A stretch of DNA of 56,648 bases from Deltaproteobacteria bacterium (GTDB taxonomy: Bacteria; Desulfobacterota; Binatia; UBA9968): NCBI GenBank assembly GCA_016874755.1, contig VGTH01000035.1, positions 1 through 56,648 on the forward strand. The letters run 5' to 3'. A program made the translations under genes and the position numbers. Below are positions 1 to 56,648 of the stretch, one piece after another. The number at the start of each line of letters is the position of its first letter. The stretch's first letter is position 1. The notes beneath the pieces are model-generated. The model worked only from the letters and a program-made list of their open reading frames with translations. It did not search any database and was not told where the DNA came from.

Positions 1-54
1 GTCATAGCAGAATATATAGCGAATCAGATTCATGATCGAGATGATGACTTCAAA

Positions 55-169
55 GTAGACGGTTAAGGCCGTCTACAAACGCCCCTGAGGGCGGAGACTT
101 TGAGCCGGCTCTTAGCCGGAACCAGGACTTTCAGTCCGTTATCCGATGCCACCGCCTTTTAGGCGGTGG
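55..169. repeat. Array of five consecutive short hairpins
   Basis: Five perfect inverted repeats follow one another with almost no spacing: 55-62/69-76 (8 bp stem), 80-84/89-93 (5 bp), 105-110/114-119 (6 bp), 125-129/133-137 (5 bp) and 149-157/161-169 (9 bp, CCACCGCCT/AGGCGGTGG with a TTT loop). Loops are 3-6 nt and several contain a TNAG-like sequence. Tandem hairpins of this kind occur at ends of IS200/IS605-type elements and in structured non-coding RNAs. No transposase reading frame is visible in the 54 bases to the left, so that link is only inference. The last hairpin lies just past the stop codon of the gene ending at 174 and may also end its transcript, although no T-run follows. Confidence 0.6.
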
Positions 170-173
170 TTGT

Positions 174-1199
174 TCACTTGTAAAGCCCGTCGATGTAGCC
201 CGAGCGGTCGAGCTCTTCGAGGAAGCGCGTGTCGACGAAGTCTTTGGCATTGGCGGTCTTCGCCGCAGGAACCTTTTCCGCTAGCTCGGAAAAGACGATC
301 TTAAAACCTTCCAAAACTGGGTAGGGTTTCACCGGTATCAAGTCACGCATGAGTTGGTAGCTCTCCTGCAGGTCGCGCGGGTCGTTGACGCGCATGTACT
401 TGCTCAACACGCGCTTGGTGAAATCGGCATTGGTGCGCATCAGATGAATGCCTTCGACGAACGATTTGACGATGCGCCGTACGATATCGGGCTGCTTGGC
501 GACAAACCGCTGGGAAGTGACGTAGCCGATGTGCTGAAACGGGATGTTCATCTCTTCCATGTTGGCGAGAATCTTCATGCCGCTGGCCACCGCTTGCTTG
601 TAGAAAGGCGGATTGAGCAGCGCAGCGTCGAGCGTGTTGCCGACCAAGCCCTGGACCCGGGCCGAGTCGGCGCCCGGAGTTTGGATAAACGTGACGTCTT
701 TTTCAGGGTCCAAGCCAAGTCGCGCGAGCAGTATGCGGCTGGCGCGATCGGCCACCGAGCCGAAGCGAAAGATGCCGACGCGCTTGCCTTTGAGATCGGC
801 GGCGGTGTTGATCTCGGGGCGCACCACGAGGCGATAGACAAACCTATTGATGAAGCCGGCCAGCATGATCAAATCCGCGCCGGCAAAGCGCGGTGCCGCC
901 ATGTTGTTGGCGGTCATCATGGCGAAGTCGATGTTGCCGGCGATCAGCGCCTTCTGCGATAGCGTGCTCTCCAGATAGAGCGCCTCAACTTCGACACCGT
1001 TTTTCTCGAACAACTTGCCGTCGTTGGTGACCCAAAGTATCGCCACGTTAATCGACGGCGAGGCAAAGCCGGCGCGCAGCCGTGGGACGGCGGCGTCGAC
1101 GCTGGCTTGAGAGCACAACAAAGTGAGCAGCGCTGCGAGCCAAAGGCGGAGAAAAAACGGATGGGTAACCCAGTGCGCAAGTTTTTTCGTTATCGACAT
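174..1199 (-). CDS. ABC transporter substrate-binding protein, NMT1/SsuA-like
   Basis: A 341-residue periplasmic binding protein of the NMT1/THI5 (nitrate/sulfonate/taurine or pyrimidine-precursor) family. An N-terminal signal peptide with a hydrophobic stretch around residues 17-36 ends near an AAVPRL cleavage region. The mature protein then shows the usual pattern of this family: LFEKNGVEVEALYLES near the start, DLKGKRVGIFRFGS in the middle, and a long helical C-terminal lobe. The ligand cannot be read from sequence. No ATPase or permease lies beside it, so it is an orphan binding protein. It is followed on the same strand, upstream, by two alcohol dehydrogenases with a gap of 18 bases, which suggests co-transcription. 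The ATG at 1199 is kept because it gives a complete signal peptide. Confidence 0.85.
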   Translation of the reverse strand: MSITKKLAHWVTHPFFLRLWLAALLTLLCSQASVDAAVPRLRAGFASPSINVAILWVTNDGKLFEKNGVEVEALYLESTLSQKALIAGNIDFAMMTANNMAAPRFAGADLIMLAGFINRFVYRLVVRPEINTAADLKGKRVGIFRFGSVADRASRILLARLGLDPEKDVTFIQTPGADSARVQGLVGNTLDAALLNPPFYKQAVASGMKILANMEEMNIPFQHIGYVTSQRFVAKQPDIVRRIVKSFVEGIHLMRTNADFTKRVLSKYMRVNDPRDLQESYQLMRDLIPVKPYPVLEGFKIVFSELAEKVPAAKTANAKDFVDTRFLEELDRSGYIDGLYK

Positions 1200-1217
1200 G
1201 GCTTCTCTGTCAGCGCC

Positions 1218-2318
1218 TCAATCTGTCCAAGGATTGAGCGACACATGGATCGCATTTTCCCCCGGCACTTCCTGACCGATCAGCCGCAGCGCGCGGTCGG
1301 CATCGCGCAGCGGCACCTCGTGGGTGCTTAGTTTTTCCGCCGCATCGGGGCGCGCGGCGACGATCGCCAAGGCGCGGCGGATATCGTCGGACTCGTGGCC
1401 GCGCACGCCGACCATGGTGATGCCGCGGGCGGCGATTTTGTCCATGATCAAATCAACCTGATGCCCGGGCGTTCTGCCGGCCAGCACGATGGTGCCGCCG
1501 CGCCGCACTAGATCTACGGTGGCCATCTGCGCCGCCGGGTTGCCGGTGACGTCGACAACGACGTCGGCCATCTCGGGTCCGAGAAATTTTTTCACCTGTT
1601 CGTCGAGCGGCGCGTGCTCGGAGACGATCGTGTGGGTTGCGCCGAGCTGTTTTGCCACCGCGAGTCTGGCACGATCGGCTTCGAGACCGGCGACGATCAC
1701 CGGATTGGCGCCGGCCATCGCCGCGGCGAGCACACAGCCTAACCCTTGTTGTCCCGGACCGAGGATGACGACCGAATCGCCGAGACCTAGATTGGGAATC
1801 CGCTGCGCCCATTTGACGCCATTGGAGACGCAGGTGTAGAGCGCCGCCGCGTGCGGCGTCACGCCCGACGGCACGGGATGCAGATGGGTGTCGGGATGGA
1901 GATACATGTATTGCGCGTAGCCGCCCCAAAGTTGCGGCGGGTCCTGCATGCTGGCGCTGATGCCGTAACTCCGTTTGTTGGCGCACAACGTCGCTTGTCC
2001 GGTCACACAATAGCGGCAGCGGTGGCAAGTCACCGGTGCTTCCACGGCGACGAGATCGCCTTCTTTGAGCCGCCAACGCGCCGCCGCGCCGGCGCTGATG
2101 GCGCCAATGCGGCCGACCACTTCGTGGCCCATGATGTGCGGCGGATCGAGATAGGGCCAATGGTTAAGCTCGGTGTAGTAGTGCCAGTCGCTGCCGCAAA
2201 TGCCGCAGGCCTCGACTTTTAGGACAGCATCATCCTTGGCCGGCTCCGGCACGGGGAACTCGCGCATCTCGATGCGGCGCTTGCCGACGACCACGGCTGC
2301 GATTGAAGTTTTGTTCAT
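1218..2318 (-). CDS. Zinc-dependent alcohol dehydrogenase, MDR family (copy 1)
   Basis: Medium-chain zinc alcohol/sorbitol dehydrogenase of about 366 residues. The catalytic zinc site is seen as CGICGSDWHYY followed by GHEVVGRI. The structural zinc loop is CHRCRYCVTGQATLC, with four cysteines in the normal C-x2-C-x2-C-x7-C spacing. The Rossmann fold carries the NAD(P) motif VILGPGQQGLG. It should oxidise an alcohol or polyol to a carbonyl in the cytoplasm; the substrate is not known. The frame stays open 14 codons further upstream, but that stretch is the inside of the dispersed palindrome at 2339-2475, so the ATG at 2318 is chosen. A close paralogue lies directly upstream at 2479-3591, so the pair looks like a tandem duplication. 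Confidence 0.85.
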   Translation of the reverse strand: MNKTSIAAVVVGKRRIEMREFPVPEPAKDDAVLKVEACGICGSDWHYYTELNHWPYLDPPHIMGHEVVGRIGAISAGAAARWRLKEGDLVAVEAPVTCHRCRYCVTGQATLCANKRSYGISASMQDPPQLWGGYAQYMYLHPDTHLHPVPSGVTPHAAALYTCVSNGVKWAQRIPNLGLGDSVVILGPGQQGLGCVLAAAMAGANPVIVAGLEADRARLAVAKQLGATHTIVSEHAPLDEQVKKFLGPEMADVVVDVTGNPAAQMATVDLVRRGGTIVLAGRTPGHQVDLIMDKIAARGITMVGVRGHESDDIRRALAIVAARPDAAEKLSTHEVPLRDADRALRLIGQEVPGENAIHVSLNPWTD

Positions 2319-2338
2319 ACGTTGTGGGATAAAAGCCT

Positions 2339-2475
2339 CACCACGAAGACGCGAAGTCATGAAGATAAGAGGAGAAAATTACTTTTTCCGCGCTTCGTGT
2401 CCTTCGTGTCTTCGTGGTGAACTATTCTTTTCAGTCTTTCCGATCTCTGTGCTCTCCGCGTCTCGGTGGTGGACT
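2339..2475. repeat. Dispersed palindrome, ACCACGAAG family
   Basis: An imperfect palindrome runs from CACCACGAAGACGCGAAG to CTTCGTGTCTTCGTGGTG, separated by an A/T-rich centre. A second degenerate arm (CTCTCCGCGTCTCGGTGGTGG) reaches 2475. The same arms recur at 15155, 17586, 19219 and 35931. It fills the whole space between the two alcohol dehydrogenase genes. Confidence 0.75.
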
Positions 2476-2478
2476 CTT

Positions 2479-3591
2479 TCATTCCTTCCACGGGTTCAGC
2501 GCCACATGGATCGCCTCTTCGCCGGGGATCTCTTGGCCGATCAGGCGCAGCGCCAGATCGGCTTGAGTTAGCGGCACTTCGTGGGTCAGCAATTTCGACA
2601 ACAACTCACGCCGCGCGGCGATCACCGCCAGGGCTTTGCGGCAATCTTCCGACTCGTGGGCGCGCACACCGATCAACTTGATGCCGCGGGCGGTCAATTT
2701 ATCCATGACGAAGGGAACGGTTTTGCCGGGCGTGCGGCCGCCGAGCACCACCGTGCCGCCGCGGCGCGCAAGATCGACGGCCACGGCCTGCGCCGCCGTG
2801 CTGCCGGTGACGTCGACGACGACGTCGGCCATTTCCGGCCCGAGGATATTTTTGACTTGCTCGGCCAAAGGTGCCTGCTCGGAAACGATCGTATGTGTGG
2901 CGCCCAACTCCTTGGCTACCGCTAAACGCTTGGCGTCGCGCTCAAGGCCGGCGACGACGATTGGGTTAGCGCCAGCCATTGACGCTGCCAATACGCAGCC
3001 CAAACCTTGCTGGCCCGGACCGAGAATGACGATCGAATCGCCCAGCCCCAAATTGGGCACGCGCGCGGCCCACTTGACGCCGTTGGCGAGCGGGCTGAAC
3101 AGCACCGCTTCGTGTTCGGTGACCGGCGGCGGCACGACGTGGACGAGCGCGTCCGGATGCAGATACATATATTGCGAGTAGCCGCCCCAGAGATAAGGCG
3201 GCTCGTGCATGCTCGCGCTCATGCCGTAGCTGCGTTTGGTCGAGCAGAGCGAGGAATTGCCGGTGATACAATAGCGGCAGCGCCGGCAGGTGACCGCCGA
3301 CTCGACGATGACGAGATCGCCTGCTTTGACATTCCAGTGGCGCGCAGCATCGGCGCTGATATCGCTGATGCGGCCGACCACTTCGTGACCCATGATCTGC
3401 GGCGGCGCTTGATAGGGCCAGTGATGGCCTTCCGTATAGTAGTGATAGTCGCTGCCGCAAATGCCGCACAGCTCGACTTTGAGAATTGCGTCGGAGCGCC
3501 CCGGTTTCGGCACCGGGTAGTGGCGCATTTCGATGCGCCGGATGTCGGTCATCACCGCAGTGAGCGATTGAGTGTCAGCCATGAGCTGCAT
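2479..3591 (-). CDS. Zinc-dependent alcohol dehydrogenase, MDR family (copy 2)
   Basis: Paralogue of the gene at 1218-2318, similar along its whole length, 370 residues. It has the catalytic zinc motif CGICGSDYHYYTEG, GHEVVGRIS, the four-cysteine structural zinc loop CRRCRYCITGNSSLC and the dinucleotide motif VILGPGQQGLG. The C-termini of the two copies are nearly the same (RLIGQE, IHV, LNPW). Reaction and fold are as for copy 1; the two may differ in substrate, since the residues around the active-site entrance vary. The start may be the ATG at 3591 or the one at 3582; neither has a clear ribosome binding site. Confidence 0.85.
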   Translation of the reverse strand: MQLMADTQSLTAVMTDIRRIEMRHYPVPKPGRSDAILKVELCGICGSDYHYYTEGHHWPYQAPPQIMGHEVVGRISDISADAARHWNVKAGDLVIVESAVTCRRCRYCITGNSSLCSTKRSYGMSASMHEPPYLWGGYSQYMYLHPDALVHVVPPPVTEHEAVLFSPLANGVKWAARVPNLGLGDSIVILGPGQQGLGCVLAASMAGANPIVVAGLERDAKRLAVAKELGATHTIVSEQAPLAEQVKNILGPEMADVVVDVTGSTAAQAVAVDLARRGGTVVLGGRTPGKTVPFVMDKLTARGIKLIGVRAHESEDCRKALAVIAARRELLSKLLTHEVPLTQADLALRLIGQEIPGEEAIHVALNPWKE

Positions 3592-3668
3592 TTAAGCACA
3601 AAGGGTGCGAAGAGCACAAAATGAAAAATGAAGCAGTGAAGCCTGAGCTTGCAGGGTGCCTGCAAGTT

Positions 3669-5078
3669 TCAGCCAGGAATGCCGCGGGCCTGCTGCGCGG
3701 CGGTTTCGCCGGCCAACAGTCCGGTCACGATCGCTTGCATCAATCCGCCCAAGTAGCCTCCCTTGTAGCCGCCCATGAGCCCGCCGATGGCGTCGCCGGC
3801 GGCGTAAAGTCCTGGGATCGGATGATCGTGAAGGTTGAGCACTTGGCCGCGGCCATTGATAGCGGCGCCGCCCATGGTGAATGTGATGCCGGGCACGACG
3901 CGCAAACCATAGTAGGGCGCCTGCAGAGGTTTCGGGTTGCCAGTGCGCACGACCGGTAGCGCCAAAGTATCGTGCATCGCCACCGCGCGATTGTACTGCT
4001 CCACGGTGGTCGTGAGTGTCGAGCCCTCGACGCCGAGAATCTTCGCAAGTCCGGCGATCTGGTTGTGACAGAAAATATCGGCTTGGTTTTCCCACAGCCA
4101 GGGGTTGGCGCTGGGAATGGCGCGTGAAGTCGACGCCGGCTTGTCGCGTGCAGCGCTCCAGGTCGCGTGATCGAAAATCAGCGTCGCGCCGGTGACATCG
4201 TCGGTGCGCGCCAGTTCGTTGGCGACGGCCACGTCGCCGCGCCCTTCATCGACAAAGCGGCGAGCCGTCCGATCGACCAGTAAACCTTCTTCGAGCAGAT
4301 TGTCCAAACGCGGATAGGGCCAGAAGCGGTCGTCGTCGAGCGCGTTGCGCGCAATCAAATGGCCGTAGAAGTATGGCAAGTTAACTGTTTTCGCGCCGGT
4401 GGCCAACGCCAGACGCAAGCCGTCGCCGCTGCACTGGGGTGAGCCGCGCAGTTTGCATTGGTCGGCGTGGGCGCCGATGTAGCGGCGCAGCATCGCCGGG
4501 TTGGCGCTAAAGCCGCCGGTGCAGAGCACCGTGGCGCGGCTGCGCAGCGCGATCGCCGCACCGTTTCGCCGCGCCATGACGCCGCGCACCTGAAACTGCT
4601 CGCGGATTAGCTCCTGTGCCTCGACGCCGGCGCAGTGGCGCCCGCCCAGGGTGAGCAAACGTGAGCGCAGCTGCGCCAACGCGCGCCGTCCGACGTCTTT
4701 CTTGTAAACCGGCGCAAGGGAAATCTCGCTCTGTTGATCCAACCACAGGCGGCCCGGCGCAGTTTCCGCGAGAGCCACGCCGACGTTGTGCAGCCAGTCG
4801 ACCGCTCTGCCGCAGCTTTCGGCCCAGGACTTTGCCAGATCGGGAATGGCAATGCCTTCTGCCATGGCGCAGCGGTATAGATCTACCACCAAAGTTTTCG
4901 GACTCTTCCCGCCGGCGCCCAAGCTGCCCGATGTCATCAGGCTATTGCCGTCACCCAGGGGCTTGTCGCTCTTGTCGATTAAGACTACTTTGGCGCCGGA
5001 TTCAGCGGCGCGCACGGCGCTGGTGAACCCCGCCAGACCGCCGCCGACGACAAGAACATCCGACGTGATTTCATCCAT
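3669..5078 (-). CDS. FAD-dependent oxidoreductase, fumarate reductase flavoprotein-like
   Basis: A 469-residue flavoprotein of the FAD_binding_2 family (fumarate reductase, 3-ketosteroid dehydrogenase and tricarballylate dehydrogenase relatives). The N-terminal FAD motif VVGGGLAGFTSAVRAA is at about residues 11-26, followed by the ribose-binding acid in VVLID. The C-terminus carries the second FAD signature, GLYAAGDAIGGLMGGYKGGYLGG. FTMGG before it is typical of the substrate-facing part of the family. No signal peptide or heme domain is seen, so it is a cytoplasmic single-subunit type. It probably oxidises or reduces a C=C bond of a carboxylic acid; the substrate is unknown. It reads in the same direction as the alcohol dehydrogenases and may share a transcript with them. 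Confidence 0.8.
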   Translation of the reverse strand: MDEITSDVLVVGGGLAGFTSAVRAAESGAKVVLIDKSDKPLGDGNSLMTSGSLGAGGKSPKTLVVDLYRCAMAEGIAIPDLAKSWAESCGRAVDWLHNVGVALAETAPGRLWLDQQSEISLAPVYKKDVGRRALAQLRSRLLTLGGRHCAGVEAQELIREQFQVRGVMARRNGAAIALRSRATVLCTGGFSANPAMLRRYIGAHADQCKLRGSPQCSGDGLRLALATGAKTVNLPYFYGHLIARNALDDDRFWPYPRLDNLLEEGLLVDRTARRFVDEGRGDVAVANELARTDDVTGATLIFDHATWSAARDKPASTSRAIPSANPWLWENQADIFCHNQIAGLAKILGVEGSTLTTTVEQYNRAVAMHDTLALPVVRTGNPKPLQAPYYGLRVVPGITFTMGGAAINGRGQVLNLHDHPIPGLYAAGDAIGGLMGGYKGGYLGGLMQAIVTGLLAGETAAQQARGIPG

Positions 5079-5240
5079 GCATCACCACTACGAAGCTCAT
5101 ACTCAGTTGCACGCGCTAACTGGCGCCCGGCTCGCGCCCTATGGCGGAACTAGAGATGTCCAGCAGATAGCTGGGCGAGAATAGCACAGTAGGCTCGCCA
5201 TCGTTAGTGATTATTCCACCAGCAGCAAAGAAATTTTCCG

Positions 5241-5483
5241 TCAGGGAATCTTGTAGCCTAACTCTTTGGCGACTTCTTTGGCCAACCGATCGTCGGCCAG
5301 CTCGCTGAAGGCGGGCTTCTTGTCGGTGAAGCGGCCTTGGGGCTGGATCGATTTCACCAGGTTTTCCATGCCGGCGCGGGTGGGCATGCCGTCGGGGCTG
5401 AGAGTTTTCGCAAATACTTCATAAGTCGCCGCTGCCGATTCGGCGTCCATCTTGAGGATCAGACTGATCGCACCGATCCGTCG
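5241..5483 (-). pseudogene. C-terminal remnant of an NMT1-like binding protein
   Basis: The frame encodes about 69 residues from a methionine at 5450. They match, without gaps, the C-terminus of the neighbouring binding protein at 5513-6490 (TYE-F---SP-G-PTR-GM--LVK then DKKPAFS-DDRLA-EVAKE-GYK). Similarity continues upstream of that methionine for about 10 codons (LILKMD against KLLKMD) and then stops inside the inverted repeat 5457-5496. No signal peptide or N-lobe is present, so it cannot be a working binding protein. It looks like the leftover of a tandem duplicate whose body was deleted up to the palindrome. Confidence 0.7.
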
Positions 5484-5496
5484 GATCAGTCTGATC
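5457..5496. repeat. 13-bp perfect inverted repeat at pseudogene edge
   Basis: GATCAGACTGATC at 5457-5469 is the exact reverse complement of GATCAGTCTGATC at 5484-5496. An inner GATCC/GGATC pair (5475-5479/5483-5487) gives a competing stem. It marks the point where similarity of the remnant to its full-length neighbour ends. Confidence 0.7.
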
Positions 5497-5512
5497 GCAG
5501 ATCGCTGCAGTT

Positions 5513-6490
5513 TTATTTGTAGCCCATCTCCTTGGCCACTTCGGCCGCCAAGCGGTCATCGGCGATGTCGCTGAAGGCCGGTTTCTTGTCGACGTGGCGG
5601 CCTTGCGACTGCACGGCTTTAACTAAGATGTCCATGCCAACGCGCGTCGGCACGCCGGAAGGACTGACTGTGGCGAGAAACTGTTCGTAGGTGTCAGCCG
5701 CCGCTTCCTTGTCCATCTTGAGCAGCTTGACGATCAGGTCGATGCTGCGCGGTTTGTTCTTGCGAATTTCTTCCTTGGCCATCTGCAAGGCGCGGATGAC
5801 GCGTTTGGTGTCGGCCGGCCGTTCTTGAATTGTTTTTGCGAGCGTCGTCAATCCGCCGCCCGGCATCTCCACCATGGAGCCGACGTCGAGAACTTTTGCA
5901 AAGCCCTTTTTCAGCGCGCCGAGGGTGACCGGCGGCGACAGCACGGCGGCGTCGACGTAACCGGCTTCAAGCGAAATCAACTGCTGTATCTGCTGTCCGG
6001 CGATGGAAACCAACACGTAGTCGCGCGGGTTGGCGCCCATCTTTTCCAGCGCCATATTAAATGCCACATGCACGGGGCCGCCGAGACCGGTGAGGGCGAC
6101 TTTTTTGCCCTTCAAACTTTCGAGCGTCTTGTATTGCGGCTTGGCCATCAACCAATAGGAAATCCGGTCGGTGGAAAACCAGATCGCGTGGGTGGCGAAG
6201 CCGCTCATGGTCGCATTCACGGACGCCGGTCCGACGCCGGCCTGATAGTCGATGTCACCCTGCGTTAATGCCGGCGGCACGAGCTGCGACTGCATCAAGA
6301 TCACTTCCATGTCCAAGCCGTTGGCGTCGAAGATGCGCCAGTCCTTGGCCGCCAGCAGCGGCAGCGCGGTCATGGTGAAGCCGGCATTGGTGATGCGCAG
6401 CTTGCGCTTTTCTTGGGCGGAGGTTGTGGCTGCGCACAGCAACGCAACGCATGCTGCAAGGACGATTAACGGCGTCTTTTTCTTGATCAT
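5513..6490 (-). CDS. ABC transporter substrate-binding protein, NMT1-like
   Basis: Periplasmic binding protein of about 325 residues. The start is placed at the ATG at 6490 (MIKKKTPLIVLAACVALL), which begins a standard signal peptide ending near TTSAQEK. The frame is open to a TTG at 6517, but that region holds a small palindrome. NMT1-like features are seen: LRITNAG followed by MTALPLLAAKDWRIFDANG, then SLKGKKVALTGLGGPVH, and the C-terminal lobe that is duplicated in the remnant at 5241-5483. The ligand is unknown. It lies directly downstream of an ABC double-permease gene (52-base gap), so it might work with that permease, although the permease's own family partner is the binding protein at 8376-9458. 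Confidence 0.85.
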   Translation of the reverse strand: MIKKKTPLIVLAACVALLCAATTSAQEKRKLRITNAGFTMTALPLLAAKDWRIFDANGLDMEVILMQSQLVPPALTQGDIDYQAGVGPASVNATMSGFATHAIWFSTDRISYWLMAKPQYKTLESLKGKKVALTGLGGPVHVAFNMALEKMGANPRDYVLVSIAGQQIQQLISLEAGYVDAAVLSPPVTLGALKKGFAKVLDVGSMVEMPGGGLTTLAKTIQERPADTKRVIRALQMAKEEIRKNKPRSIDLIVKLLKMDKEAAADTYEQFLATVSPSGVPTRVGMDILVKAVQSQGRHVDKKPAFSDIADDRLAAEVAKEMGYK

Positions 6491-6509
6491 TTCGCTGATC
6501 CGGAGGTTT

Positions 6510-6529
6510 GGGCGCAATGAATTGCGCCC
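6510..6529. repeat. 9-bp palindrome GGGCGCAAT/ATTGCGCCC
   Basis: A perfect inverted repeat with a two-base centre lies between the permease stop and the binding-protein start. It is likely a small dispersed element or a transcript hairpin. Confidence 0.55.
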
Positions 6530-6541
6530 CTAAAAACTTTT

Positions 6542-8290
6542 TTACATGGCTCGTGTGCCTATTCCTGTACGGTGCGCGACGTACCAGTAGAGCGCGATGA
6601 TCGGCACCAGCACGCACAGCATCACCGTGGTTAGGGCGGCTGCCTGGCCAAAGCCGCCGCTCAACCAGATGCTCCACACAACCACCGGGAGGGTCGTGTT
6701 CTCGGCGCGTGAGAGTAGCACCGCGAGGGTGAGCTCGCGATAGGTGAGCAGCGCGATCCACAGCCAGCCGTAGAGAATCGGCGGTGTCAGAATCGGCACC
6801 AGGATGCGGCGCACGACGCTCCAGGTGCTGCCGCCGCTGACGTAGGCCGCTTCTTCGAGCTCACGATGGATTTGAATCAGCGAGCTGTTCATCATGCGCG
6901 TGCCGTAGCTCATGCGCACGATGACATAGAGCAAAAGCAGCAGCCAAATCGTTCCGTAAATCGGGATGAAGCCCTTCAGCACAAAGAGCGCCAGCAACAC
7001 GGCGCCCATCGCGAAAATAATGTTGGGCACGGCATGGGGCAAGAAAGCGAAGAAATCGAAGAGAAAGCGGCCGCGTATCTTCGAGCGCAGCACGACCCAG
7101 GCGAAGACCAGGCTCACGACCATGGTGATGGTCGGCGTTAAGAGCATCAGAATCGACGTGTTGCCCGCGCCGCGCATGACTAGCTCCCAGGGGAGGCCGA
7201 CATAATTTTGTAAAGAGGTCCGCGCGATGGCGTCAACCGACGGCATCTCAAAGTATCTCAATAGCGAAGCCCAGAGCAGCATGGCCAATGGAATCAGCTT
7301 GCTGAGAATCAGATAAACGCCAATGAAGAGCCAGGCGACAATGGCGCGCTTGCCGAGCCGGACGATTTTGGGCTGATAGGCTTTGCCGGTGATGACTTCG
7401 TACTGATGGCTGCGCTTCTGCACGCGCGCGTACCACCAGCCGAGGATGGCGGCGAGAATAATACCGATGATGCTGAAGGTTGCGCTGGCGCCATATTTGG
7501 GCAGCCCTTCCTGCGGGCTGACCATCAAATACATGTAGGTACTGAAGGTGAAAATGCGGTTGGACCAGCCGATGATCGCTGGCACGTCGAAGGCGGAAAG
7601 GCCGACGGTAAAAATGTAAATGGCCGCGGCCAGCACACCGGGCCAAATCAAAGGAATCGTCACGGTGGAAATCATCCGGGCCGTGCTCGCGCCGCTGGCT
7701 TCGGCGGCTTCTTCCAGTTTGGGGTCCATGGCGCGAAACGCGCCGGCGGTCATAATGAACGCCACTGGCGTCAAGTTTAGTCCCTGCACCCAGCCCATGC
7801 CGGTGATCGTCGTGATACTTAGCGGCGCGTCGATGAAACCGAAAGTATCCTGAAGATACTGATTGACGATACCAATGCGCGGGTGGAGCAAGAATAGCCA
7901 ACCCATGGCCACGGCAAAGCCGGGGATGAGCAGCCCGATCGTCATGAACGTGAGCAGGATAGTCTTGCCAGGGAAGTCGGTGCGCTCGACAAGCCACGCG
8001 GTCGGAATGCCAAAGAAAAACGACACCACCAAGGCGACAAACGAAAAACCGGCGGTGTTCCAAAGGACCTTATAAGTAAACAGCTCACCGAAAACGTTTT
8101 TGTAGTTATTCAGTGAGTAGTGATTGACCGCGTCTAGCAGCGAGCCTTCGAAGAAGCTCAGGTAGAAGACCACGGCAAGGGGCGCGAGGATCAACAGGCT
8201 GAAAAACGCCGCAATACCGACCATGAGCACGGCCCAGGGATCAGCGGTGCCGCGGCAGTTGCTAAGTATGCGATGGCGATGTTTCGACAC
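6542..8290 (-). CDS. Iron(III)-type ABC transporter permease with two fused permease domains
   Basis: An FbpB/ThiP-like double permease of about 582 residues with roughly 12 membrane segments. Each half has the binding-protein-dependent permease EAA loop: EEAAEASGASTARMISTVTI in the first and LEEAAYVSGGSTWSVVRRI in the second. It should import a ferric or similar anionic ligand delivered by the binding protein encoded just upstream. The frame is open for another 100 codons to 8593, but that part is an out-of-frame reading of the upstream gene's C-terminus. The GTG at 8290 (followed by SKHRHRIL) is the first sensible start after that gene ends at 8376. No ATP-binding subunit is present nearby, so the ATPase must be shared or encoded elsewhere. 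Confidence 0.8.
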   Translation of the reverse strand: MSKHRHRILSNCRGTADPWAVLMVGIAAFFSLLILAPLAVVFYLSFFEGSLLDAVNHYSLNNYKNVFGELFTYKVLWNTAGFSFVALVVSFFFGIPTAWLVERTDFPGKTILLTFMTIGLLIPGFAVAMGWLFLLHPRIGIVNQYLQDTFGFIDAPLSITTITGMGWVQGLNLTPVAFIMTAGAFRAMDPKLEEAAEASGASTARMISTVTIPLIWPGVLAAAIYIFTVGLSAFDVPAIIGWSNRIFTFSTYMYLMVSPQEGLPKYGASATFSIIGIILAAILGWWYARVQKRSHQYEVITGKAYQPKIVRLGKRAIVAWLFIGVYLILSKLIPLAMLLWASLLRYFEMPSVDAIARTSLQNYVGLPWELVMRGAGNTSILMLLTPTITMVVSLVFAWVVLRSKIRGRFLFDFFAFLPHAVPNIIFAMGAVLLALFVLKGFIPIYGTIWLLLLLYVIVRMSYGTRMMNSSLIQIHRELEEAAYVSGGSTWSVVRRILVPILTPPILYGWLWIALLTYRELTLAVLLSRAENTTLPVVVWSIWLSGGFGQAAALTTVMLCVLVPIIALYWYVAHRTGIGTRAM

Positions 8291-8322
8291 GGTGAGATCA
8301 GCGTCTGCGGACCCGATCGGAA

Positions 8323-8343
8323 GGGCGACCCAACCGGTCGCCC
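8323..8343. repeat. Hairpin GGGCGACC/GGTCGCCC in ABC operon leader
   Basis: An 8-bp perfect stem (8323-8330 with 8336-8343, loop of 5) lies in the 85-base gap between the binding-protein stop and the permease start. It belongs to the same family as the hairpin nested at 17619-17675. In an operon such a stem can reduce expression of the downstream permease relative to the binding protein; that role is inference. Confidence 0.6.
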
Positions 8344-8375
8344 CTACAACCCTTTTGCGGCCATGCTTTTCAGCG

Positions 8376-9458
8376 TCATTTCTGGCTGACGAGTTTGACC
8401 ATCTCTTCGGAAACTTTTTCAATCTCCGGATTGTCGTTGACCCATTGCAGCGTCGGCACGAAAAACTTGACGCCGCGTTTTTCCATGGCGCGGACTTTTT
8501 GGCCGAGCTGTGATTCAGGGAAGTGATACAAATCGGAAAAATCGCTTTCCCACAAAAGCTTCTGCCCTTCTTTGGTGAGCATGAAGGCGGCAAACAGTTT
8601 CGCGGCGTTGGGGTGTTCGGCGTTCTTGGGCACGTTCAAATAGAAATGGCGCACCATGGCGGCGTCGGATGGAATGACATGTTCCAGCGGTGCGCCTTGG
8701 GTTTGTAGCTCGAAGGTTCGGGCGCCGTTGCAGTCCATTACCAGGGAGAGAAACTCGCCGGTGACGACGCGCTCCATCTCATTGCAACGGATCAGACCAG
8801 CGATCTGCTTGGAGAATTGTCTGACGTAGTCGAGGGCCACGTCGCGGCCCCAGAGTTCTTTAGCGGCGAGCAGATTCAAACCGGTAACGTAGGGCGTCGA
8901 CGCGATCTTGCCTTTCCAATACGGTTTCAAGAAATCTTTCAGACTCTTCGGCGCTTCATTTTTCGGCACCCGCGCCTTGTTGTAGGGCGTGCCCGGCAGG
9001 CCCGAATAGACCCGCAGGCTCTGGCTGTCGCCTTCGACCATTTGGTTGGTGATCCGGCCGGGCAAAAGCTTTTGCCATTCCACCGGCTGGAAAATTTTCC
9101 GGTTGACCAGCGGCACGAGGTAACTCTCCGAGCCGATGTAGAGGTCGGTGACGGCGGTTTGTCCGGCGGCGAGCTCGGTGGCGATCTGGCTGCCCATGGC
9201 GGGCATCGACGGCCCTGGCGTAAAGCCGATTTTGATATTGGTGCCGTAGGTTTTGTTGAGCAACTGCTCGTAGAGCGCCATGCGCTTGGTGCCGCCGAGT
9301 GTGCCTTCGCCCCAGCTGAGCTTGAGCGCGCCTTCTTTGGTGGCGTCCTTGATCAGTGCCTGCATGGCGGGTGACCATTGGGATTGGGCCGCGTTGGCGC
9401 TGACCGCGAAGAGCAGCAGGGTGAATAAAGACAGGGACAAGATTCGTAATCGTTTCAT
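8376..9458 (-). CDS. Extracellular solute-binding protein, Fe(3+)/family 1 type
   Basis: FbpA-like binding protein of 360 residues with the signal peptide LSLFTLLLFAVSANAA and a mature start QSQWSPAMQALIKDATKEG. The GALKLSWGEGT stretch, a central hinge and a C-terminal AAKLFAAFMLTKEGQKLLW segment are typical of the iron and 2-aminoethylphosphonate binding proteins. The ATG at 9458 is preceded by CCAGGAG at good spacing. The 29 codons upstream of it are not signal-like and are left out. It is the first gene of a minus-strand operon with the double permease (6542-8290). The ligand could be ferric iron or another chelated anion; the iron-binding tyrosines were not checked. Confidence 0.85.
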   Translation of the reverse strand: MKRLRILSLSLFTLLLFAVSANAAQSQWSPAMQALIKDATKEGALKLSWGEGTLGGTKRMALYEQLLNKTYGTNIKIGFTPGPSMPAMGSQIATELAAGQTAVTDLYIGSESYLVPLVNRKIFQPVEWQKLLPGRITNQMVEGDSQSLRVYSGLPGTPYNKARVPKNEAPKSLKDFLKPYWKGKIASTPYVTGLNLLAAKELWGRDVALDYVRQFSKQIAGLIRCNEMERVVTGEFLSLVMDCNGARTFELQTQGAPLEHVIPSDAAMVRHFYLNVPKNAEHPNAAKLFAAFMLTKEGQKLLWESDFSDLYHFPESQLGQKVRAMEKRGVKFFVPTLQWVNDNPEIEKVSEEMVKLVSQK

Positions 9459-9585
9459 GATTGCTCCTGGCAAAAACCTTCGTGGTCTATACCTACCCAA
9501 TGGTTTCCTGTCAATCTGAACCGCAACGGTTGCCGATGCGAGCAATTTGATAGTACAGAGGAGCTAACGCCAAGCGGGAGGCTTT

Positions 9586-10674
9586 ATGCGAGTGATCGAT
9601 TGCGATGCCCACGTCGAAGAATGTGTCGAGACCTGGCAATATCTCGATCCTGAGTTTCATTTGCTCCGGCCGATCCCTGTGACGTTTCCCGAGGACACCT
9701 GTTTTGGCTGGCACAATGCGGCGTGGGTCATCGACTACAAGCTGCGTTTCTTTGCCGCCAGCCCGACCACCATGGCGCGGGCGTCCAAAAAAGATGTCTC
9801 GATTCCGGTGCAGGAGATGCGCGACGTTAAAACCCGCTTGCGTCACATGGATGAGCTGGGCATCGACACGCAGGTGGTCTTTCCGTCGATTTGGCTCGGC
9901 TGCCTTGCCGAGAATGTCGAGCTCGAAGCGGCGCTGGCACGCAGCTACAACCAATTTATGGCGACCCAATGCGCGCAGTCGGATGGTCGCATTTACTATG
10001 TCGCCATCGTGCCCTGGCGCCGGCCGGAGATGGCAGTCCAGGAGATTCGCCGCGTCAAATCGCTCGGCTCTGCCGCGGGCGTGTACGCGCGCGGCATCGA
10101 ATGGGACCGGCCGATTACACACCCGGATCATTGGCCGATCTTTGGCGAAGCCGCCGCGCAGGATTTGCCGGTGACGGTCCACGTCGGCAACGGTTCGAGT
10201 CCGATGATCCGTGAGATGCTGCAAAGCGTGCCGCGTCCGGCCTACGACGACGGCCGGCCGCACATTCACCCGCTTGGCAATGGCTTGGTCAGCGGGCCCT
10301 ACGTGCTCTATGCGTTTCAGCAAATACTCGGCTCGACGCTGCTCGATGACTTTCCCAAGCTGCGCGTGGCCTTTCTCGAAGCCGGCTCGGAGTGGACGCC
10401 GCGACTGCTCAAACAGTTGCGCGGCCGCAAGAGCGGCAAGATCGATCAGTGGCTGGCCGAGCGAGTTTTCGTTTCCTGTGCCATGGACGACGATCTGCCC
10501 TACATCATCTGCAAGAACGGCGAGGACTTTCTAATCACCGCGACGGACTTTCCGCATGGCGATGCCTTCAGGCAGGATCAACTGGCCAATGGCTTGAAAG
10601 CTCGCGGCGATTTGAGCGATAGGACGATCGAGAAAATACTGGACAAAAATCCGTCGCGGCTGTTTCGCTTGTGA
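9586..10674 (+). CDS. Amidohydrolase family protein (amidohydrolase_2)
   Basis: A 362-residue metal-dependent hydrolase or decarboxylase of the amidohydrolase_2/ACMSD-like family. Seen are the N-terminal metal motif IDCDAHVEE, a central HVGNGSS carrying a metal histidine, FLEAGSEWTPRLLKQL, and the C-terminal TDFPHGDA with the catalytic/metal aspartate. A ribosome site GGGAGG precedes the ATG by five bases. It is divergent from the iron-type ABC operon, with 127 bases between, and 58 bases upstream of a luciferase-like monooxygenase on the same strand. The pair resembles aromatic or heterocyclic breakdown operons, with hydroxylation followed by decarboxylation or hydrolysis. The substrate is unknown. 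Confidence 0.85.
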   Translation: MRVIDCDAHVEECVETWQYLDPEFHLLRPIPVTFPEDTCFGWHNAAWVIDYKLRFFAASPTTMARASKKDVSIPVQEMRDVKTRLRHMDELGIDTQVVFPSIWLGCLAENVELEAALARSYNQFMATQCAQSDGRIYYVAIVPWRRPEMAVQEIRRVKSLGSAAGVYARGIEWDRPITHPDHWPIFGEAAAQDLPVTVHVGNGSSPMIREMLQSVPRPAYDDGRPHIHPLGNGLVSGPYVLYAFQQILGSTLLDDFPKLRVAFLEAGSEWTPRLLKQLRGRKSGKIDQWLAERVFVSCAMDDDLPYIICKNGEDFLITATDFPHGDAFRQDQLANGLKARGDLSDRTIEKILDKNPSRLFRL

Positions 10675-10732
10675 ACGCAGCCTCTTTGTCTGAACTTTGC
10701 GCCTTTGCGCGAGATATTTCCGTGAGGTTCTT

Positions 10733-11812
10733 GTGAAATTTGCTCACTTCTCCCACGTATGGAACAAGCCCGGCATGAATGCTGCCGAGCGCTACGATCA
10801 ACTGTGGCGCGAGTTGGCGTTGGCCGATGAGCTGGGCTACGACTTCAGTTTTTGTGTCGAGCATCATTTCAATCCGCGTGAAAGCTGGATGCCGTCGCCG
10901 TCGATCTACTGCGCCATGGCGGCGGCGCACACCGAGCGGCTGCGCATCGGCACCATGGGCAACATCGCGCCGCTCTACGATCCTTTGCGCATCGCCGAAG
11001 ATGCCGCCGTGCTGGACAACGTCATGCATGGTCGTTTGGAATTGGGCATTGTGTCCGGCATCGTGCCCGATTTCTTCGGGCCCTATCGCGCTGATTTTCA
11101 GAACAAGCGTGCGTTGACGGAAGAGGCGGTCGTCGCGGTCAAGCAGGCGTTGTCCTGTGATGGCCCGTTCACTTTCAAAGGCGCAATCCGCGAATACAAC
11201 AATGTCACAATGGCAGTGAAGCCTTTGCAAAAACCCCATCCGCCCATGTGGGTCAGCTCGCGCGATGCGAGCACGCTGGCACTGTTGGCGCGCGAAGGCG
11301 TGCACACGGGCTATTTGTTTTTGGTGCCACGCGAAGATGTCGCGCCGCGCTATCGCGAGTATCTGCGCCTGTGGAAAACAGCCGGCCACGCCGGCAAGCC
11401 GGATATCGGCTATTGGATTTTAGTTTACGTCGATGAAACCGACGAAAAGGCGATGGCGAAAGCGAAGCCGTTGTTTGAATATTGCTTCACCCATGTGTTC
11501 GGCACCCGCGCCGAAGGCGGCGTTGGCTACCAACGCTTGGCGGAGAATCATCTGAAACGCGGCGACCCAGGCGGCGCCGAGATCGCGCGCCACGCCATCG
11601 ATGCCGAATGGATGCGCGACCGCCATCTGGCGTTCATCGGCTCACCGAAGACAGTGGTCGAACAAATCAAAGCCGCTGCCAGCGAAGGCGTGTTTAATAC
11701 GGTAATGGCAGAGTTCAACATCGCTAGCATCGGCGAGGAAGACTTGATGCGATCGATCGAACTGTTCGGCACCGCGGTGATACCGGCACTGCGCGGTTTT
11801 GAGCCGTATTAA
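10733..11812 (+). CDS. LLM class flavin-dependent oxidoreductase (copy 1)
   Basis: Luciferase-like monooxygenase of 359 residues. The N-terminus KFAHFSHVWNKPG and the early VEHHF motif belong to the bacterial luciferase TIM-barrel fold that uses reduced FMN (or F420) and oxygen. The segment GTMGNIAPLYDPLRIAEDAA is the usual second strand-helix of the family, and ELGIVSGIVPDFF follows. The GTG at 10733 is chosen because the protein begins there in the family manner and GTGAGG lies just upstream; the earlier in-frame TTG falls in a repeat-like TTTGCGCCTTTGCGCG stretch. It probably forms an operon with the amidohydrolase at 9586-10674. Confidence 0.85.
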   Translation: MKFAHFSHVWNKPGMNAAERYDQLWRELALADELGYDFSFCVEHHFNPRESWMPSPSIYCAMAAAHTERLRIGTMGNIAPLYDPLRIAEDAAVLDNVMHGRLELGIVSGIVPDFFGPYRADFQNKRALTEEAVVAVKQALSCDGPFTFKGAIREYNNVTMAVKPLQKPHPPMWVSSRDASTLALLAREGVHTGYLFLVPREDVAPRYREYLRLWKTAGHAGKPDIGYWILVYVDETDEKAMAKAKPLFEYCFTHVFGTRAEGGVGYQRLAENHLKRGDPGGAEIARHAIDAEWMRDRHLAFIGSPKTVVEQIKAAASEGVFNTVMAEFNIASIGEEDLMRSIELFGTAVIPALRGFEPY

Positions 11813-11822
11813 AGACGAAAAA

Positions 11823-11889
11823 GAATGGCCGCAATAAACGCGAAAGGCGCAAAAAAGATCTGCTGTTTTTGCGTTTTTTGCGGCTATTC
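11823..11889. terminator. Palindrome between convergent genes, likely bidirectional terminator
   Basis: GAATGGCCGCAATAAACGC at the left pairs imperfectly with GCGTTTTTTGCGGCTATTC at the right, with A-runs on one side and T-runs on the other. It lies exactly between the convergent genes ending at 11812 and 11892, so it can form a U-tailed hairpin in either direction. It is also a member of the dispersed CGCAAA-type palindromes. Confidence 0.6.
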
Positions 11890-11891
11890 TC

Positions 11892-13007
11892 TTATTTTCT
11901 TTGCAGGTTTTTGATGAAGCCGCTCGTTTCGAGCTCGCGCACTAAACTGTTGTCGATGTATTTTTCCGGTGTGATGTCTTTGACCGCCTCTTTCGGCTGC
12001 AAATCGAGAATCGTTTGCACGGACTCGGCGCGCACGTAGGGCACCTCTTCCCAGACGGGAGCGAAGGATTGGTAGGCTTCCTTGGCAAAATCCTGCCGGA
12101 CCTTCAGATGTTTCATCAGTGACGCGATGGCGATCTCGGGTTTCTGTTTGATTACGTTCATGGCTTCGACGAATGCTTTGACGAGGTTCATTACGATCGG
12201 CCGCTGCGACTGCAGGTAAGCGCGCCGGACAACGATGGCGCCTTGTAAGAGGGGAATTTTCTGCGCCGCGAGATTTACCAATTCGTTGTAGCCCGGCCGC
12301 GGCGCCGATGATACCGCGGCATCGACCAAGCCTTTGTCGAGTGAGACGAACTGCTCCGGCTGCGAGCCGTGGTGCATGAACTTTACGTCCTTGTCAGTGA
12401 TGCCGACTTTGCGCAGCGCCAAGCGCATGGTGGTATGCGACGCCGACGCCGGCGCGCCGAGGGCGATGGTCTTGCCCGCCAGATCGGAGATACTCTTTAT
12501 CGGCGCATCTTTCTTGGTCCATACCGACAGCACCGCGTAGTTGGTCTGTGCCGCGACGAACGTAAGATCACTACCATTGAGGTTGGCCACCACCGCCTGC
12601 GCGCCGGCGTAATGGCCAAACTCCACCGCGCCACTGACGGTCGCCTGCACCGGCGTGGCGCCCCGTGCGTGCACAACGCGGACGTCGAGGCCGTGTTTGT
12701 CGAACAGACCTAAATCGTCGGCGAGCCAGATGGGTCCGTTGGCGGCGGTCAGCACGCCGTAGATCAATTTGACGGCGGGCTTCTTGGCTTGGGCCCAAAG
12801 GGCAGAGGGCGAAGCGCAAAGGCCAAAGAGGCAAAGGACGAGGAGAAGAATCTTCGTCCTTGCTGAGACGGTCTCGTAACGTAAAAACCTCTCCGCCGTG
12901 TCATCCTGAGCGCCAGCGAAGGCTCGGCTTGTTTGCACGTTCACATCAAGCAGATTCTTCGCCTTCGGCTCTGAATGACAGTTGCGGTGATTGTCATTTC
13001 GAGCCAC
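11892..13007 (-). CDS. ABC transporter substrate-binding protein, NMT1/SsuA-like, with repeat-derived 5' end
   Basis: NMT1-like periplasmic binding protein. The signal peptide (KILLLVLCLFGLCASPS then ALWAQAKKP) and the body (VKLIYGVLTAANGPIWLADD, FDKHGLDVRVV, SDLAGKTIALGAPAS) are clear. The start is not: no ATG lies in frame before the signal peptide. The upstream codons read through a dispersed palindrome (12899-13004), where only GTG codons at about 13007, 12944 or 12938 are available. The coordinate given is the longest frame. Either translation begins inside the repeat or the natural start was lost when the repeat arrived. It lies 10 bases from the amidohydrolase gene upstream (stop at 13017), so it may be translated by coupling. 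Confidence 0.75.
   Translation of the reverse strand: MARNDNHRNCHSEPKAKNLLDVNVQTSRAFAGAQDDTAERFLRYETVSARTKILLLVLCLFGLCASPSALWAQAKKPAVKLIYGVLTAANGPIWLADDLGLFDKHGLDVRVVHARGATPVQATVSGAVEFGHYAGAQAVVANLNGSDLTFVAAQTNYAVLSVWTKKDAPIKSISDLAGKTIALGAPASASHTTMRLALRKVGITDKDVKFMHHGSQPEQFVSLDKGLVDAAVSSAPRPGYNELVNLAAQKIPLLQGAIVVRRAYLQSQRPIVMNLVKAFVEAMNVIKQKPEIAIASLMKHLKVRQDFAKEAYQSFAPVWEEVPYVRAESVQTILDLQPKEAVKDITPEKYIDNSLVRELETSGFIKNLQRK
12899..13004. repeat. Dispersed palindrome, GTCATCCTGAGC family
   Basis: TGTCATCCTGAGCG...AGCGAAG on the left pairs imperfectly with CTTCGGCTCTGAATGACA (ending 12980); a further TTGTCATTTCGAG lies at 12991-13003. The related element at 26372-26446 has the same arms. It overlaps the 5' end of the binding-protein gene 11892-13007. 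Confidence 0.7.
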
Positions 13008-13016
13008 GCGGCCACC

Positions 13017-14054
13017 TCACTTTGAAACTTTCAAAGAGTAAAAGTCGATGCAGTTGTCGCGCAGGATTTTTTTCTTGACCGGCTCCGACAAATCGCCGCG
13101 CTTTTGAAAGTGCGGTAGGTCGTTAAGAAACTCTTCCAGCGTCGGCCGCTCATGCGGGTAGTCCGATGGGTACAACAGCCGATCTTCCAGGCCGAGCCCG
13201 ACAACGTAAGGAATCATCTTTTCTTCCAACTCGCAGGAAAAATAGATCGGGCAATCTTTGACGTATTCACTCGGCGCTTTCTTTAGCAGCGGCGCCTGGT
13301 GCGGAATCTTTTCCCATTTTTCGTCGCAGCGTTCCATCAGGTAAGGCACCCAGCCGACGCCGGCTTCGAGGAACGCCATCTTCAGAGCCGGAAAACGCGC
13401 CGGCGCGCCGTCGAGCAGATAGCTGGTGAAGTGGATCTGCTGCGCCACCGCGTGCTCCATGACTAGAACTTTCACGAAGCTGTCGTAGAAATCCAGAGCC
13501 AATCCTTGGCTCGAACCGCCGTGAACGGCCAGCGGCACATTCAAGCGCACGGCGGTTTTGTAAAGCGGGTCGTAGATTTCGTGGCCGAGCCCCTTGGGTA
13601 GCCCCGCCGCGGGGATGACGCCGCCGACCATTTGCAAATCTTTGACGCAGCGTTCCAATTCTTCACAAGCCGCCGCGATGTCCTGCATCGGCAAGAGCGC
13701 AACGCCGAGGAGCCGCTGGGGCTCCTGCTGCAAGTATTCGCCGTAGAGATAATCGTTATAGGCGCGCGCCACGGCGGCGGCCCATCGGACGTCTTTTACG
13801 TGCGCCATCGCCAGACCGACCGTCGGATAGAGCACCGAAGCTTCAACGCCCGAAGCGTCGAGAAACATGCGCCACTTGGTCAGGCCAGGAGTTTTGTCGG
13901 AAGCTTTGCGCGTGCCGCGCGGCCAGCCATCGAGCGACGGGAACAGCGCGGTGTGGGCACGCCGGCCTTCGAAGGGCGGCGGCAAATATTTGCGCAGCTC
14001 TTCGTCGGTTTCGATGACGTGGCCGTCGGCGTCGATGGGGGCGTAGGTGGACAT
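13017..14054 (-). CDS. Amidohydrolase family protein (amidohydrolase_2)
   Basis: A 345-residue amidohydrolase_2 protein. Metal motif IDADGHVIETDEE at the N-terminus, HGGSSQG mid-protein, FLEAGVGWVPYLMERCDEKW and YPSDYPHERPT near the C-terminus are the family hallmarks. Relatives include decarboxylases and hydrolases of aromatic acids. It is the middle gene of a minus-strand run with a second amidohydrolase upstream (14099-15118) and a binding protein downstream (11892-13007), suggesting uptake plus breakdown of one compound class. Confidence 0.85.
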   Translation of the reverse strand: MSTYAPIDADGHVIETDEELRKYLPPPFEGRRAHTALFPSLDGWPRGTRKASDKTPGLTKWRMFLDASGVEASVLYPTVGLAMAHVKDVRWAAAVARAYNDYLYGEYLQQEPQRLLGVALLPMQDIAAACEELERCVKDLQMVGGVIPAAGLPKGLGHEIYDPLYKTAVRLNVPLAVHGGSSQGLALDFYDSFVKVLVMEHAVAQQIHFTSYLLDGAPARFPALKMAFLEAGVGWVPYLMERCDEKWEKIPHQAPLLKKAPSEYVKDCPIYFSCELEEKMIPYVVGLGLEDRLLYPSDYPHERPTLEEFLNDLPHFQKRGDLSEPVKKKILRDNCIDFYSLKVSK

Positions 14055-14098
14055 CGGAGATGATTCCAGATTACAAATTCAAAATTCCAGATGGAGCG

Positions 14099-15118
14099 CT
14101 ATGCCGATTCCAAATGATAGAAGCGCGCGACGTTGTCGTGCATCATTTTCTTCTTCACGTCTTCGGAAAGATCGGTGCGTTTGCGGATGCCCTTCACCGT
14201 GTGCGGCCAGTCGCCGTCCCAGTGCGGGTAATCGGACGAGTAGAGAATCGTGTCTTCCAAGCCCCAGCGCATGGCGTCGGGAATGGTTTTTTCCTCGCAC
14301 TCGACGCCGAAAAAGATCTTGCCGCTCTTGACGTACTCGCTCGGCAGCTTGGTGAGGTAGGGCGCTTCGTCTTTGCCGCGCTTCTCAACCTCTTCATCCA
14401 AACGATCCATCATGTAGGGCACCCAGCCGATGCCCGACTCTAAGTAGGCGATGCTCAGCTTGGGGAAGCGTTCGAAGACGCCGCCGACGATGGTGGCGAT
14501 CATCGCCATCATCTGCTCGGCCGGATGATCGATGGTGTGCGCCGAGAGAAATTTGCGAAAGCGCTGGCCGCCGAGGGAATCGCCGGAGGTGCCGGTGTGA
14601 AAGCCGATGCCGACGTTCAAACGCTCGGCGGCGGCGTAGATCGGATCGTAGAACTCATCGCCAAAGTCAGGCATCTGCGGCAAATAGGTCGGCAGCACGC
14701 CCGCCACCGCACCGCGCTCTTTGACGGCGCGCTCAAGCTCGGCGCCGGCGGCTTTGGGATCCTGCGGCGCCAAGAGCGCGACGTATTTCAAGCGCGCCGG
14801 ATCCTTCTTGCAAAAATGATGGAGCCAATCGTTGTAGGCGCGCGAAATCGCCGTGGCGTAGTCGCGCTCGTGCAATGCGCTTACGTGCAAGCCGGCGGTC
14901 GGATAGAGCACCATGACGTCGATGCCATCCTGCTCCATGGCGGCGAGCTGGTCTTCCGGTCCTTCAGGTTTCTGCCCCAGCTTGCCGCGCAGGTCGCGGT
15001 CGAACTCGTCGTTGGGAAACAGATTGCGCCGCTGCCAGCGCGGCTCTAAAAACTCGCGCATGCCGGCGTTGGACTCGCGCACGTGGCCGTCTGCGTCGAT
15101 GACTTTGTAGTTCGCCAT
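14099..15118 (-). CDS. Amidohydrolase family protein (amidohydrolase_2)
   Basis: A 339-residue amidohydrolase_2 protein beginning MANYKVIDADGHVRES. It has HTGTSGDS, YLESGIGWVPYMMDRLDEE and YSSDYPHWDGDWPHTV, the same motif order as the neighbouring 13017-14054 gene but clearly diverged. GGAGG lies five bases before the ATG. The cluster of two amidohydrolases, a binding protein and a molybdenum hydroxylase suggests oxidation then hydrolysis or decarboxylation of a ring compound. Confidence 0.87.
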   Translation of the reverse strand: MANYKVIDADGHVRESNAGMREFLEPRWQRRNLFPNDEFDRDLRGKLGQKPEGPEDQLAAMEQDGIDVMVLYPTAGLHVSALHERDYATAISRAYNDWLHHFCKKDPARLKYVALLAPQDPKAAGAELERAVKERGAVAGVLPTYLPQMPDFGDEFYDPIYAAAERLNVGIGFHTGTSGDSLGGQRFRKFLSAHTIDHPAEQMMAMIATIVGGVFERFPKLSIAYLESGIGWVPYMMDRLDEEVEKRGKDEAPYLTKLPSEYVKSGKIFFGVECEEKTIPDAMRWGLEDTILYSSDYPHWDGDWPHTVKGIRKRTDLSEDVKKKMMHDNVARFYHLESA

Positions 15119-15154
15119 GGGACCCTCCTTCGTGGTTTGTGTTGCAGATTGGGA

Positions 15155-15245
15155 TTCACCACGAAGGCGTGAGGATCACGAAGGTAAAAAAAGAAAAATA
15201 ATTATCTTTTTCTGAACTTCGTGTCCTTCGTGTCTTCGTGGTGAA
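15155..15245. repeat. Dispersed palindrome, ACCACGAAG family
   Basis: TTCACCACGAAGGCGTGAG on the left and CTTCGTGTCTTCGTGGTGAA on the right enclose an A-rich centre. It fills the gap between the amidohydrolase and the molybdenum hydroxylase genes. Confidence 0.75.
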
Positions 15246-15265
15246 TAATTTCTTGCGTCTCACGA

Positions 15266-17491
15266 TCACTTATTCAGTGCTGCGAAAACCTTTTCCGCCG
15301 TGATCGGCAAATCCAACACGCGCACGCCGCAGGCATCGGCCACCGCGTTGGCGATTGCCGCCGCCGTCGGCACGTTGGGGATTTCGGCGATCGCTTTGCC
15401 TTGATAGGGAATCGGACCTGCCGGGGTTTCCATCAACACGGTCCTGAGCCTCGGCACGTCGGCGACGCTGGCCATCTTGAATTCGCCCAGGTTGGCAGTG
15501 GGCATTTTGCCGTCGACCAGCGAATTGTCTTCCATCAGGGCGAAGCCGACGCCGTTGACGACGCCGCCGTCGATCTGCCCTTGGTAGCTCAGATGATTGA
15601 GCACGGTGCCGGAATCGTGCACGGTGGCGAGCTTGGTTACTTTGACTTGCCCCGTGCCGGGGTCCACTTCCACTTCGGCAACTTGAGTCGCAAACGAAGT
15701 TATCGGCGCGCGCGACGGTTCGTAGACACTCAGATGGGTGAGCGCGCCGCCGTTTTGCTCCGCTGCCAATTTGCTTATTTCAGCAAAGGACATGGCCTTG
15801 CGCCCGGGCACCGCATAGCGTCCTGCGGATGGCTTGATGTCGTCCGGGTTACAGCCGACCCGCGCCGCCGCCAAGGAAAGTATTTTTGCTTTGACCTCGC
15901 TCACCGCCTGATACGCCGCGGTGCCGACGCTGTTGGTCGATTTGCTGCCGCCGGTGCCGGAATCGTAGGGCGAATTGTCGGTGTCGATGACCTTGATTTT
16001 TACCTGGCCGCGCTCGATGTCGAGCACTTCGCTGACGATCTGCTGCACGACCGTGTGAATGCCCGGGCCGACGTCCGGCACACCGAGGTTGACCGAGACG
16101 CTGCCATCGGCTTCGATGGTAATCGCTGCGCCGGACTTGCCGGCACCCGACGGCCGTTCATAAACCGCCACGCCGCGCCCGACGTTTTTGCTTTTGCCTC
16201 TGTGATAGCCCGAGACTTGCACGGCCTTCTGCAGAGTTTCCCGCGCGACGATGCCCTGCAGCTTTTGTCCAAAGGGTGTCGGCTCGCCGTCGCGCAGCAG
16301 ATTTTCCAAGCGATACTGCACCGGGTCTTTGCCGAGCTCGCGGGCGATGATGTCGATTTGCGATTCCATGGCGAAGGTCGTCTGCGGGCTGCCCGGCGTG
16401 CGCGTCTGCGTGCAGGGAACTTGATTGGTGTATGCGCACAGGGTCTCGACTTGAATCGCCGGAATCTTGTAGTAGCTCGCCACCCGCCGCGGCCCCTGCA
16501 CGGTGACCTCCGCGTTGGCTTTAAGCCCGGCATAGCCGCCGCCGCTAAATACCGCGCGCGCTTGCAGGGCGCAGAGCTTGCCCGCTTTATCAACCCCGGT
16601 GCGCAGCGTGATCACCGCCGGATGGCGATGCGACACCGCGGTCAGCTCTTCGGTATATTCGAGCACCATGCGCACCGGCTTGCCGGTCTTTTGCGCGAGG
16701 AAATAGCAGACCGGCGCTTCGGTGACCGAAGTCTTGCCGCCAAAGTCGCCGCCCACGGGCAGGATGTGCACCTTGACGTTGGCCGGGTCGAGGTTCAAAT
16801 CGCGGGCGAAACGATCGCGCAGCGAAAACGGCGCCTTGTTCGACGCCCAGATTTCCACCTTGCCGCCGTCATGAATCTTGACCGTGCAGGCATGCGGCTC
16901 GATGTAGCCGTGAAAACCGAGCGGTGTGCGAAAGGTGTGCTCGAAGACGCGCGCGGCGTTCTTGAAAGCCGCCTCGACGTCGCCGTTGGACCATTTGCCG
17001 TAGGACTGCACGTTGGGCAGCTCGAGCTCGCACTCTGGCGCGTTCTTATATTGCTTCGGGTTGTCGTGCAGCACCGGCGCGCCGGGGCGCGTCGCGTCCA
17101 CCGGGTCGGTGACGTAGGGAAGCTGCTCGTATTGCACGTCGATCAAATCCAAAGCGGCTTCGGCGATTTCATCGGTGTCGGCCGCCACCGCGGCCACCGG
17201 CTCACCCACGAAGCGGACTTTGTCGATGGCGAGCAGCGGCATGTCCTTCATGCGCAAGCCGACATAGACCGGGCCAACGTCCGCGCCGGAGATGACGGCA
17301 CGCACGCCGCGCAGCGCCAACGCGCGCGATGGGTCGACCTTTGTGATGCGCGCATGGGGATACGGGCTGCGCAAAATCTTCGCCGCCAATGTGCCGGCGA
17401 ACGGCAGATCCGCCGCGTATTTCAAATTGCCGGTAACTTTATCCGCGCCCTCAATCCGCGGCACCGCTTTGCCAACGTTTTTGTAAGCCAT
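15266..17491 (-). CDS. Xanthine dehydrogenase family protein, molybdopterin-binding subunit
   Basis: A 741-residue molybdenum hydroxylase large subunit. The N-terminal Ald_Xan_dh_C hammerhead domain (about residues 15-130) contains ADLPFAGTLAAKILRSPYPH and VRFVGEPVAAVAA. The Mo-cofactor domain follows, with GGDFGGKT, TPGSPQTTFAMESQID and DSGTGGSKSTNSVG. Near the C-terminus KAIAEIPNVPTAAAIANAV corresponds to the family's GEP..PTA segment and keeps the glutamate that acts as base. It hydroxylates an aldehyde or N-heterocycle with water as oxygen donor. The usual partner subunits, a 2Fe-2S protein and an FAD protein, are not next to it, so electrons must leave through proteins encoded elsewhere. 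AGGAG lies four bases before the ATG. Confidence 0.9.
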   Translation of the reverse strand: MAYKNVGKAVPRIEGADKVTGNLKYAADLPFAGTLAAKILRSPYPHARITKVDPSRALALRGVRAVISGADVGPVYVGLRMKDMPLLAIDKVRFVGEPVAAVAADTDEIAEAALDLIDVQYEQLPYVTDPVDATRPGAPVLHDNPKQYKNAPECELELPNVQSYGKWSNGDVEAAFKNAARVFEHTFRTPLGFHGYIEPHACTVKIHDGGKVEIWASNKAPFSLRDRFARDLNLDPANVKVHILPVGGDFGGKTSVTEAPVCYFLAQKTGKPVRMVLEYTEELTAVSHRHPAVITLRTGVDKAGKLCALQARAVFSGGGYAGLKANAEVTVQGPRRVASYYKIPAIQVETLCAYTNQVPCTQTRTPGSPQTTFAMESQIDIIARELGKDPVQYRLENLLRDGEPTPFGQKLQGIVARETLQKAVQVSGYHRGKSKNVGRGVAVYERPSGAGKSGAAITIEADGSVSVNLGVPDVGPGIHTVVQQIVSEVLDIERGQVKIKVIDTDNSPYDSGTGGSKSTNSVGTAAYQAVSEVKAKILSLAAARVGCNPDDIKPSAGRYAVPGRKAMSFAEISKLAAEQNGGALTHLSVYEPSRAPITSFATQVAEVEVDPGTGQVKVTKLATVHDSGTVLNHLSYQGQIDGGVVNGVGFALMEDNSLVDGKMPTANLGEFKMASVADVPRLRTVLMETPAGPIPYQGKAIAEIPNVPTAAAIANAVADACGVRVLDLPITAEKVFAALNK

Positions 17492-17585
17492 GGTTCTCCT
17501 GTTTGGGTTATTAGGGTTCTGAAGACGCTACATAAATAGGTTAGTTGGTGGGGGAGGGTCAAGGGCAAGGATAGCTAAGATAGAC

Positions 17586-17710
17586 TCACCACGAAGACGC
17601 GAAGTGCACGAAGTTCGTCGTAGGGGCGACCCTTGTGGTCGCCCTCGGAGGGCAGGCACAAGGCCTGCCCCTACAAATTTCGTTTGTGCCCTTCGTGTTC
17701 GTCGCGGTGA
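17586..17710. repeat. Composite palindrome: ACCACGAAG arms with nested GTAGGGGCGACC hairpins
   Basis: Outer arms CACCACGAAGACGCGAAG and CCTTCGTGTTCGTCGCGGTG enclose a second element (17619-17675) with GTAGGGGCGACC/GGTCGCCC and GGGCAGGC...GCCTGCCCCTAC stems. One repeat type is inserted in the centre of another. Confidence 0.75.
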
Positions 17711-17768
17711 AAAACTTCCTTCCGCACTCTGCGCCCTTTGCGTCCTCTGCGCGAGAAAATTTCCCGAT

Positions 17769-19004
17769 CTATACCCCGCCCGGTTCCAGCGCGCCTTGCG
17801 GCGGAATCTGCTGTGTGTAGCACCACGCCGGCATGCTGCTCCGCATGCCTTCGGCGGCCAGGGCGGCTTCGTAGGTTTTGCGGATTTGCGGATCTTCATC
17901 GACGTAAGAGATCGCGTTGCCGCCGTCGCGCGTGTCGACTGCGCCCACATCGGCAGCGTCGCCGCCCGGTGCACCGCCGCGGCGAAAACCCGGGCCGTAG
18001 GGGCCGTCGAAAACCAGCAGGCGCAGACCGTCGGGGTGGGTGCCGAAGTGTTGATGGAACCAGTCGCCGCGCATCGGCGCCGCGCTGATCATGCCCACCG
18101 GTTCGTAGGTTTGCTTTTTGACTTTGTCGGCGTGGCCGGCTTCCCACGGCCGCATGCCTAGGGAATCAGGCCAAGTGTAGCTGTAGCCTTTGCCTTTTAT
18201 GCAGACGAGAATTGCGCCCGACGCGTGTTTGTGCGCCTTGGAATATTGGCCAGTGCGGTACTGGCCGATCTTCATGTAGAAGTTAGCACCCGCCATGTGC
18301 GGCTCGATGCGCCGATAGTCGAACGAGCGCCGATTGTCGCGCGGTAGCTCGCAGGTCAGAATGTCGGGAATAATATTGGTCTGGCGCATCGCCAGGCCGC
18401 GCACCGGGTCGGCGTAAATGTCTTCCACCGGTTTGAAATAATCATTCGAGGCATCGAAGCGACTGGTAAATTCGTACGGGCAATTCATCACGAACTCGGC
18501 TTCGCGAAGAATGTTGATAACGTTCGGCGCGGTCGTTGCGGCGAGCAATAGCGCCGGCGCGGACGACGCGTTGACGATGCGATGCCAGGCGTTGAGTGGA
18601 ATTGCGAAGAGCGAGCCCGGCCCCCATTCGAAGGTCAGCTTCTTCGAGTTCTCATGCCAGACTTCGGTGGTGCCGCGTCCCTCGACGACGTAGAAAACTT
18701 CTTCATAGAGATGATGCTCCGCACTGAGCGCACCGGCACCCGGCACTTCGACAACGTACAGGCCGTACATACCCTCGGTGCCGAGTAGTTGGATCGCGAC
18801 GCCGCGTCCGCCCATGCGCTTCCACGGCGCGAGCGGCAAGTCCTGAATTTTGTGCACCCCGATATCGCGATGAATCGACAAGCCCTGCGCCTCCATGAAC
18901 AGATCGTAGGGCGATTTGGGATTTTTCCACTTGCCGAAGCCGGCTTTCTTGCCGACGGCCGGCTCGTTCCATTCGAACAATTGTGCATTCGGTTCGACGC
19001 CCAT
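17769..19004 (-). CDS. Bicupin domain protein, possible ring-cleaving dioxygenase
   Basis: A 411-residue protein with two cupin barrels. The first has EHHLYEEVFYVVEGRGTTEVW and later GSLFAIPLNAWHRIVN, giving the expected metal-binding HH..E and H. The second has KAHKHASGAILVCIKGKGYSY and WFHQHFGTHP. Bicupins with this layout include gentisate-type dioxygenases and other iron or manganese oxygenases. Neither the metal nor the substrate can be fixed from sequence. GGAGG sits five bases before the ATG. It reads in the same direction as the molybdenum hydroxylase and amidohydrolases and could supply the ring-opening step of that pathway. Confidence 0.8.
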   Translation of the reverse strand: MGVEPNAQLFEWNEPAVGKKAGFGKWKNPKSPYDLFMEAQGLSIHRDIGVHKIQDLPLAPWKRMGGRGVAIQLLGTEGMYGLYVVEVPGAGALSAEHHLYEEVFYVVEGRGTTEVWHENSKKLTFEWGPGSLFAIPLNAWHRIVNASSAPALLLAATTAPNVINILREAEFVMNCPYEFTSRFDASNDYFKPVEDIYADPVRGLAMRQTNIIPDILTCELPRDNRRSFDYRRIEPHMAGANFYMKIGQYRTGQYSKAHKHASGAILVCIKGKGYSYTWPDSLGMRPWEAGHADKVKKQTYEPVGMISAAPMRGDWFHQHFGTHPDGLRLLVFDGPYGPGFRRGGAPGGDAADVGAVDTRDGGNAISYVDEDPQIRKTYEAALAAEGMRSSMPAWCYTQQIPPQGALEPGGV

Positions 19005-19374
19005 AAAACCTCCGGTTTGGCTGAAAGCATGGAGTATGGAGCCGCGAGCCAGAATGGCTGTGCCTCCGCGCCTTGCTGCTTGTGTGCCTATTGAGTGATC
19101 ACCTGAGCCCCGATTACTCCAAGTGAACGCGATTGTCCAGCCTAGATTCGCATATTAGGATTTCACGACGAAGCACCCAGCGCGGCACAACCGAAACCGA
19201 GTCGGACAAGAGAGTTGACCACGAAGTCCCGGTCGTGGCTAGTGCTCGTGTTCGAACGGACGGACGAGCACGAGCAACGATCACGAGTCACGAATCTGAT
19301 CTTCGTGTCCTCCTTCGTGGTGAGTAAGCTCCGTTCATTGACAGCTCGTTCGCCGATCGGATAGTTTCGCCGCC
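19005..19374. repeat. Divergent intergenic region with ACCACGAAG palindrome (19219-19325)
   Basis: 370 bases between two divergent genes, so it should carry both promoters; no convincing -35/-10 pair was found. From 19219 ACCACGAAG to 19325 CTTCGTGGTGAG is an imperfect palindrome containing inner GCTCGTG...CACGAGC stems around 19241-19276. Confidence 0.55.
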
Positions 19375-20598
19375 ATGAAGCGCAGCACCGACCGCATCCT
19401 CACCACTCATACAGGCAGCTTGCCGCTGCCCGCGCTGGTGCGCCAGGCGCACGGGGCCAAGAAGCGCGGTGCGGCTTACGATCAAAGAGTTGTCGATTCC
19501 ACGTTAACCACGGCCATTGATGACATTGTCCGCCGTCAAGTCGAAGTCGGCGTCGACGTCGTTGGCGACGGCGAGTTGAGCAAAACTTCCTGGAACGATT
19601 ACGTCGTCCATCGCGTCAGCGGCCTTGAGCGAAGGCCGCGCTCGCGCGCGGTGAGCGCCGAGCCGTGGAGCGTCTCGACAGGCATCACTCGGCCGCGCGA
19701 GAGCGGGCTAGTGCGGCGCGAGATTGACGGCGCGCCGCGCCATTACCGCACCGACATTGCTGAGTTCTATGACTTGGCGCGCACCCAAAGCGACGCCCAC
19801 GACAACGATGGCATGACCTATTTCTGCGCCGGGCCACTGGGCTGGAAAGATTTCGCCGCCGTCAAAACCGACATCGCGCGCCTGCAAGCGGCCGCGCGCA
19901 GCGCACAGCCGCACGATGTCTTCATGTCGGCGCTTTCCCCCGGTTGCTTTGCGCGGTTTTTCAAAAACGAGCACTACCCCAACGAAGAAACCTACATGCA
20001 GGCAGTTGCTGACGTGATGCGCGACGAGTACCAGGCGATCGTCGACGCCGGTTTTGTCTTGCAGCTCGACTGCCCAGACCTGGCTTCGGGCGCCAACACC
20101 GACTATGCCGATTTGAATGTTAGAGAATTCCGCAAGGTGATTGAGCAACATATCGAGTGTCTCAATTACGCGCTCAAGTCGATTCCGCAAGAGCAAGCGC
20201 GCATGCACGTTTGTTGGGGCAACTACGCCGGGCCGCACCACCGCGACATCGCGCTGATCGATATTATCGACATCGTGCTCAAGGCCAACGTCACCGGCAT
20301 TACGATCGAGTCGTCCAACCCGCGCCATGGGCATGAATGGCAAGTTTGGCAAGACGTGAAGCTGCCCGAGGGGAAAATTCTTTTTCCCGGCGTGATCGAC
20401 GATATCAGTCTGTCGATTGAACATCCCGAGCTGGTCGCCGAGCGCTTGGTGCGATTCGCCAAACTAGTCGGCAAAGAAAACGTCATCGGTTGCACCGACT
20501 GCGGCCTGCGCCATTTGCCGGATGCGAATCTCGCATTGGCGAAACTTTATGCGCTAGCCGAAGGCGCGCGGCTAGCGAGCCAAGAATTGTGGAGATAG
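19375..20598 (+). CDS. Cobalamin-independent methionine synthase (MetE) C-terminal-like methyltransferase
   Basis: A 407-residue protein of the MetE/UROD superfamily, C-terminal domain only. The phosphate/folate-side motif THTGSLPLP is at the N-terminus. The zinc site is complete: H and C in MHVCWGNYAG, E in TIESSNPRHGHE and C in GCTDCGLRHLP. Stand-alone MetE-C proteins take part in methyl transfer to or from thiols, or in lyase reactions on methyl- or alkyl-thiol compounds; many are misnamed methionine synthase. It is monocistronic in this window and divergent from the bicupin gene, so it may belong to the same catabolic region. Confidence 0.8.
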   Translation: MKRSTDRILTTHTGSLPLPALVRQAHGAKKRGAAYDQRVVDSTLTTAIDDIVRRQVEVGVDVVGDGELSKTSWNDYVVHRVSGLERRPRSRAVSAEPWSVSTGITRPRESGLVRREIDGAPRHYRTDIAEFYDLARTQSDAHDNDGMTYFCAGPLGWKDFAAVKTDIARLQAAARSAQPHDVFMSALSPGCFARFFKNEHYPNEETYMQAVADVMRDEYQAIVDAGFVLQLDCPDLASGANTDYADLNVREFRKVIEQHIECLNYALKSIPQEQARMHVCWGNYAGPHHRDIALIDIIDIVLKANVTGITIESSNPRHGHEWQVWQDVKLPEGKILFPGVIDDISLSIEHPELVAERLVRFAKLVGKENVIGCTDCGLRHLPDANLALAKLYALAEGARLASQELWR

Positions 20599-20698
20599 AA
20601 GATCCGGATTTTCTCCCGCAAAGCATGCCCTGAGCGCGGACGAAGAGGCGCTAAGGCGCAGAGCGGCAGAGCCGCAACCAACAGAATTCGGAGGATTT

Positions 20699-20808
20699 AC
20701 CACAGAGCACACAGAGGTCACAGAGGAGGGAGACAGAGCTTCGGATTTTTTCAAAATAGTTTTTCTCTCTATCTTTCCTCTGTACTACTCTGTGCCCTCT
20801 GTGGTGAG
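20699..20808. repeat. Dispersed palindrome, ACCACAGAG family, in a 646-base gap
   Basis: ACCACAGAGCACACAGAGG on the left and CTCTGTGCCCTCTGTGGTG on the right form a long imperfect hairpin downstream of the MetE-like gene. The rest of 20599-21244 shows no gene; a run of 13 G (21046-21058) lies in it. Confidence 0.7.
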
Positions 20809-21045
20809 TTTTTTCTGAAGAAGATTCGTCGCAGCTTGCGAACAACTTCGACTATTGCGAACGCCAGACGCTCGACGCCAAACGCCCAGGCTCGAAACCC
20901 GAAATCCCCCTAAAAACCTGCCCATCGCTCAAAAACTGTAAGCAAGTTTTACAACTCCGCGGGTCTGAGTAGCGTTTGGTTAAAGCTTTTTCACCGGGCG
21001 CTTAGATACTACTAAAGTAGCACTGTTGGTGCTTGACAGTCGACC

Positions 21046-21058
21046 GGGGGGGGGGGGG
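21046..21058. repeat. Homopolymer of 13 G
   Basis: A G13 tract followed by AAGAAGGGTGGGTGG, in the upstream region (about 187 bases before) of a secreted protein gene. Such tracts change length easily. A TTGACA lies at 21033-21038 just before it, but no -10 box is found at the right distance. Confidence 0.7.
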
Positions 21059-21244
21059 AAGAAGGGTGGGTGGTTTTTTGGCCGCTAGAACAGCGAGAAC
21101 AATTGCCAGCAGACCGGCGTGCCGGAGAAGGGAGAGAAATATTTATTAGTTGGAGCAGTGGGAGTGTCGGAGCGAGGACAATCCACGATGTAAGTGCATT
21201 TGGGCGTAGAGAAGCAACAGCAATAACCCACAAAGGGACAACCG

Positions 21245-22138
21245 ATGAAAATGCAAAGACTAATAGTTGTTTTGTTAGGGGCGATGTTATTTGCGTTGGA
21301 CAACGGCTGGGCAGCCACGATAACGGCGACGCCGGCCAATATCGCCCAGGGCAACAACGAGACGGCGACGTTTAGCGGAATCGCGGCGCCGACCAATCGA
21401 GACTGGATCGGGCTGTACACACCGGCAGCCGCGAACACGGCGTTTCTGGACTGGATCTATACCAACACATGCAGCCGCAACGGCGGCAACAGCGTGCTGG
21501 CCAACGGGTCGTGCGGTTTTCCGATCGTCAATTCGATAGCCAACGGGACGTATCAGCTGCGGCTGTTTAGCAACAACGGCTACACGCTGTTGGCGACGAG
21601 CAACAATTTTACGGTAGGGCCGCCGCCCCCGGCGCGGTTTGTCGACAACGGGGACGGGACGATCAGCGACACGCAGACGGGACTGATGTGGGAGATGAAG
21701 CTGGCGGCGACGGACAGTCGGTGTACGAATGCGACGCAAGCCAACCGGGATATTCACTGCGTGAATAACCAGTATGTGTGGTCGGCGACCGAATTTAAAG
21801 CAGACGGAGATTTGTTCACCGACTTTCTGACGCAGATAAACCGAGCCGACGGGGCGTCGAACAACGGACAGACGCAGGGCCGCAAGAACTTTTCGGACTG
21901 GCGGATACCGACGATAGCGGAGCTGCGGGGGATCCTGCTGGCTAAATGTCCAGGTTCCCCTACGCCCTGCATTGACCCGGTGTTCGGACCGACAGCTTTG
22001 GGTTTACACTGGTCGTCTACTAACTTGGCCAATGTCCCGTCTTTAGTGTTCATCGTCAACTTCGTTGATGGTAACGCGAACAACGACACCAGTAAGCTTT
22101 TCAGTTTCTTTGCGCGCGCTGTGCGAGGTGGCCGGTGA
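21245..22138 (+). CDS. Secreted DUF1566 (Lcl C-terminal-like) domain protein
   Basis: A 297-residue exported protein. The signal peptide MKMQRLIVVLLGAMLFAL ends near GWAAT. Residues about 25-125 form a beta-rich domain with DWIGLYTP and a repeated asparagine-rich pattern. Residues about 140-297 form a DUF1566/Lcl-C domain: FVDNGDGTISDTQTGLMWE, WRIPTIAELRGIL, a WSST motif and a terminal ARAVRGG, all standard for the family. The fold is related to C-type-lectin-like and formylglycine-enzyme-like domains and is usually found on surface or periplasmic proteins; its function is not known. The ATG is preceded by AAAGGGACA. The codon pattern (many ACGGCG/GACGGG) differs from neighbours, which may mean transfer. 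Confidence 0.75.
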   Translation: MKMQRLIVVLLGAMLFALDNGWAATITATPANIAQGNNETATFSGIAAPTNRDWIGLYTPAAANTAFLDWIYTNTCSRNGGNSVLANGSCGFPIVNSIANGTYQLRLFSNNGYTLLATSNNFTVGPPPPARFVDNGDGTISDTQTGLMWEMKLAATDSRCTNATQANRDIHCVNNQYVWSATEFKADGDLFTDFLTQINRADGASNNGQTQGRKNFSDWRIPTIAELRGILLAKCPGSPTPCIDPVFGPTALGLHWSSTNLANVPSLVFIVNFVDGNANNDTSKLFSFFARAVRGGR

Positions 22139-22260
22139 TCCTTCGATAACGGCCCAGGGGCCTACTCAGGAGGGCTTTTTTCTTCTTGGGTTATTTGAAT
22201 ATTTGACCGGGGTCTGGGGGGCTTGCCTCCCAGTCGGCTCATCAACTGAAATGCAGGCCA

Positions 22261-22354
22261 TCCCTCGATACGCTTGCTTCGGAACCTAATCGGGATGGTC
22301 GGGTTTGTTTCCGATTTCCCGAGTAGCGAGCTTCCGAGGTCGCGTATCGAGGGA
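22261..22354. repeat. 13-bp inverted repeat in a 575-base gap
   Basis: TCCCTCGATACGC at 22261-22273 is the exact reverse complement of GCGTATCGAGGGA at 22342-22354. The surrounding region 22139-22713 shows no gene. A GC-rich GGGGCC...GGAGGGCTTTTTTC stretch at about 22154-22182 may end the DUF1566 transcript. Confidence 0.65.
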
Positions 22355-22713
22355 GCTATCGCAAATACTCCCTCGAGAGATCCAAAAGGGGTCAAATCCG
22401 CTCTTAGCTTTTACAGCTGACAGGCTGTCTACGACACCAATAGGAGAACTCACGGCGCCGTACCGAGGAGGTGCCCATTCCTCGCGAAGTCGAAGTTGTT
22501 CTTTTCAGATCTGCGTGCGTGGTCGAGCGATGCGATGTTGGGTCCGGTTTGAAGTCGCAACGAAAGCAACCCAAGCAAAGATTGCTGTCTTCATCTGCTC
22601 CGCCACGTTGCTGCGAAATGACGTGATCGATCAGGAAAGCGGCATAACCGCATAGGTCACGTCCGTGTGGAAGTGACAGGGGCTAGAGACGGATTCAGGG
22701 TGGAGCACTCCAA

Positions 22714-23143
22714 TTAGTGATAACCTCTGGCTTGTGCGGCAAGTAAGCGCAAAAGCTGGGCGGTCGCGTAGCGCTCGACACTAATGTTTTCAAAATCGCG
22801 ATCATTCGACCACAACGGTAAGTCGAGCGACCGAGCCAATGCGAGCGCGTGCGCGTCCTCCGGATCGCGGTGTTTCATGTCATCCACGGCGCGCGGGAGT
22901 TGAGCCCGGTAGGAGCTTAAAGGCTGAATTGTGAGAGGTAGCGGGTTCCACTCCATTTGAACGAGCTCGGTTTGCAAGCCGTATTTTCGTGCCATGAGCG
23001 GGATATACTCAACCACTTCGATCGGCGTTGAACTGGGCAACGTGGACTTCGAGCTTGAACTCAGTGATGACTCTCAGCACCGCCTTTCCGACCCGCGCGG
23101 AAAGCAGCACGTTGGCGTCAGCGACGACGCCTTCGATAGGCAC
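22714..23143 (-). pseudogene. PIN-domain toxin, frameshifted
   Basis: The toxin half of a type II pair. From a GTG at 23143 one frame encodes PIEGVVADANVLLSARVGK, the N-terminal strand of a PIN RNase with its first acidic residue, and then hits a stop. A second frame encodes the rest from EVVEYIPLMARKYGL to DPEDAHALALARSLDLPLW and SNDRDFE, which carry the remaining PIN acids. The two parts join if one base is removed around 23019-23025 (GCCGATCGAAG on the minus strand). As sequenced the protein is broken; a sequencing error is the main alternative. Its start overlaps the end of the antitoxin gene by 26 bases, as is usual for coupled pairs. Confidence 0.75.
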
Positions 23144-23378
23144 TGAAGTCCTCTTTGAGCTTTTTTTTCGTTACTCCTGCGACCGATAAAGTCTTTGCGA
23201 AATGCTTACCGAGTACGGCTGCTAGTTGGCGCCGCAGATCATCAGGTAAGCGACCGGCATCGTCTAGCGGAACGTACACGCCTGAAACTCTGCCGTGGCG
23301 GGTCACTAATAGCGGCTCACCGCTAGCGAACAATACTCCCGTGTTGGCACGCAGTTCCCTAATACCGGTGACTTTCAT
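23118..23378 (-). CDS. Type II antitoxin, Phd/YefM-like
   Basis: An 86-residue antitoxin: MKVTGIRELRANTGVLFASG is the Phd/YefM N-terminal DNA-binding part, with VTRHGRVSGVYVPLDD following. The charged C-terminal tail, ending in five arginines, would bind the toxin. The ATG at 23378 is preceded by GGGAG at six bases; the open frame upstream lacks family features. It is the first gene of the pair, and its stop lies inside the PIN toxin gene. The antitoxin would repress the pair's own promoter in the region just above 23400. It is intact although the toxin is broken. Confidence 0.8.
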   Translation of the reverse strand: MKVTGIRELRANTGVLFASGEPLLVTRHGRVSGVYVPLDDAGRLPDDLRRQLAAVLGKHFAKTLSVAGVTKKKLKEDFSAYRRRRR

Positions 23379-23677
23379 GATTTCTCCCTTTCGCAGAGCG
23401 TACGCGGGTTGCTTGGAGCAGTCAATATTGTGTACACATCTTCCTATGAGACTCGATGCGGATCGGCGCATAAGCCACCCGCGGCTTTGCCAATTCCCGC
23501 CTGCGATGCTCTTCCGCCTCGGCTATCCCGGATCGCCGTTTGCCCACCAGAACATCCGGCTTGAGTGTGATACGTGCGAGAAACATCCAGCCATCATCCT
23601 GATTTCCTTATCCTGATTTCCTTTGCGCCGGCATGCCTCTGCGGGATATTGTGACCAAGTCTACGAGGGGAACTCCC

Positions 23678-24514
23678 ATGAACGATAAGATCACCGACCC
23701 GCTGACGCCTGTGCCTATCCCCGAGCAAGTTCCAGCCAAAGAAGGCTTTGCCGATATCCCTGGCGCGCGGCTTTGGTATTGGGACACTGGCGGCAGTGGT
23801 GCGCCGGTGGTGTTTCTTCATCCCGCCACCGGCAGCGCGCTGATTTGGCTGTACCAGCAGTCGGTGTTTGCCAAGGCGGGCTATCGTGTCATCGCCTATT
23901 CGCGGCGCGATCATTACAATTCCAGCCCGACCACGGCCGAAGACCCCGGCACGGGTTCCGTCGATCTGAACAATCTTATGGAATTTCTCGGCGTGAGAAA
24001 ATTTCACGCTGTTAGCTCGGCGGCCGGCGGCAGCGTGGCGGCCGACTTTGCGTTTTCCTACCCAGAAAAGTTATTCAGCTTGACGGTGTCCAGCAACAAC
24101 CTGGCCGCGCGCAACGGCTACATCGCCGACATTGCCGAGCACATCCGCCCCGAGCAAGAAAAAGATCTGCCGCGTTGGTTCTGGGAATTGGGGCCGTCCT
24201 ATCGCGCGGCCAACCCCGAAGGTGTGGAAAAATGGAACGAGCTTAACCGCCGCTCCGTAGTCAAAAGAGTCGCGCCACAGAAACGTGCCAACGAGGTCAC
24301 GCCCGCGAAGCTGGAAACCTTGAAGGTGCCGACTTTACTTGTCACCGGCACCGCGGATTTGGTGACGCCGCCATCGATCATGCGCATGATCGCCAGCCAT
24401 GTGCCGAACAACGAGTTGGTGATCATTTCGGAATCCGGCCACTCACCCTATTGGGAACAGCCGGAGGTTTTTAATCGCGCGGTGCTGGATTTTATTGGCC
24501 GGCATGCAAAATAG
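23678..24514 (+). CDS. Alpha/beta-hydrolase fold protein with alanine at the nucleophile position
   Basis: A 278-residue alpha/beta-hydrolase. The ATG at 23678 has GAGGGGAAC just before it. The oxyanion region is VVFLHPATGS. The nucleophile elbow, normally G-x-S-x-G-G, reads SSAAGG at about residues 113-118, followed by the standard helix ADFAFSYPEKLFSLTV, so alanine 115 falls where the serine should be. The acid (TGTADLVTPP) and histidine (ESGHSPYWEQP) are kept. Either serine 113 or 114 serves with a shifted elbow, or the protein is a non-hydrolytic or lyase-type member. I recall similar G-S/T-A-A-G-G elbows in some bacterial relatives, so this may be a subfamily trait; I cannot check. Confidence 0.8.
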   Translation: MNDKITDPLTPVPIPEQVPAKEGFADIPGARLWYWDTGGSGAPVVFLHPATGSALIWLYQQSVFAKAGYRVIAYSRRDHYNSSPTTAEDPGTGSVDLNNLMEFLGVRKFHAVSSAAGGSVAADFAFSYPEKLFSLTVSSNNLAARNGYIADIAEHIRPEQEKDLPRWFWELGPSYRAANPEGVEKWNELNRRSVVKRVAPQKRANEVTPAKLETLKVPTLLVTGTADLVTPPSIMRMIASHVPNNELVIISESGHSPYWEQPEVFNRAVLDFIGRHAK

Positions 24515-24533
24515 ATTGACCTGGTGAGTCTGG

Positions 24534-24552
24534 CGTTATCGTGCCGATAACG
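24534..24552. terminator. Possible hairpin terminator after hydrolase gene
   Basis: CGTTATC and GATAACG form a 7-bp perfect stem with a GTGCC loop 20 bases past the stop codon. No T-run follows, so termination is uncertain. Confidence 0.35.
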
Positions 24553-24665
24553 TGCGGTTAAATAGCCCTGTCTGAACGAAGCCTGGGACTGGTTCGTCTG
24601 GAACCTACGGAAGACTTGTAGTACCTTCGTCGCGGGCTCAAACCAGTTAGTAGAAAGGTCACTGA

Positions 24666-25688
24666 ATGATCCTGAATATTATTTTACTGACGCTTGCCCT
24701 TGCGCTTGGGATCGCCGGTCCGGCCAAGGCCCAGGAAGATCCTTTCAAAGACAGGACCCTCAAATTCATTGTCGGCTACTCGCCGGGCGGCACCTACGAT
24801 CAATACACCCGCCTGATGGCGCGTCACATCGGCAAATATCTGCCGGGCAATCCGGCGCGCATCGTCGAGAACATGACCGGCGCCGGCGGGATCATTGCGG
24901 CGAATCATCTTTACAATGTCGTCAAGCCGGATGGTTTAACTGTGGCAGCCTGGGCATCGCCGTTGATTTTGCAGCACATCATGGGCAACGAGGCGATCAA
25001 GTTCGACGGACGCAAAGTCGGTTGGGTCGGCATTCCTGGGCCATACGATACCGCTTGTCATTTCGGCGCTCACAGCGGCATTCGCACGATGAACGATTGG
25101 ATCAACTCGAAGCGGCCGTTGAAGATTTCTTCCATCGGTCCCGGCACCAGTCTTTCTGACGTGCCGAAGCTGTTGAAAGCAGCGCTGAACTTGCCGCTCG
25201 AAATGGTCGAGGGTTACAAGGGCGGCTCAGAGGCGCGCCTCGCTGTGGAGAGCGGGGAGGTCGATGGGCTGTGCGCTTCGTGGCAGGCAACCAAAGTGAG
25301 TTGGCGCAGTCAGATGGAAGCAGGCAAGATTCACGTCGTGCTGCAAGCGACGTTCACATCGCATCCGGACTTGAAGAAAGTTCCGCTGGCGATCAACTAC
25401 GCCAAGACTGAAGAGGCAAAAACGCTTTTGAAAGTTGCCGACAACGTGCATGTCTACCAATTCCCGTTTTCGGTCGCGCCGGGCACACCGCCCGAGCGGC
25501 TGCGCGCTTTGCAGCAGGCTTTTGTGAATACTTTTCGTGACAAGGAACTGGTCGCCGAAGCGAACAAGGCGCAGCTCGAAGTTGAACCGATCGACGGGGT
25601 TACGACGGCCAAGACATTTAATAGCTTGTACGATTTAAGTCCGGCGTTGATTGCCAAGTTGAAAGATATTTTGATTCCGAAGAGATAA
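24666..25688 (+). CDS. Bug-family (tripartite tricarboxylate transporter-like) binding protein, copy 1
   Basis: A 340-residue periplasmic binding protein of the Bug/TctC family. The signal peptide ILLTLALALGIAGPAKA ends before QEDPFKDRTLK. Family hallmarks are FIVGYSPGGTYDQYTRLMARHI, the PGNPARIVENMTGAGGIIAANHLY ligand-loop region, and VAPGTPPERLRALQQAF in the C-lobe. These proteins bind carboxylates, aromatic acids or similar anions. No TctA/TctB membrane subunits lie nearby, so it is an orphan, as is common for Bug genes. Two paralogues follow at 27444 and 28502. Confidence 0.87.
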   Translation: MILNIILLTLALALGIAGPAKAQEDPFKDRTLKFIVGYSPGGTYDQYTRLMARHIGKYLPGNPARIVENMTGAGGIIAANHLYNVVKPDGLTVAAWASPLILQHIMGNEAIKFDGRKVGWVGIPGPYDTACHFGAHSGIRTMNDWINSKRPLKISSIGPGTSLSDVPKLLKAALNLPLEMVEGYKGGSEARLAVESGEVDGLCASWQATKVSWRSQMEAGKIHVVLQATFTSHPDLKKVPLAINYAKTEEAKTLLKVADNVHVYQFPFSVAPGTPPERLRALQQAFVNTFRDKELVAEANKAQLEVEPIDGVTTAKTFNSLYDLSPALIAKLKDILIPKR

Positions 25689-25734
25689 GCGGAAGAGTTT
25701 CGCCGGCAGCGAAAAGCGCGCGCTGGGGTCTTCG

Positions 25735-25775
25735 GAGCCCTTCGACAGGCTCAGGGCAAACGGTCAAACGCATTC
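25735..25775. repeat. Partial element of the CCCTTCGACAGGCTCAGGG family
   Basis: GGAGCCCTTCGACAGGCTCA followed by GGGCAAACGG matches one arm of the longer palindrome at 39716-39802. It lies 38 bases upstream of the peroxiredoxin start. Confidence 0.6.
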
Positions 25776-25812
25776 TTAGTTCGGGGTGACGGACGAAAGC
25801 TGGAGACAGGCT

Positions 25813-26346
25813 ATGGCTAAGATCCGATTTGCATTAATAGCTTTTGTTGCGGCGTTCGCACTTGCCAGCGCTGCCCATGCCATCGAAGTGGGCGACAAGG
25901 CGCCAGATTTTGAACTGACCAGCACGCAGGGCGGCAAACTCAAACTCAGCAGTTTTCAGGGCAAGAAAAATGTCCTGATCGAATTTTACGTGCTCGACTT
26001 CACACCGACTTGAATTCAAGAACTGTCGTCCAGTCGGGACGACTATTCGAAATTCCAAGAAGTCGACGCTGAAGTCATCGGCATCAGCGGCAATCTGAGT
26101 TTTTCGCAGAAAGCCTTCGCCGATTTTCTCAAGCTCACATTTCCATTGCTGAGCGATTATCCGGACATGAAAACCACTGAGACCTATGGCGTGCTCAACC
26201 CGCAGTCCAAGTTGGCGACGCGCTCATATTTTATTGTCGATAAGCAAGGGATCATTCGCTACAAGAAAGTTCAGGGGCGCGGCGAAGCGTTGGTGGCCAA
26301 CGATTTGTTGGTCGCTGAGATTAGAAAGATCAATCAGGGGCACTGA
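25813..26346 (+). CDS. Peroxiredoxin (AhpC/TSA), predicted selenoprotein with in-frame TGA as selenocysteine 67
   Basis: The frame has one internal TGA at 26011-26013 and then stays open to the TGA at 26344-26346, with peroxiredoxin similarity on both sides. Before it: signal peptide (ALIAFVAAFALASAAHA), VGDKAPDFELTSTQGGKLKL, LIEFYVLDFTPT. After it: QELSSSRDDYSKF, VIGISGNLSFSQKAFADF, FPLLSDYP, SYFIVDKQGIIRY. The TGA falls exactly on the peroxidatic residue of the T-x-x-C/T-C motif (normally FTPTC). No other cysteine exists in the 177 residues. A hairpin fitting a bacterial SECIS starts right after it. So the TGA most likely encodes selenocysteine, giving an exported 1-Sec peroxide reductase. 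The ATG at 25813 gives a clean signal peptide. A conventional annotation would split this into two false ORFs, 25786-26013 and 26146-26346. Confidence 0.85.
26011..26055 (+). promoter_or_regulatory. Predicted bacterial SECIS element
   Basis: Directly after the internal TGA, GTCGTCC (26025-26031) pairs perfectly with GGACGAC (26037-26043) around the five-base loop AGTCG, whose second base is G, as the bacterial SECIS consensus needs. The loop starts 18 bases past the TGA, within the known working distance of about 16-37. A lower stem GAATT (26012-26016) with AATTC (26051-26055) extends the helix to the TGA itself. Confidence 0.75.
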
Positions 26347-26371
26347 AGAAGAAACACGGCTTGGTCTTCGT

Positions 26372-26446
26372 TGTCATGCTGAGCGATAGCGAAGCATCTG
26401 CTGGCTAGCGACTAAGGCAGATGCTTCGGCGGACCTCAGCATGACA
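26372..26446. repeat. Dispersed palindrome, GTCATGCTGAGC family
   Basis: TGTCATGCTGAGCGATAGCG on the left pairs with CCTCAGCATGACA on the right, and an inner GAAGCATCTG/CAGATGCTTC pair extends the hairpin. It lies 26 bases past the peroxiredoxin stop and may act as its transcript end. Confidence 0.7.
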
Positions 26447-26475
26447 CAAACGCAACGGCGCTTTAAGGCACGACA

Positions 26476-27345
26476 ATGAAAAAAGTGGTGGTCACGGGCG
26501 GCAGCGGCAACCTCGGGCAATTCGTCATTCGCGATTTGCTGGCGCGCGGCTATCAGGTGCTCAACCTCGACCGGGTGCGGCCGCGCGAAAGGCTGTGCAT
26601 GACCTGGCTCGTCGACCTGCGCCACTCGGGGGATATCTTTGAAGCGCTGCGCGGCGCTTACGGCATGATCCATCTGGGCGCCTACCAGGCGCCCAATTGG
26701 GTTCCCGATGCGGAGACGCTGAGCAATAATGTGTCGGCAACTTACAATGTCCTGCGGGCGGCAGCGGACATGGGCGTGAAGCGGGTGGTTTTGGCGTCGA
26801 GCACGGCGGCGTTCGGATTTATTTACGCCTTCAAACTCTGGGCGCCGGACTATTTGCCGCTGGATGAAAAACATCCCTCCAAGCCGCAGGACTCTTACGG
26901 TCTGTCCAAGGTGCTTGGCGAGCAGATCGCCGACTCGATCGTCTCGGTGCACAAGGACATGACCGTGTCGAGTCTGCGTTTCCCTGGCGTCAACTTCGAC
27001 CTCTCCTATGAAAGTTTTCGCGACCGTTGGAAAAACCCGGCAACGCGCACAAGCGGCTTTTGGACTTACATCGACGCGCGCGATGCGGCGATGACTTGCC
27101 GCTTGGCGTTGGAGGCCAAGTTCAAAGGCCACGAAGTCTTCATCGCCTCGGCGCCGAAGAACTGCATGATTCAACCAACTGAAGAGTTGGTCGCGCAATA
27201 CCTGCCGCGCGGCGCCAAGTTCCGCAAAACCACCGGCACGCACTGGAGCTGCGTCGATGCGAGCAAAGCTGCCCGCATGCTCGGCTTCAAACCGCAGCAT
27301 GTTTGGCAGGACTATCTTGCCGAAGGGCGCAGCGGCAAGTTCTAA
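26476..27345 (+). CDS. NAD(P)-dependent epimerase/dehydratase family protein
   Basis: A 289-residue extended short-chain dehydrogenase. The cofactor motif VVVTGGSGNLGQFVIRDL is at residues 4-21, the catalytic SSTAAFG and YGLSK (Y-x3-K) lie mid-protein, and the C-terminal region is typical of UDP-sugar epimerase-like proteins. The substrate is unknown; relatives act on nucleotide sugars or on aromatic and aldehyde intermediates. It sits between the peroxiredoxin and a Bug-type binding protein on the same strand, with 98 bases to the next gene. Confidence 0.85.
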   Translation: MKKVVVTGGSGNLGQFVIRDLLARGYQVLNLDRVRPRERLCMTWLVDLRHSGDIFEALRGAYGMIHLGAYQAPNWVPDAETLSNNVSATYNVLRAAADMGVKRVVLASSTAAFGFIYAFKLWAPDYLPLDEKHPSKPQDSYGLSKVLGEQIADSIVSVHKDMTVSSLRFPGVNFDLSYESFRDRWKNPATRTSGFWTYIDARDAAMTCRLALEAKFKGHEVFIASAPKNCMIQPTEELVAQYLPRGAKFRKTTGTHWSCVDASKAARMLGFKPQHVWQDYLAEGRSGKF

Positions 27346-27443
27346 TCACGCCTTGACTTTTTCTGCTTGACGCCTGCGCGTCGTTTCAAATAGCTTGAGC
27401 CCACCATGAGCCGCCGCAACCGCGGCTAGGAGACAATCGAGCT

Positions 27444-28463
27444 ATGGTAAGAATTTCGCTTCTTCTGATTGGCGGCTTTCTGTCGACGTTGTCTGCCAAC
27501 GCCGTCGCGCAAACCGATTTCTACCAAGGCAAAACTATCCGCATTATCGTCGGCTATTCGCCCGGTGGCGGTTACGATGCGTTGGCGCGCATGCTGTCGC
27601 GCCATATGGGCAAATACATTCCCGGCCACCCGACGATTGTCGTCGACAACATGGCCGGCGCGGGGAGCCTGCTGGCAGCCAACTACGTCTACAAGATTGC
27701 CAAACCGGATGGCCTAACCATGGGCCATTTCAGCGGTGGCTTTGCCTACAGCCAAGTGACCCGCCAGCCGGGCATACAACTCGACATGAAAAAGTTCGTC
27801 TACGTCGGCGCGATGGCGCGCGACGAAAGCGCCATCGCGATTACGAAGGCGAGCGGCATCACCAGCATGGAGCGCTGGTTCGCGGCGAAAACACCCGTGA
27901 AGATGGGGACCACTGGACCGGGCGCGTTCGGCACCGACAATGTTTTGAAGATCGTCAAAGCCGCGCTCAACTTACCGATGCAAATCATCTCCGGTTACAA
28001 GGGCACGGCGGATATGCGTCTAGCCGCCGAGGGCGGCGAGATCGACGGCACAACTTGGGGCTGGGACACCATGCGCAGCGGTTGGCAGAAAGGGTTGGAG
28101 TCGGGCAACGTCGTCGTCGTATTGCAGACGGTGCCGAAGCCGTTTGCCGATTTGCCGAAAGTGCCCCTCGCCATCGATCTCGCCAAGACTGCCGAAGCCA
28201 AAGAATTGATCGAGTACGGCATTCACTTCCCGAGCAAAATCACCAAGACGCTCGCCGCGCCGCCGGGAACGCCGAACGATCGCGCGGCGATTTTGCAAAA
28301 AGCATTGCAGGAAGCGGTCAAAGATCCCGAGCTGATCGCCGAAGCGGAAAAAGCGCGCCTCGGCTTGGCGCCGGTCAGCGCCGACGAAATGAAAAAAACT
28401 ATCGATGGTATTTTCAAGCTCGATCCGGCGTTGTTGGCACGGCTGAAGACGATCTTGTTTTGA
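27444..28463 (+). CDS. Bug-family binding protein, copy 2
   Basis: A 339-residue TctC/Bug-type binding protein with the signal peptide LLLIGGFLSTLSANAVAQ and mature start TDFYQGKTIRIIVGYSPGGG. It has YIPGHPTIVVDNMAGAGSLL and AAPPGTPNDRAAILQKAL, as in copy 1 at 24666, and is followed 38 bases later by copy 3. Ligand unknown. Its context with an epimerase/SDR and a luciferase-like oxidoreductase suggests uptake of an organic acid. Confidence 0.87.
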   Translation: MVRISLLLIGGFLSTLSANAVAQTDFYQGKTIRIIVGYSPGGGYDALARMLSRHMGKYIPGHPTIVVDNMAGAGSLLAANYVYKIAKPDGLTMGHFSGGFAYSQVTRQPGIQLDMKKFVYVGAMARDESAIAITKASGITSMERWFAAKTPVKMGTTGPGAFGTDNVLKIVKAALNLPMQIISGYKGTADMRLAAEGGEIDGTTWGWDTMRSGWQKGLESGNVVVVLQTVPKPFADLPKVPLAIDLAKTAEAKELIEYGIHFPSKITKTLAAPPGTPNDRAAILQKALQEAVKDPELIAEAEKARLGLAPVSADEMKKTIDGIFKLDPALLARLKTILF

Positions 28464-28501
28464 GGCGTGCGACCTTGGGAAGAATGGGAGGAATGCGAAG
28501 A

Positions 28502-29554
28502 ATGCGAAAAATGCTAGGACGGTTGCTGGCGTCCGCGATGGTTTTGACGACGGCGCAAGTGTGGGCTCAACCGAAACCTTTGGATGAAAACAAAGTCGCG
28601 GACTTTTACCGCGGCAAGCAGATTCGCATCGTCATCGGCTCGGGGCCGGGCGGAACCTATGACATCTACTCGCGGTTGTTGTCCAAGCACATGGGGCGGT
28701 TTATTCCTGGCAATCCGGCCATGCTCGTGCAATCGCGCGCCGGTGCCGGCGGTTTGATTGCCGCCAACACGATTTACAACTCCGAGCCGCGCGACGGCAC
28801 CGTGATCGGCTCCTTCGGCGAAACCTTTCCGCTGCGCCAGGCGATGGGCGCGCCGGGCATACAGTTTGACTCGGCAAAATTTCACTGGATCGGCAGCGCC
28901 ATCAACACGGCGATTGCCTGTGTCGCGCGCAACGATAGCGCGATTGCAGCTTTTCAGGATGCCATCGACGGCAAATCGTTCACGGTTGGCACCATGGCGC
29001 CGGGCAGCACGATCTACGACACACCGGCAATCATCAGCGCGACGTTCAATCTGCAGTGGAAACTAGTGCGCGGTTTCGAAGGCGTTGCGAATATTGTCAA
29101 CGCCACCGAAGCCAAAGAGGTCGACGGCTACTGCGCCAGTTGGCTTGCCATGCTCACAACCGGCCGGCATTTGCAATTGATGGATGGCGGTGTGATCAAG
29201 CCGATTCTGATCATGGGCGACAAGACACCGGATCACTCACGGCTGAAACACATTCCTGCGGCTGAAGCGATTGCTAAAACCGACGAAGCCAAACAGTTGC
29301 TGCGCGCCATGCATGCGCCGTCGCAGATTACCAACCCGTACATGGTTCATCCCGGTGTGCCTAAAGAGCGGGTCGAAGCACTGCGCCGGGCGTTCATGAC
29401 GACCTTTGCTGATGCGGAGTTTCTCGCCGACGCCAAGAGATCAAAACAGGAGTTCACGCCGTCGAGCGGCGAGCAGGTCACACAGATCGTGCAGTCGATC
29501 ATGAACACGCCGGCGGCGGTGCTAACGAAGATGAAAAAAATTCTCGTGCAGTAA
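28502..29554 (+). CDS. Bug-family binding protein, copy 3
   Basis: A 350-residue TctC/Bug-type protein. The signal peptide LGRLLASAMVLTTAQVWA is followed by QPKPLDENKVADFYRGKQIR, VIGSGPGGTYDIYSRLLSKHM and FIPGNPAMLVQSRAGAGGLI. The reading frame is open far upstream to 28055, but that part is an overlap with copy 2 in another frame. Three nearby ATGs (28493, 28502, 28511) are possible; 28502 is best spaced from the GGGAGG at 28486-28491. Copies 2 and 3 are tandem and probably co-transcribed. Confidence 0.85.
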   Translation: MRKMLGRLLASAMVLTTAQVWAQPKPLDENKVADFYRGKQIRIVIGSGPGGTYDIYSRLLSKHMGRFIPGNPAMLVQSRAGAGGLIAANTIYNSEPRDGTVIGSFGETFPLRQAMGAPGIQFDSAKFHWIGSAINTAIACVARNDSAIAAFQDAIDGKSFTVGTMAPGSTIYDTPAIISATFNLQWKLVRGFEGVANIVNATEAKEVDGYCASWLAMLTTGRHLQLMDGGVIKPILIMGDKTPDHSRLKHIPAAEAIAKTDEAKQLLRAMHAPSQITNPYMVHPGVPKERVEALRRAFMTTFADAEFLADAKRSKQEFTPSSGEQVTQIVQSIMNTPAAVLTKMKKILVQ

Positions 29555-29580
29555 ATTCCGCGCCGGTTGCGCCGATGATT

Positions 29581-29707
29581 TAACCGCAAAGAACGCAGAG
29601 AACGCAAAGGCGCGCGGTGCGGGCTCGGAATCGAAAAAGAATCGCCGCAAAAAACCCAAAAGACGCAAAAAAATTCGCATCTAGGGGCGGGTCTGAGACC
29701 CGCGCTC
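29581..29707. repeat. Cluster of CGCAAA-type and GGGGCGGG-type repeat pieces
   Basis: AACCGCAAAGAACGCAGAG and AACGCAAAGGCGCG, then ATCGCCGCAAAAAACCC and AAAGACGCAAAAAAA, then the short hairpin GGGCGGGTCT...AGACCCGC at 29684-29703. These are single-arm versions of palindromes seen elsewhere in the window. No gene is present here. Confidence 0.55.
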
Positions 29708-29743
29708 CGAGCGAGACGAGCCACGAAACAGACGAAGGTCGCG

Positions 29744-30763
29744 ATGAAATTTGGCATTCACATTCTTCCCACTTACATGCCGCAGGTCGAGGGGCCGCTG
29801 CCGGACTTTTACCAGCAGATGTACGCGCAGATTATCGAAGTGGAAAAACTCGGCTTCGACCAGGCCTGGGTGACCGAACACCACTTTGGCGGCTACGGCG
29901 GGACTTTGCCGCATCCGCCGACGTTTCTCGCCGCGGTGGCGTGCAAGACGACCAAGATTCGGCTGGGCGTTGCGGTGGCGGTGTTGCCCTTGCACAATCC
30001 GTTGCAGGTCGCCGAGGCCTATGCCATGGCAGATGTGATTTCCAACGGTAGATTGGATTTCGGTATCGGCAAGGGCAGCGAGCCGGTGGAGTATCGCAAG
30101 TTCGGTTTGAATCGTGATGAGGCGACACCGCGCTTTATCGAGGCGATGGAGATTATTCGGCAAGCTTGGTCGGACGGGCCAATCAAGTTTCGCGGCGAAT
30201 TTTACCACTACGAAAACGTCGACATTCTGCCCAAGCCGGTGCAGCGGCCGCACCCGCGCGTGTGGGTCGGGGCGACCCGCAGCGAAGAGACCTTTGGTTG
30301 GGCGGGCAAAAACGGCTACGACCTGATGACGGTGCCTTTCGTGCACCCGACCACCGATGCGCTGCGCGATCTGGTGCGGTTATACCGCAAAGAGCTTGCC
30401 GACAACGGCCACGACTTTGTCGGCCGCGACGTGCTCGGCAAGTTTCACATCTACGTTTCCGATAGCTTCGAGCGCGGCATGCGCGAAGCGGCGCCGTTCA
30501 TGAAGAACTACTCCGACATCCATACCGCCGTCGATCCGGGTCGCAAGATCACCGAGCGCGACATCGGCTCGGACATGGCGCGCGGTTTTATCATCGTCGG
30601 CGACCCGGAGCGCTGCGCTGACACCATCCGGCGCTGGCAGCGGGAGGCTGGCATTACGGTATTCTCCGGCACGTTTCATTTCGGCGGCATGCCGCAGGAG
30701 ATGGCGCTGAAGAGCACGCGGTTATTCGCCGAACGCGTGATGCCGGCTTTGGAAAGCCTGTGA
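29744..30763 (+). CDS. LLM class flavin-dependent oxidoreductase (copy 2)
   Basis: A 339-residue luciferase-like protein. N-terminal FGIHILPTYMPQ, then the VTEHHFGGYGG motif, IRLGVAVAVLPLHNPLQVAE, and GRLDFGIGKGS are all family hallmarks; the C-terminal VGDPERCADTIRRWQREAGI is the usual helix that closes the barrel. It uses reduced flavin and likely oxygen to oxidise an unknown substrate. It differs clearly from copy 1 at 10733. It follows the two Bug genes at a distance of 189 bases that contains only repeat pieces. Confidence 0.87.
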   Translation: MKFGIHILPTYMPQVEGPLPDFYQQMYAQIIEVEKLGFDQAWVTEHHFGGYGGTLPHPPTFLAAVACKTTKIRLGVAVAVLPLHNPLQVAEAYAMADVISNGRLDFGIGKGSEPVEYRKFGLNRDEATPRFIEAMEIIRQAWSDGPIKFRGEFYHYENVDILPKPVQRPHPRVWVGATRSEETFGWAGKNGYDLMTVPFVHPTTDALRDLVRLYRKELADNGHDFVGRDVLGKFHIYVSDSFERGMREAAPFMKNYSDIHTAVDPGRKITERDIGSDMARGFIIVGDPERCADTIRRWQREAGITVFSGTFHFGGMPQEMALKSTRLFAERVMPALESL

Positions 30764-30779
30764 CGACAGAAAAGTAACT

Positions 30780-31849
30780 CTAGCGGTTCTGTTTGTTGGC
30801 GGCGGTCAGCTCGTTGCCGTTGGCGACGAAGGCGTCAGGGTAGCCGCTTGCCTGCAATTTTCTTTGCAACGCCTCGGCCTGCTTTTGGTTGGCTAAGTTG
30901 CCGACGCGCACCCGGTACCACATTTGCCCTCTGACCATGCTCTCGGTGAGGAAGGCGTCGTAGCCACGCGCGCGCAGGCGGCCGAGGACGTTGTTGGCTT
31001 CGGCGCGCTTGGTGGTCGCGCGCACCTGTACGTTCCACGGGCTCTGGCCGTTGTAGCGCAACACACCGGTCTTAGCAGCGGTTTTCTTTGCTGCTGCGTC
31101 ATTTTTAGCGTCCCCTGCGGGTTGCTTTTTTTTGTTGCCTGCTTCGCCGGCTCGGCTGACTTTTGTTCCGCCTGTGCGACGACAAGTTGATCCTTGGCCG
31201 CCGTGTTTTGCTTGCCAGCCGGCTCTTTCGCTTGAACCTCCGGCACGGCTTGCAACTTGTTCGGTTCCGGCTTAGCGGTGTTGGCAGCATGGGTTACGTC
31301 GCCATGACGCTTGAAGATGTGCGCTCCGGCACGCCATGCGTACAAGCCGCCGATCATCACGGCGAGCACGGCGGTTGCCGCGGCCAGACCGCGCCAGGTG
31401 AAACGCGGCGCGGACACCGACGTCGCTGCTCCCGCTGTTTCTTCTTTTGGTAAAGGTGGTGGTAGCAGCAACTGTGGCTTCTTGCGCGGCGGCGGCGGAT
31501 GAAAAGCGCTGGCGCCGCGATAGTTCCAGGAGCGCCACAGTTTTGCCAAGGGCAGCCCAGAGTCGTCGTTGAGGACCGGCTGGTACTCCGCAATCAATGC
31601 GCGAGCACGTGGCTCACGAACCTCCAAGCCACACTCTTCGAAGGTGAATCCCGTGGGTTTGAAACGCTCCAAGCGGAAACGTATCTCGCTTCTCAGCCGG
31701 AGCAGCGTCTCACGCAAATTGCCGGTTTGGCCGATTATCAGCTGGTGGCGAATATTATAGATGCCGTAAACACCGGACGTTGCCGGCGCGCGAGCGAGGA
31801 TCGACTCCTCGCTGAACTGATAGAAGTGGCCGTTTCGTAACCAGGGCAT
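30780..31849 (-). CDS. GIY-YIG / transmembrane / SPOR protein split over two frames by an A8 run
   Basis: From the ATG at 31849 the frame encodes a GIY-YIG-like domain (SGVYGIYNIRHQLIIGQTGN at about 25-44, later ALIAEYQPVLND), a proline-rich stretch, one membrane segment (GLAAATAVLAVMIGGLYAW, about 153-171) and an Ala/Lys/Gln-rich linker. At 31126-31133 the minus strand has eight A. The zero frame then gives about 75 arginine-rich residues and stops at 30893. The -1 frame continues the Lys/Ala linker and a complete SPOR domain (SPWNVQVRATTKRAEANNVL to VRGQMWYRVRVGNLANQKQA), ending at 30780. The whole protein would have about 356 residues, with its SPOR domain in the periplasm to bind denuded peptidoglycan. 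Programmed -1 frameshifting, transcript slippage, a real mutation or a sequencing error could each explain it. Confidence 0.7.
31126..31133 (-). promoter_or_regulatory. A8 slippery run, candidate -1 frameshift site
   Basis: On the coding (minus) strand the codons read ACA AAA AAA AGC. The A_AAA_AAA heptamer allows both tRNAs to re-pair one base back, after which AAG CAA CCC opens the SPOR frame. No strong stimulating hairpin or upstream Shine-Dalgarno was recognised. Confidence 0.5.
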
Positions 31850-32040
31850 CTTGTCGCTCTGAGTCTGCTAGCCAATATTGTCGAATGGCCCGGTGCGGAT
31901 TGGTGCCAAAAAGTGCCGGCGACCCCAAGTCGATAACGTACGACAATAAATCAAGAATCAAATCGCTATTCAAGCTAAACTTGGAGGACAATCTTTTGAC
32001 GCGGCTTTCGCGCCAAGCGGGTTTCATGCTAGGACGTGGC

Positions 32041-33366
32041 ATGGATGAAAACAGGCCAGCGCCGCCAACGTCCCGCTCCATCAGTTTCCTACCTTTTTAT
32101 TATGGCTGGTTTATTGTCGCCTTAAGTTTTCTTAGCAACCTGACGATGGCGGGTATTCGCTCCGCGCCGTCGGTGCTGATTCATCCCCTGGAAGCGGAGT
32201 TTGGCTGGAGCCGAGCGGCCATTTCCAGCGCCGCGAGCTTGAATCTTTTGCTGCTGGGTCTGTGCGCACCGTTAGGCGGCTGGCTGATTGACCGTTTTGG
32301 ACCGCGCCGTATCATCCTTGGCTGTTTGGGGACCATGGGGCTGGGGCTGGTCAGCGTGACATTTATCCAAGAGCTTTGGCAGCTGATCATGCTCTGGGGC
32401 ATTGTCCTGGGTGTGGCCACCGGCATCACGCCGGCGCTCGGCGCCAGTATCGCAAGCCGCTGGTTTGTGCACCGGCGCGGCCTGGCCATCGGCATCATGA
32501 CCAATGCCAACGCCGCGGGCCAGATTGTCTACTTGCCGCTGCTGATGACGATGATCATTGCTAGCGGTTGGCGTAGCGCCTTGTTGGCAATGGCCGTTGC
32601 GTCAATGGTGCTGGTGCCGATCATTTGGCTGTGGATGCGCGACAATCCCGGCGAAGTGGGGCTGGAACCCTATCGTTCGGAAAAGCTCAGCGCTGCCAAT
32701 GAGAAAGCGCGGATGTCCGCCCGCGGCGATATCCGGCCCATGTCGATTTCGGCGATTTCCGAGGTGTTCAAGACTTCCACGTTCTGGATCTTAAGCTGCT
32801 GTTTTTTTATCTGCGGGGTTACAGCCAACGGCTTGATCGGCACGCATCTGATTCCGCATGCCGTCGAGCACGGCATTCCGCAAGTAACCGCGGCAACGGT
32901 CGTGGGCATCATGGGGGGCGCGAGCTTTGTCGGCACGACGATTTCCGGTTATCTTGTCGACCGCATCGATCCGCGCAAAGTACTGGCAACGGTTTACGCG
33001 CTGCGCGGTTTGGCGCTTTTGATGTTGCCGTTTGTCACAGAGTCGGTGGGGTTGTTTTTCTTCGCGGTGCTCTACGGTTTGGACTGGTACGCGTCCGGCC
33101 CGGCGACGACCACGATCATCGCGCGCGTTTGGGGGGCCGACAAAGTCGGGCGGATTTTCGGTTTGGCATTTATGTTTCATCAAATGGGCGGCGCGTCCGC
33201 GGCCATTGGCGGCGGCTGGGTGCGCATGTATTTTGGCGACTATCAAAACGCTTTTCTCGTTGGCGGCTGCTTGGGGCTAGTCGCCGCTTGCCTCGCGCTG
33301 AGTCTGCGCCGAGTCGGTCGGGATGAACCGGCGATGCCGGTAACACCGCAGCCGGCGCATGCCTAG
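32041..33366 (+). CDS. MFS transporter
   Basis: A 441-residue major facilitator with 12 hydrophobic segments. The A-motif-like loop GGWLIDRFGPRRI lies after TM2 and GYLVDRIDPRKVLA in the second half. The N-terminus SFLPFYYGWFIVALSFL and the segment SAPSVLIHPLEAEFGWSRAAI resemble the oxalate/formate or monocarboxylate-porter type. The frame is open upstream to 31885, but those residues are not membrane-like. The ATG at 32041 has AGGA eight bases before and is preferred, with 32026 as the alternative. It overlaps the next gene by one base, so the two are likely translated together. The substrate is probably an organic acid, by inference. Confidence 0.85.
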   Translation: MDENRPAPPTSRSISFLPFYYGWFIVALSFLSNLTMAGIRSAPSVLIHPLEAEFGWSRAAISSAASLNLLLLGLCAPLGGWLIDRFGPRRIILGCLGTMGLGLVSVTFIQELWQLIMLWGIVLGVATGITPALGASIASRWFVHRRGLAIGIMTNANAAGQIVYLPLLMTMIIASGWRSALLAMAVASMVLVPIIWLWMRDNPGEVGLEPYRSEKLSAANEKARMSARGDIRPMSISAISEVFKTSTFWILSCCFFICGVTANGLIGTHLIPHAVEHGIPQVTAATVVGIMGGASFVGTTISGYLVDRIDPRKVLATVYALRGLALLMLPFVTESVGLFFFAVLYGLDWYASGPATTTIIARVWGADKVGRIFGLAFMFHQMGGASAAIGGGWVRMYFGDYQNAFLVGGCLGLVAACLALSLRRVGRDEPAMPVTPQPAHA

Positions 33367-34121
33367 TGAAGGTTTCGATGCGCTACTTTTGGGCACACAA
33401 TACTCGCGGCTCTGTGGTCGCGTCCTGGCTTGCGATATTAATTTTCTGGTCTCTTGCCGCGGCGCAGCCGAAGACGGCGCTGATTCAACTGTTTTCTGCG
33501 CCGGATGAATCGTCGTTGGTGGTCGAAACGCTTGGCAGCGGTGTCGAGCTGACACCGCTGGCGGAGACGATCGTGCCAAGTAGCGGCAAATGGTTTCTGG
33601 TCAAGACGCCGCTCGGCGCCACCGGTTGGATCAAAGCCGGGCCCGTTGAAGCGGCGGACAAAGTCGCGCGCTACTTTCAGGCGCTGCCGAAGGAGAACGT
33701 TACTATCGTTCCTGGTAGCGATGCACCGCAAAGCGGCGGCGGCAAAATAACCGTCCCTGTCAACGCCCGGGGCTCGCATGTGATCGTGCCGGTGACTTTT
33801 AACGGCAGCGTAACAGTGCCGATGTATCTTGACACCGGCGCCGGCCAAACGATGATCTCGAAGAAAGTGGCGGGCGAGCTGCGTCTGTTTCGATCCGGCT
33901 CCGATGTGCGGGTCGGCATTGGCGGCGCGGTGTCCGTTTCTACCGCCCAAGTGGAATCGGTGCGAGTGGGGGAGGCCGAGGTGGCCAATCTCAAAGTGAG
34001 CATCCATGACTTCGCTCGTGCCCCCGGGGTGGAAGGTCTTTTGGGTTTTGATTTCCTGCGTTACTTTCACGTCGCGTTGGACGCGCAAAAGCAGCAGCTC
34101 GAGTTGACGCCGCGGAAGTGA
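33366..34121 (+). CDS. Retropepsin-like aspartic protease with N-terminal SH3-like domain
   Basis: A 251-residue exported protein. The signal or anchor segment WLAILIFWSLAAAQ is followed by an SH3b-like region (IQLFSAPDESSLVVETLGSG, WFLVKTPLGATGWIK) and then a clan AA aspartic protease domain. That domain carries the catalytic motif YLDTGAGQTMIS near residues 157-168, the flap region SVSTAQVESVRVGE and the terminal GLLGFDFLRYFHVALD. Such bacterial single-domain retropepsins probably work as dimers in the periplasm; targets are unknown. The GTG at 33366 overlaps the MFS stop, but the ATG at 33378, with AAGG just before it, is equally possible. Confidence 0.8.
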   Translation: MKVSMRYFWAHNTRGSVVASWLAILIFWSLAAAQPKTALIQLFSAPDESSLVVETLGSGVELTPLAETIVPSSGKWFLVKTPLGATGWIKAGPVEAADKVARYFQALPKENVTIVPGSDAPQSGGGKITVPVNARGSHVIVPVTFNGSVTVPMYLDTGAGQTMISKKVAGELRLFRSGSDVRVGIGGAVSVSTAQVESVRVGEAEVANLKVSIHDFARAPGVEGLLGFDFLRYFHVALDAQKQQLELTPRK

Positions 34122-34190
34122 TTCTTTCCCGCCACCAAAAACAAAAGAACGAAAGAGAGCGCAAAAGTGGCAAACGACTTAGAGAGAGAT

Positions 34191-35135
34191 ATGAACGATT
34201 GGCGCCTGGCCAGTGCGCCGCTGAAGCCTTTCATTACGCTTTCGCTGGCCTTGCTAGTGCTTTTGGGGGCGAGCGCGTGCGGCAAGAGCTCGAGCCCCGC
34301 AAAAGCCTTGCGGGTCGGTTTCGTGCCGGCCGAAGAGGCGCAGCAGATCATGCAGAATGCCCAGCCGCTGGTGGAGATTCTGCGCAAAGAGTTGGGTATG
34401 GAAGTGCAGCCCTTTGTCGCCACTGACTATACGGGCGTTGTCGAAGCGCTGCGCGGCGGCAAGCTCGACGTGGCGTTCTTGGCGCCGGCGTCCTACGTGC
34501 TGGCGAAGAACGAGGCCAACGTGCGCGTCATTCTCAAGTCCGAGCGCAAGGGCATTCCGTCCTACTATGCGGCGATCATCACGCGCGCTGACAGCGGTAT
34601 CAACAAGCTCGAAGATCTGCGCGGCAAGACCTTTGCGTTTGGCGATTCGCTGTCGACCACCGGCAATGTTTTCCCGCGCAAGATGTTTAAGGAAAAGGGC
34701 ATCGATCCGGTGCGCGACTTTAAACAGATTCTGTTTTCCGGCGGCCATGATGCCACAGTACTGGCAGTGCTCAATCGCAAGGTTGACGCCGGCGCGACCT
34801 ATGCCAACTCACCCGACAGCAAAGACACCGCTTGGATACGCTACCTGAAAAATCCCGAGGACGTCAAACAGATACGCGCCATCGCGTTTTCCGAGGCGAT
34901 TCCGGCCGACAACCTGGTGGTCAGCGCGACGCTCGACGAAGCGATCGCGAAAAGAGTCGAGCAAATCTTTCTCAACCTAAGCCATGATCCGGCCGGTAAG
35001 AAAATGCTGCGCGACCTCTACCAGATCGATGGTTTCGTCACCGCCACCGACAAAGACTACGACTCCGTGCGTGAAGCCTTCACCATCGCCGGCATCCAAC
35101 TCAAAGAAGCGCTGCAGAAAAAAAAGAAGTCGTGA
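34191..35135 (+). CDS. phnD: Phosphate/phosphite/phosphonate ABC transporter binding lipoprotein
   Basis: PhnD-like binding protein. The lipobox LLGASAC gives a lipid-anchored mature end at the cysteine. Then come LRVGFVPAEEAQQIMQNAQP, the FVATDYTGVVEALRGGKLDVAFLAP stretch, SYYAAIITRADSGI and FAFGDSLSTTGNVFPR, all typical of the phosphonate and phosphite binding family. It starts at the ATG at 34191 or a GTG at 34167. It heads a phnDCE-like operon: its stop overlaps the ATPase start by four bases. No C-P lyase genes are present, so the ligand could be phosphite, phosphonate or another oxyanion. Confidence 0.85.
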   Translation: MNDWRLASAPLKPFITLSLALLVLLGASACGKSSSPAKALRVGFVPAEEAQQIMQNAQPLVEILRKELGMEVQPFVATDYTGVVEALRGGKLDVAFLAPASYVLAKNEANVRVILKSERKGIPSYYAAIITRADSGINKLEDLRGKTFAFGDSLSTTGNVFPRKMFKEKGIDPVRDFKQILFSGGHDATVLAVLNRKVDAGATYANSPDSKDTAWIRYLKNPEDVKQIRAIAFSEAIPADNLVVSATLDEAIAKRVEQIFLNLSHDPAGKKMLRDLYQIDGFVTATDKDYDSVREAFTIAGIQLKEALQKKKKS

Positions 35136-35911
35136 CCATTCTCGAAATCCGCGACCTGCACAAGTCCTACAACGCGCATACACAGGTTTTGCGCGGGGTC
35201 AGTGCCGCCATCGAGCAGGGGGAGTTTGTCGGCGTCATCGGGCTCAGCGGCTCGGGCAAATCGACGCTCTTGCGCTGCATCAATCGCTTGATCGAGGCGA
35301 GCGCCGGCGAGATACGCATTCCGCGCGCGCTCTTGGACGGCGGCAGCAACGGCGCGCTGGTCGATGTTCTCAAATTGAATAGTCGGGAGCTGCGCCACCT
35401 GCGCCGCAAAGTCGGCATGGTGTTTCAGCAGTTCAACATCGTGAAACGTTTGTCGGTGATCGATAACGTGCTATCTGGCGGGCTCGGCTACCAGCCGGGG
35501 CTGCGCAGCGCCCTGCGGCTTTTTTCCCGTGAGGAAAAACGCCAAGCGCTCACGAATCTCAAACGCGTCGGCTTGCTCAGCCATGCCTACAAGCGCGCCG
35601 ACGAGCTGAGCGGCGGCGAGCAGCAGCGGGTGGCGATCGCGCGCACGCTGATGCAGCGGCCGGCGATTATTCTCGCCGACGAGCCGGTGTCGAGTCTCGA
35701 TCCGAAGCTATCGCGCGTGGTGCTCGATATTCTTAAACGGGTCTGCCGCGAAGACGGCATCACGGCGCTGGTGAGTTTGCATACGCTCGAATTGACGCGC
35801 GAGTACGCCGACCGCGTCATCGGCCTGAAACAGGGGCAAATATTTTTCGATGGGCCCGCAAAGGACCTGACGGAACAGGTGGTCGATTCGGTTTATCAAC
35901 GAAAAGAATAG
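35132..35911 (+). CDS. phnC: Phosphonate ABC transporter ATP-binding protein
   Basis: A 259-residue ABC ATPase. Walker A GLSGSGKST at about 37-45, a Q-loop in MVFQQFN, signature ELSGGEQQRVAIAR, Walker B AIILADEP and the switch histidine in SLHTLEL are all present, so it should be active. PhnC-like features include the long insertion ending in LGYQPGLRSALRLFSREEK. The GTG start overlaps the phnD stop (GTGA). Confidence 0.9.
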   Translation: MTILEIRDLHKSYNAHTQVLRGVSAAIEQGEFVGVIGLSGSGKSTLLRCINRLIEASAGEIRIPRALLDGGSNGALVDVLKLNSRELRHLRRKVGMVFQQFNIVKRLSVIDNVLSGGLGYQPGLRSALRLFSREEKRQALTNLKRVGLLSHAYKRADELSGGEQQRVAIARTLMQRPAIILADEPVSSLDPKLSRVVLDILKRVCREDGITALVSLHTLELTREYADRVIGLKQGQIFFDGPAKDLTEQVVDSVYQRKE

Positions 35912-35930
35912 GTTGAAGAAAAGAGGTTAT

Positions 35931-36023
35931 GCACCACGAAGGCGCGAAGGACACGAAGTTCGGATAAGAATAGCAATATCGGGTTCTTTGCTTTCCTTCG
36001 TGAACTTCGTGTCTTCGTGGTGC
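35931..36023. repeat. Dispersed palindrome, ACCACGAAG family, inside the phn operon
   Basis: GCACCACGAAGGCGCGAAGG on the left and CTTCGTGTCTTCGTGGTGC on the right form a long imperfect stem between the ATPase and permease genes. It may reduce permease expression or carry an RNA processing site. Confidence 0.75.
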
Positions 36024-36041
36024 AGCGAATCCGAAAGATGA

Positions 36042-36983
36042 GTGACCGCTGTGGATAGAATAGCATCAGCGAACGCGGACATTTTCCGTGAAGCGCCGCC
36101 GGCGCCCAAGCGCGGCCGGCGTTTTTTCTTGTACTTGGTGTTATTTCTCATTGTCCTTGTCTGGTCCTTCCAGGGCGCCAAGATTCGTCCCGGCGAATTG
36201 ATCGAAGGGATTCCGCAGATCGGCGCCACGCTTGCGCGCATGTTGCCGCCAGATTTTACCAAGATCACCGACTGGAAGAGCTACTTCATGCCGACGGAGC
36301 TAACGCTCGCCGAGCTTTTTCTGCCGGCGCCGCTGAGCGATGCGCAGGCGCGCGCCAAACAGCGCTGGTGGGATAACATTTTTCCGCAGACGGTGATTGG
36401 CGCGACGTTGGAGACCGTGCAGATGGCGCTGGCGGGAACTTTCTTGGCAATCATCGCGGCGTTTCCCATCGGCTTTCTCGCGGCGCGCAACACGACGCCG
36501 CATCCTTTGGTCTATCGCGGTCTGCGCACGCTGCTGAATTTTCTACGCACCATTCCCGATTTGGCGCTGGGCCTGTTGTTTGTCGCTGCGGTCGGCTTGG
36601 GCGCGTTTGCCGGCACTTTGGCGCTGGCGATACACACCGCGACCGTGCTCGGCAAGTTGCTGTCAGAGTCGGTCGAAAACATCGACGAAGGCGTGGTCGA
36701 GGCGATCCGCGCCACCGGCGCCGGCTATGCGCAGATCTTGTCTTTTGCGGTGGTGCCGCAGATTCTTCCCGACTTGATTTCGTTTACGCTCTATCGGCTG
36801 GAGACCAACATCCGCGCCGCCTCGGTGCTCGGCCTGATCGGCGCCGGCGGCATCGGCTATCTAATGAACACAAGCTTTCGCACGTTCCAATATCAAGAAG
36901 CGGCGGCGATTGTGCTGGTGCTGATCGCGTTGGTGATGCTGGTGGATTATTTGAGTTCACGTCTGCGCAATTGGGTCGTCTGA
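36042..36983 (+). CDS. phnE: Phosphonate ABC transporter permease
   Basis: A 313-residue PhnE-like permease. An N-terminal membrane segment (FFLYLVLFLIVLVWSF) is followed by a long periplasmic loop, then ETVQMALAGTFLAIIAAFPIGFLAARN and the EAA-type loop EAIRATGAGYAQILSFAVVPQ that contacts the ATPase. GLIGAGGIGYLMN is the family's C-terminal hallmark. It starts at GTG 36042 (or GTG 36051). It completes the phnDCE transporter although separated from phnC by a repeat element. Confidence 0.88.
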   Translation: MTAVDRIASANADIFREAPPAPKRGRRFFLYLVLFLIVLVWSFQGAKIRPGELIEGIPQIGATLARMLPPDFTKITDWKSYFMPTELTLAELFLPAPLSDAQARAKQRWWDNIFPQTVIGATLETVQMALAGTFLAIIAAFPIGFLAARNTTPHPLVYRGLRTLLNFLRTIPDLALGLLFVAAVGLGAFAGTLALAIHTATVLGKLLSESVENIDEGVVEAIRATGAGYAQILSFAVVPQILPDLISFTLYRLETNIRAASVLGLIGAGGIGYLMNTSFRTFQYQEAAAIVLVLIALVMLVDYLSSRLRNWVV

Positions 36984-36992
36984 AGCGCTTGG

Positions 36993-37100
36993 CGCAAAGG
37001 GCAAAGCGCTAAGAAGCGGCGGGCGAATTTGACGGGCCTTGCTCTTTCTTCTTAGCTCTTTGCGCTGCGCTCTTACCCCTTCGCTCTTGGCCCTTTGCCA
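36993..37100. repeat. Dispersed palindrome with GCGCAAAG/CTTTGCGC arms
   Basis: GGCGCAAAGGGCAAAGCGC then CTAAGAAG on the left; CTTCTTAGCTCTTTGCGC and CTTGGCCCTTTGCC on the right. It lies between phnE and nadK. Confidence 0.6.
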
Positions 37101-37118
37101 TGCTAGTCTCGCTCGAAG

Positions 37119-37988
37119 ATGAGTCCTGCCACGATCCGAACTGTCGGTTTAGTCGCCAAATACCAAGAGCCTAAAGCCGCCGAAATGGTGCGCTGGCTGG
37201 TGCCTTGGCTGCGCCAGCGCGGTAAGCGCGTGCTGGTCGAAAATGGGTTGACCCACGGCGGCGCGATGTCCTGCACCAAAAAACAGATGGCAGCGAAAGC
37301 CGATTTGATTGTTTCTCTGGGCGGCGACGGCACGCTGCTCAACATCGCGCCGTTGATCGAGCGGCCCGACGTGCCGATCTTGGGCGTCAATATGGGCGGC
37401 TTGGGTTTTATCACGGAAGTGGCGGTCGGTGAGCTGGAGACCGTGCTGCGCAAGACCCTCGACGGTGACTACACGGTCGAGGAACGCATGACCTTGGAGG
37501 TGCGCGTTCAAAGCCAAGGCAAGCGGAGCAAGCCGCACAAATACCGGGTGCTGAACGACGCGGTGATCACCAAAGGCGCGCGCAGCCGGATCATCGATCT
37601 AGAAACCACGGTGGGCGACGATTATTTGTGCACCTACCGCGCCGACGGCTTGATCATTTCTACACCCACCGGATCGACTGCCTATGCGCTGGCGGCCGGC
37701 GGGCCGATTGTCGAACCGGGGCTGGGCGCGATTATTCTAAGCCCCATCTGCCCGCACACGTTGACCAATCGGCCGATCGTGGTGTCGAGCAAGGCGGCCG
37801 TGCGGGTAACGCTGCGGTCGTTTGGCGACACGGTCATTCTCAGTCCCGACGGCCAACAGGGCGTGCGTCTCAACAACGGCGACAAAGTCGAAGTGCGCGA
37901 TTATGGCCTGCCAGTGTCGCTGATCCGGTTGCCGTCGCGCAGCTACTATGAAATCCTGCGTAACAAGCTGAAGTGGGGCGAACGGTAG
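37119..37988 (+). CDS. nadK: NAD(+) kinase
   Basis: A 289-residue NAD kinase that makes NADP from NAD and ATP or polyphosphate. The conserved GGDGT is at about residues 68-72 (SLGGDGTLLN), and the second signature TPTGSTAYALAAGGP lies mid-protein, with the catalytic aspartate in the first motif. Length is normal. Its stop lies three bases before recN, a common pairing in many bacteria, so the two are an operon. Confidence 0.92.
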   Translation: MSPATIRTVGLVAKYQEPKAAEMVRWLVPWLRQRGKRVLVENGLTHGGAMSCTKKQMAAKADLIVSLGGDGTLLNIAPLIERPDVPILGVNMGGLGFITEVAVGELETVLRKTLDGDYTVEERMTLEVRVQSQGKRSKPHKYRVLNDAVITKGARSRIIDLETTVGDDYLCTYRADGLIISTPTGSTAYALAAGGPIVEPGLGAIILSPICPHTLTNRPIVVSSKAAVRVTLRSFGDTVILSPDGQQGVRLNNGDKVEVRDYGLPVSLIRLPSRSYYEILRNKLKWGER

Positions 37989-37991
37989 TTT

Positions 37992-39689
37992 ATGCTTCGT
38001 GAGCTGCGCATCAAGAATTTTGCCGTCATCGACGCCGTCGAGCTCGAGCTGGAAGGCGGGCTCAATATTCTCAGCGGTGAAACCGGCGCCGGCAAGTCGA
38101 TTATCTTAAACGCTCTCGGTTTGATCTCCGGCAACCGGGTCAGCGCCGATCTGATTCGCCACAATGAAGATGAAGCCAGCGTCGAAGCGCTGTTCGAAGC
38201 GGTGCCGCCGCGGGTCAAAGAAAAATTGCAACGCGCCGGCATCGATTTTGTCGATGAGTTGATCATCCGACGGGTCATCAGTCGAGCCGGCAAAAATCGC
38301 ATCTACATCAACGGCGCTCTCTGCCAGCTCAACTTGCTCGGAGAAATCGGCGGCGCGCTGGTGCACATCTATGGCCAGCATGAGCACCATTCGCTGCTCA
38401 ATCCGGAAACCCACATCGATATGCTCGACAACTACGGCGCTCTCGGTGAGCGGACCACAACGATGGTGGAGAAATATCGCGGCCTGTCCGCCGCCTGGGA
38501 AAGCCTGAGCCAGGCGCGCGCTTTGTTGGAGAAGCGCAAGAAGGACCGCGGCCTGCTGGAAGCGCAAGCCGAGGAGATCGCCAATGCGCGGCTGCGCCCC
38601 GACGAGGAACAAGAGCTGCAAGAAAAGAAGAACATTTTGCTGCATGCCGAAAAACTTTACCAGGGCTGTCTTGAAGGCGAAGAGCTGCTCTATGAAGGCG
38701 AGACCGCGCTGGTGAGCCGGCTCGGGCGCTACGGCAACAAGCTCAATGAGCTGGCGGCCATCGATGCTGCCTTGCAGCCAACGGCCGAGATGGTCAAGTC
38801 AGCGCTGGCGCAGCTAAATGAAGCCAACAACGAGCTGCGCCGCTATGCCGAACGGGTTCATTTTGAGCCCGGCGCCCTGGAACATTTGGAAGATCGGCTG
38901 GCGGAAATTCATCGTCTCAAGCGCAAATACAACGGCAGCGTCGAAGAGATTTTACAAATGCAGGCGCGTGCGGAGGCGGAGCTGCGCTCGTTGGAGCGGG
39001 GCGAAGATGAGGTTCCAGCTTTAGAGCGCGCCTTTGAAGCCGCCGGTCATGCGGCGTGGGAGACCGCGGGCGCGCTGTCCATCGAGCGGGAGCGGGTTGG
39101 CAAGCGCTTCAAACGCGCCCTGGAAAAAGAAGTGAAGAGCCTCGGCATGCCGGAAACGGTGTTCGATGTGCGCTTTCTCGACTCGATCGAAAGCGACGAT
39201 GAGCCGCCGTATATTTTGAGCAAGAAGAAAATCACCGAGTCCGGCATCGATCAGATCGAGTTCTATTTTTCGCCCAACCCAGGCGAGCCCCCTAAGGCGA
39301 TTGCGAAAATCGCCTCCGGCGGCGAACTGTCGCGCTTGATGCTGGCGATCAAATCGTTGGTGTTAACACCGGGCGACATTCCGACGTTATTGTTCGACGA
39401 GGTCGACGCCGGTATCGGCGGCGCCGTGGCTGAAATCGTCGGCAAGAAATTGCAGCAGGTCGCCGAGACCCACCAGGTGATCTGCGTCACCCATCTGCCG
39501 CAGATCGCCGCGCTGGCCGACTCGCACCACGTCGTGCGCAAAGAAGTCGCCCGCGGCCGCACGACCACCAAAGTGCAAAAGCTCAAAGAAAAAGAACGGG
39601 TCGAAGAAGTCGCCCGCATGCTCGGCGGCCTAACGATCACCGAAAAAACCCGCAAGCACGCCGCCGAGATGGTGAAAGGACACGAGTAG
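37992..39689 (+). CDS. recN: DNA repair protein RecN
   Basis: A 565-residue SMC-like ATPase of double-strand break repair. Walker A GETGAGKS at about 29-36; the coiled-coil arms fill about residues 150-370 (many heptads such as ALLEKRKKDRGLLEAQAEEI); the signature IASGGELSRLMLAIKSL and Walker B TLLFDEVDAGIGG are near the C-terminus; and THLPQIAALAD holds the family histidine switch. Length and motif order are normal. Confidence 0.93.
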   Translation: MLRELRIKNFAVIDAVELELEGGLNILSGETGAGKSIILNALGLISGNRVSADLIRHNEDEASVEALFEAVPPRVKEKLQRAGIDFVDELIIRRVISRAGKNRIYINGALCQLNLLGEIGGALVHIYGQHEHHSLLNPETHIDMLDNYGALGERTTTMVEKYRGLSAAWESLSQARALLEKRKKDRGLLEAQAEEIANARLRPDEEQELQEKKNILLHAEKLYQGCLEGEELLYEGETALVSRLGRYGNKLNELAAIDAALQPTAEMVKSALAQLNEANNELRRYAERVHFEPGALEHLEDRLAEIHRLKRKYNGSVEEILQMQARAEAELRSLERGEDEVPALERAFEAAGHAAWETAGALSIERERVGKRFKRALEKEVKSLGMPETVFDVRFLDSIESDDEPPYILSKKKITESGIDQIEFYFSPNPGEPPKAIAKIASGGELSRLMLAIKSLVLTPGDIPTLLFDEVDAGIGGAVAEIVGKKLQQVAETHQVICVTHLPQIAALADSHHVVRKEVARGRTTTKVQKLKEKERVEEVARMLGGLTITEKTRKHAAEMVKGHE

Positions 39690-39715
39690 CCAAGCAGGCT
39701 GCTAAAACTCATCGG

Positions 39716-39802
39716 AGCCCTTCGACTAAGCTCAGGGCGAATGGATCTGAGGGCAGGAAAATCCGTTCATGGTGAGCCTGTCGAACCACTCTTGCGAGTT
39801 TT
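39716..39802. repeat. Dispersed palindrome, CCCTTCGACTAAGCTCAGGG family
   Basis: CGGAGCCCTTCGACTAAGCT followed by CAGGGCGAATGGAT on the left, ATCCGTTCATGGTGAGCC and TGTCGAACCACTC on the right. It follows recN and probably ends its transcript. Confidence 0.7.
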
Positions 39803-39821
39803 TTCAGCACTCTGCTAGACA

Positions 39822-39850
39822 TTGACTTTTGCGCGGCTAACTAAGATATT
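39822..39850 (+). promoter_or_regulatory. Predicted tRNA-Ala promoter
   Basis: TTGACT at 39822-39827 and GATATT at 39845-39850 are 17 bases apart, about 50 bases before the tRNA. The -10 matches the consensus at four of six bases. Confidence 0.45.
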
Positions 39851-39900
39851 ATCCGAGCAGTTTCCAGTTTCCGCTTTCATACTTCCGTCTTTTAACGTGT

Positions 39901-39976
<76 letters not shown>

Positions 39977-40079
39977 TTTTCAAATCCATCAGTGTACAGT
40001 AAAGTCCATCAACCAGCTATAAATACAACGTTTTTTAGGGTATAATGTCCGGCATGGTCCCTTGCCGTCCAGAAAAATC

Positions 40080-40140
40080 TGCCCCCATTTGGGGGCAACT
40101 CTGGGGGCAACTGGTAGACCGGGAAAGTGAGTTGCCCCCA
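40080..40140. repeat. Cluster of TGGGGGCAACT repeats upstream of integrase
   Basis: Direct copies TGGGGGCAACT at 40090-40100 and 40102-40112, an inverted TGCCCCCA at 40080-40087 and an inverted AGTTGCCCCCA at 40130-40140. The double unit with 12-base spacing recurs at 56582-56604. They could be arm-type integrase binding sites or element ends. Confidence 0.65.
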
Positions 40141-40141
40141 A

Positions 40142-41374
40142 ATGCCGTTGACTGACGTATCGATTCGCTCTGCAAAGCCCAAGGACAAATCTTTCAAACT
40201 GTTCGATAGCGGTGGGCTTTATCTCGAAGTAAATCCCGCTGGGGGCCGTTGGTGGCGCTGGAAGTATCGCTATGGCGCCAAGGAGAAGCGGCTCTCGTTC
40301 GGTGTCTATCCCGACGTACCTTTGAAAGCGGCACGGGAAAAGCGAGATTCGGCTCGGCAGCAGCTTGCGGCCGGTGTCGATCCTGGTGAAGCTCGCAAGG
40401 CGGAAAAGGTCGCGCAGTCAGGCGCGGAGAGTTTTGAGGCGATCTTTCGTGAATGGCACGCGAAATTCTCGCTAGAATGGGAAGCGAGCCATGGCGACCG
40501 CATTTTGCGACGCTTCGAAAGGGATGTTTTCCCGTGGTTGGGGAAGCGGCCGATTGCCGAAATCAAAGCGGTCGAGTTGTTATCCGTGCTGCGCCGGATT
40601 GAAAGCCGGGGCGCGCTGGAGACTGCCCACCGGGCCAAGCAAAATTGCGGGCAAGTTTTCCGTTATGCCGTTGCGACGGGTAGAGCGGAGCGCGATCCGA
40701 CCGGCGATCTTCGCGGCGCGTTACCGTCGCCGAAGGAAAAGCACCATGCATCGATCTTAGAACCCAAGCGAATTGCCGAACTGCTGCGGGCCATCGATAG
40801 CTATCAGGGTGAGTTCGTGACCAAATCCGCGTTACGGCTGGCGCCGCTGGTGTTTGTCCGGCCGGGAGAATTGCGCAAGGCGCAATGGCCGGAGATGGAC
40901 CTTGAAAAAGCAGAGTGGCGCATTCCTGGCGAACGCATGAAGATGCGCGAGCAGCATATTGTTCCGCTGGCGCGCCAAGCCGTCGATATTCTCCGCGAAC
41001 TTGAGCCGCTGACAAACAAAGTCTTTCCCTCAAGGCCTGACGCGCCCAGATACGTATTCCCGAGCGCGCGGACGTACGAGCGGCCGATGAGTGAAAATGC
41101 TGTGCTCGCCGCGCTTCGCCGCATGGGTTACACTAAAGAAGAAATGACCGGTCACGGTTTTCGCAGCATGGCGTCAACGCTGCTGCACGAACAGGGCTGG
41201 AACCACCAAGCCATTGAACGCCAGCTCGCCCACGCCGAGCGCAACGCGGTTAGCGCTGCTTATAACTTCGCCGAGCACCTGCCGGAACGGCGCAAGATGA
41301 TGCAGGCTTGGTCGGATTATCTTGACTCACTGAAGGCTGGTGCGGAAGTGATACCGCTGTTTAAAAAGGCGTAA
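40142..41374 (+). CDS. P4-type tyrosine integrase (DUF4102 domain)
   Basis: A 410-residue integrase. The N-terminal DUF4102 arm-binding domain contains PLTDVSIRSAKPKDKSFKLF and DSGGLYLEVNPAGGRWWRWKY; a core-binding domain lies around 95-190. The catalytic domain has RPGELRKAQW (first arginine), the HGFRSMASTLLHE H-x-x-R box, QLAHAERN and the tyrosine in AYNFAEHL. It should insert the island at the 3' end of tRNA-Ala just upstream. The ATG at 40142 overlaps the last G-rich repeat and gives the normal family N-terminus. Confidence 0.92.
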   Translation: MPLTDVSIRSAKPKDKSFKLFDSGGLYLEVNPAGGRWWRWKYRYGAKEKRLSFGVYPDVPLKAAREKRDSARQQLAAGVDPGEARKAEKVAQSGAESFEAIFREWHAKFSLEWEASHGDRILRRFERDVFPWLGKRPIAEIKAVELLSVLRRIESRGALETAHRAKQNCGQVFRYAVATGRAERDPTGDLRGALPSPKEKHHASILEPKRIAELLRAIDSYQGEFVTKSALRLAPLVFVRPGELRKAQWPEMDLEKAEWRIPGERMKMREQHIVPLARQAVDILRELEPLTNKVFPSRPDAPRYVFPSARTYERPMSENAVLAALRRMGYTKEEMTGHGFRSMASTLLHEQGWNHQAIERQLAHAERNAVSAAYNFAEHLPERRKMMQAWSDYLDSLKAGAEVIPLFKKA

Positions 41375-41813
41375 TTCTACGTGACCTTTTTGAATGCAAT
41401 TCGGAAAGGCCCTGAGCGCCGCTCCGCTAGTTGGTGAGCGCGAGCTGCAAATTGCGCCTCCAGTAGGCATTCCCACAAGTGCAAGCAGTTGGTACAGGTA
41501 TTTTGGGGGGGGAGGGGGCGTTAAAAGTCTACGGGAATGAAGTTGTAGACCGTGTGAGTAGCCACGCGCATCCGGCCGCAAAATTAGCAAAAGGGGCTGG
41601 CTGTTGGTAAGCGGCACCGACACTACTGTGGTGCATCCCGCGGTATGCTCGAATCAATCGCCGGTAAATACGCCCGCAAGCTGTGTTAGCAACTTCCCGG
41701 ACAATTTTGTTACCGCTTAACGGATTTGTCAGAGCCACAAATTGACCCACAACGGTAGTTAACCCCGCTTCGAGCACATGACCGCGAATCCTCGGTGTCG
41801 CTTGAGCGCAGCG
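41375..41813. other. 439-base region without a recognised gene
   Basis: Between the convergent integrase and GIY-YIG/helicase genes. It contains G8-A-G5 at 41505-41518 and no frame that looks coding. It may hold the transcript ends of both genes. Confidence 0.5.
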
Positions 41814-44351
41814 TCACTCCCTCGCCACGACGGTGTCGTACAGCCCGTAGTGGGTTAGCCCCTCATGGCTCTCTATTCCCGTGTAGCGCAGCGAGGCATC
41901 CTCATAACGCCGGAATGCGAATACGGCCTGATTCATCTGTTCGGTGTTGAAGACCCTGAGCCGCACGAGCAGGTGGAAATCCTTTACCGTCAGACCCGTG
42001 ACCGTCTCTAACAAGTCGGGCTCGATCTTGGTGATCACATCTTGCAGCGTGTTCTCCCGGAAATCAGTCAGATACATGAACGCCGGGATGCGCGTGGCGA
42101 ACTTGATGAGTTTTTCCTGCACCAACTTGCGTTTGGACTTGAACTCCTTCTCCTCAGCGGTCAGATCTTTCTTCTCCTTTGCTGACAAGCCGTCATCCTT
42201 CGCCTTCTGTTTTAGGTCTTTGATCTTTTGGCTCTTGTTGATGATGGTTTCGATGATGTTGTCGCCGAGCGAACGCCAGCCTTCGATGCGTTCCACGGCG
42301 GCCATGGCCTCGGGATTGTCGAGAATGCGGCGCAGCGTGTCGTTATCCACGTTCACGAGCAGCGCGCTTTCCCATTTGCGCGCGAGCAACGTGGCCGACG
42401 TTCCGGCCATCGCGATGTCGAGGATACCGCCCGCGTCGATCTGCGTCATGTTCGCGCCGTCGTAGGCCAGCACGGGCAGGAACGACACAAGGTCTTTTAC
42501 GGCGTTCTCTGGGTTCGGCTCGTTCGGTGACAGGCCAATTCCGTACTCAGAGAGTTGCCGTAACGCCCGCGTCGGCGCGAAGTCGAACACGAAACAAACC
42601 GGCTTGAGGATTTCCTCCTCCTTCGGATCGTCGCCGTTGGGATTCTTGATGGACCACGGCGATTGCACGCGGAACGCCGACTGAAAATACGTCTCTGGCG
42701 ACTTCAAATTTCGCAGCATCAAGATGGATGACCACTGCGGCACGGTGACGCCGGTTGTGAGCTTGCCGCACGAGAGTGTGATGGTCTTGGTGTCGAAGCC
42801 GCTGCCGATGGCGTTGCGCACGGGCGGCAGCGCGTCCAGCCCGATGCCCGCCGACGCGCCCGCGGCGACGATTGCGTCGTAGTCGTGCCAGAAAACATTT
42901 TGCTTCTCGGCCAGCAGGATCGCCATTGCGTGACAGGCCGCGACGTTGGGCAGAAACCAGAACGAGTGTTGCAGGTACGGCAACAGGCGAACGTCCGAAT
43001 ACGGAAACGGCGGGCGCGTGCCGGTCTTTAGATACTCCGCCGCCTTGGGCGCATACCCGCCGCGGATGATGTCCAGCCACTTCTGCACGTCGCTCTTGTG
43101 TTTGAACTGCGCTTTACCGCCGATGCCCGATGCCTCAAAAAACGCGTTGAGATCAAACTCGTCAAACTCTCCGGCGCTGGCGATGGCCACCAACTCGTCG
43201 GGCATCTGATAAGTGAGTAATCGCATCTGTGGCAACGCGCCGTAGGGATTCCATTTGCCGGGATTTTTGGCGGCGAACTCTTCCTTCGCGCGCTGTTCGT
43301 CGGTGTAGGTCCAGTTGAAAATCTGTTCTTCGATGAACTCGCCGGTGGCCAGCGCCTTGAACGGCGTGCCGGAGAGATACAGGTAAGCCTTCGTGGTGAT
43401 GGGTAGGAACTCGGTCTCCTTCTCCGACAAAACCGTGAGGTCTTCGTTCACGCCTTCCAAGCCTGCGGCGTATTCGAGCTTCGCCTCGCGTTTGGCGACC
43501 GCCTCCTCTTCGCCCTCAAACAATTCCTTCGCCGTCTCGCGCCACGCGCCGAAGTGATATTCGTCGAAGACGACCAAGTCCCACTTCACTTTGTGCAGCC
43601 ATTCGTTCTTGGCCTTGATGTTGCCGGCATCGTCGCGGCCCAGCAAATCCTGGAACGAACCGAAATAGACGAGCGGCTTCTTGGCAGAAATCTTCGTCGG
43701 ATCGCTTTCCGAATGGCGCGACATGTATTGCCAGCCGTCGAAATCAATGTGGGATTCGAGGTCCGTCTGCCACGCATCTTCCACGGCAGGCTTGAAGGTG
43801 ACCACGAGCACGCGCTTCGCCCCAAGTTTCCGGGCAAGTTGATAGGCGGTGAAAGTCTTGCCGAAACGCATCTTCGCGTTCCACAGGAAACGCGGGACGG
43901 CGTGCATGTCCTCCTTCCAGATGGAATGGAAATAGGCGTGGGTCTTCTCCACCGCGGCGCGCTGCTCGGCGCGCATCGGAAAGTTCTGGTCGCGCGTGCC
44001 GGCAATCTGCTGGCCGGTGCGGAGCGCGATGAGCACAGCCTTCACGTCCGCGAGCTTGCAGCGCACCCATTCCAGTTCGGTGTTCGCGCAACCTTTCCGG
44101 ACGAGGGCGGCGCGCACTTCATGGTCGGTGAAGGTCGTGCCGTCGTCGCGCTCGGCCGGCTCATCCAGCACGATGGTGTAATTCTTGATATTGGCGGTCT
44201 TGAGCTGCTCGGCGACGCGCTGCTTCACGTCGCGCGTGGTCTGCCCCACCTTGAGCAGTCCCGCGTGCGCTTGGTCGTCAATCGAGTAGGCGTAGATGCG
44301 CGGACGAGCCTCCGGCTTCGGCGCAAGGATTTCTTCGATGGTCTTACTCAT
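41814..44351 (-). CDS. Restriction protein: GIY-YIG nuclease fused to SF2 helicase
   Basis: An 845-residue protein. The N-terminus (about 18-105) is a GIY-YIG nuclease of the T5orf172 type: IYAYSIDDQ, then LLKVGQTTRDVKQRVAEQL. An SF2 helicase follows: motif I is AKMRFGKT (about 159-166, first glycine replaced by alanine), motif II DEYH (263-266), motif III SGT (327-329) and a motif VI-like QSAFRVQSPW. A coiled, lysine-rich stretch (about 720-760) and a C-terminal domain complete it. It is the last gene of an operon: its ATG lies inside the end of the Eco57I-type methyltransferase gene (8-base overlap). By context it is the cutting and translocating subunit of a restriction-modification system in which GIY-YIG takes the place of the usual PD-(D/E)xK nuclease. 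Confidence 0.82.
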   Translation of the reverse strand: MSKTIEEILAPKPEARPRIYAYSIDDQAHAGLLKVGQTTRDVKQRVAEQLKTANIKNYTIVLDEPAERDDGTTFTDHEVRAALVRKGCANTELEWVRCKLADVKAVLIALRTGQQIAGTRDQNFPMRAEQRAAVEKTHAYFHSIWKEDMHAVPRFLWNAKMRFGKTFTAYQLARKLGAKRVLVVTFKPAVEDAWQTDLESHIDFDGWQYMSRHSESDPTKISAKKPLVYFGSFQDLLGRDDAGNIKAKNEWLHKVKWDLVVFDEYHFGAWRETAKELFEGEEEAVAKREAKLEYAAGLEGVNEDLTVLSEKETEFLPITTKAYLYLSGTPFKALATGEFIEEQIFNWTYTDEQRAKEEFAAKNPGKWNPYGALPQMRLLTYQMPDELVAIASAGEFDEFDLNAFFEASGIGGKAQFKHKSDVQKWLDIIRGGYAPKAAEYLKTGTRPPFPYSDVRLLPYLQHSFWFLPNVAACHAMAILLAEKQNVFWHDYDAIVAAGASAGIGLDALPPVRNAIGSGFDTKTITLSCGKLTTGVTVPQWSSILMLRNLKSPETYFQSAFRVQSPWSIKNPNGDDPKEEEILKPVCFVFDFAPTRALRQLSEYGIGLSPNEPNPENAVKDLVSFLPVLAYDGANMTQIDAGGILDIAMAGTSATLLARKWESALLVNVDNDTLRRILDNPEAMAAVERIEGWRSLGDNIIETIINKSQKIKDLKQKAKDDGLSAKEKKDLTAEEKEFKSKRKLVQEKLIKFATRIPAFMYLTDFRENTLQDVITKIEPDLLETVTGLTVKDFHLLVRLRVFNTEQMNQAVFAFRRYEDASLRYTGIESHEGLTHYGLYDTVVARE

Positions 44352-45924
44352 CGTCGTTGTTCATCTCACGGACTTGAGACTCGATGTAAGCCTGCTCTTT
44401 TTTCGTGATGCCGTATTTCGCGTAAAGTTCTTCGTCCGTCCAAGTGCGATCCCAGGTCTGCTGAGGAATCCATGAATAGGTGGATCGAAGTGCGTGCTGC
44501 GTGATTTTCCGAAGCGAAACGAGGAAGCGAAAGAACCGTGTCCAGGAATAGCTCTGGAAACTAATCGCCGCCTTTTTACTCGCGAGCGGCCCTGCGACCA
44601 AATACGTCTGTGTGCATACTGAGTCAGGTGGAGCAACCATCGGAGGGCCAAGAACCACCGCAGGGACTACCCCTCGATCGCCATAAGCCTCTGGGAGCAA
44701 CACCTTCCATGAATCAATCAAGTGAAGGTTCTTTCGGATGCTGGCGCGAGTCGTGTGAGCAACCACGCGGCGTCCATGGTCAGTAAGGTAGAGAGCCACC
44801 GAGCCGCGAAAGGGTTTGTCTTTATAGTCGTCAAAGTTTGTTGCTAGGCCAAATGGTGTGTCTCCGCTCACGAGGTCTGCCACCGAAGGTTCATTCGAGC
44901 GCTGAACTTTCTTCAAAATACTAATCGCGCGCTCGTCTCGCACGAAGATGTCGAACTCATCCAGCTTGCGAACGACCGGCGGCTGATGTTCGTCGCCAAG
45001 CACGAGACTGTATTTGCAGTCACCTTGATGACTTCTATCCCACAAGAAGTAACCGATCCCGCCCTCGAAATCGACGCCGGGAAATGCCGTCGCCATCCTC
45101 GTGTAGTCAACAAAGTGGCTGATGTGTTTGCCCGTAAGCATCGCCTTTCTGAAATCATCCATGCCACGCCCACCAGCCAGCCATCTTGACGGGATAACTA
45201 TGCTCAAGAAGCGCGGGTCAAGTTTCAGCGCTTGCTCGACAAAGAGATGGTAGATGGATGAATCGCTTGAACCACCCGCGCCGCCTTTCATCTGATACGG
45301 TGGATTTCCAATGATGACGTCGAATTGCATGTTGCCTCCAAAAATCTCGCCGAGCCGAGTCTTGATGTTGTCGGTGTGAATGAACGCGTAGGCGTGAGTT
45401 TCAAGTCCCACCGCCCGGTCGAAAACGGATTTGCCCGCGCCGCAATATTTGCACTTGGCGCCCTCCCAAGTGTGTTTGAGACCCTTGAACCAGATGTTGC
45501 CATCGTCGCTGGCGAAAGATTGGGCGATGGAGTGTTTGCCGGTGGCGTGCTTGGAGCAATAGACGCTGCGCCGCGCGAGTAGGCTGGTGATTTGCGTGAT
45601 GCCGATGCCGAAAACCTGTTTGGTGAGGATGTGATTGACGCGCTTTTCCAGGTTCGGAATCTCGTGCTCCAATCCCTGGTTGAGGCGACTGGTGATCTCG
45701 CGCAGGAAGATGCCGGATTTCGTGCAGGGGTCGAGGAACTTCACGGTCTTGTCCGCCCAGAGGTTCGCGCCGCCGTGGTTGGCGGCCCACGCCTCGGTCA
45801 GCGTGTCAAGCATCCGGTTGGCGAACTCCGGCGGGGTGAACACCTCGTCGTTGGAAAGGTTCGCGATGCACGTCAGCACGTCTGGATTGCGCCCGCGCAG
45901 AGTAAAACTGGCTTGTAAGCTCAT
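44344..45924 (-). CDS. Eco57I-type adenine-N6 DNA methyltransferase
   Basis: A 526-residue gamma-type N6-adenine methyltransferase. SAM motif I is FLDPCTKSGIFLRE (about 63-76) and the catalytic motif IV is NPPYQ (207-211) after FDVIIG. Between them a likely zinc finger is formed by SVYCSKHATGKH and CKYCGAG (C123, C158, C161). The C-terminal part (about 330-526) would be the target-recognition region. It overlaps the downstream nuclease/helicase gene by 8 bases and the upstream small methyltransferase-like gene by 4, so all three are one transcript with coupled translation. Expected role: protect host sites by methylation. Confidence 0.87.
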   Translation of the reverse strand: MSLQASFTLRGRNPDVLTCIANLSNDEVFTPPEFANRMLDTLTEAWAANHGGANLWADKTVKFLDPCTKSGIFLREITSRLNQGLEHEIPNLEKRVNHILTKQVFGIGITQITSLLARRSVYCSKHATGKHSIAQSFASDDGNIWFKGLKHTWEGAKCKYCGAGKSVFDRAVGLETHAYAFIHTDNIKTRLGEIFGGNMQFDVIIGNPPYQMKGGAGGSSDSSIYHLFVEQALKLDPRFLSIVIPSRWLAGGRGMDDFRKAMLTGKHISHFVDYTRMATAFPGVDFEGGIGYFLWDRSHQGDCKYSLVLGDEHQPPVVRKLDEFDIFVRDERAISILKKVQRSNEPSVADLVSGDTPFGLATNFDDYKDKPFRGSVALYLTDHGRRVVAHTTRASIRKNLHLIDSWKVLLPEAYGDRGVVPAVVLGPPMVAPPDSVCTQTYLVAGPLASKKAAISFQSYSWTRFFRFLVSLRKITQHALRSTYSWIPQQTWDRTWTDEELYAKYGITKKEQAYIESQVREMNNDDE

Positions 45925-46577
45925 AGGGTCGCCTGCTCCACGATTGCGGCTAGTTCACCCACGGTCATGGGCGGGTAGGTCTTCGCAGGAATGAATATTT
46001 CGTGCTTGCCGAGGCTGGCGAAGAGCGACCCCTGGGCGCTGAAAGCCGACGACTGGGTGAGACTATCAAAGCGGAAATCTCGCCGCTGGAACCTGCCCTT
46101 CCAAAGATAGCCCCACTCGGCGAAGGTGATGGGTGAGCCATCCCATGCGCGCATTTTCATGGCGTCACCATGAATGAGATTTTGGGACAGGACGTAGAAT
46201 GCGGCGCGATACAGGTCTTCCGACGGTTCAAGATTCAAATACTTGGCCAATACCTCCAGCAGGTTGGCGCGGCAATCGGCAATGTTGTCGGGCAACAGTT
46301 CGATGCCGTAAATGCACATCAGCGCGAGCAGCGCGTAGTGCTGTCGCTCGAACTCGGACTGTCCATATTTGAGTTCCACGGCAGCGAGCTTGCGCCGCAG
46401 GACCGGCACAAGAAAGTTGCCGTTGCCGCACGCTGGCTCCAGGAAGCGCGAGTCAATGCGCTCAGTCTCACCTTTCACTAGGTCGAGCATGGCCTCGACC
46501 ATCCACGCCGGGGTGAAAACCTCTCCGTGGTCAACAACTCGTTGCTTGGACTTGACGACTCCTATGGACCGACGCAT
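45921..46577 (-). CDS. Small N6-methyltransferase-like protein without motif IV
   Basis: A 218-residue first gene of the operon. It has GEVFTPAWMVEAMLDLV, the SAM-binding motif FLEPACGNGNFLVPVL (about 45-60) and IYGIELLPDNIADCRANLLE, all as in N6-adenine methyltransferases. No NPPY or DPPY catalytic motif is seen; the C-terminal half is short. It may be a regulatory or DNA-recognition partner of the 526-residue enzyme, or a degenerate methyltransferase. The ATG at 46577 is far from a weak AGGAAAG, so the start is not certain. Confidence 0.72.
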   Translation of the reverse strand: MRRSIGVVKSKQRVVDHGEVFTPAWMVEAMLDLVKGETERIDSRFLEPACGNGNFLVPVLRRKLAAVELKYGQSEFERQHYALLALMCIYGIELLPDNIADCRANLLEVLAKYLNLEPSEDLYRAAFYVLSQNLIHGDAMKMRAWDGSPITFAEWGYLWKGRFQRRDFRFDSLTQSSAFSAQGSLFASLGKHEIFIPAKTYPPMTVGELAAIVEQATL

Positions 46578-46800
46578 TGCGGGTGATGCTTTCCTCGTGG
46601 GGATTGCTGGCTATTCAGTGAACCTCGGCCTCGATCAAAACCCCGGATTGTTTATGGCAACATGCTCCTGTAGCGGAATTTAGTTCTGAAAACCAAGACG
46701 TGGAAACGACCACTTCCTGCCTTATTCACGCCCTCTACTATCTACTTCAAGGTCCCGTATAATCCAAGGACTTCTATTGGAGCAATCCAGGAGGGCACAC

Positions 46801-47100
46801 ATGGCTCGACATTTCTCGACCAAAGACTTCTTCCGGCAGATTCCGAACGGTTTGCTTGCCCGCTATTTTCACGCGCGGAACCTGTTCAGTGATCTGGATT
46901 TTGTGGGGATGACAGAAACAAAGCCGGACGCATTGTTCAACGCATGGATCGCCTTGCCAGAAAGTCAGCGCTCCGAGATGGACGCAGAGTTCCGCGAGAT
47001 CCTGGACATGAGCGACGAAAAGGGGTTCCGCGCGATAATCGACGAGGCGGAATGGCACTTGATCGACGATAAGGAGGCACGCCAACAGTTCGTCGATTAG
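46801..47100 (+). pseudogene. Truncated conserved protein of unknown function
   Basis: A 100-residue frame starting MARHFSTKDFFRQIPNGLLA with a strong AGGAGG seven bases before the ATG and a TATAAT at 46758-46763. It ends abruptly at a TAG after QQFVD. From memory this N-terminus belongs to a much longer conserved protein, so this is likely its stump; I cannot confirm that. The TAG is followed at once by a short sequence (47104-47136) that also occurs at 55402-55434, which may mark the break. Confidence 0.55.
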
Positions 47101-47131
47101 TCGAGAGCAGTAGACTCTCCGTAAACAGTGA

Positions 47132-47365
47132 CTTGGAACAGCGGCCGGTGTTCTCGCAAAGCACCCATCCCATTTCCTGGTAGAAGTGACAGTTCGCGAT
47201 GTGCGCTCCTTAGGTTGCAAAATCGTGCGTGATCCTGAACCGCCAGACAATTTGTCTCACGCGTTGGTTTACGGGAAAGCGCCAGACGGCGGACTGACAA
47301 AAAGCCAGGCGCGCGGAATCGCCAAGTTTTGTCGGTGGGTCGTTCCTGCGAACGGACCTACTTGA
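47132..47365 (+). pseudogene. Coding-like fragment without start
   Basis: An open frame from just after a TGA at 47129 to a TGA at 47363, with no ATG; the first likely start is the GTG at 47186. It reads TVRDVRSLGCKIVRDPEPPD and, further on, LTKSQARGIAKFCRWVVP, which looks like a real protein end. It is probably the 3' remnant of a second gene lost in the same rearrangement as the stump at 46801-47100. Family not identified. Confidence 0.45.
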
Positions 47366-47400
47366 TCGTCAATCAAGCAGTGTTGCTATCCACAAAGCTT

Positions 47401-48894
47401 TCAAGGACCTCTATGCGCCAACTTCCCTGCAATCTTCGTAAACAGATCGAACGCCGTTTCCAGCTCGTCAGCAATCTCGGTTGCGAGTACTTGCGGGTGT
47501 GGTAGCGAATCGGTGTCCGTCAGGCTTTGGTCTTTGATCCAGAAGAGGTCGAGGCTGAGTTTGTCGCGCTTTAGAATTTCTTCGTAGGTGTAGCAGCGCC
47601 AGCGGCCGTCGGGGTTTGCTTCGCTCCAGGTCGGTTTGCGGTCGTGGATTTTGCCGGGCTTGTAACACTCGACGAATTCGTCGAAGTCTTGGCGTGTGAT
47701 CGGTGACTGCTTTTGGGTGAAATGTTTGTTGGTCCGTAGATCGTAAACCCACAGCTTATCCGTCCACGGATCGGGGCGGCCTTCTTTCTTATCGAAGAAA
47801 AGGACGTTGGCTTTCACGCCGGGGGAATACCAGATGCCGGTTGGCAGTCTTAGGAGTGTGTGGACGTTGCATTTCTCCAGCAGGTTTTTGCGGACTTTCT
47901 CGCCGGCACCGCCCTCGAACAGCACGTTGTCCGGCAACACGACGGCGGCACGGCCGTTGATTTTGAGCAGTGTGAACATGTGTTGGAGGAAGTTAAGCTG
48001 TTTGTTGCTGGTCGAGGTCCAGAAGTCTTCGCGCACGATGACTTGGTCGTCCTTTTCAGTATCGCCTTCCTCGTTTACGAAAAGCAGGCTCTGGCTTTTG
48101 CCGAACGGCGGATTCGCGAGGATCATCGTGTATTCTTTACTCCACGGTGCCGCTAAGCTGTCATGACCGGAGTGGACGACGATCTTGTCGCCGCCGATGC
48201 CGTGCAGGTAAACGTTCATCGCGCACATGCGGGCGACCTTGGGTGAAAGCTCCATGCCTTCGACAAGTTCTTCGCGTAGCGATCGCTTCTCGTCGCGGTT
48301 TAGTTCCTTGTCGTACCTGTCGAGCACGTAGTTGTAAGCCGTGAAAAGAAAACCACCTGTGCCGGCCGCGGGGTCGCAGATGCGATCCTGCGGTGTGGGC
48401 TGCATGACTTCGACCATCGCCTGGATCACGGCGCGGGTGGTGAAGTATTGGCCTGCGCCCTTGGTTGATTCCGACGCGGAACGTTGGAGCAATTCTTCGT
48501 AGATTGTGCCCTTCACGTCAACGGGAAGGCTCAGCCAATCTTCCTTATCGATCAGGTTAACGATGAGTTGTTTCAGCAACGCCGGGTTATGGATGTCGCA
48601 GCGGGCGCCTTTGAAGATGACGCCCAACATGCCGGGCTTCAGCGCGAGTTTTTCGATTGAGTCGCTGTATTGCTTTTCCAGCGCGGCGCCGTCGAGCGGC
48701 AGCAAGGCTTTCCAACCGAGGTCGGGGGGCACGATGGGCGGCTGCTTGTAGGGCTCCTCAGTTAGCTGGTCGGCCATCTTGAGAAACAGCAACATCGTGA
48801 GTTGCTCGACGTATTCGACGCAACTGAGCCCGGCTTGCTGCAAGACTCCGGCATAACTCCATGCCCGTTTGCCAATTTGAGATGAGTCGATCAT
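47401..48894 (-). CDS. hsdM: Type I restriction-modification system, methyltransferase subunit
   Basis: A 497-residue HsdM. The N-terminal helical HsdM_N domain (about 1-130) includes EYVEQLTMLLFLKMADQL. It is followed by GQYFTTRAVIQAMVEVM, SAM motif I DPAAGTGGFL (174-183) and catalytic motif IV NPPFG (261-265). With HsdS it methylates adenine in a bipartite target. The ATG at 48894 (MIDSSQIGKR) is the family start; the open frame to 48927 overlaps hsdS. It is last in the unusual order hsdR-hsdS-hsdM. Confidence 0.92.
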   Translation of the reverse strand: MIDSSQIGKRAWSYAGVLQQAGLSCVEYVEQLTMLLFLKMADQLTEEPYKQPPIVPPDLGWKALLPLDGAALEKQYSDSIEKLALKPGMLGVIFKGARCDIHNPALLKQLIVNLIDKEDWLSLPVDVKGTIYEELLQRSASESTKGAGQYFTTRAVIQAMVEVMQPTPQDRICDPAAGTGGFLFTAYNYVLDRYDKELNRDEKRSLREELVEGMELSPKVARMCAMNVYLHGIGGDKIVVHSGHDSLAAPWSKEYTMILANPPFGKSQSLLFVNEEGDTEKDDQVIVREDFWTSTSNKQLNFLQHMFTLLKINGRAAVVLPDNVLFEGGAGEKVRKNLLEKCNVHTLLRLPTGIWYSPGVKANVLFFDKKEGRPDPWTDKLWVYDLRTNKHFTQKQSPITRQDFDEFVECYKPGKIHDRKPTWSEANPDGRWRCYTYEEILKRDKLSLDLFWIKDQSLTDTDSLPHPQVLATEIADELETAFDLFTKIAGKLAHRGP

Positions 48895-48907
48895 GAAAGT
48901 CTTTCGC

Positions 48908-50488
48908 TCAAGGATTGGCGGCGGCACGTTTGCGCGACGACTTGGGCTTGCTGAGTTTTCGATCCTTGACGGCCTGCTTAGCCCTTTCTTGGCGCTCGAC
49001 GGCGATACGCGTTAGCAGTTCGCTAGCGGGTTCGTCGCTCGGGTCCTGAGGGACGAGTTGGCCGGTAAAGGCGTGGCGGAGGATTGATTGACGCAATCCC
49101 TGAGCGCTCTTCAGTTTCGCTTCTAGATCCGATTCGAGGTGGTCTATGATGGAGATTTGGTCTTCAACGGCATCGACAATGGCTTCTTGCTCGGCGAGTG
49201 GGGGCAATGGAAATGTAATTTGCTCAACGATGCTCTTGTTCATCGCAGGCTGATTATTTCCTGAGCCTAGCTGACGTGTCTGTTCGTAGCGAAAGAGCAG
49301 CCAGAAGTAGATGAACTCCGAAGGTATAGGGGTATCCGAAACCCAAACCGCCGCGCAATTCTGATTGTTGCAAGCGGCGATCTTCAGTATACCCGCCTTT
49401 CCCCGAGTCTTGCCTTCACCAATCATGTTTAAGATGACAGATCCCGCAGGATTGAGCTGAGTGCTTGAATTGGAAAAACCTTCGGCGGTTATCTTTTCTC
49501 TGGTATCAAAGATATGACAGAATTGGACCTCTCCTGATGCAACCCACGGAATGTCCCCGTTCCAGAACGCTTTCACGACGCGGCTTGGCGTTGCGCCAAC
49601 ATGAACAGCGAAACATTCGCCCAGGCTGCTCCAACACCACCGCTCGGGCAACTTCGGCAGGTTTGTGGTAACTGGAGCGACGGGTTCTTTGTACTTCGCT
49701 TTCCAATCCTTCGGTGGCTCTTTGCCGGCGTCTTTGAACTTCTGGAGTTGGGCTTCTTCCCAGCGGCGGCGGCGTTCGGCGAGGATGCGGGTGAGAAGTT
49801 CAGACGCAGGCTCAGTGCCCGGATGTTGGTCACGCCATTCGGCGGTCAACTCACCTTCCACCGCGGCCTTGAGCACCGCGGCGCGGTAGTGTTTCAGCTT
49901 CGCTTGCGCTCGTTCTAGGGCAGCGACTCCGGCGTCGAGATCGGAGAGGAGTTCGTCTACCGTACGTGCGATGATTTCTTGTTCGCTAAAAGGAGGAACG
50001 GGAAACGCAATTTTGGCAAGGTTTACTCTAGAAATGCGCTTTCGCGTTGTCCCGCTCTGGAGTTCCGAGACCAAGCGTCTGATTTGAGGTGTGTTCAATT
50101 GATGCATCAACCAACGCGATGAGACCTTGTCTGTAACGCGAAGAATACACACGTCAACCACAGTTACACAGGGCTTTGAGTCACCCGGAAACGAACAGAC
50201 ACGGCCAAGTGGGTCTGGCATACGCGCCACAAGCAAATCGCCAGATTGTAGGAATGTGCATCTGAGTTCGCTAGCCTTAGCTGAAGTAAGAAAGCGACTC
50301 GACCTATCGCGGTATTTTCCATCTCCCACGTCGGCCAATTGAATCAAGCGAATGTCACCAGCAGGATCTTGATCCTTTGACTCAACCCAATCACCATCGC
50401 AAAAGACGCCATCGTATCCGATAAGGTCGCCGAGGGTCGCGGTGGTCCAACCTTTAGATAGTGCGTACCCATTTTCAGCTTCACTCAT
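48908..50488 (-). CDS. hsdS: Type I restriction-modification system, specificity subunit
   Basis: A 526-residue HsdS with two target-recognition domains. Each is followed by the family's central helix: PVPPFSEQEIIARTVDELL with LDAGVAALERAQAKLKHYR after the first, and PLPPLAEQEAIVDAVEDQI with a similar helix after the second. The two conserved helices contact the two HsdM copies. EPASELLTRI occurs twice, once after each half, showing the internal duplication. Its start overlaps the end of hsdR by four bases (ATGA). The DNA target cannot be read from sequence. Confidence 0.92.
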   Translation of the reverse strand: MSEAENGYALSKGWTTATLGDLIGYDGVFCDGDWVESKDQDPAGDIRLIQLADVGDGKYRDRSSRFLTSAKASELRCTFLQSGDLLVARMPDPLGRVCSFPGDSKPCVTVVDVCILRVTDKVSSRWLMHQLNTPQIRRLVSELQSGTTRKRISRVNLAKIAFPVPPFSEQEIIARTVDELLSDLDAGVAALERAQAKLKHYRAAVLKAAVEGELTAEWRDQHPGTEPASELLTRILAERRRRWEEAQLQKFKDAGKEPPKDWKAKYKEPVAPVTTNLPKLPERWCWSSLGECFAVHVGATPSRVVKAFWNGDIPWVASGEVQFCHIFDTREKITAEGFSNSSTQLNPAGSVILNMIGEGKTRGKAGILKIAACNNQNCAAVWVSDTPIPSEFIYFWLLFRYEQTRQLGSGNNQPAMNKSIVEQITFPLPPLAEQEAIVDAVEDQISIIDHLESDLEAKLKSAQGLRQSILRHAFTGQLVPQDPSDEPASELLTRIAVERQERAKQAVKDRKLSKPKSSRKRAAANP

Positions 50489-53364
50489 GCCGCTAACCGT
50501 TCATTCAACTCTGCAATTAGCGGATTGAGCTTATCACCAAATAGCGCGTGAGCGCGGCCAAGGCTTCCATGCTGGCCGAACCAGCCGTCCTGAAAGTCGT
50601 CCGGCTCAATGGCGAGGGTAGTTGCGATATGCTCGGCCATGCGGTCAAGCCATTCGCGTTGCTCTGTTGTGAAGCTTTTCGCGGCATCGTGGTCGGCGAG
50701 CCATGCTTCGTAACGTGCTCGCACTTCGTCTGCGTAGGGTGCGAGCGTGTTATCTGGAACAATTGCGTGGCGTACGAGCGTCACCAAGTCGGCGAGCTGC
50801 GATCCACCGAGACCTTGAACCCTTGCGCTCTCGACAGCCTGAAAGGCGCGCCATAGCTGCGTGGGCGTACTTGCAAGTGGCGGCGTGGAAAGAGCGTCTT
50901 TCAACTGGCGCAGGTCTTTGAGCGAAAGTTTCAAAGGCTTGGTGCCGGCGTAGAGCACTTGCAGGGCGGTGAGTTCGTCTTTGTGCGTGGCGATCCAGGC
51001 GCGGAAGTCCTTCACTTTGGCCTGTGCTTTGTCCACGGCGGAAGCATCGAAGCCAGAATAGAGCACGTCGTCAATGGTGTGACGGTCGATGGTCTGCTCA
51101 TTCAAAGCGCGAATTTCGAGGAGGCGGCGGCGACACGCGGCTTTGTGAAACGGTGTCACGGCCTGTTGGGCGAGTTGGTCGGTTGCCTGCTTGATCTGTG
51201 CTTCGGTTGGAATTTCAACGCCGGATATTTCTTTGGCGGTTTCGATCTGCGCGTCCGCGTCGCAGGCGCGCATGAGGTCGCCCGCGAGATCGGGGAAGGA
51301 CTTGCCGCCAGCGAGTTCGCGCAGCTCGGTCAATTGCTCGGGTGAAAACTCACGCTGCATGCGGGCGAGGCGCCCGGCCAGCGTAGTGAACGCGTCGGGG
51401 TCGGTGCCGCCTTGCGCAACGTATTCGAGTAACTCGGCAAGCGTGGCGGATGGCTTGCGGTTGAGCGTATGGGAGTCGGTCTTGTCCTGTTCGCACACAC
51501 CGACCGCGTCCACGATGACAAAGCGGTCCTTGGTTTTGGCGCTCGGAGTGACGGTCTTGAGCTTGTCCGGCGAAATGATGCGCACGCCACGGCCTTTCAT
51601 CTGCTCGAAGAAGCCGGCTGACTTCACGTTGCGCATGAAGAACACACACTCGATGGGCTTTACGTCGGTGGCCGTGGAAATCATGTCCACGGTGACGGCG
51701 ATGCGCGGATAGTAGCTATTGCGAAAGTTGCCGAGTATCTGGTCGGGCGACAGGTTCGACGTTTTCACCCACTCGACGACCTCAGATTCGCTGCCGTCGT
51801 CATTCTTCACCTTTTTCGTGACTCGGGTAAAGCCGGTGCGGTAGGTGATCTTCTCGCAGAACTCGTTTTTCTCCGCGAACTCGTCGCGCACCATGCGGAC
51901 AATGTCCTCAGCGTGTGAATCGTCCCTGGCGAAGATAAGCGTTTTGGGGACTTCTTTGCGGTCAGGGAAAGCGTCCGGCAACACTTTGTCACGGAACTGC
52001 CGAATGATCGTCCGAATCTGGCTCTCGGCGACAACGTCGGCGTTCAGTTGGTTTGCCGTATAAGTGAAGTCTTGCGTTAGCAGCTCGATCCGCTCGGCGC
52101 GGGTGAGCTTGTGGCGCTTGTCCACGTACACGCCGGTGGGCGCGACTATGGGTGCCGCGTTCCCGTAGTCGGCGGGAGCCTCGGCGGCAATGGTCGCGCC
52201 GCTCTCAGTAATGCGGGTGCGGATACGGTAAACGTCGAAGTCCACATTGACGCCATCGGTCACTGCCTCGTCGTGGCCGTACTGCATGACGAGATTCTGA
52301 TTGAAAAAGCCAATGGTCTTGCCCGCTGGCGTTGCGGTTAGGCCGATGAGGAATGCGTCGAAATATAGCAGCACCTGCGCCCACAGCTCGTAAATAGATC
52401 GATGGCACTCGTCTACGATGATGAAGTTGAAGAACTCGGGCGGTATGCCGGCGTTGTAAACCACGTCGGGCGGCTCGCCCATCCAAGGTCTTGCCGAGTC
52501 GAAGCCGGAGCCCTCTTCGTTCTCCGCATCATATTCGGCTTCGCCTTTGAGCATGGAGTAAAGGCGCTGAATGGTCGTGATAACGACCTTAGCCGCGGGA
52601 TTGATAGAGTTGGTCTTGAGTCGCTGCACCGTGTAGAGCGTCGGAAACTTCCGCGTATCGTCCGGCGGTGTGTAGTTAGCGAACTCGTCCTCTGTCTGTT
52701 TGCCGAGATTGCCGCGGTCCACAAGAAAAAGAATGCGCTTGGCACCGCCAAACTTAAGCAGCCGGTAGGCGCTACTGACGGCGGTAAAGGTTTTACCCGA
52801 GCCGGTCGCCATCTGCACTAGGGCGCGAGGGTCGGCTTTGGTGAGAGACGCTTCGAGGTTCGTAATCGCTCTCGCCTGCACGCTCCACAGTCCGGTGCTA
52901 TCGAGGGCGGGCAACTGGGCGAGCCGGGCGCGGAGTTGGTAGAGCTGGCCCAGCCAATCTGCAAACGTTTCCGGGCGCGGGAAGCTAAAGACCTTGCGGC
53001 TACGTGGCTTGGGGTCGAGGCTGTTGGTGAAAAACGTCACAGAGCCGTTCGACTCAAAGAGAAACGGTAGCGGCCGGCGATGGGCGGGTAGGTTGTCGGG
53101 CAGGCCCGCGGCATACTTTGCAGACTGAGCCTCGACACCGGCGAGCGTCCCTTCGGCCTTGGCTTCGATGGCGCCTACGGCCTTGCGGTCGAGATAGAGC
53201 AGATAGTCCGCATAACCGAACCCGGATTTCATCGGGAACTCACGCACGGCAACACCGCGGCCAGCCGTAAGGTCGAGGTCGGCGCGGTCCTGGACCTTCC
53301 AGCCGGAAGCTATGAGCTTGGCGTCTATCTCGCGGCGGGCTTTCTGTTCCGGGGTGTCGGCCAT
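50485..53364 (-). CDS. hsdR: Type I restriction-modification system, restriction subunit
   Basis: A 958-residue HsdR. The N-terminal PD-(D/E)xK nuclease has D53 and E67-A-K69 in YADYLLYLDRKAVGAIEAK. The motor follows, with Walker A ATGSGKT (186-192), DECH box (318-321), LTATPAG (motif III), and the second RecA-like half with MISTATDV and MKGRGVRI. A C-terminal helical domain joins it to HsdM/HsdS. The ATG at 53364 begins in the family manner (ADTPEQKARREIDAKLI); the frame is open to 53559 but that part overlaps the divergent gene. It is the first gene of the operon hsdRSM and divergent from the gene at 53461. Confidence 0.92.
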   Translation of the reverse strand: MADTPEQKARREIDAKLIASGWKVQDRADLDLTAGRGVAVREFPMKSGFGYADYLLYLDRKAVGAIEAKAEGTLAGVEAQSAKYAAGLPDNLPAHRRPLPFLFESNGSVTFFTNSLDPKPRSRKVFSFPRPETFADWLGQLYQLRARLAQLPALDSTGLWSVQARAITNLEASLTKADPRALVQMATGSGKTFTAVSSAYRLLKFGGAKRILFLVDRGNLGKQTEDEFANYTPPDDTRKFPTLYTVQRLKTNSINPAAKVVITTIQRLYSMLKGEAEYDAENEEGSGFDSARPWMGEPPDVVYNAGIPPEFFNFIIVDECHRSIYELWAQVLLYFDAFLIGLTATPAGKTIGFFNQNLVMQYGHDEAVTDGVNVDFDVYRIRTRITESGATIAAEAPADYGNAAPIVAPTGVYVDKRHKLTRAERIELLTQDFTYTANQLNADVVAESQIRTIIRQFRDKVLPDAFPDRKEVPKTLIFARDDSHAEDIVRMVRDEFAEKNEFCEKITYRTGFTRVTKKVKNDDGSESEVVEWVKTSNLSPDQILGNFRNSYYPRIAVTVDMISTATDVKPIECVFFMRNVKSAGFFEQMKGRGVRIISPDKLKTVTPSAKTKDRFVIVDAVGVCEQDKTDSHTLNRKPSATLAELLEYVAQGGTDPDAFTTLAGRLARMQREFSPEQLTELRELAGGKSFPDLAGDLMRACDADAQIETAKEISGVEIPTEAQIKQATDQLAQQAVTPFHKAACRRRLLEIRALNEQTIDRHTIDDVLYSGFDASAVDKAQAKVKDFRAWIATHKDELTALQVLYAGTKPLKLSLKDLRQLKDALSTPPLASTPTQLWRAFQAVESARVQGLGGSQLADLVTLVRHAIVPDNTLAPYADEVRARYEAWLADHDAAKSFTTEQREWLDRMAEHIATTLAIEPDDFQDGWFGQHGSLGRAHALFGDKLNPLIAELNERLAA

Positions 53365-53371
53365 AAATGAA

Positions 53372-53399
53372 TTTACATACGCTACTAACGCGCTATTAT
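53372..53399 (+). promoter_or_regulatory. Predicted promoter for the 53461 gene
   Basis: TTTACA (53372-53377) and TATTAT (53394-53399) are 16 bases apart, each one base from consensus, 61 bases before the GTG start. The region is only 96 bases wide and must also carry the hsdR promoter, so the two genes may regulate each other. Confidence 0.55.
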
Positions 53400-53460
53400 G
53401 TACTGAAACGTCCGATAGAATCCAACGCCGTAGATATTTCGCGATGGAGGAAGAGGTAAG

Positions 53461-54570
53461 GTGGCGATAGCTGTTCCCCACGGACCGCCAATCAAAAGAA
53501 GTGGTGTTGACGCCAAGACCGCACTGAAACTCGTTACAGGTGCTTTGGTAGATGCTCAAAAAACTGCGAGGCCTCCTTTTCTACTAATTACGCGAACGGG
53601 AGAGCGCTGGCTCAATCAGCTCTATCGCCATGAAGTAATCTCGGCGCTCAAAGACATCTTAGAGAAGAACCCGGGGCTCTTTGCGATTGTTCCGAATGAA
53701 GACTTGCAGGATGCGCCCAAGGAAACGGAGGCAATGCTCGCAGGATTTCACAGCGAAAAGCAGTGGTGGAAGAAATGGCAAGAAGCACCAGAGGACACAC
53801 CTATCCTTATTGGGTTTCAAGACGCTTTCAGCAACTGGTGTGCGGCGCAAATACACAAGCAAAACTCTTCGCTCAAAAATCTTACTGAGACCAGCCGTCA
53901 AAAGGTGTGGCACGTTGTCGAGGGGATATACCAACAGTTTGAATTGTCGTCGAACCCGAAACTGACGCTTCATTGGGTTCCGGCTAGCCCTGTTAAGGAT
54001 CATAGCGCAACTCAGCTCGCGTTGGAGTTCCTCGAAAACAAGGACGTGGTAACCAGGTTCAAGTTTCACTATCACCAATACGGCGGTTACGTTGAGGTGG
54101 AAATCGATATCAAGGAGTTTTTCAGAATTCGTGATGAACTGCTCGCGTTATATGTTTCCGCACACGATGCGAACACGGCTGACCATGAACCTGCTCCAGT
54201 CCCGTCAAATCCATTTGCCGCTCTCAACGGCCTTAAATGGCAGGACATCACGATTCAGTTTGTGAATGGTCATGAAGCTAGGATTTCTGCTAATTCAACC
54301 ACCGCGACATTGGATTTTAAGGACATGGGGTTTGAAGATGGGCGAAACCGGCAGCCAAATTCCCAATGGGCACTAATGCGGTTGTTGGCTGATCGCAAAG
54401 GCCAGATAAGCTGGGACGATTCAGAAGCCGCCGATAGGATACGCAAGCAAAAACAACTTTTGTCGGAATCGCTGAAAGACTTTTTCCACCTCAATGAAGA
54501 CCCGTTCCACCCTTACAAGAATGAGAAAGCGTATCGCATCAAGCTGAAGCTGAAAGCCGAAGGCGACTGA
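53461..54570 (+). CDS. Unknown protein divergent from the type I system
   Basis: A 369-residue protein of no family I can name. No signal peptide or membrane segment is seen. The N-terminal part (about 10-200) is mixed alpha/beta with many tryptophans (WLNQLY, WWKKWQEAPED, WCAAQIHKQ). After a proline-rich break near residue 240 the C-terminus (about 290-369) has the look of a winged helix: SQWALMRLLADRKGQISW, a helix with repeated K/R, and DPFHPYKNEKAYRIKLKL. So it may be a DNA-binding regulator or an island effector. It begins with a GTG after GAGGAAGAGG and has its own promoter. It is directly between the restriction operon and the integrase operon. Confidence 0.65.
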   Translation: MAIAVPHGPPIKRSGVDAKTALKLVTGALVDAQKTARPPFLLITRTGERWLNQLYRHEVISALKDILEKNPGLFAIVPNEDLQDAPKETEAMLAGFHSEKQWWKKWQEAPEDTPILIGFQDAFSNWCAAQIHKQNSSLKNLTETSRQKVWHVVEGIYQQFELSSNPKLTLHWVPASPVKDHSATQLALEFLENKDVVTRFKFHYHQYGGYVEVEIDIKEFFRIRDELLALYVSAHDANTADHEPAPVPSNPFAALNGLKWQDITIQFVNGHEARISANSTTATLDFKDMGFEDGRNRQPNSQWALMRLLADRKGQISWDDSEAADRIRKQKQLLSESLKDFFHLNEDPFHPYKNEKAYRIKLKLKAEGD

Positions 54571-54599
54571 CCAGCATTAATGTCCGAATAATCATCCTT

Positions 54600-54653
54600 C
54601 CGTGAAAATTCACACGTTCGCGTGAATCTTCACGGAGGTCTAAAAGTTTTTTT
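54600..54653 (+). terminator. 14-bp inverted repeat with T7, terminator or operator
   Basis: CCGTGAAAATTCAC (54600-54613) and GTGAATCTTCACGG (54622-54635) pair with one mismatch around an 8-base loop; T7 follows at 54647-54653. It ends the 369-residue gene, or it is the AlpA operator. The CACGGAGGT at its end is repeated at 54717 before the AlpA gene. Confidence 0.6.
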
Positions 54654-54733
54654 CTCATTTCATTTTCCGTAGTTACATCGTTTGCCGTGATTTTTCGCCA
54701 TTAAGGCTAAGAATCCACGGAGGTGTAACGACG

Positions 54734-54928
54734 ATGCACACAATTCTAAGACTTCCCGAAGTGAAGCGGAGCACGGGGCTTTCGCGCAGCACGATCTACT
54801 TACGAGTTGCCGAAGGCAAATTCCCCAAGCCGGTTAGTTTAGGCGGGCGCGCCGTCGGCTGGTTAGAAGCCGAGGTCCAAGACTGGTTGCGCCAACGCAT
54901 TGAAGCAAGCCGAAAGGCCAGCGCGTGA
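54734..54928 (+). CDS. AlpA-family transcriptional regulator/excisionase
   Basis: A 64-residue AlpA/phage-excisionase-like protein: LRLPEVKRSTGLSRSTIYLR is the winged helix-turn-helix and FPKPVSLGGRAVGWLEAEV the wing. Such proteins activate or direct excision by the neighbouring integrase. GGAGG lies upstream of the ATG. Its stop overlaps the next gene by four bases (GTGA), so it heads a three-gene recombination operon. Confidence 0.88.
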   Translation: MHTILRLPEVKRSTGLSRSTIYLRVAEGKFPKPVSLGGRAVGWLEAEVQDWLRQRIEASRKASA

Positions 54929-55443
54929 GCCACAGCCTATCCGCGGTCGATGCGGGACAGCGGCGCAGGCGCAAACGCCATCCGAACCACCGGCTTGTCA
55001 AGATTCACCGCAGCTACACGGTCGAGGAGGTCGCTCGACTGTTTGGTGGCCATCGGAATACCGTGCGCCATTGGATCAAGCGCGGCTTGCCAACCGTTGA
55101 TGACAAGCGACCGACGTTGATCCTCGGGCGTGAGCTTGCCGAATTTCTCCAAGGACTACGGCAAAAGAATAAGCGGAAGTGCCAGCCCGGCGAAATCTAC
55201 TGTGTAGGGTGCCGGGCACCGCAAAAACCAGCCGGCGACATGGCTGAATACAAGCCGTTGACGCCCTCGCTTGGAAACCTCGTCGCCATCTGCCCAGTGT
55301 GCGACGCCATGATTTACCGACGGATAAATCCGGCGAAGTTGCAACAGGTTTGCGGCAATTTGAACGTCACAGTGCCGCAGGTAGGAGAGCACATAAGCGA
55401 GAGTAGTAGAGTCTCCGTAAATTGTGCTTTCAGGAAGGGGTAA
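54925..55443 (+). CDS. Helix-turn-helix and zinc-ribbon protein of the integrase operon
   Basis: A 172-residue protein. Residues about 30-57 (SYTVEEVARLFGGHRNTVRH, then WIKRGLP) form a helix-turn-helix as in excisionase-like regulators. Residues 92-127 form a zinc ribbon with CVGC (93-96) and CPVC (123-126). It starts at a GTG inside the AlpA stop and ends one base before the recombinase gene. It is probably a DNA-binding helper for integration or excision. The last residues read through a short sequence also found at 47104, so the natural C-terminus may differ. Confidence 0.75.
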   Translation: MSHSLSAVDAGQRRRRKRHPNHRLVKIHRSYTVEEVARLFGGHRNTVRHWIKRGLPTVDDKRPTLILGRELAEFLQGLRQKNKRKCQPGEIYCVGCRAPQKPAGDMAEYKPLTPSLGNLVAICPVCDAMIYRRINPAKLQQVCGNLNVTVPQVGEHISESSRVSVNCAFRKG

Positions 55444-55444
55444 G

Positions 55445-56572
55445 ATGAGCATGTCAAAACACAATCCCACCAACGAAAGAATTAAGCGGGAGTATTTCAC
55501 CTTTCTCAAAGAAGCCAAGCGGCAAGCCGAAGCCAGCATTGACGGCGTCGCTCAAGCCTTGGCCCGGTTTGAAGGCTATACGGGCTATCGCGACTTCAAA
55601 GCCTTCCATCATCAGCAAGCGGTCAATTTCAAACGGCACCTTGCAGAGCAAACCAGCAGCGTCACGGGCGCGAAATGGAGCAAGGCGACGATATACGCCA
55701 CGTTGACTGCGCTGAAACGATTCTTCCAATGGCTTGCTGGACAGCCCGGCTACAAGTCGCGACTTAAGTATTCGGACGCTGACTTTTTCAATCCATCAGA
55801 AAAGGACACCCGAATCGCAACGGCACGCCGCGAAAGACCATTCCCGACGATTGAACAGGTCAAGCACGTCATTGCCGCCATGCCAAGCAACACGGAAATC
55901 CAACGCCGTGATCGGGCTGTGGTGGCTTTCACGCTACTCACCGGTGCACGGGACAGCGCCATTGCGTCCATGAGCCTGAAGCATGTGGATTTAGCAGCCA
56001 GTAGCGTCAATCAGGATGCCCGCGATGTGAAAACCAAATTCAGTAAGACCTTCACGACTGCCTTTTTCCCGGTTGGTGAGGAAATCGTGCATATTGTCGA
56101 GGACTGGGTGACTCATTTGCGGCAAGAAAAGTTATGGGGGAACGACGATCCGTTGTTCCCGGCAACCAAGGTTATCGTGGGTGAGGGGAATCGCTTCGAG
56201 GTGGCGGGCCTAAAGCGCAACCATTGGAGCAACGCGACGGCGATCCGCAAAATATTCCGTGCGGCGTTTGAGGCGGTCGGCTTGTCTTATTTTCATCCGC
56301 ACAGCCTGCGTAATACCTTGGTTCAGCTAGGTGAGAAACTTTGTAAGACCCCCGAAGAATTCAAGGCGTGGAGTCAGAACCTCGGACACGAGAAAGTGCT
56401 CACGACGTTTTGCAGCTATGGCCAGGTCGCGACTGCGAGACAGGGTGAGATTATCCGTGATCTTGGCAAGCCGCGACAGTTGGACGCACCGCACGTTTCG
56501 CAATTAGCAAAAGAGCTCGCACGTGAGATGGCGAATCATAAAATCGATCTTGTGAGCGCAAATCGTGAGTGA
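55445..56572 (+). CDS. Tyrosine recombinase/integrase, XerC-like
   Basis: A 375-residue recombinase. An N-terminal SAM-like core-binding domain (about 15-105, with ALARFEGYTGYRDFKAFHHQ) precedes the catalytic domain with LLTGARDSAIASMSL (first arginine), HPHSLRNTLVQLG (H-x-L-R), LGHEKVLTTFCSYG (histidine and tyrosine nucleophile). It is unlike the DUF4102 integrase at 40142 and lacks that arm-binding domain. AAGGGG lies before the ATG at 55445. It is the last gene of the AlpA operon and lies at the far end of the island, next to the second G-rich repeat. Confidence 0.9.
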   Translation: MSMSKHNPTNERIKREYFTFLKEAKRQAEASIDGVAQALARFEGYTGYRDFKAFHHQQAVNFKRHLAEQTSSVTGAKWSKATIYATLTALKRFFQWLAGQPGYKSRLKYSDADFFNPSEKDTRIATARRERPFPTIEQVKHVIAAMPSNTEIQRRDRAVVAFTLLTGARDSAIASMSLKHVDLAASSVNQDARDVKTKFSKTFTTAFFPVGEEIVHIVEDWVTHLRQEKLWGNDDPLFPATKVIVGEGNRFEVAGLKRNHWSNATAIRKIFRAAFEAVGLSYFHPHSLRNTLVQLGEKLCKTPEEFKAWSQNLGHEKVLTTFCSYGQVATARQGEIIRDLGKPRQLDAPHVSQLAKELAREMANHKIDLVSANRE

Positions 56573-56581
56573 TACCGAGAG

Positions 56582-56604
56582 TGTGGGGGCAACTTTGGGG
56601 GCAG
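56582..56604. repeat. Right copy of the TGGGGGCAACT double repeat
   Basis: TGGGGGCAACT then T then TGGGGGCA matches 40090-40109 with one base changed and the same 12-base spacing. It lies ten bases past the recombinase stop. Confidence 0.65.
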
Positions 56605-56648
56605 TACTGTTTTTTTGAACTCAACATCTAATGAGATATTAAGATGTT

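Follow-up and report, generated by a model that had tools for sequence, protein, structure and literature searches.

An Interrupted Peroxiredoxin Gene

The question raised by this locus is whether a peroxiredoxin gene split by an in-frame TGA is a broken gene or the gene of a selenoprotein. A first-pass annotation, made from the letters of the window (the whole stretch of DNA that was analysed, 56,648 nucleotides long), had claimed that a TGA at 26011 splits an otherwise full, exported peroxiredoxin exactly where the peroxidatic cysteine belongs and that the protein has no other cysteine. The observation of a TGA-interrupted exported peroxiredoxin is confirmed: the TGA is codon 67 and the sole stop ahead of the terminal TGA at 26344–26346, both sides of it match peroxiredoxin, and the frame holds no Cys codon (Table 1). 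By eye, a GGAG is present at 25802–25805, with the ATG 7 bases further on. The gene appears in two pieces in the list of open reading frames because TGA was taken there as a stop. From the 56 TGA read-through segments listed mechanically in the window, an overlap filter leaves five; among these, homology on both sides of the TGA was tested for 25813–26346 alone and was positive.

With the TGA read through, Pfam AhpC-TSA matches residues 26–150 (3.2e-34). In alignments with three solved structures, codon 67 faces Cys in 2ywn and in the AhpE of M. tuberculosis (4x1u) and Ser in 3hjp, and more distant homologues have Cys there (see below), which places the TGA at the peroxidatic position, as had been proposed. 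One simple explanation would be a pseudogene, a Cys peroxiredoxin in which a nonsense mutation, or an error in sequencing, has produced the TGA; a TGA is indeed one base away from TGC or TGT. Another would be a changed genetic code, or a suppressor, with TGA read as Trp or Cys; the open frame speaks for this, and nothing further was seen in its favour. The third, that the active site carries selenium inserted at the in-frame TGA, is very probably right. The selenocysteine (Sec) machinery of the genome, the TGA/TGC column in relatives and the RNA-level selection on a hairpin 3′ of the TGA together let the reading as a Sec peroxiredoxin stand.

Table 1. Features of the peroxiredoxin locus, in window coordinates.
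Feature	Position	Strand	Basis
Upstream neighbour, TctC-type solute-binding protein	24666..25688	+	Order kept in record L054
Sec-peroxiredoxin gene, TGA read as Sec	25813..26346	+	177 aa; frame, Pfam, orthologues
Predicted signal peptide MAKIRFALIAFVAAFALASAAHA	25813..25881	+	Sequence; cleavage site by eye; hydropathy
Val60 codon, where the PxxxTxxC signature has Pro	25990..25992	+	Sequence, clade comparison
TGA read as selenocysteine (Sec67), peroxidatic Cys position	26011..26013	+	Alignments with homologues
Putative bacterial SECIS hairpin	26025..26043	+	Stem 26025–26031/26037–26043, loop AGTCG 26032–26036; fold, covariation, codon conservation
Downstream neighbour, NAD-dependent epimerase/dehydratase	26476..27345	+	Order kept in record L054

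Selenocysteine Machinery

The annotation had supposed that the organism uses selenocysteine, and the genome containing the window (5.56 Mb in 101 contigs) bears this out, since selA, selB, selC (tRNA-Sec) and selD were all found in it. The tRNA-Sec scores 75.9 bits, above the Rfam cut-off, and is called tRNA-SeC with the anticodon tca by ARAGORN, while selA (600 bits), selB (411 bits) and selD (382 bits) adjoin one another on contig C16. Because one in-frame TGA lies inside selD (G000:C16:6375-7301, L051), its product is probably a selenoprotein itself.

Among 58 genomes, the window's counted, selA is present in 51. The pseudogene explanation can draw on G009, a genome listed as 100% complete, which has the TGA gene yet has neither selA nor a selB above the cut-off, and in which no tRNA-Sec was found among the 150 scored of 473 tRNA candidates. 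However, TGA-bearing peroxiredoxin matches occur on four contigs of G009, so an assembly gap seems likelier there than a dead gene, and the window's own genome has the machinery. In G014, selA is absent and selB does not rise above the cut-off, and a tRNA-Sec is present. G002 has no selA, no selB above the cut-off and no tRNA-Sec, and no peroxiredoxin match at 1e-20; G003 and G018 (67 and 71% complete) have selA, and neither a tRNA-Sec nor a peroxiredoxin match at 1e-20 was found in them.

The TGA Column in Relatives

Twenty-five genomes of the family were searched, the window's counted, and 22 gave matches at E ≤ 1e-20. All 55 of these matches, three of them from the window's genome, contain an in-frame TGA, which was placed in column 67 for the rows fetched individually and counted anywhere in frame for the others. 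In a sample of 297 genomes from the phylum, four (the window's and G009 included) had a match at 1e-27, and all five matches carry TGA. A scan of contigs from named genomes, in which the best 80 loci were kept, gave TGA at column 67 in at least 23 rows and TGC or TGT in at least 62; the latter, among the matches listed, are four TlpA-like neighbours and 58 Cys peroxiredoxins, all 58 with TGC. Orthologues thus have Sec in this column and more distant homologues have Cys, as expected of a Cys/Sec position. The closest named records among the matches listed are MAGs labelled Deltaproteobacteria, Betaproteobacteria, Proteobacteria and ‘Syntrophobacter sp. SbD2’. The same Sec gene, adjoined by one of TlpA type, occurs in four records labelled Betaproteobacteria (L056, L058, L059 and L070), which hints either at transfer between phyla or at mislabelled MAGs.

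A dead gene would be expected to decay 3′ of its stop. In comparisons of the window gene with six orthologues, this part gives a pN of 0.14–0.18 and a pS of 0.61–0.80, with a dN/dS of 0.07–0.14 in the three of six pairs in which dS (1.3–2.5) is unsaturated. Judging by these rates, the part 3′ of the TGA is under purifying selection and not decaying.

The changed code fares no better. The window gene and five of 23 named relatives use TGA as their terminal stop, the tRNA-Sec has the matching tca anticodon, and homologues show Cys at the aligned residue; the open frame notwithstanding, this explanation was rejected on these grounds and appears very improbable.

A Hairpin under Selection

Bacterial SECIS elements follow rules for the distance from the TGA to the loop and for a G within the first two loop bases. 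The G in the loop is also given in the legend to Fig. 7 of PMC2398784. The annotation had described a 7-bp hairpin with the loop AGTCG, starting 12 bases after the TGA, with the loop at a suitable distance for a SECIS. This hairpin was recovered, with 11 bases between the TGA and a stem of seven pairs, so that the loop, with its G, begins 18 nt past the TGA. It folds at −16.1 kcal/mol, against −8.29 ± 2.49 for shuffled sequences (z −3.14; 0 of 200 as good). Counting both strands, the window has 1628 TGA triplets, of which 21, the one at 26011 among them, are followed by a hairpin of such grade (at least seven Watson–Crick pairs, a loop of 4–8 with G in its first two bases, the loop 16–37 nt after the TGA). 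The pseudogene explanation may claim this frequency for itself, and the hairpin alone is weak evidence because of it; what counts is conservation and covariation.

In all 11 clade-1 genomes, the loop starts 18 nt past the TGA and reads AGTCG, AGTAG or GGTCG; L010 and L012 have six pairs rather than seven. In an alignment of these 11 rows, 97.4% of cells are paired, against 94.1 in shuffles. Three of the seven stem pairs are altered on both sides; shuffles give 0.4 ± 0.6 such pairs (1 of 500 as high), and the six slid controls give none. By the measure of further pair types, the alignment is unremarkable (67 of 500 shuffles as high), and the outermost pair is not formed in two of the 11 rows. 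These comparisons are to be read with the warning of the pair-count tool that related rows may surpass shuffles without structure.

The both-sided changes are synonymous, for example, TCG/GAC to TCA/GAT. Where the residue is the same, the codon is identical in 51 of 59 comparisons within the six hairpin codons. Identical codons number 170 of 347 upstream, 14 of 31 across the four codons preceding the hairpin and 293 of 604 further downstream; in other six-codon windows with at least 25 comparisons, identity is never above 0.76. The hairpin is therefore, on codon conservation and covariation, a structure under selection at the RNA level. Farther away, clade-2 hairpins lie mostly 19–22 nt past the TGA, some with merely four pairs, while L077, from a distant subclade, has a stem of eight pairs and different sequence at the same 18 nt. 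No clear SECIS-like element was found in L073 and L074. A search with Rfam matched none of its SECIS families, either across the window at the gathering score or within 25980–26100 at E ≤ 10.

A TGA kept in the same column across the orthologues of many genomes, purifying selection 3′ of it, a covarying hairpin and the Sec machinery of the genome led to the rejection of the pseudogene or sequencing error, the probability of which we regard as negligible. Insertion of Sec at TGA 26011 under the guidance of the hairpin is supported by sequence, comparative and RNA evidence.

An Exported Clade without the Signature Proline

In a tree of 51 rows (42 Sec and 9 Cys), 35 Sec rows group together with a support of 98/96 and without any Cys row, and a cytosolic Sec group of seven rows lies outside this clade. 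Named rows among the 35 carry the labels Deltaproteobacteria, Betaproteobacteria, Proteobacteria, Syntrophobacter, Methylomirabilota and Rokubacteria. Ten loci (L011, L012, L014, L017, L020, L022 and L025–L028) were kept out of the tree, since contig and sequence mark them as presumed duplicates of genes in named records; six of the 56 Cys loci L078–L133 were retained in it, and four TlpA-like rows were excluded from both the tree and the Cys count. A 19-row alignment omits L018, which hardly differs from L016 and is present in the tree; the pairs L016/L018 and L031/L032 remain as near copies among the 35 rows. Since the tree and the counts were built from near hits to the window query, a Cys member of the exported clade may exist elsewhere. 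The Sec/Cys state requires two changes on the tree, which therefore neither shows nor excludes a single origin of all the Sec rows.

The N-terminus of the window protein reaches a best 12-residue hydropathy of 2.81. A hydrophobic N-terminus (12-residue hydropathy of at least 1.8) was found in 33 of the 35 clade rows but in none of the seven cytosolic Sec rows and none of eight Cys homologues, mostly from Streptomyces; the label ‘exported’ was given by clade first and the hydropathy test applied afterwards, with L038 omitted. Of the two clade rows below the threshold, one is clipped at a contig edge, and the other scored 1.44. These N-termini support the predicted export of the window peroxiredoxin.

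The signature of the family, PxxxT/SxxC(U), has Pro at −7 and Thr or Ser at −3 from the active residue. At −7, the 35 rows have V (24), I (6), G (2), L (1), R (1) and N (1) and never Pro, whereas Pro stands there in all 58 Cys homologues among the matches listed and in all seven cytosolic Sec rows. The window protein has Val60 in place of the Pro and retains the Thr as Thr64; T at −3 is found in it and in clade 1, but many other members have S, N, D or A there. The Pro and Thr of PxxxTxxC are called strictly conserved in the available text of PMC5719442, and PxxxTxxU is called highly conserved in Sec peroxiredoxins in that of a recent review (PMC13188914). The loss of the Pro throughout the sampled exported clade suggests that Sec may have relaxed, or the clade altered, the usual active-site geometry.

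The cytosolic-type Sec peroxiredoxins of the same order (L029, L030 and L033–L037), like one in the window's own genome, share the TGA column and the lineage with the window protein but differ from it in having no export signal (seven rows) and in keeping the Pro. The one in the window's genome (G000:C8:225-695, L041), a third Sec peroxiredoxin with no evident export signal and the Pro kept (PLDWTPTU), provides this contrast within a single genome. A second exported-type Sec peroxiredoxin is encoded there at G000:C73:15004-15327 (L040, L141), with FYVLDFSPTU; past ‘...FADF’, about 100 bases short of the contig end, its frame is no longer homologous, owing perhaps to a frameshift, to truncation of the gene or to misassembly. 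In another record (L061:1011-2242, CAMDBU010000177.1), two exported-type Sec peroxiredoxin genes, both with TGA, form a tandem pair.

Peroxidase or Another Reductase?

An AlphaFold2 model built from the 19-row alignment (pLDDT 86.6, pTM 0.81) has an AhpC/TSA (thioredoxin-like) fold with residue 67 close to the start of helix 65–76. The best solved folds for the model are the archaeal Bcp4 (3hjp) and the 1-Cys peroxiredoxin AhpE of M. tuberculosis (1xvw, 4x1u), with a TM of about 0.8 over the query. AhpE and the window protein both have a single peroxidatic residue; it is Cys in AhpE, which keeps the Pro (FFPLAFTGIC), and Sec in the window protein, which has Val60. Arg137, which from an alignment by eye we take to be the presumptive catalytic arginine of peroxiredoxins, is unchanged across the 19 aligned rows.

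Selenoprotein Prx (PF00578, TxxU), of which PrxU of Eubacterium acidaminophilum is an example, is the closest known family. That peroxiredoxins are a known selenoprotein class, as the annotation held, agrees with the consulted portions of PMC2398784, where Prx (TxxU) is listed as a selenoprotein family with 253 sequences in GOS, and of PMC1794560, PMC5029168 and PMC9312934. The window gene is a variant of a known family because that family is already listed. The AhpC/TSA fold, the peroxidatic Sec and the T at −3 are common to both (PMC2398784, PMC9312934, PMC13188914). The window protein differs from the family in being exported, in having Val for the Pro of PxxxTxxU, in having no Cys and in falling below the PrxU cut-off: of the 13 NCBIfam models with a match to it, not one reaches its own cut-off, and PrxU (NF040737) scores 64.8 bits against a curated cut-off of 270. 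What is new here, on the rows sampled, is a Sec peroxiredoxin that is exported, Pro-less and without a Cys member, and the Sec peroxiredoxin family itself is known. In mainly open-access literature, represented by accessible text on Sec peroxiredoxins, on export or the periplasm, on TlpA/CcdA/ScsB and on these lineages, there was no description of this clade.

Peroxidase activity is not to be taken for granted, because the signature Pro is missing. The exported clade might instead comprise selenoenzymes of peroxiredoxin fold with another activity, such as a thiol or organic-substrate oxidoreductase, as the absence of the Pro from 35 of 35 rows, the replacement of the signature Thr by S, N, D or A in some of these rows and the lack of any NCBIfam match at cut-off would allow. 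However, Thr64 is retained in the window protein, the presumed catalytic Arg137 is invariant in 19 rows, and AhpE/Bcp is the closest fold of the model. Moreover, TlpA/CcdA neighbours in relatives (see below) would suit a peroxide-scavenging relay in the envelope of the kind outlined in the available part of PMC5403849. We therefore consider a non-peroxidase unlikely.

Gene Neighbourhood and Reductant

An outside partner must presumably reduce Sec67, because the protein has no Cys. In six of 11 clade-1 genomes (L012/L055, L015, L056, L058, L059 and L070), a gene for a TlpA-like CxxC protein comes next 3′ on the same strand. It is followed by CcdA in two of them, L055 (DsbD_TM) and L015 (start only, as the contig ends), and a weaker TlpA-like match lies upstream of the Sec gene in two Rokubacteria records. 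The window Sec gene itself does not adjoin TlpA or CcdA. On contig C31 of its genome, however, genes for TlpA-like, CcdA and FolE-like proteins lie side by side in the same order as in L055, and the TlpA-like protein shares 64% identity with its counterpart in L055. We assigned the names TlpA and FolE from the sequences; Pfam calls the TlpA-like protein AhpC-TSA/Redoxin.

Repeat-like elements flank the window gene on both sides: an imperfect inverted repeat, GTCATGCTGAGC...AAGCATCTG / CAGATGCTTCG...CTCAGCATGAC, lies just 3′ of it at 26373–26446, and a CCCTTCGACAGGCTCAGG motif lies 5′ of it at 25738–25755.

The ScsB-TlpA-PprX relay of Caulobacter, as described in PMC5403849, supplies a peroxiredoxin of the cell envelope through a membrane carrier and TlpA. 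The window protein would resemble PprX in being an envelope peroxiredoxin served by a TlpA and a membrane carrier, although the carrier here would be of the CcdA type where Caulobacter has ScsB, and Sec is the active residue. By analogy, a CcdA-TlpA relay may follow the same logic. SelB and the tRNA-Sec(UCA) would insert Sec at TGA 26011, guided by the hairpin at 26025–26043. In the periplasm, Sec67 would attack peroxide and become a selenenic acid, and the oxidised Sec67 would then be reduced by the outside partner. The gene neighbourhood in relatives makes a TlpA-like periplasmic thioredoxin the likeliest such partner, with the membrane carrier CcdA recharging TlpA.

Another possibility is that the reductant is a small-molecule thiol or another exported thioredoxin. 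TlpA is absent beside the window gene and within the flanks examined of five of the 11 clade-1 genomes, the window's counted, which would suit such a reductant. On the other side are the TlpA-like gene next 3′ in the remaining six, the weaker match beside the gene in the two Rokubacteria records and the recurrence of the TlpA-CcdA-FolE order of L055 in the window's genome. We see a reductant other than TlpA/CcdA as a real possibility, if on balance a doubtful one. The explanation that best fits the observations, and in which we place high confidence, is an exported, AhpE/Bcp-like peroxiredoxin, with Sec67 inserted via SelB/tRNA-Sec and the hairpin and with an outside reductant that is likeliest to be TlpA/CcdA.

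Significance of the Exported Clade

A bolder proposal, which we put forward tentatively, is that the clade is a secreted, Sec-obligate branch of the peroxiredoxins in which the Pro, and in part the Thr, have become dispensable, a peroxide (or other) reductase of the envelope wired to TlpA-CcdA, with a chemistry that is no longer compatible with Cys. Gene callers that take TGA as a stop cut genes of this kind in two. The Pro-less exported clade would suggest that selenium lets a peroxiredoxin work with an active site that is absent from the 58 Cys homologues counted, and the clade could serve to test why certain enzymes retain Sec instead of going back to Cys. If true, this would also give the reducing pathways of the cell envelope a branch that depends on selenium.
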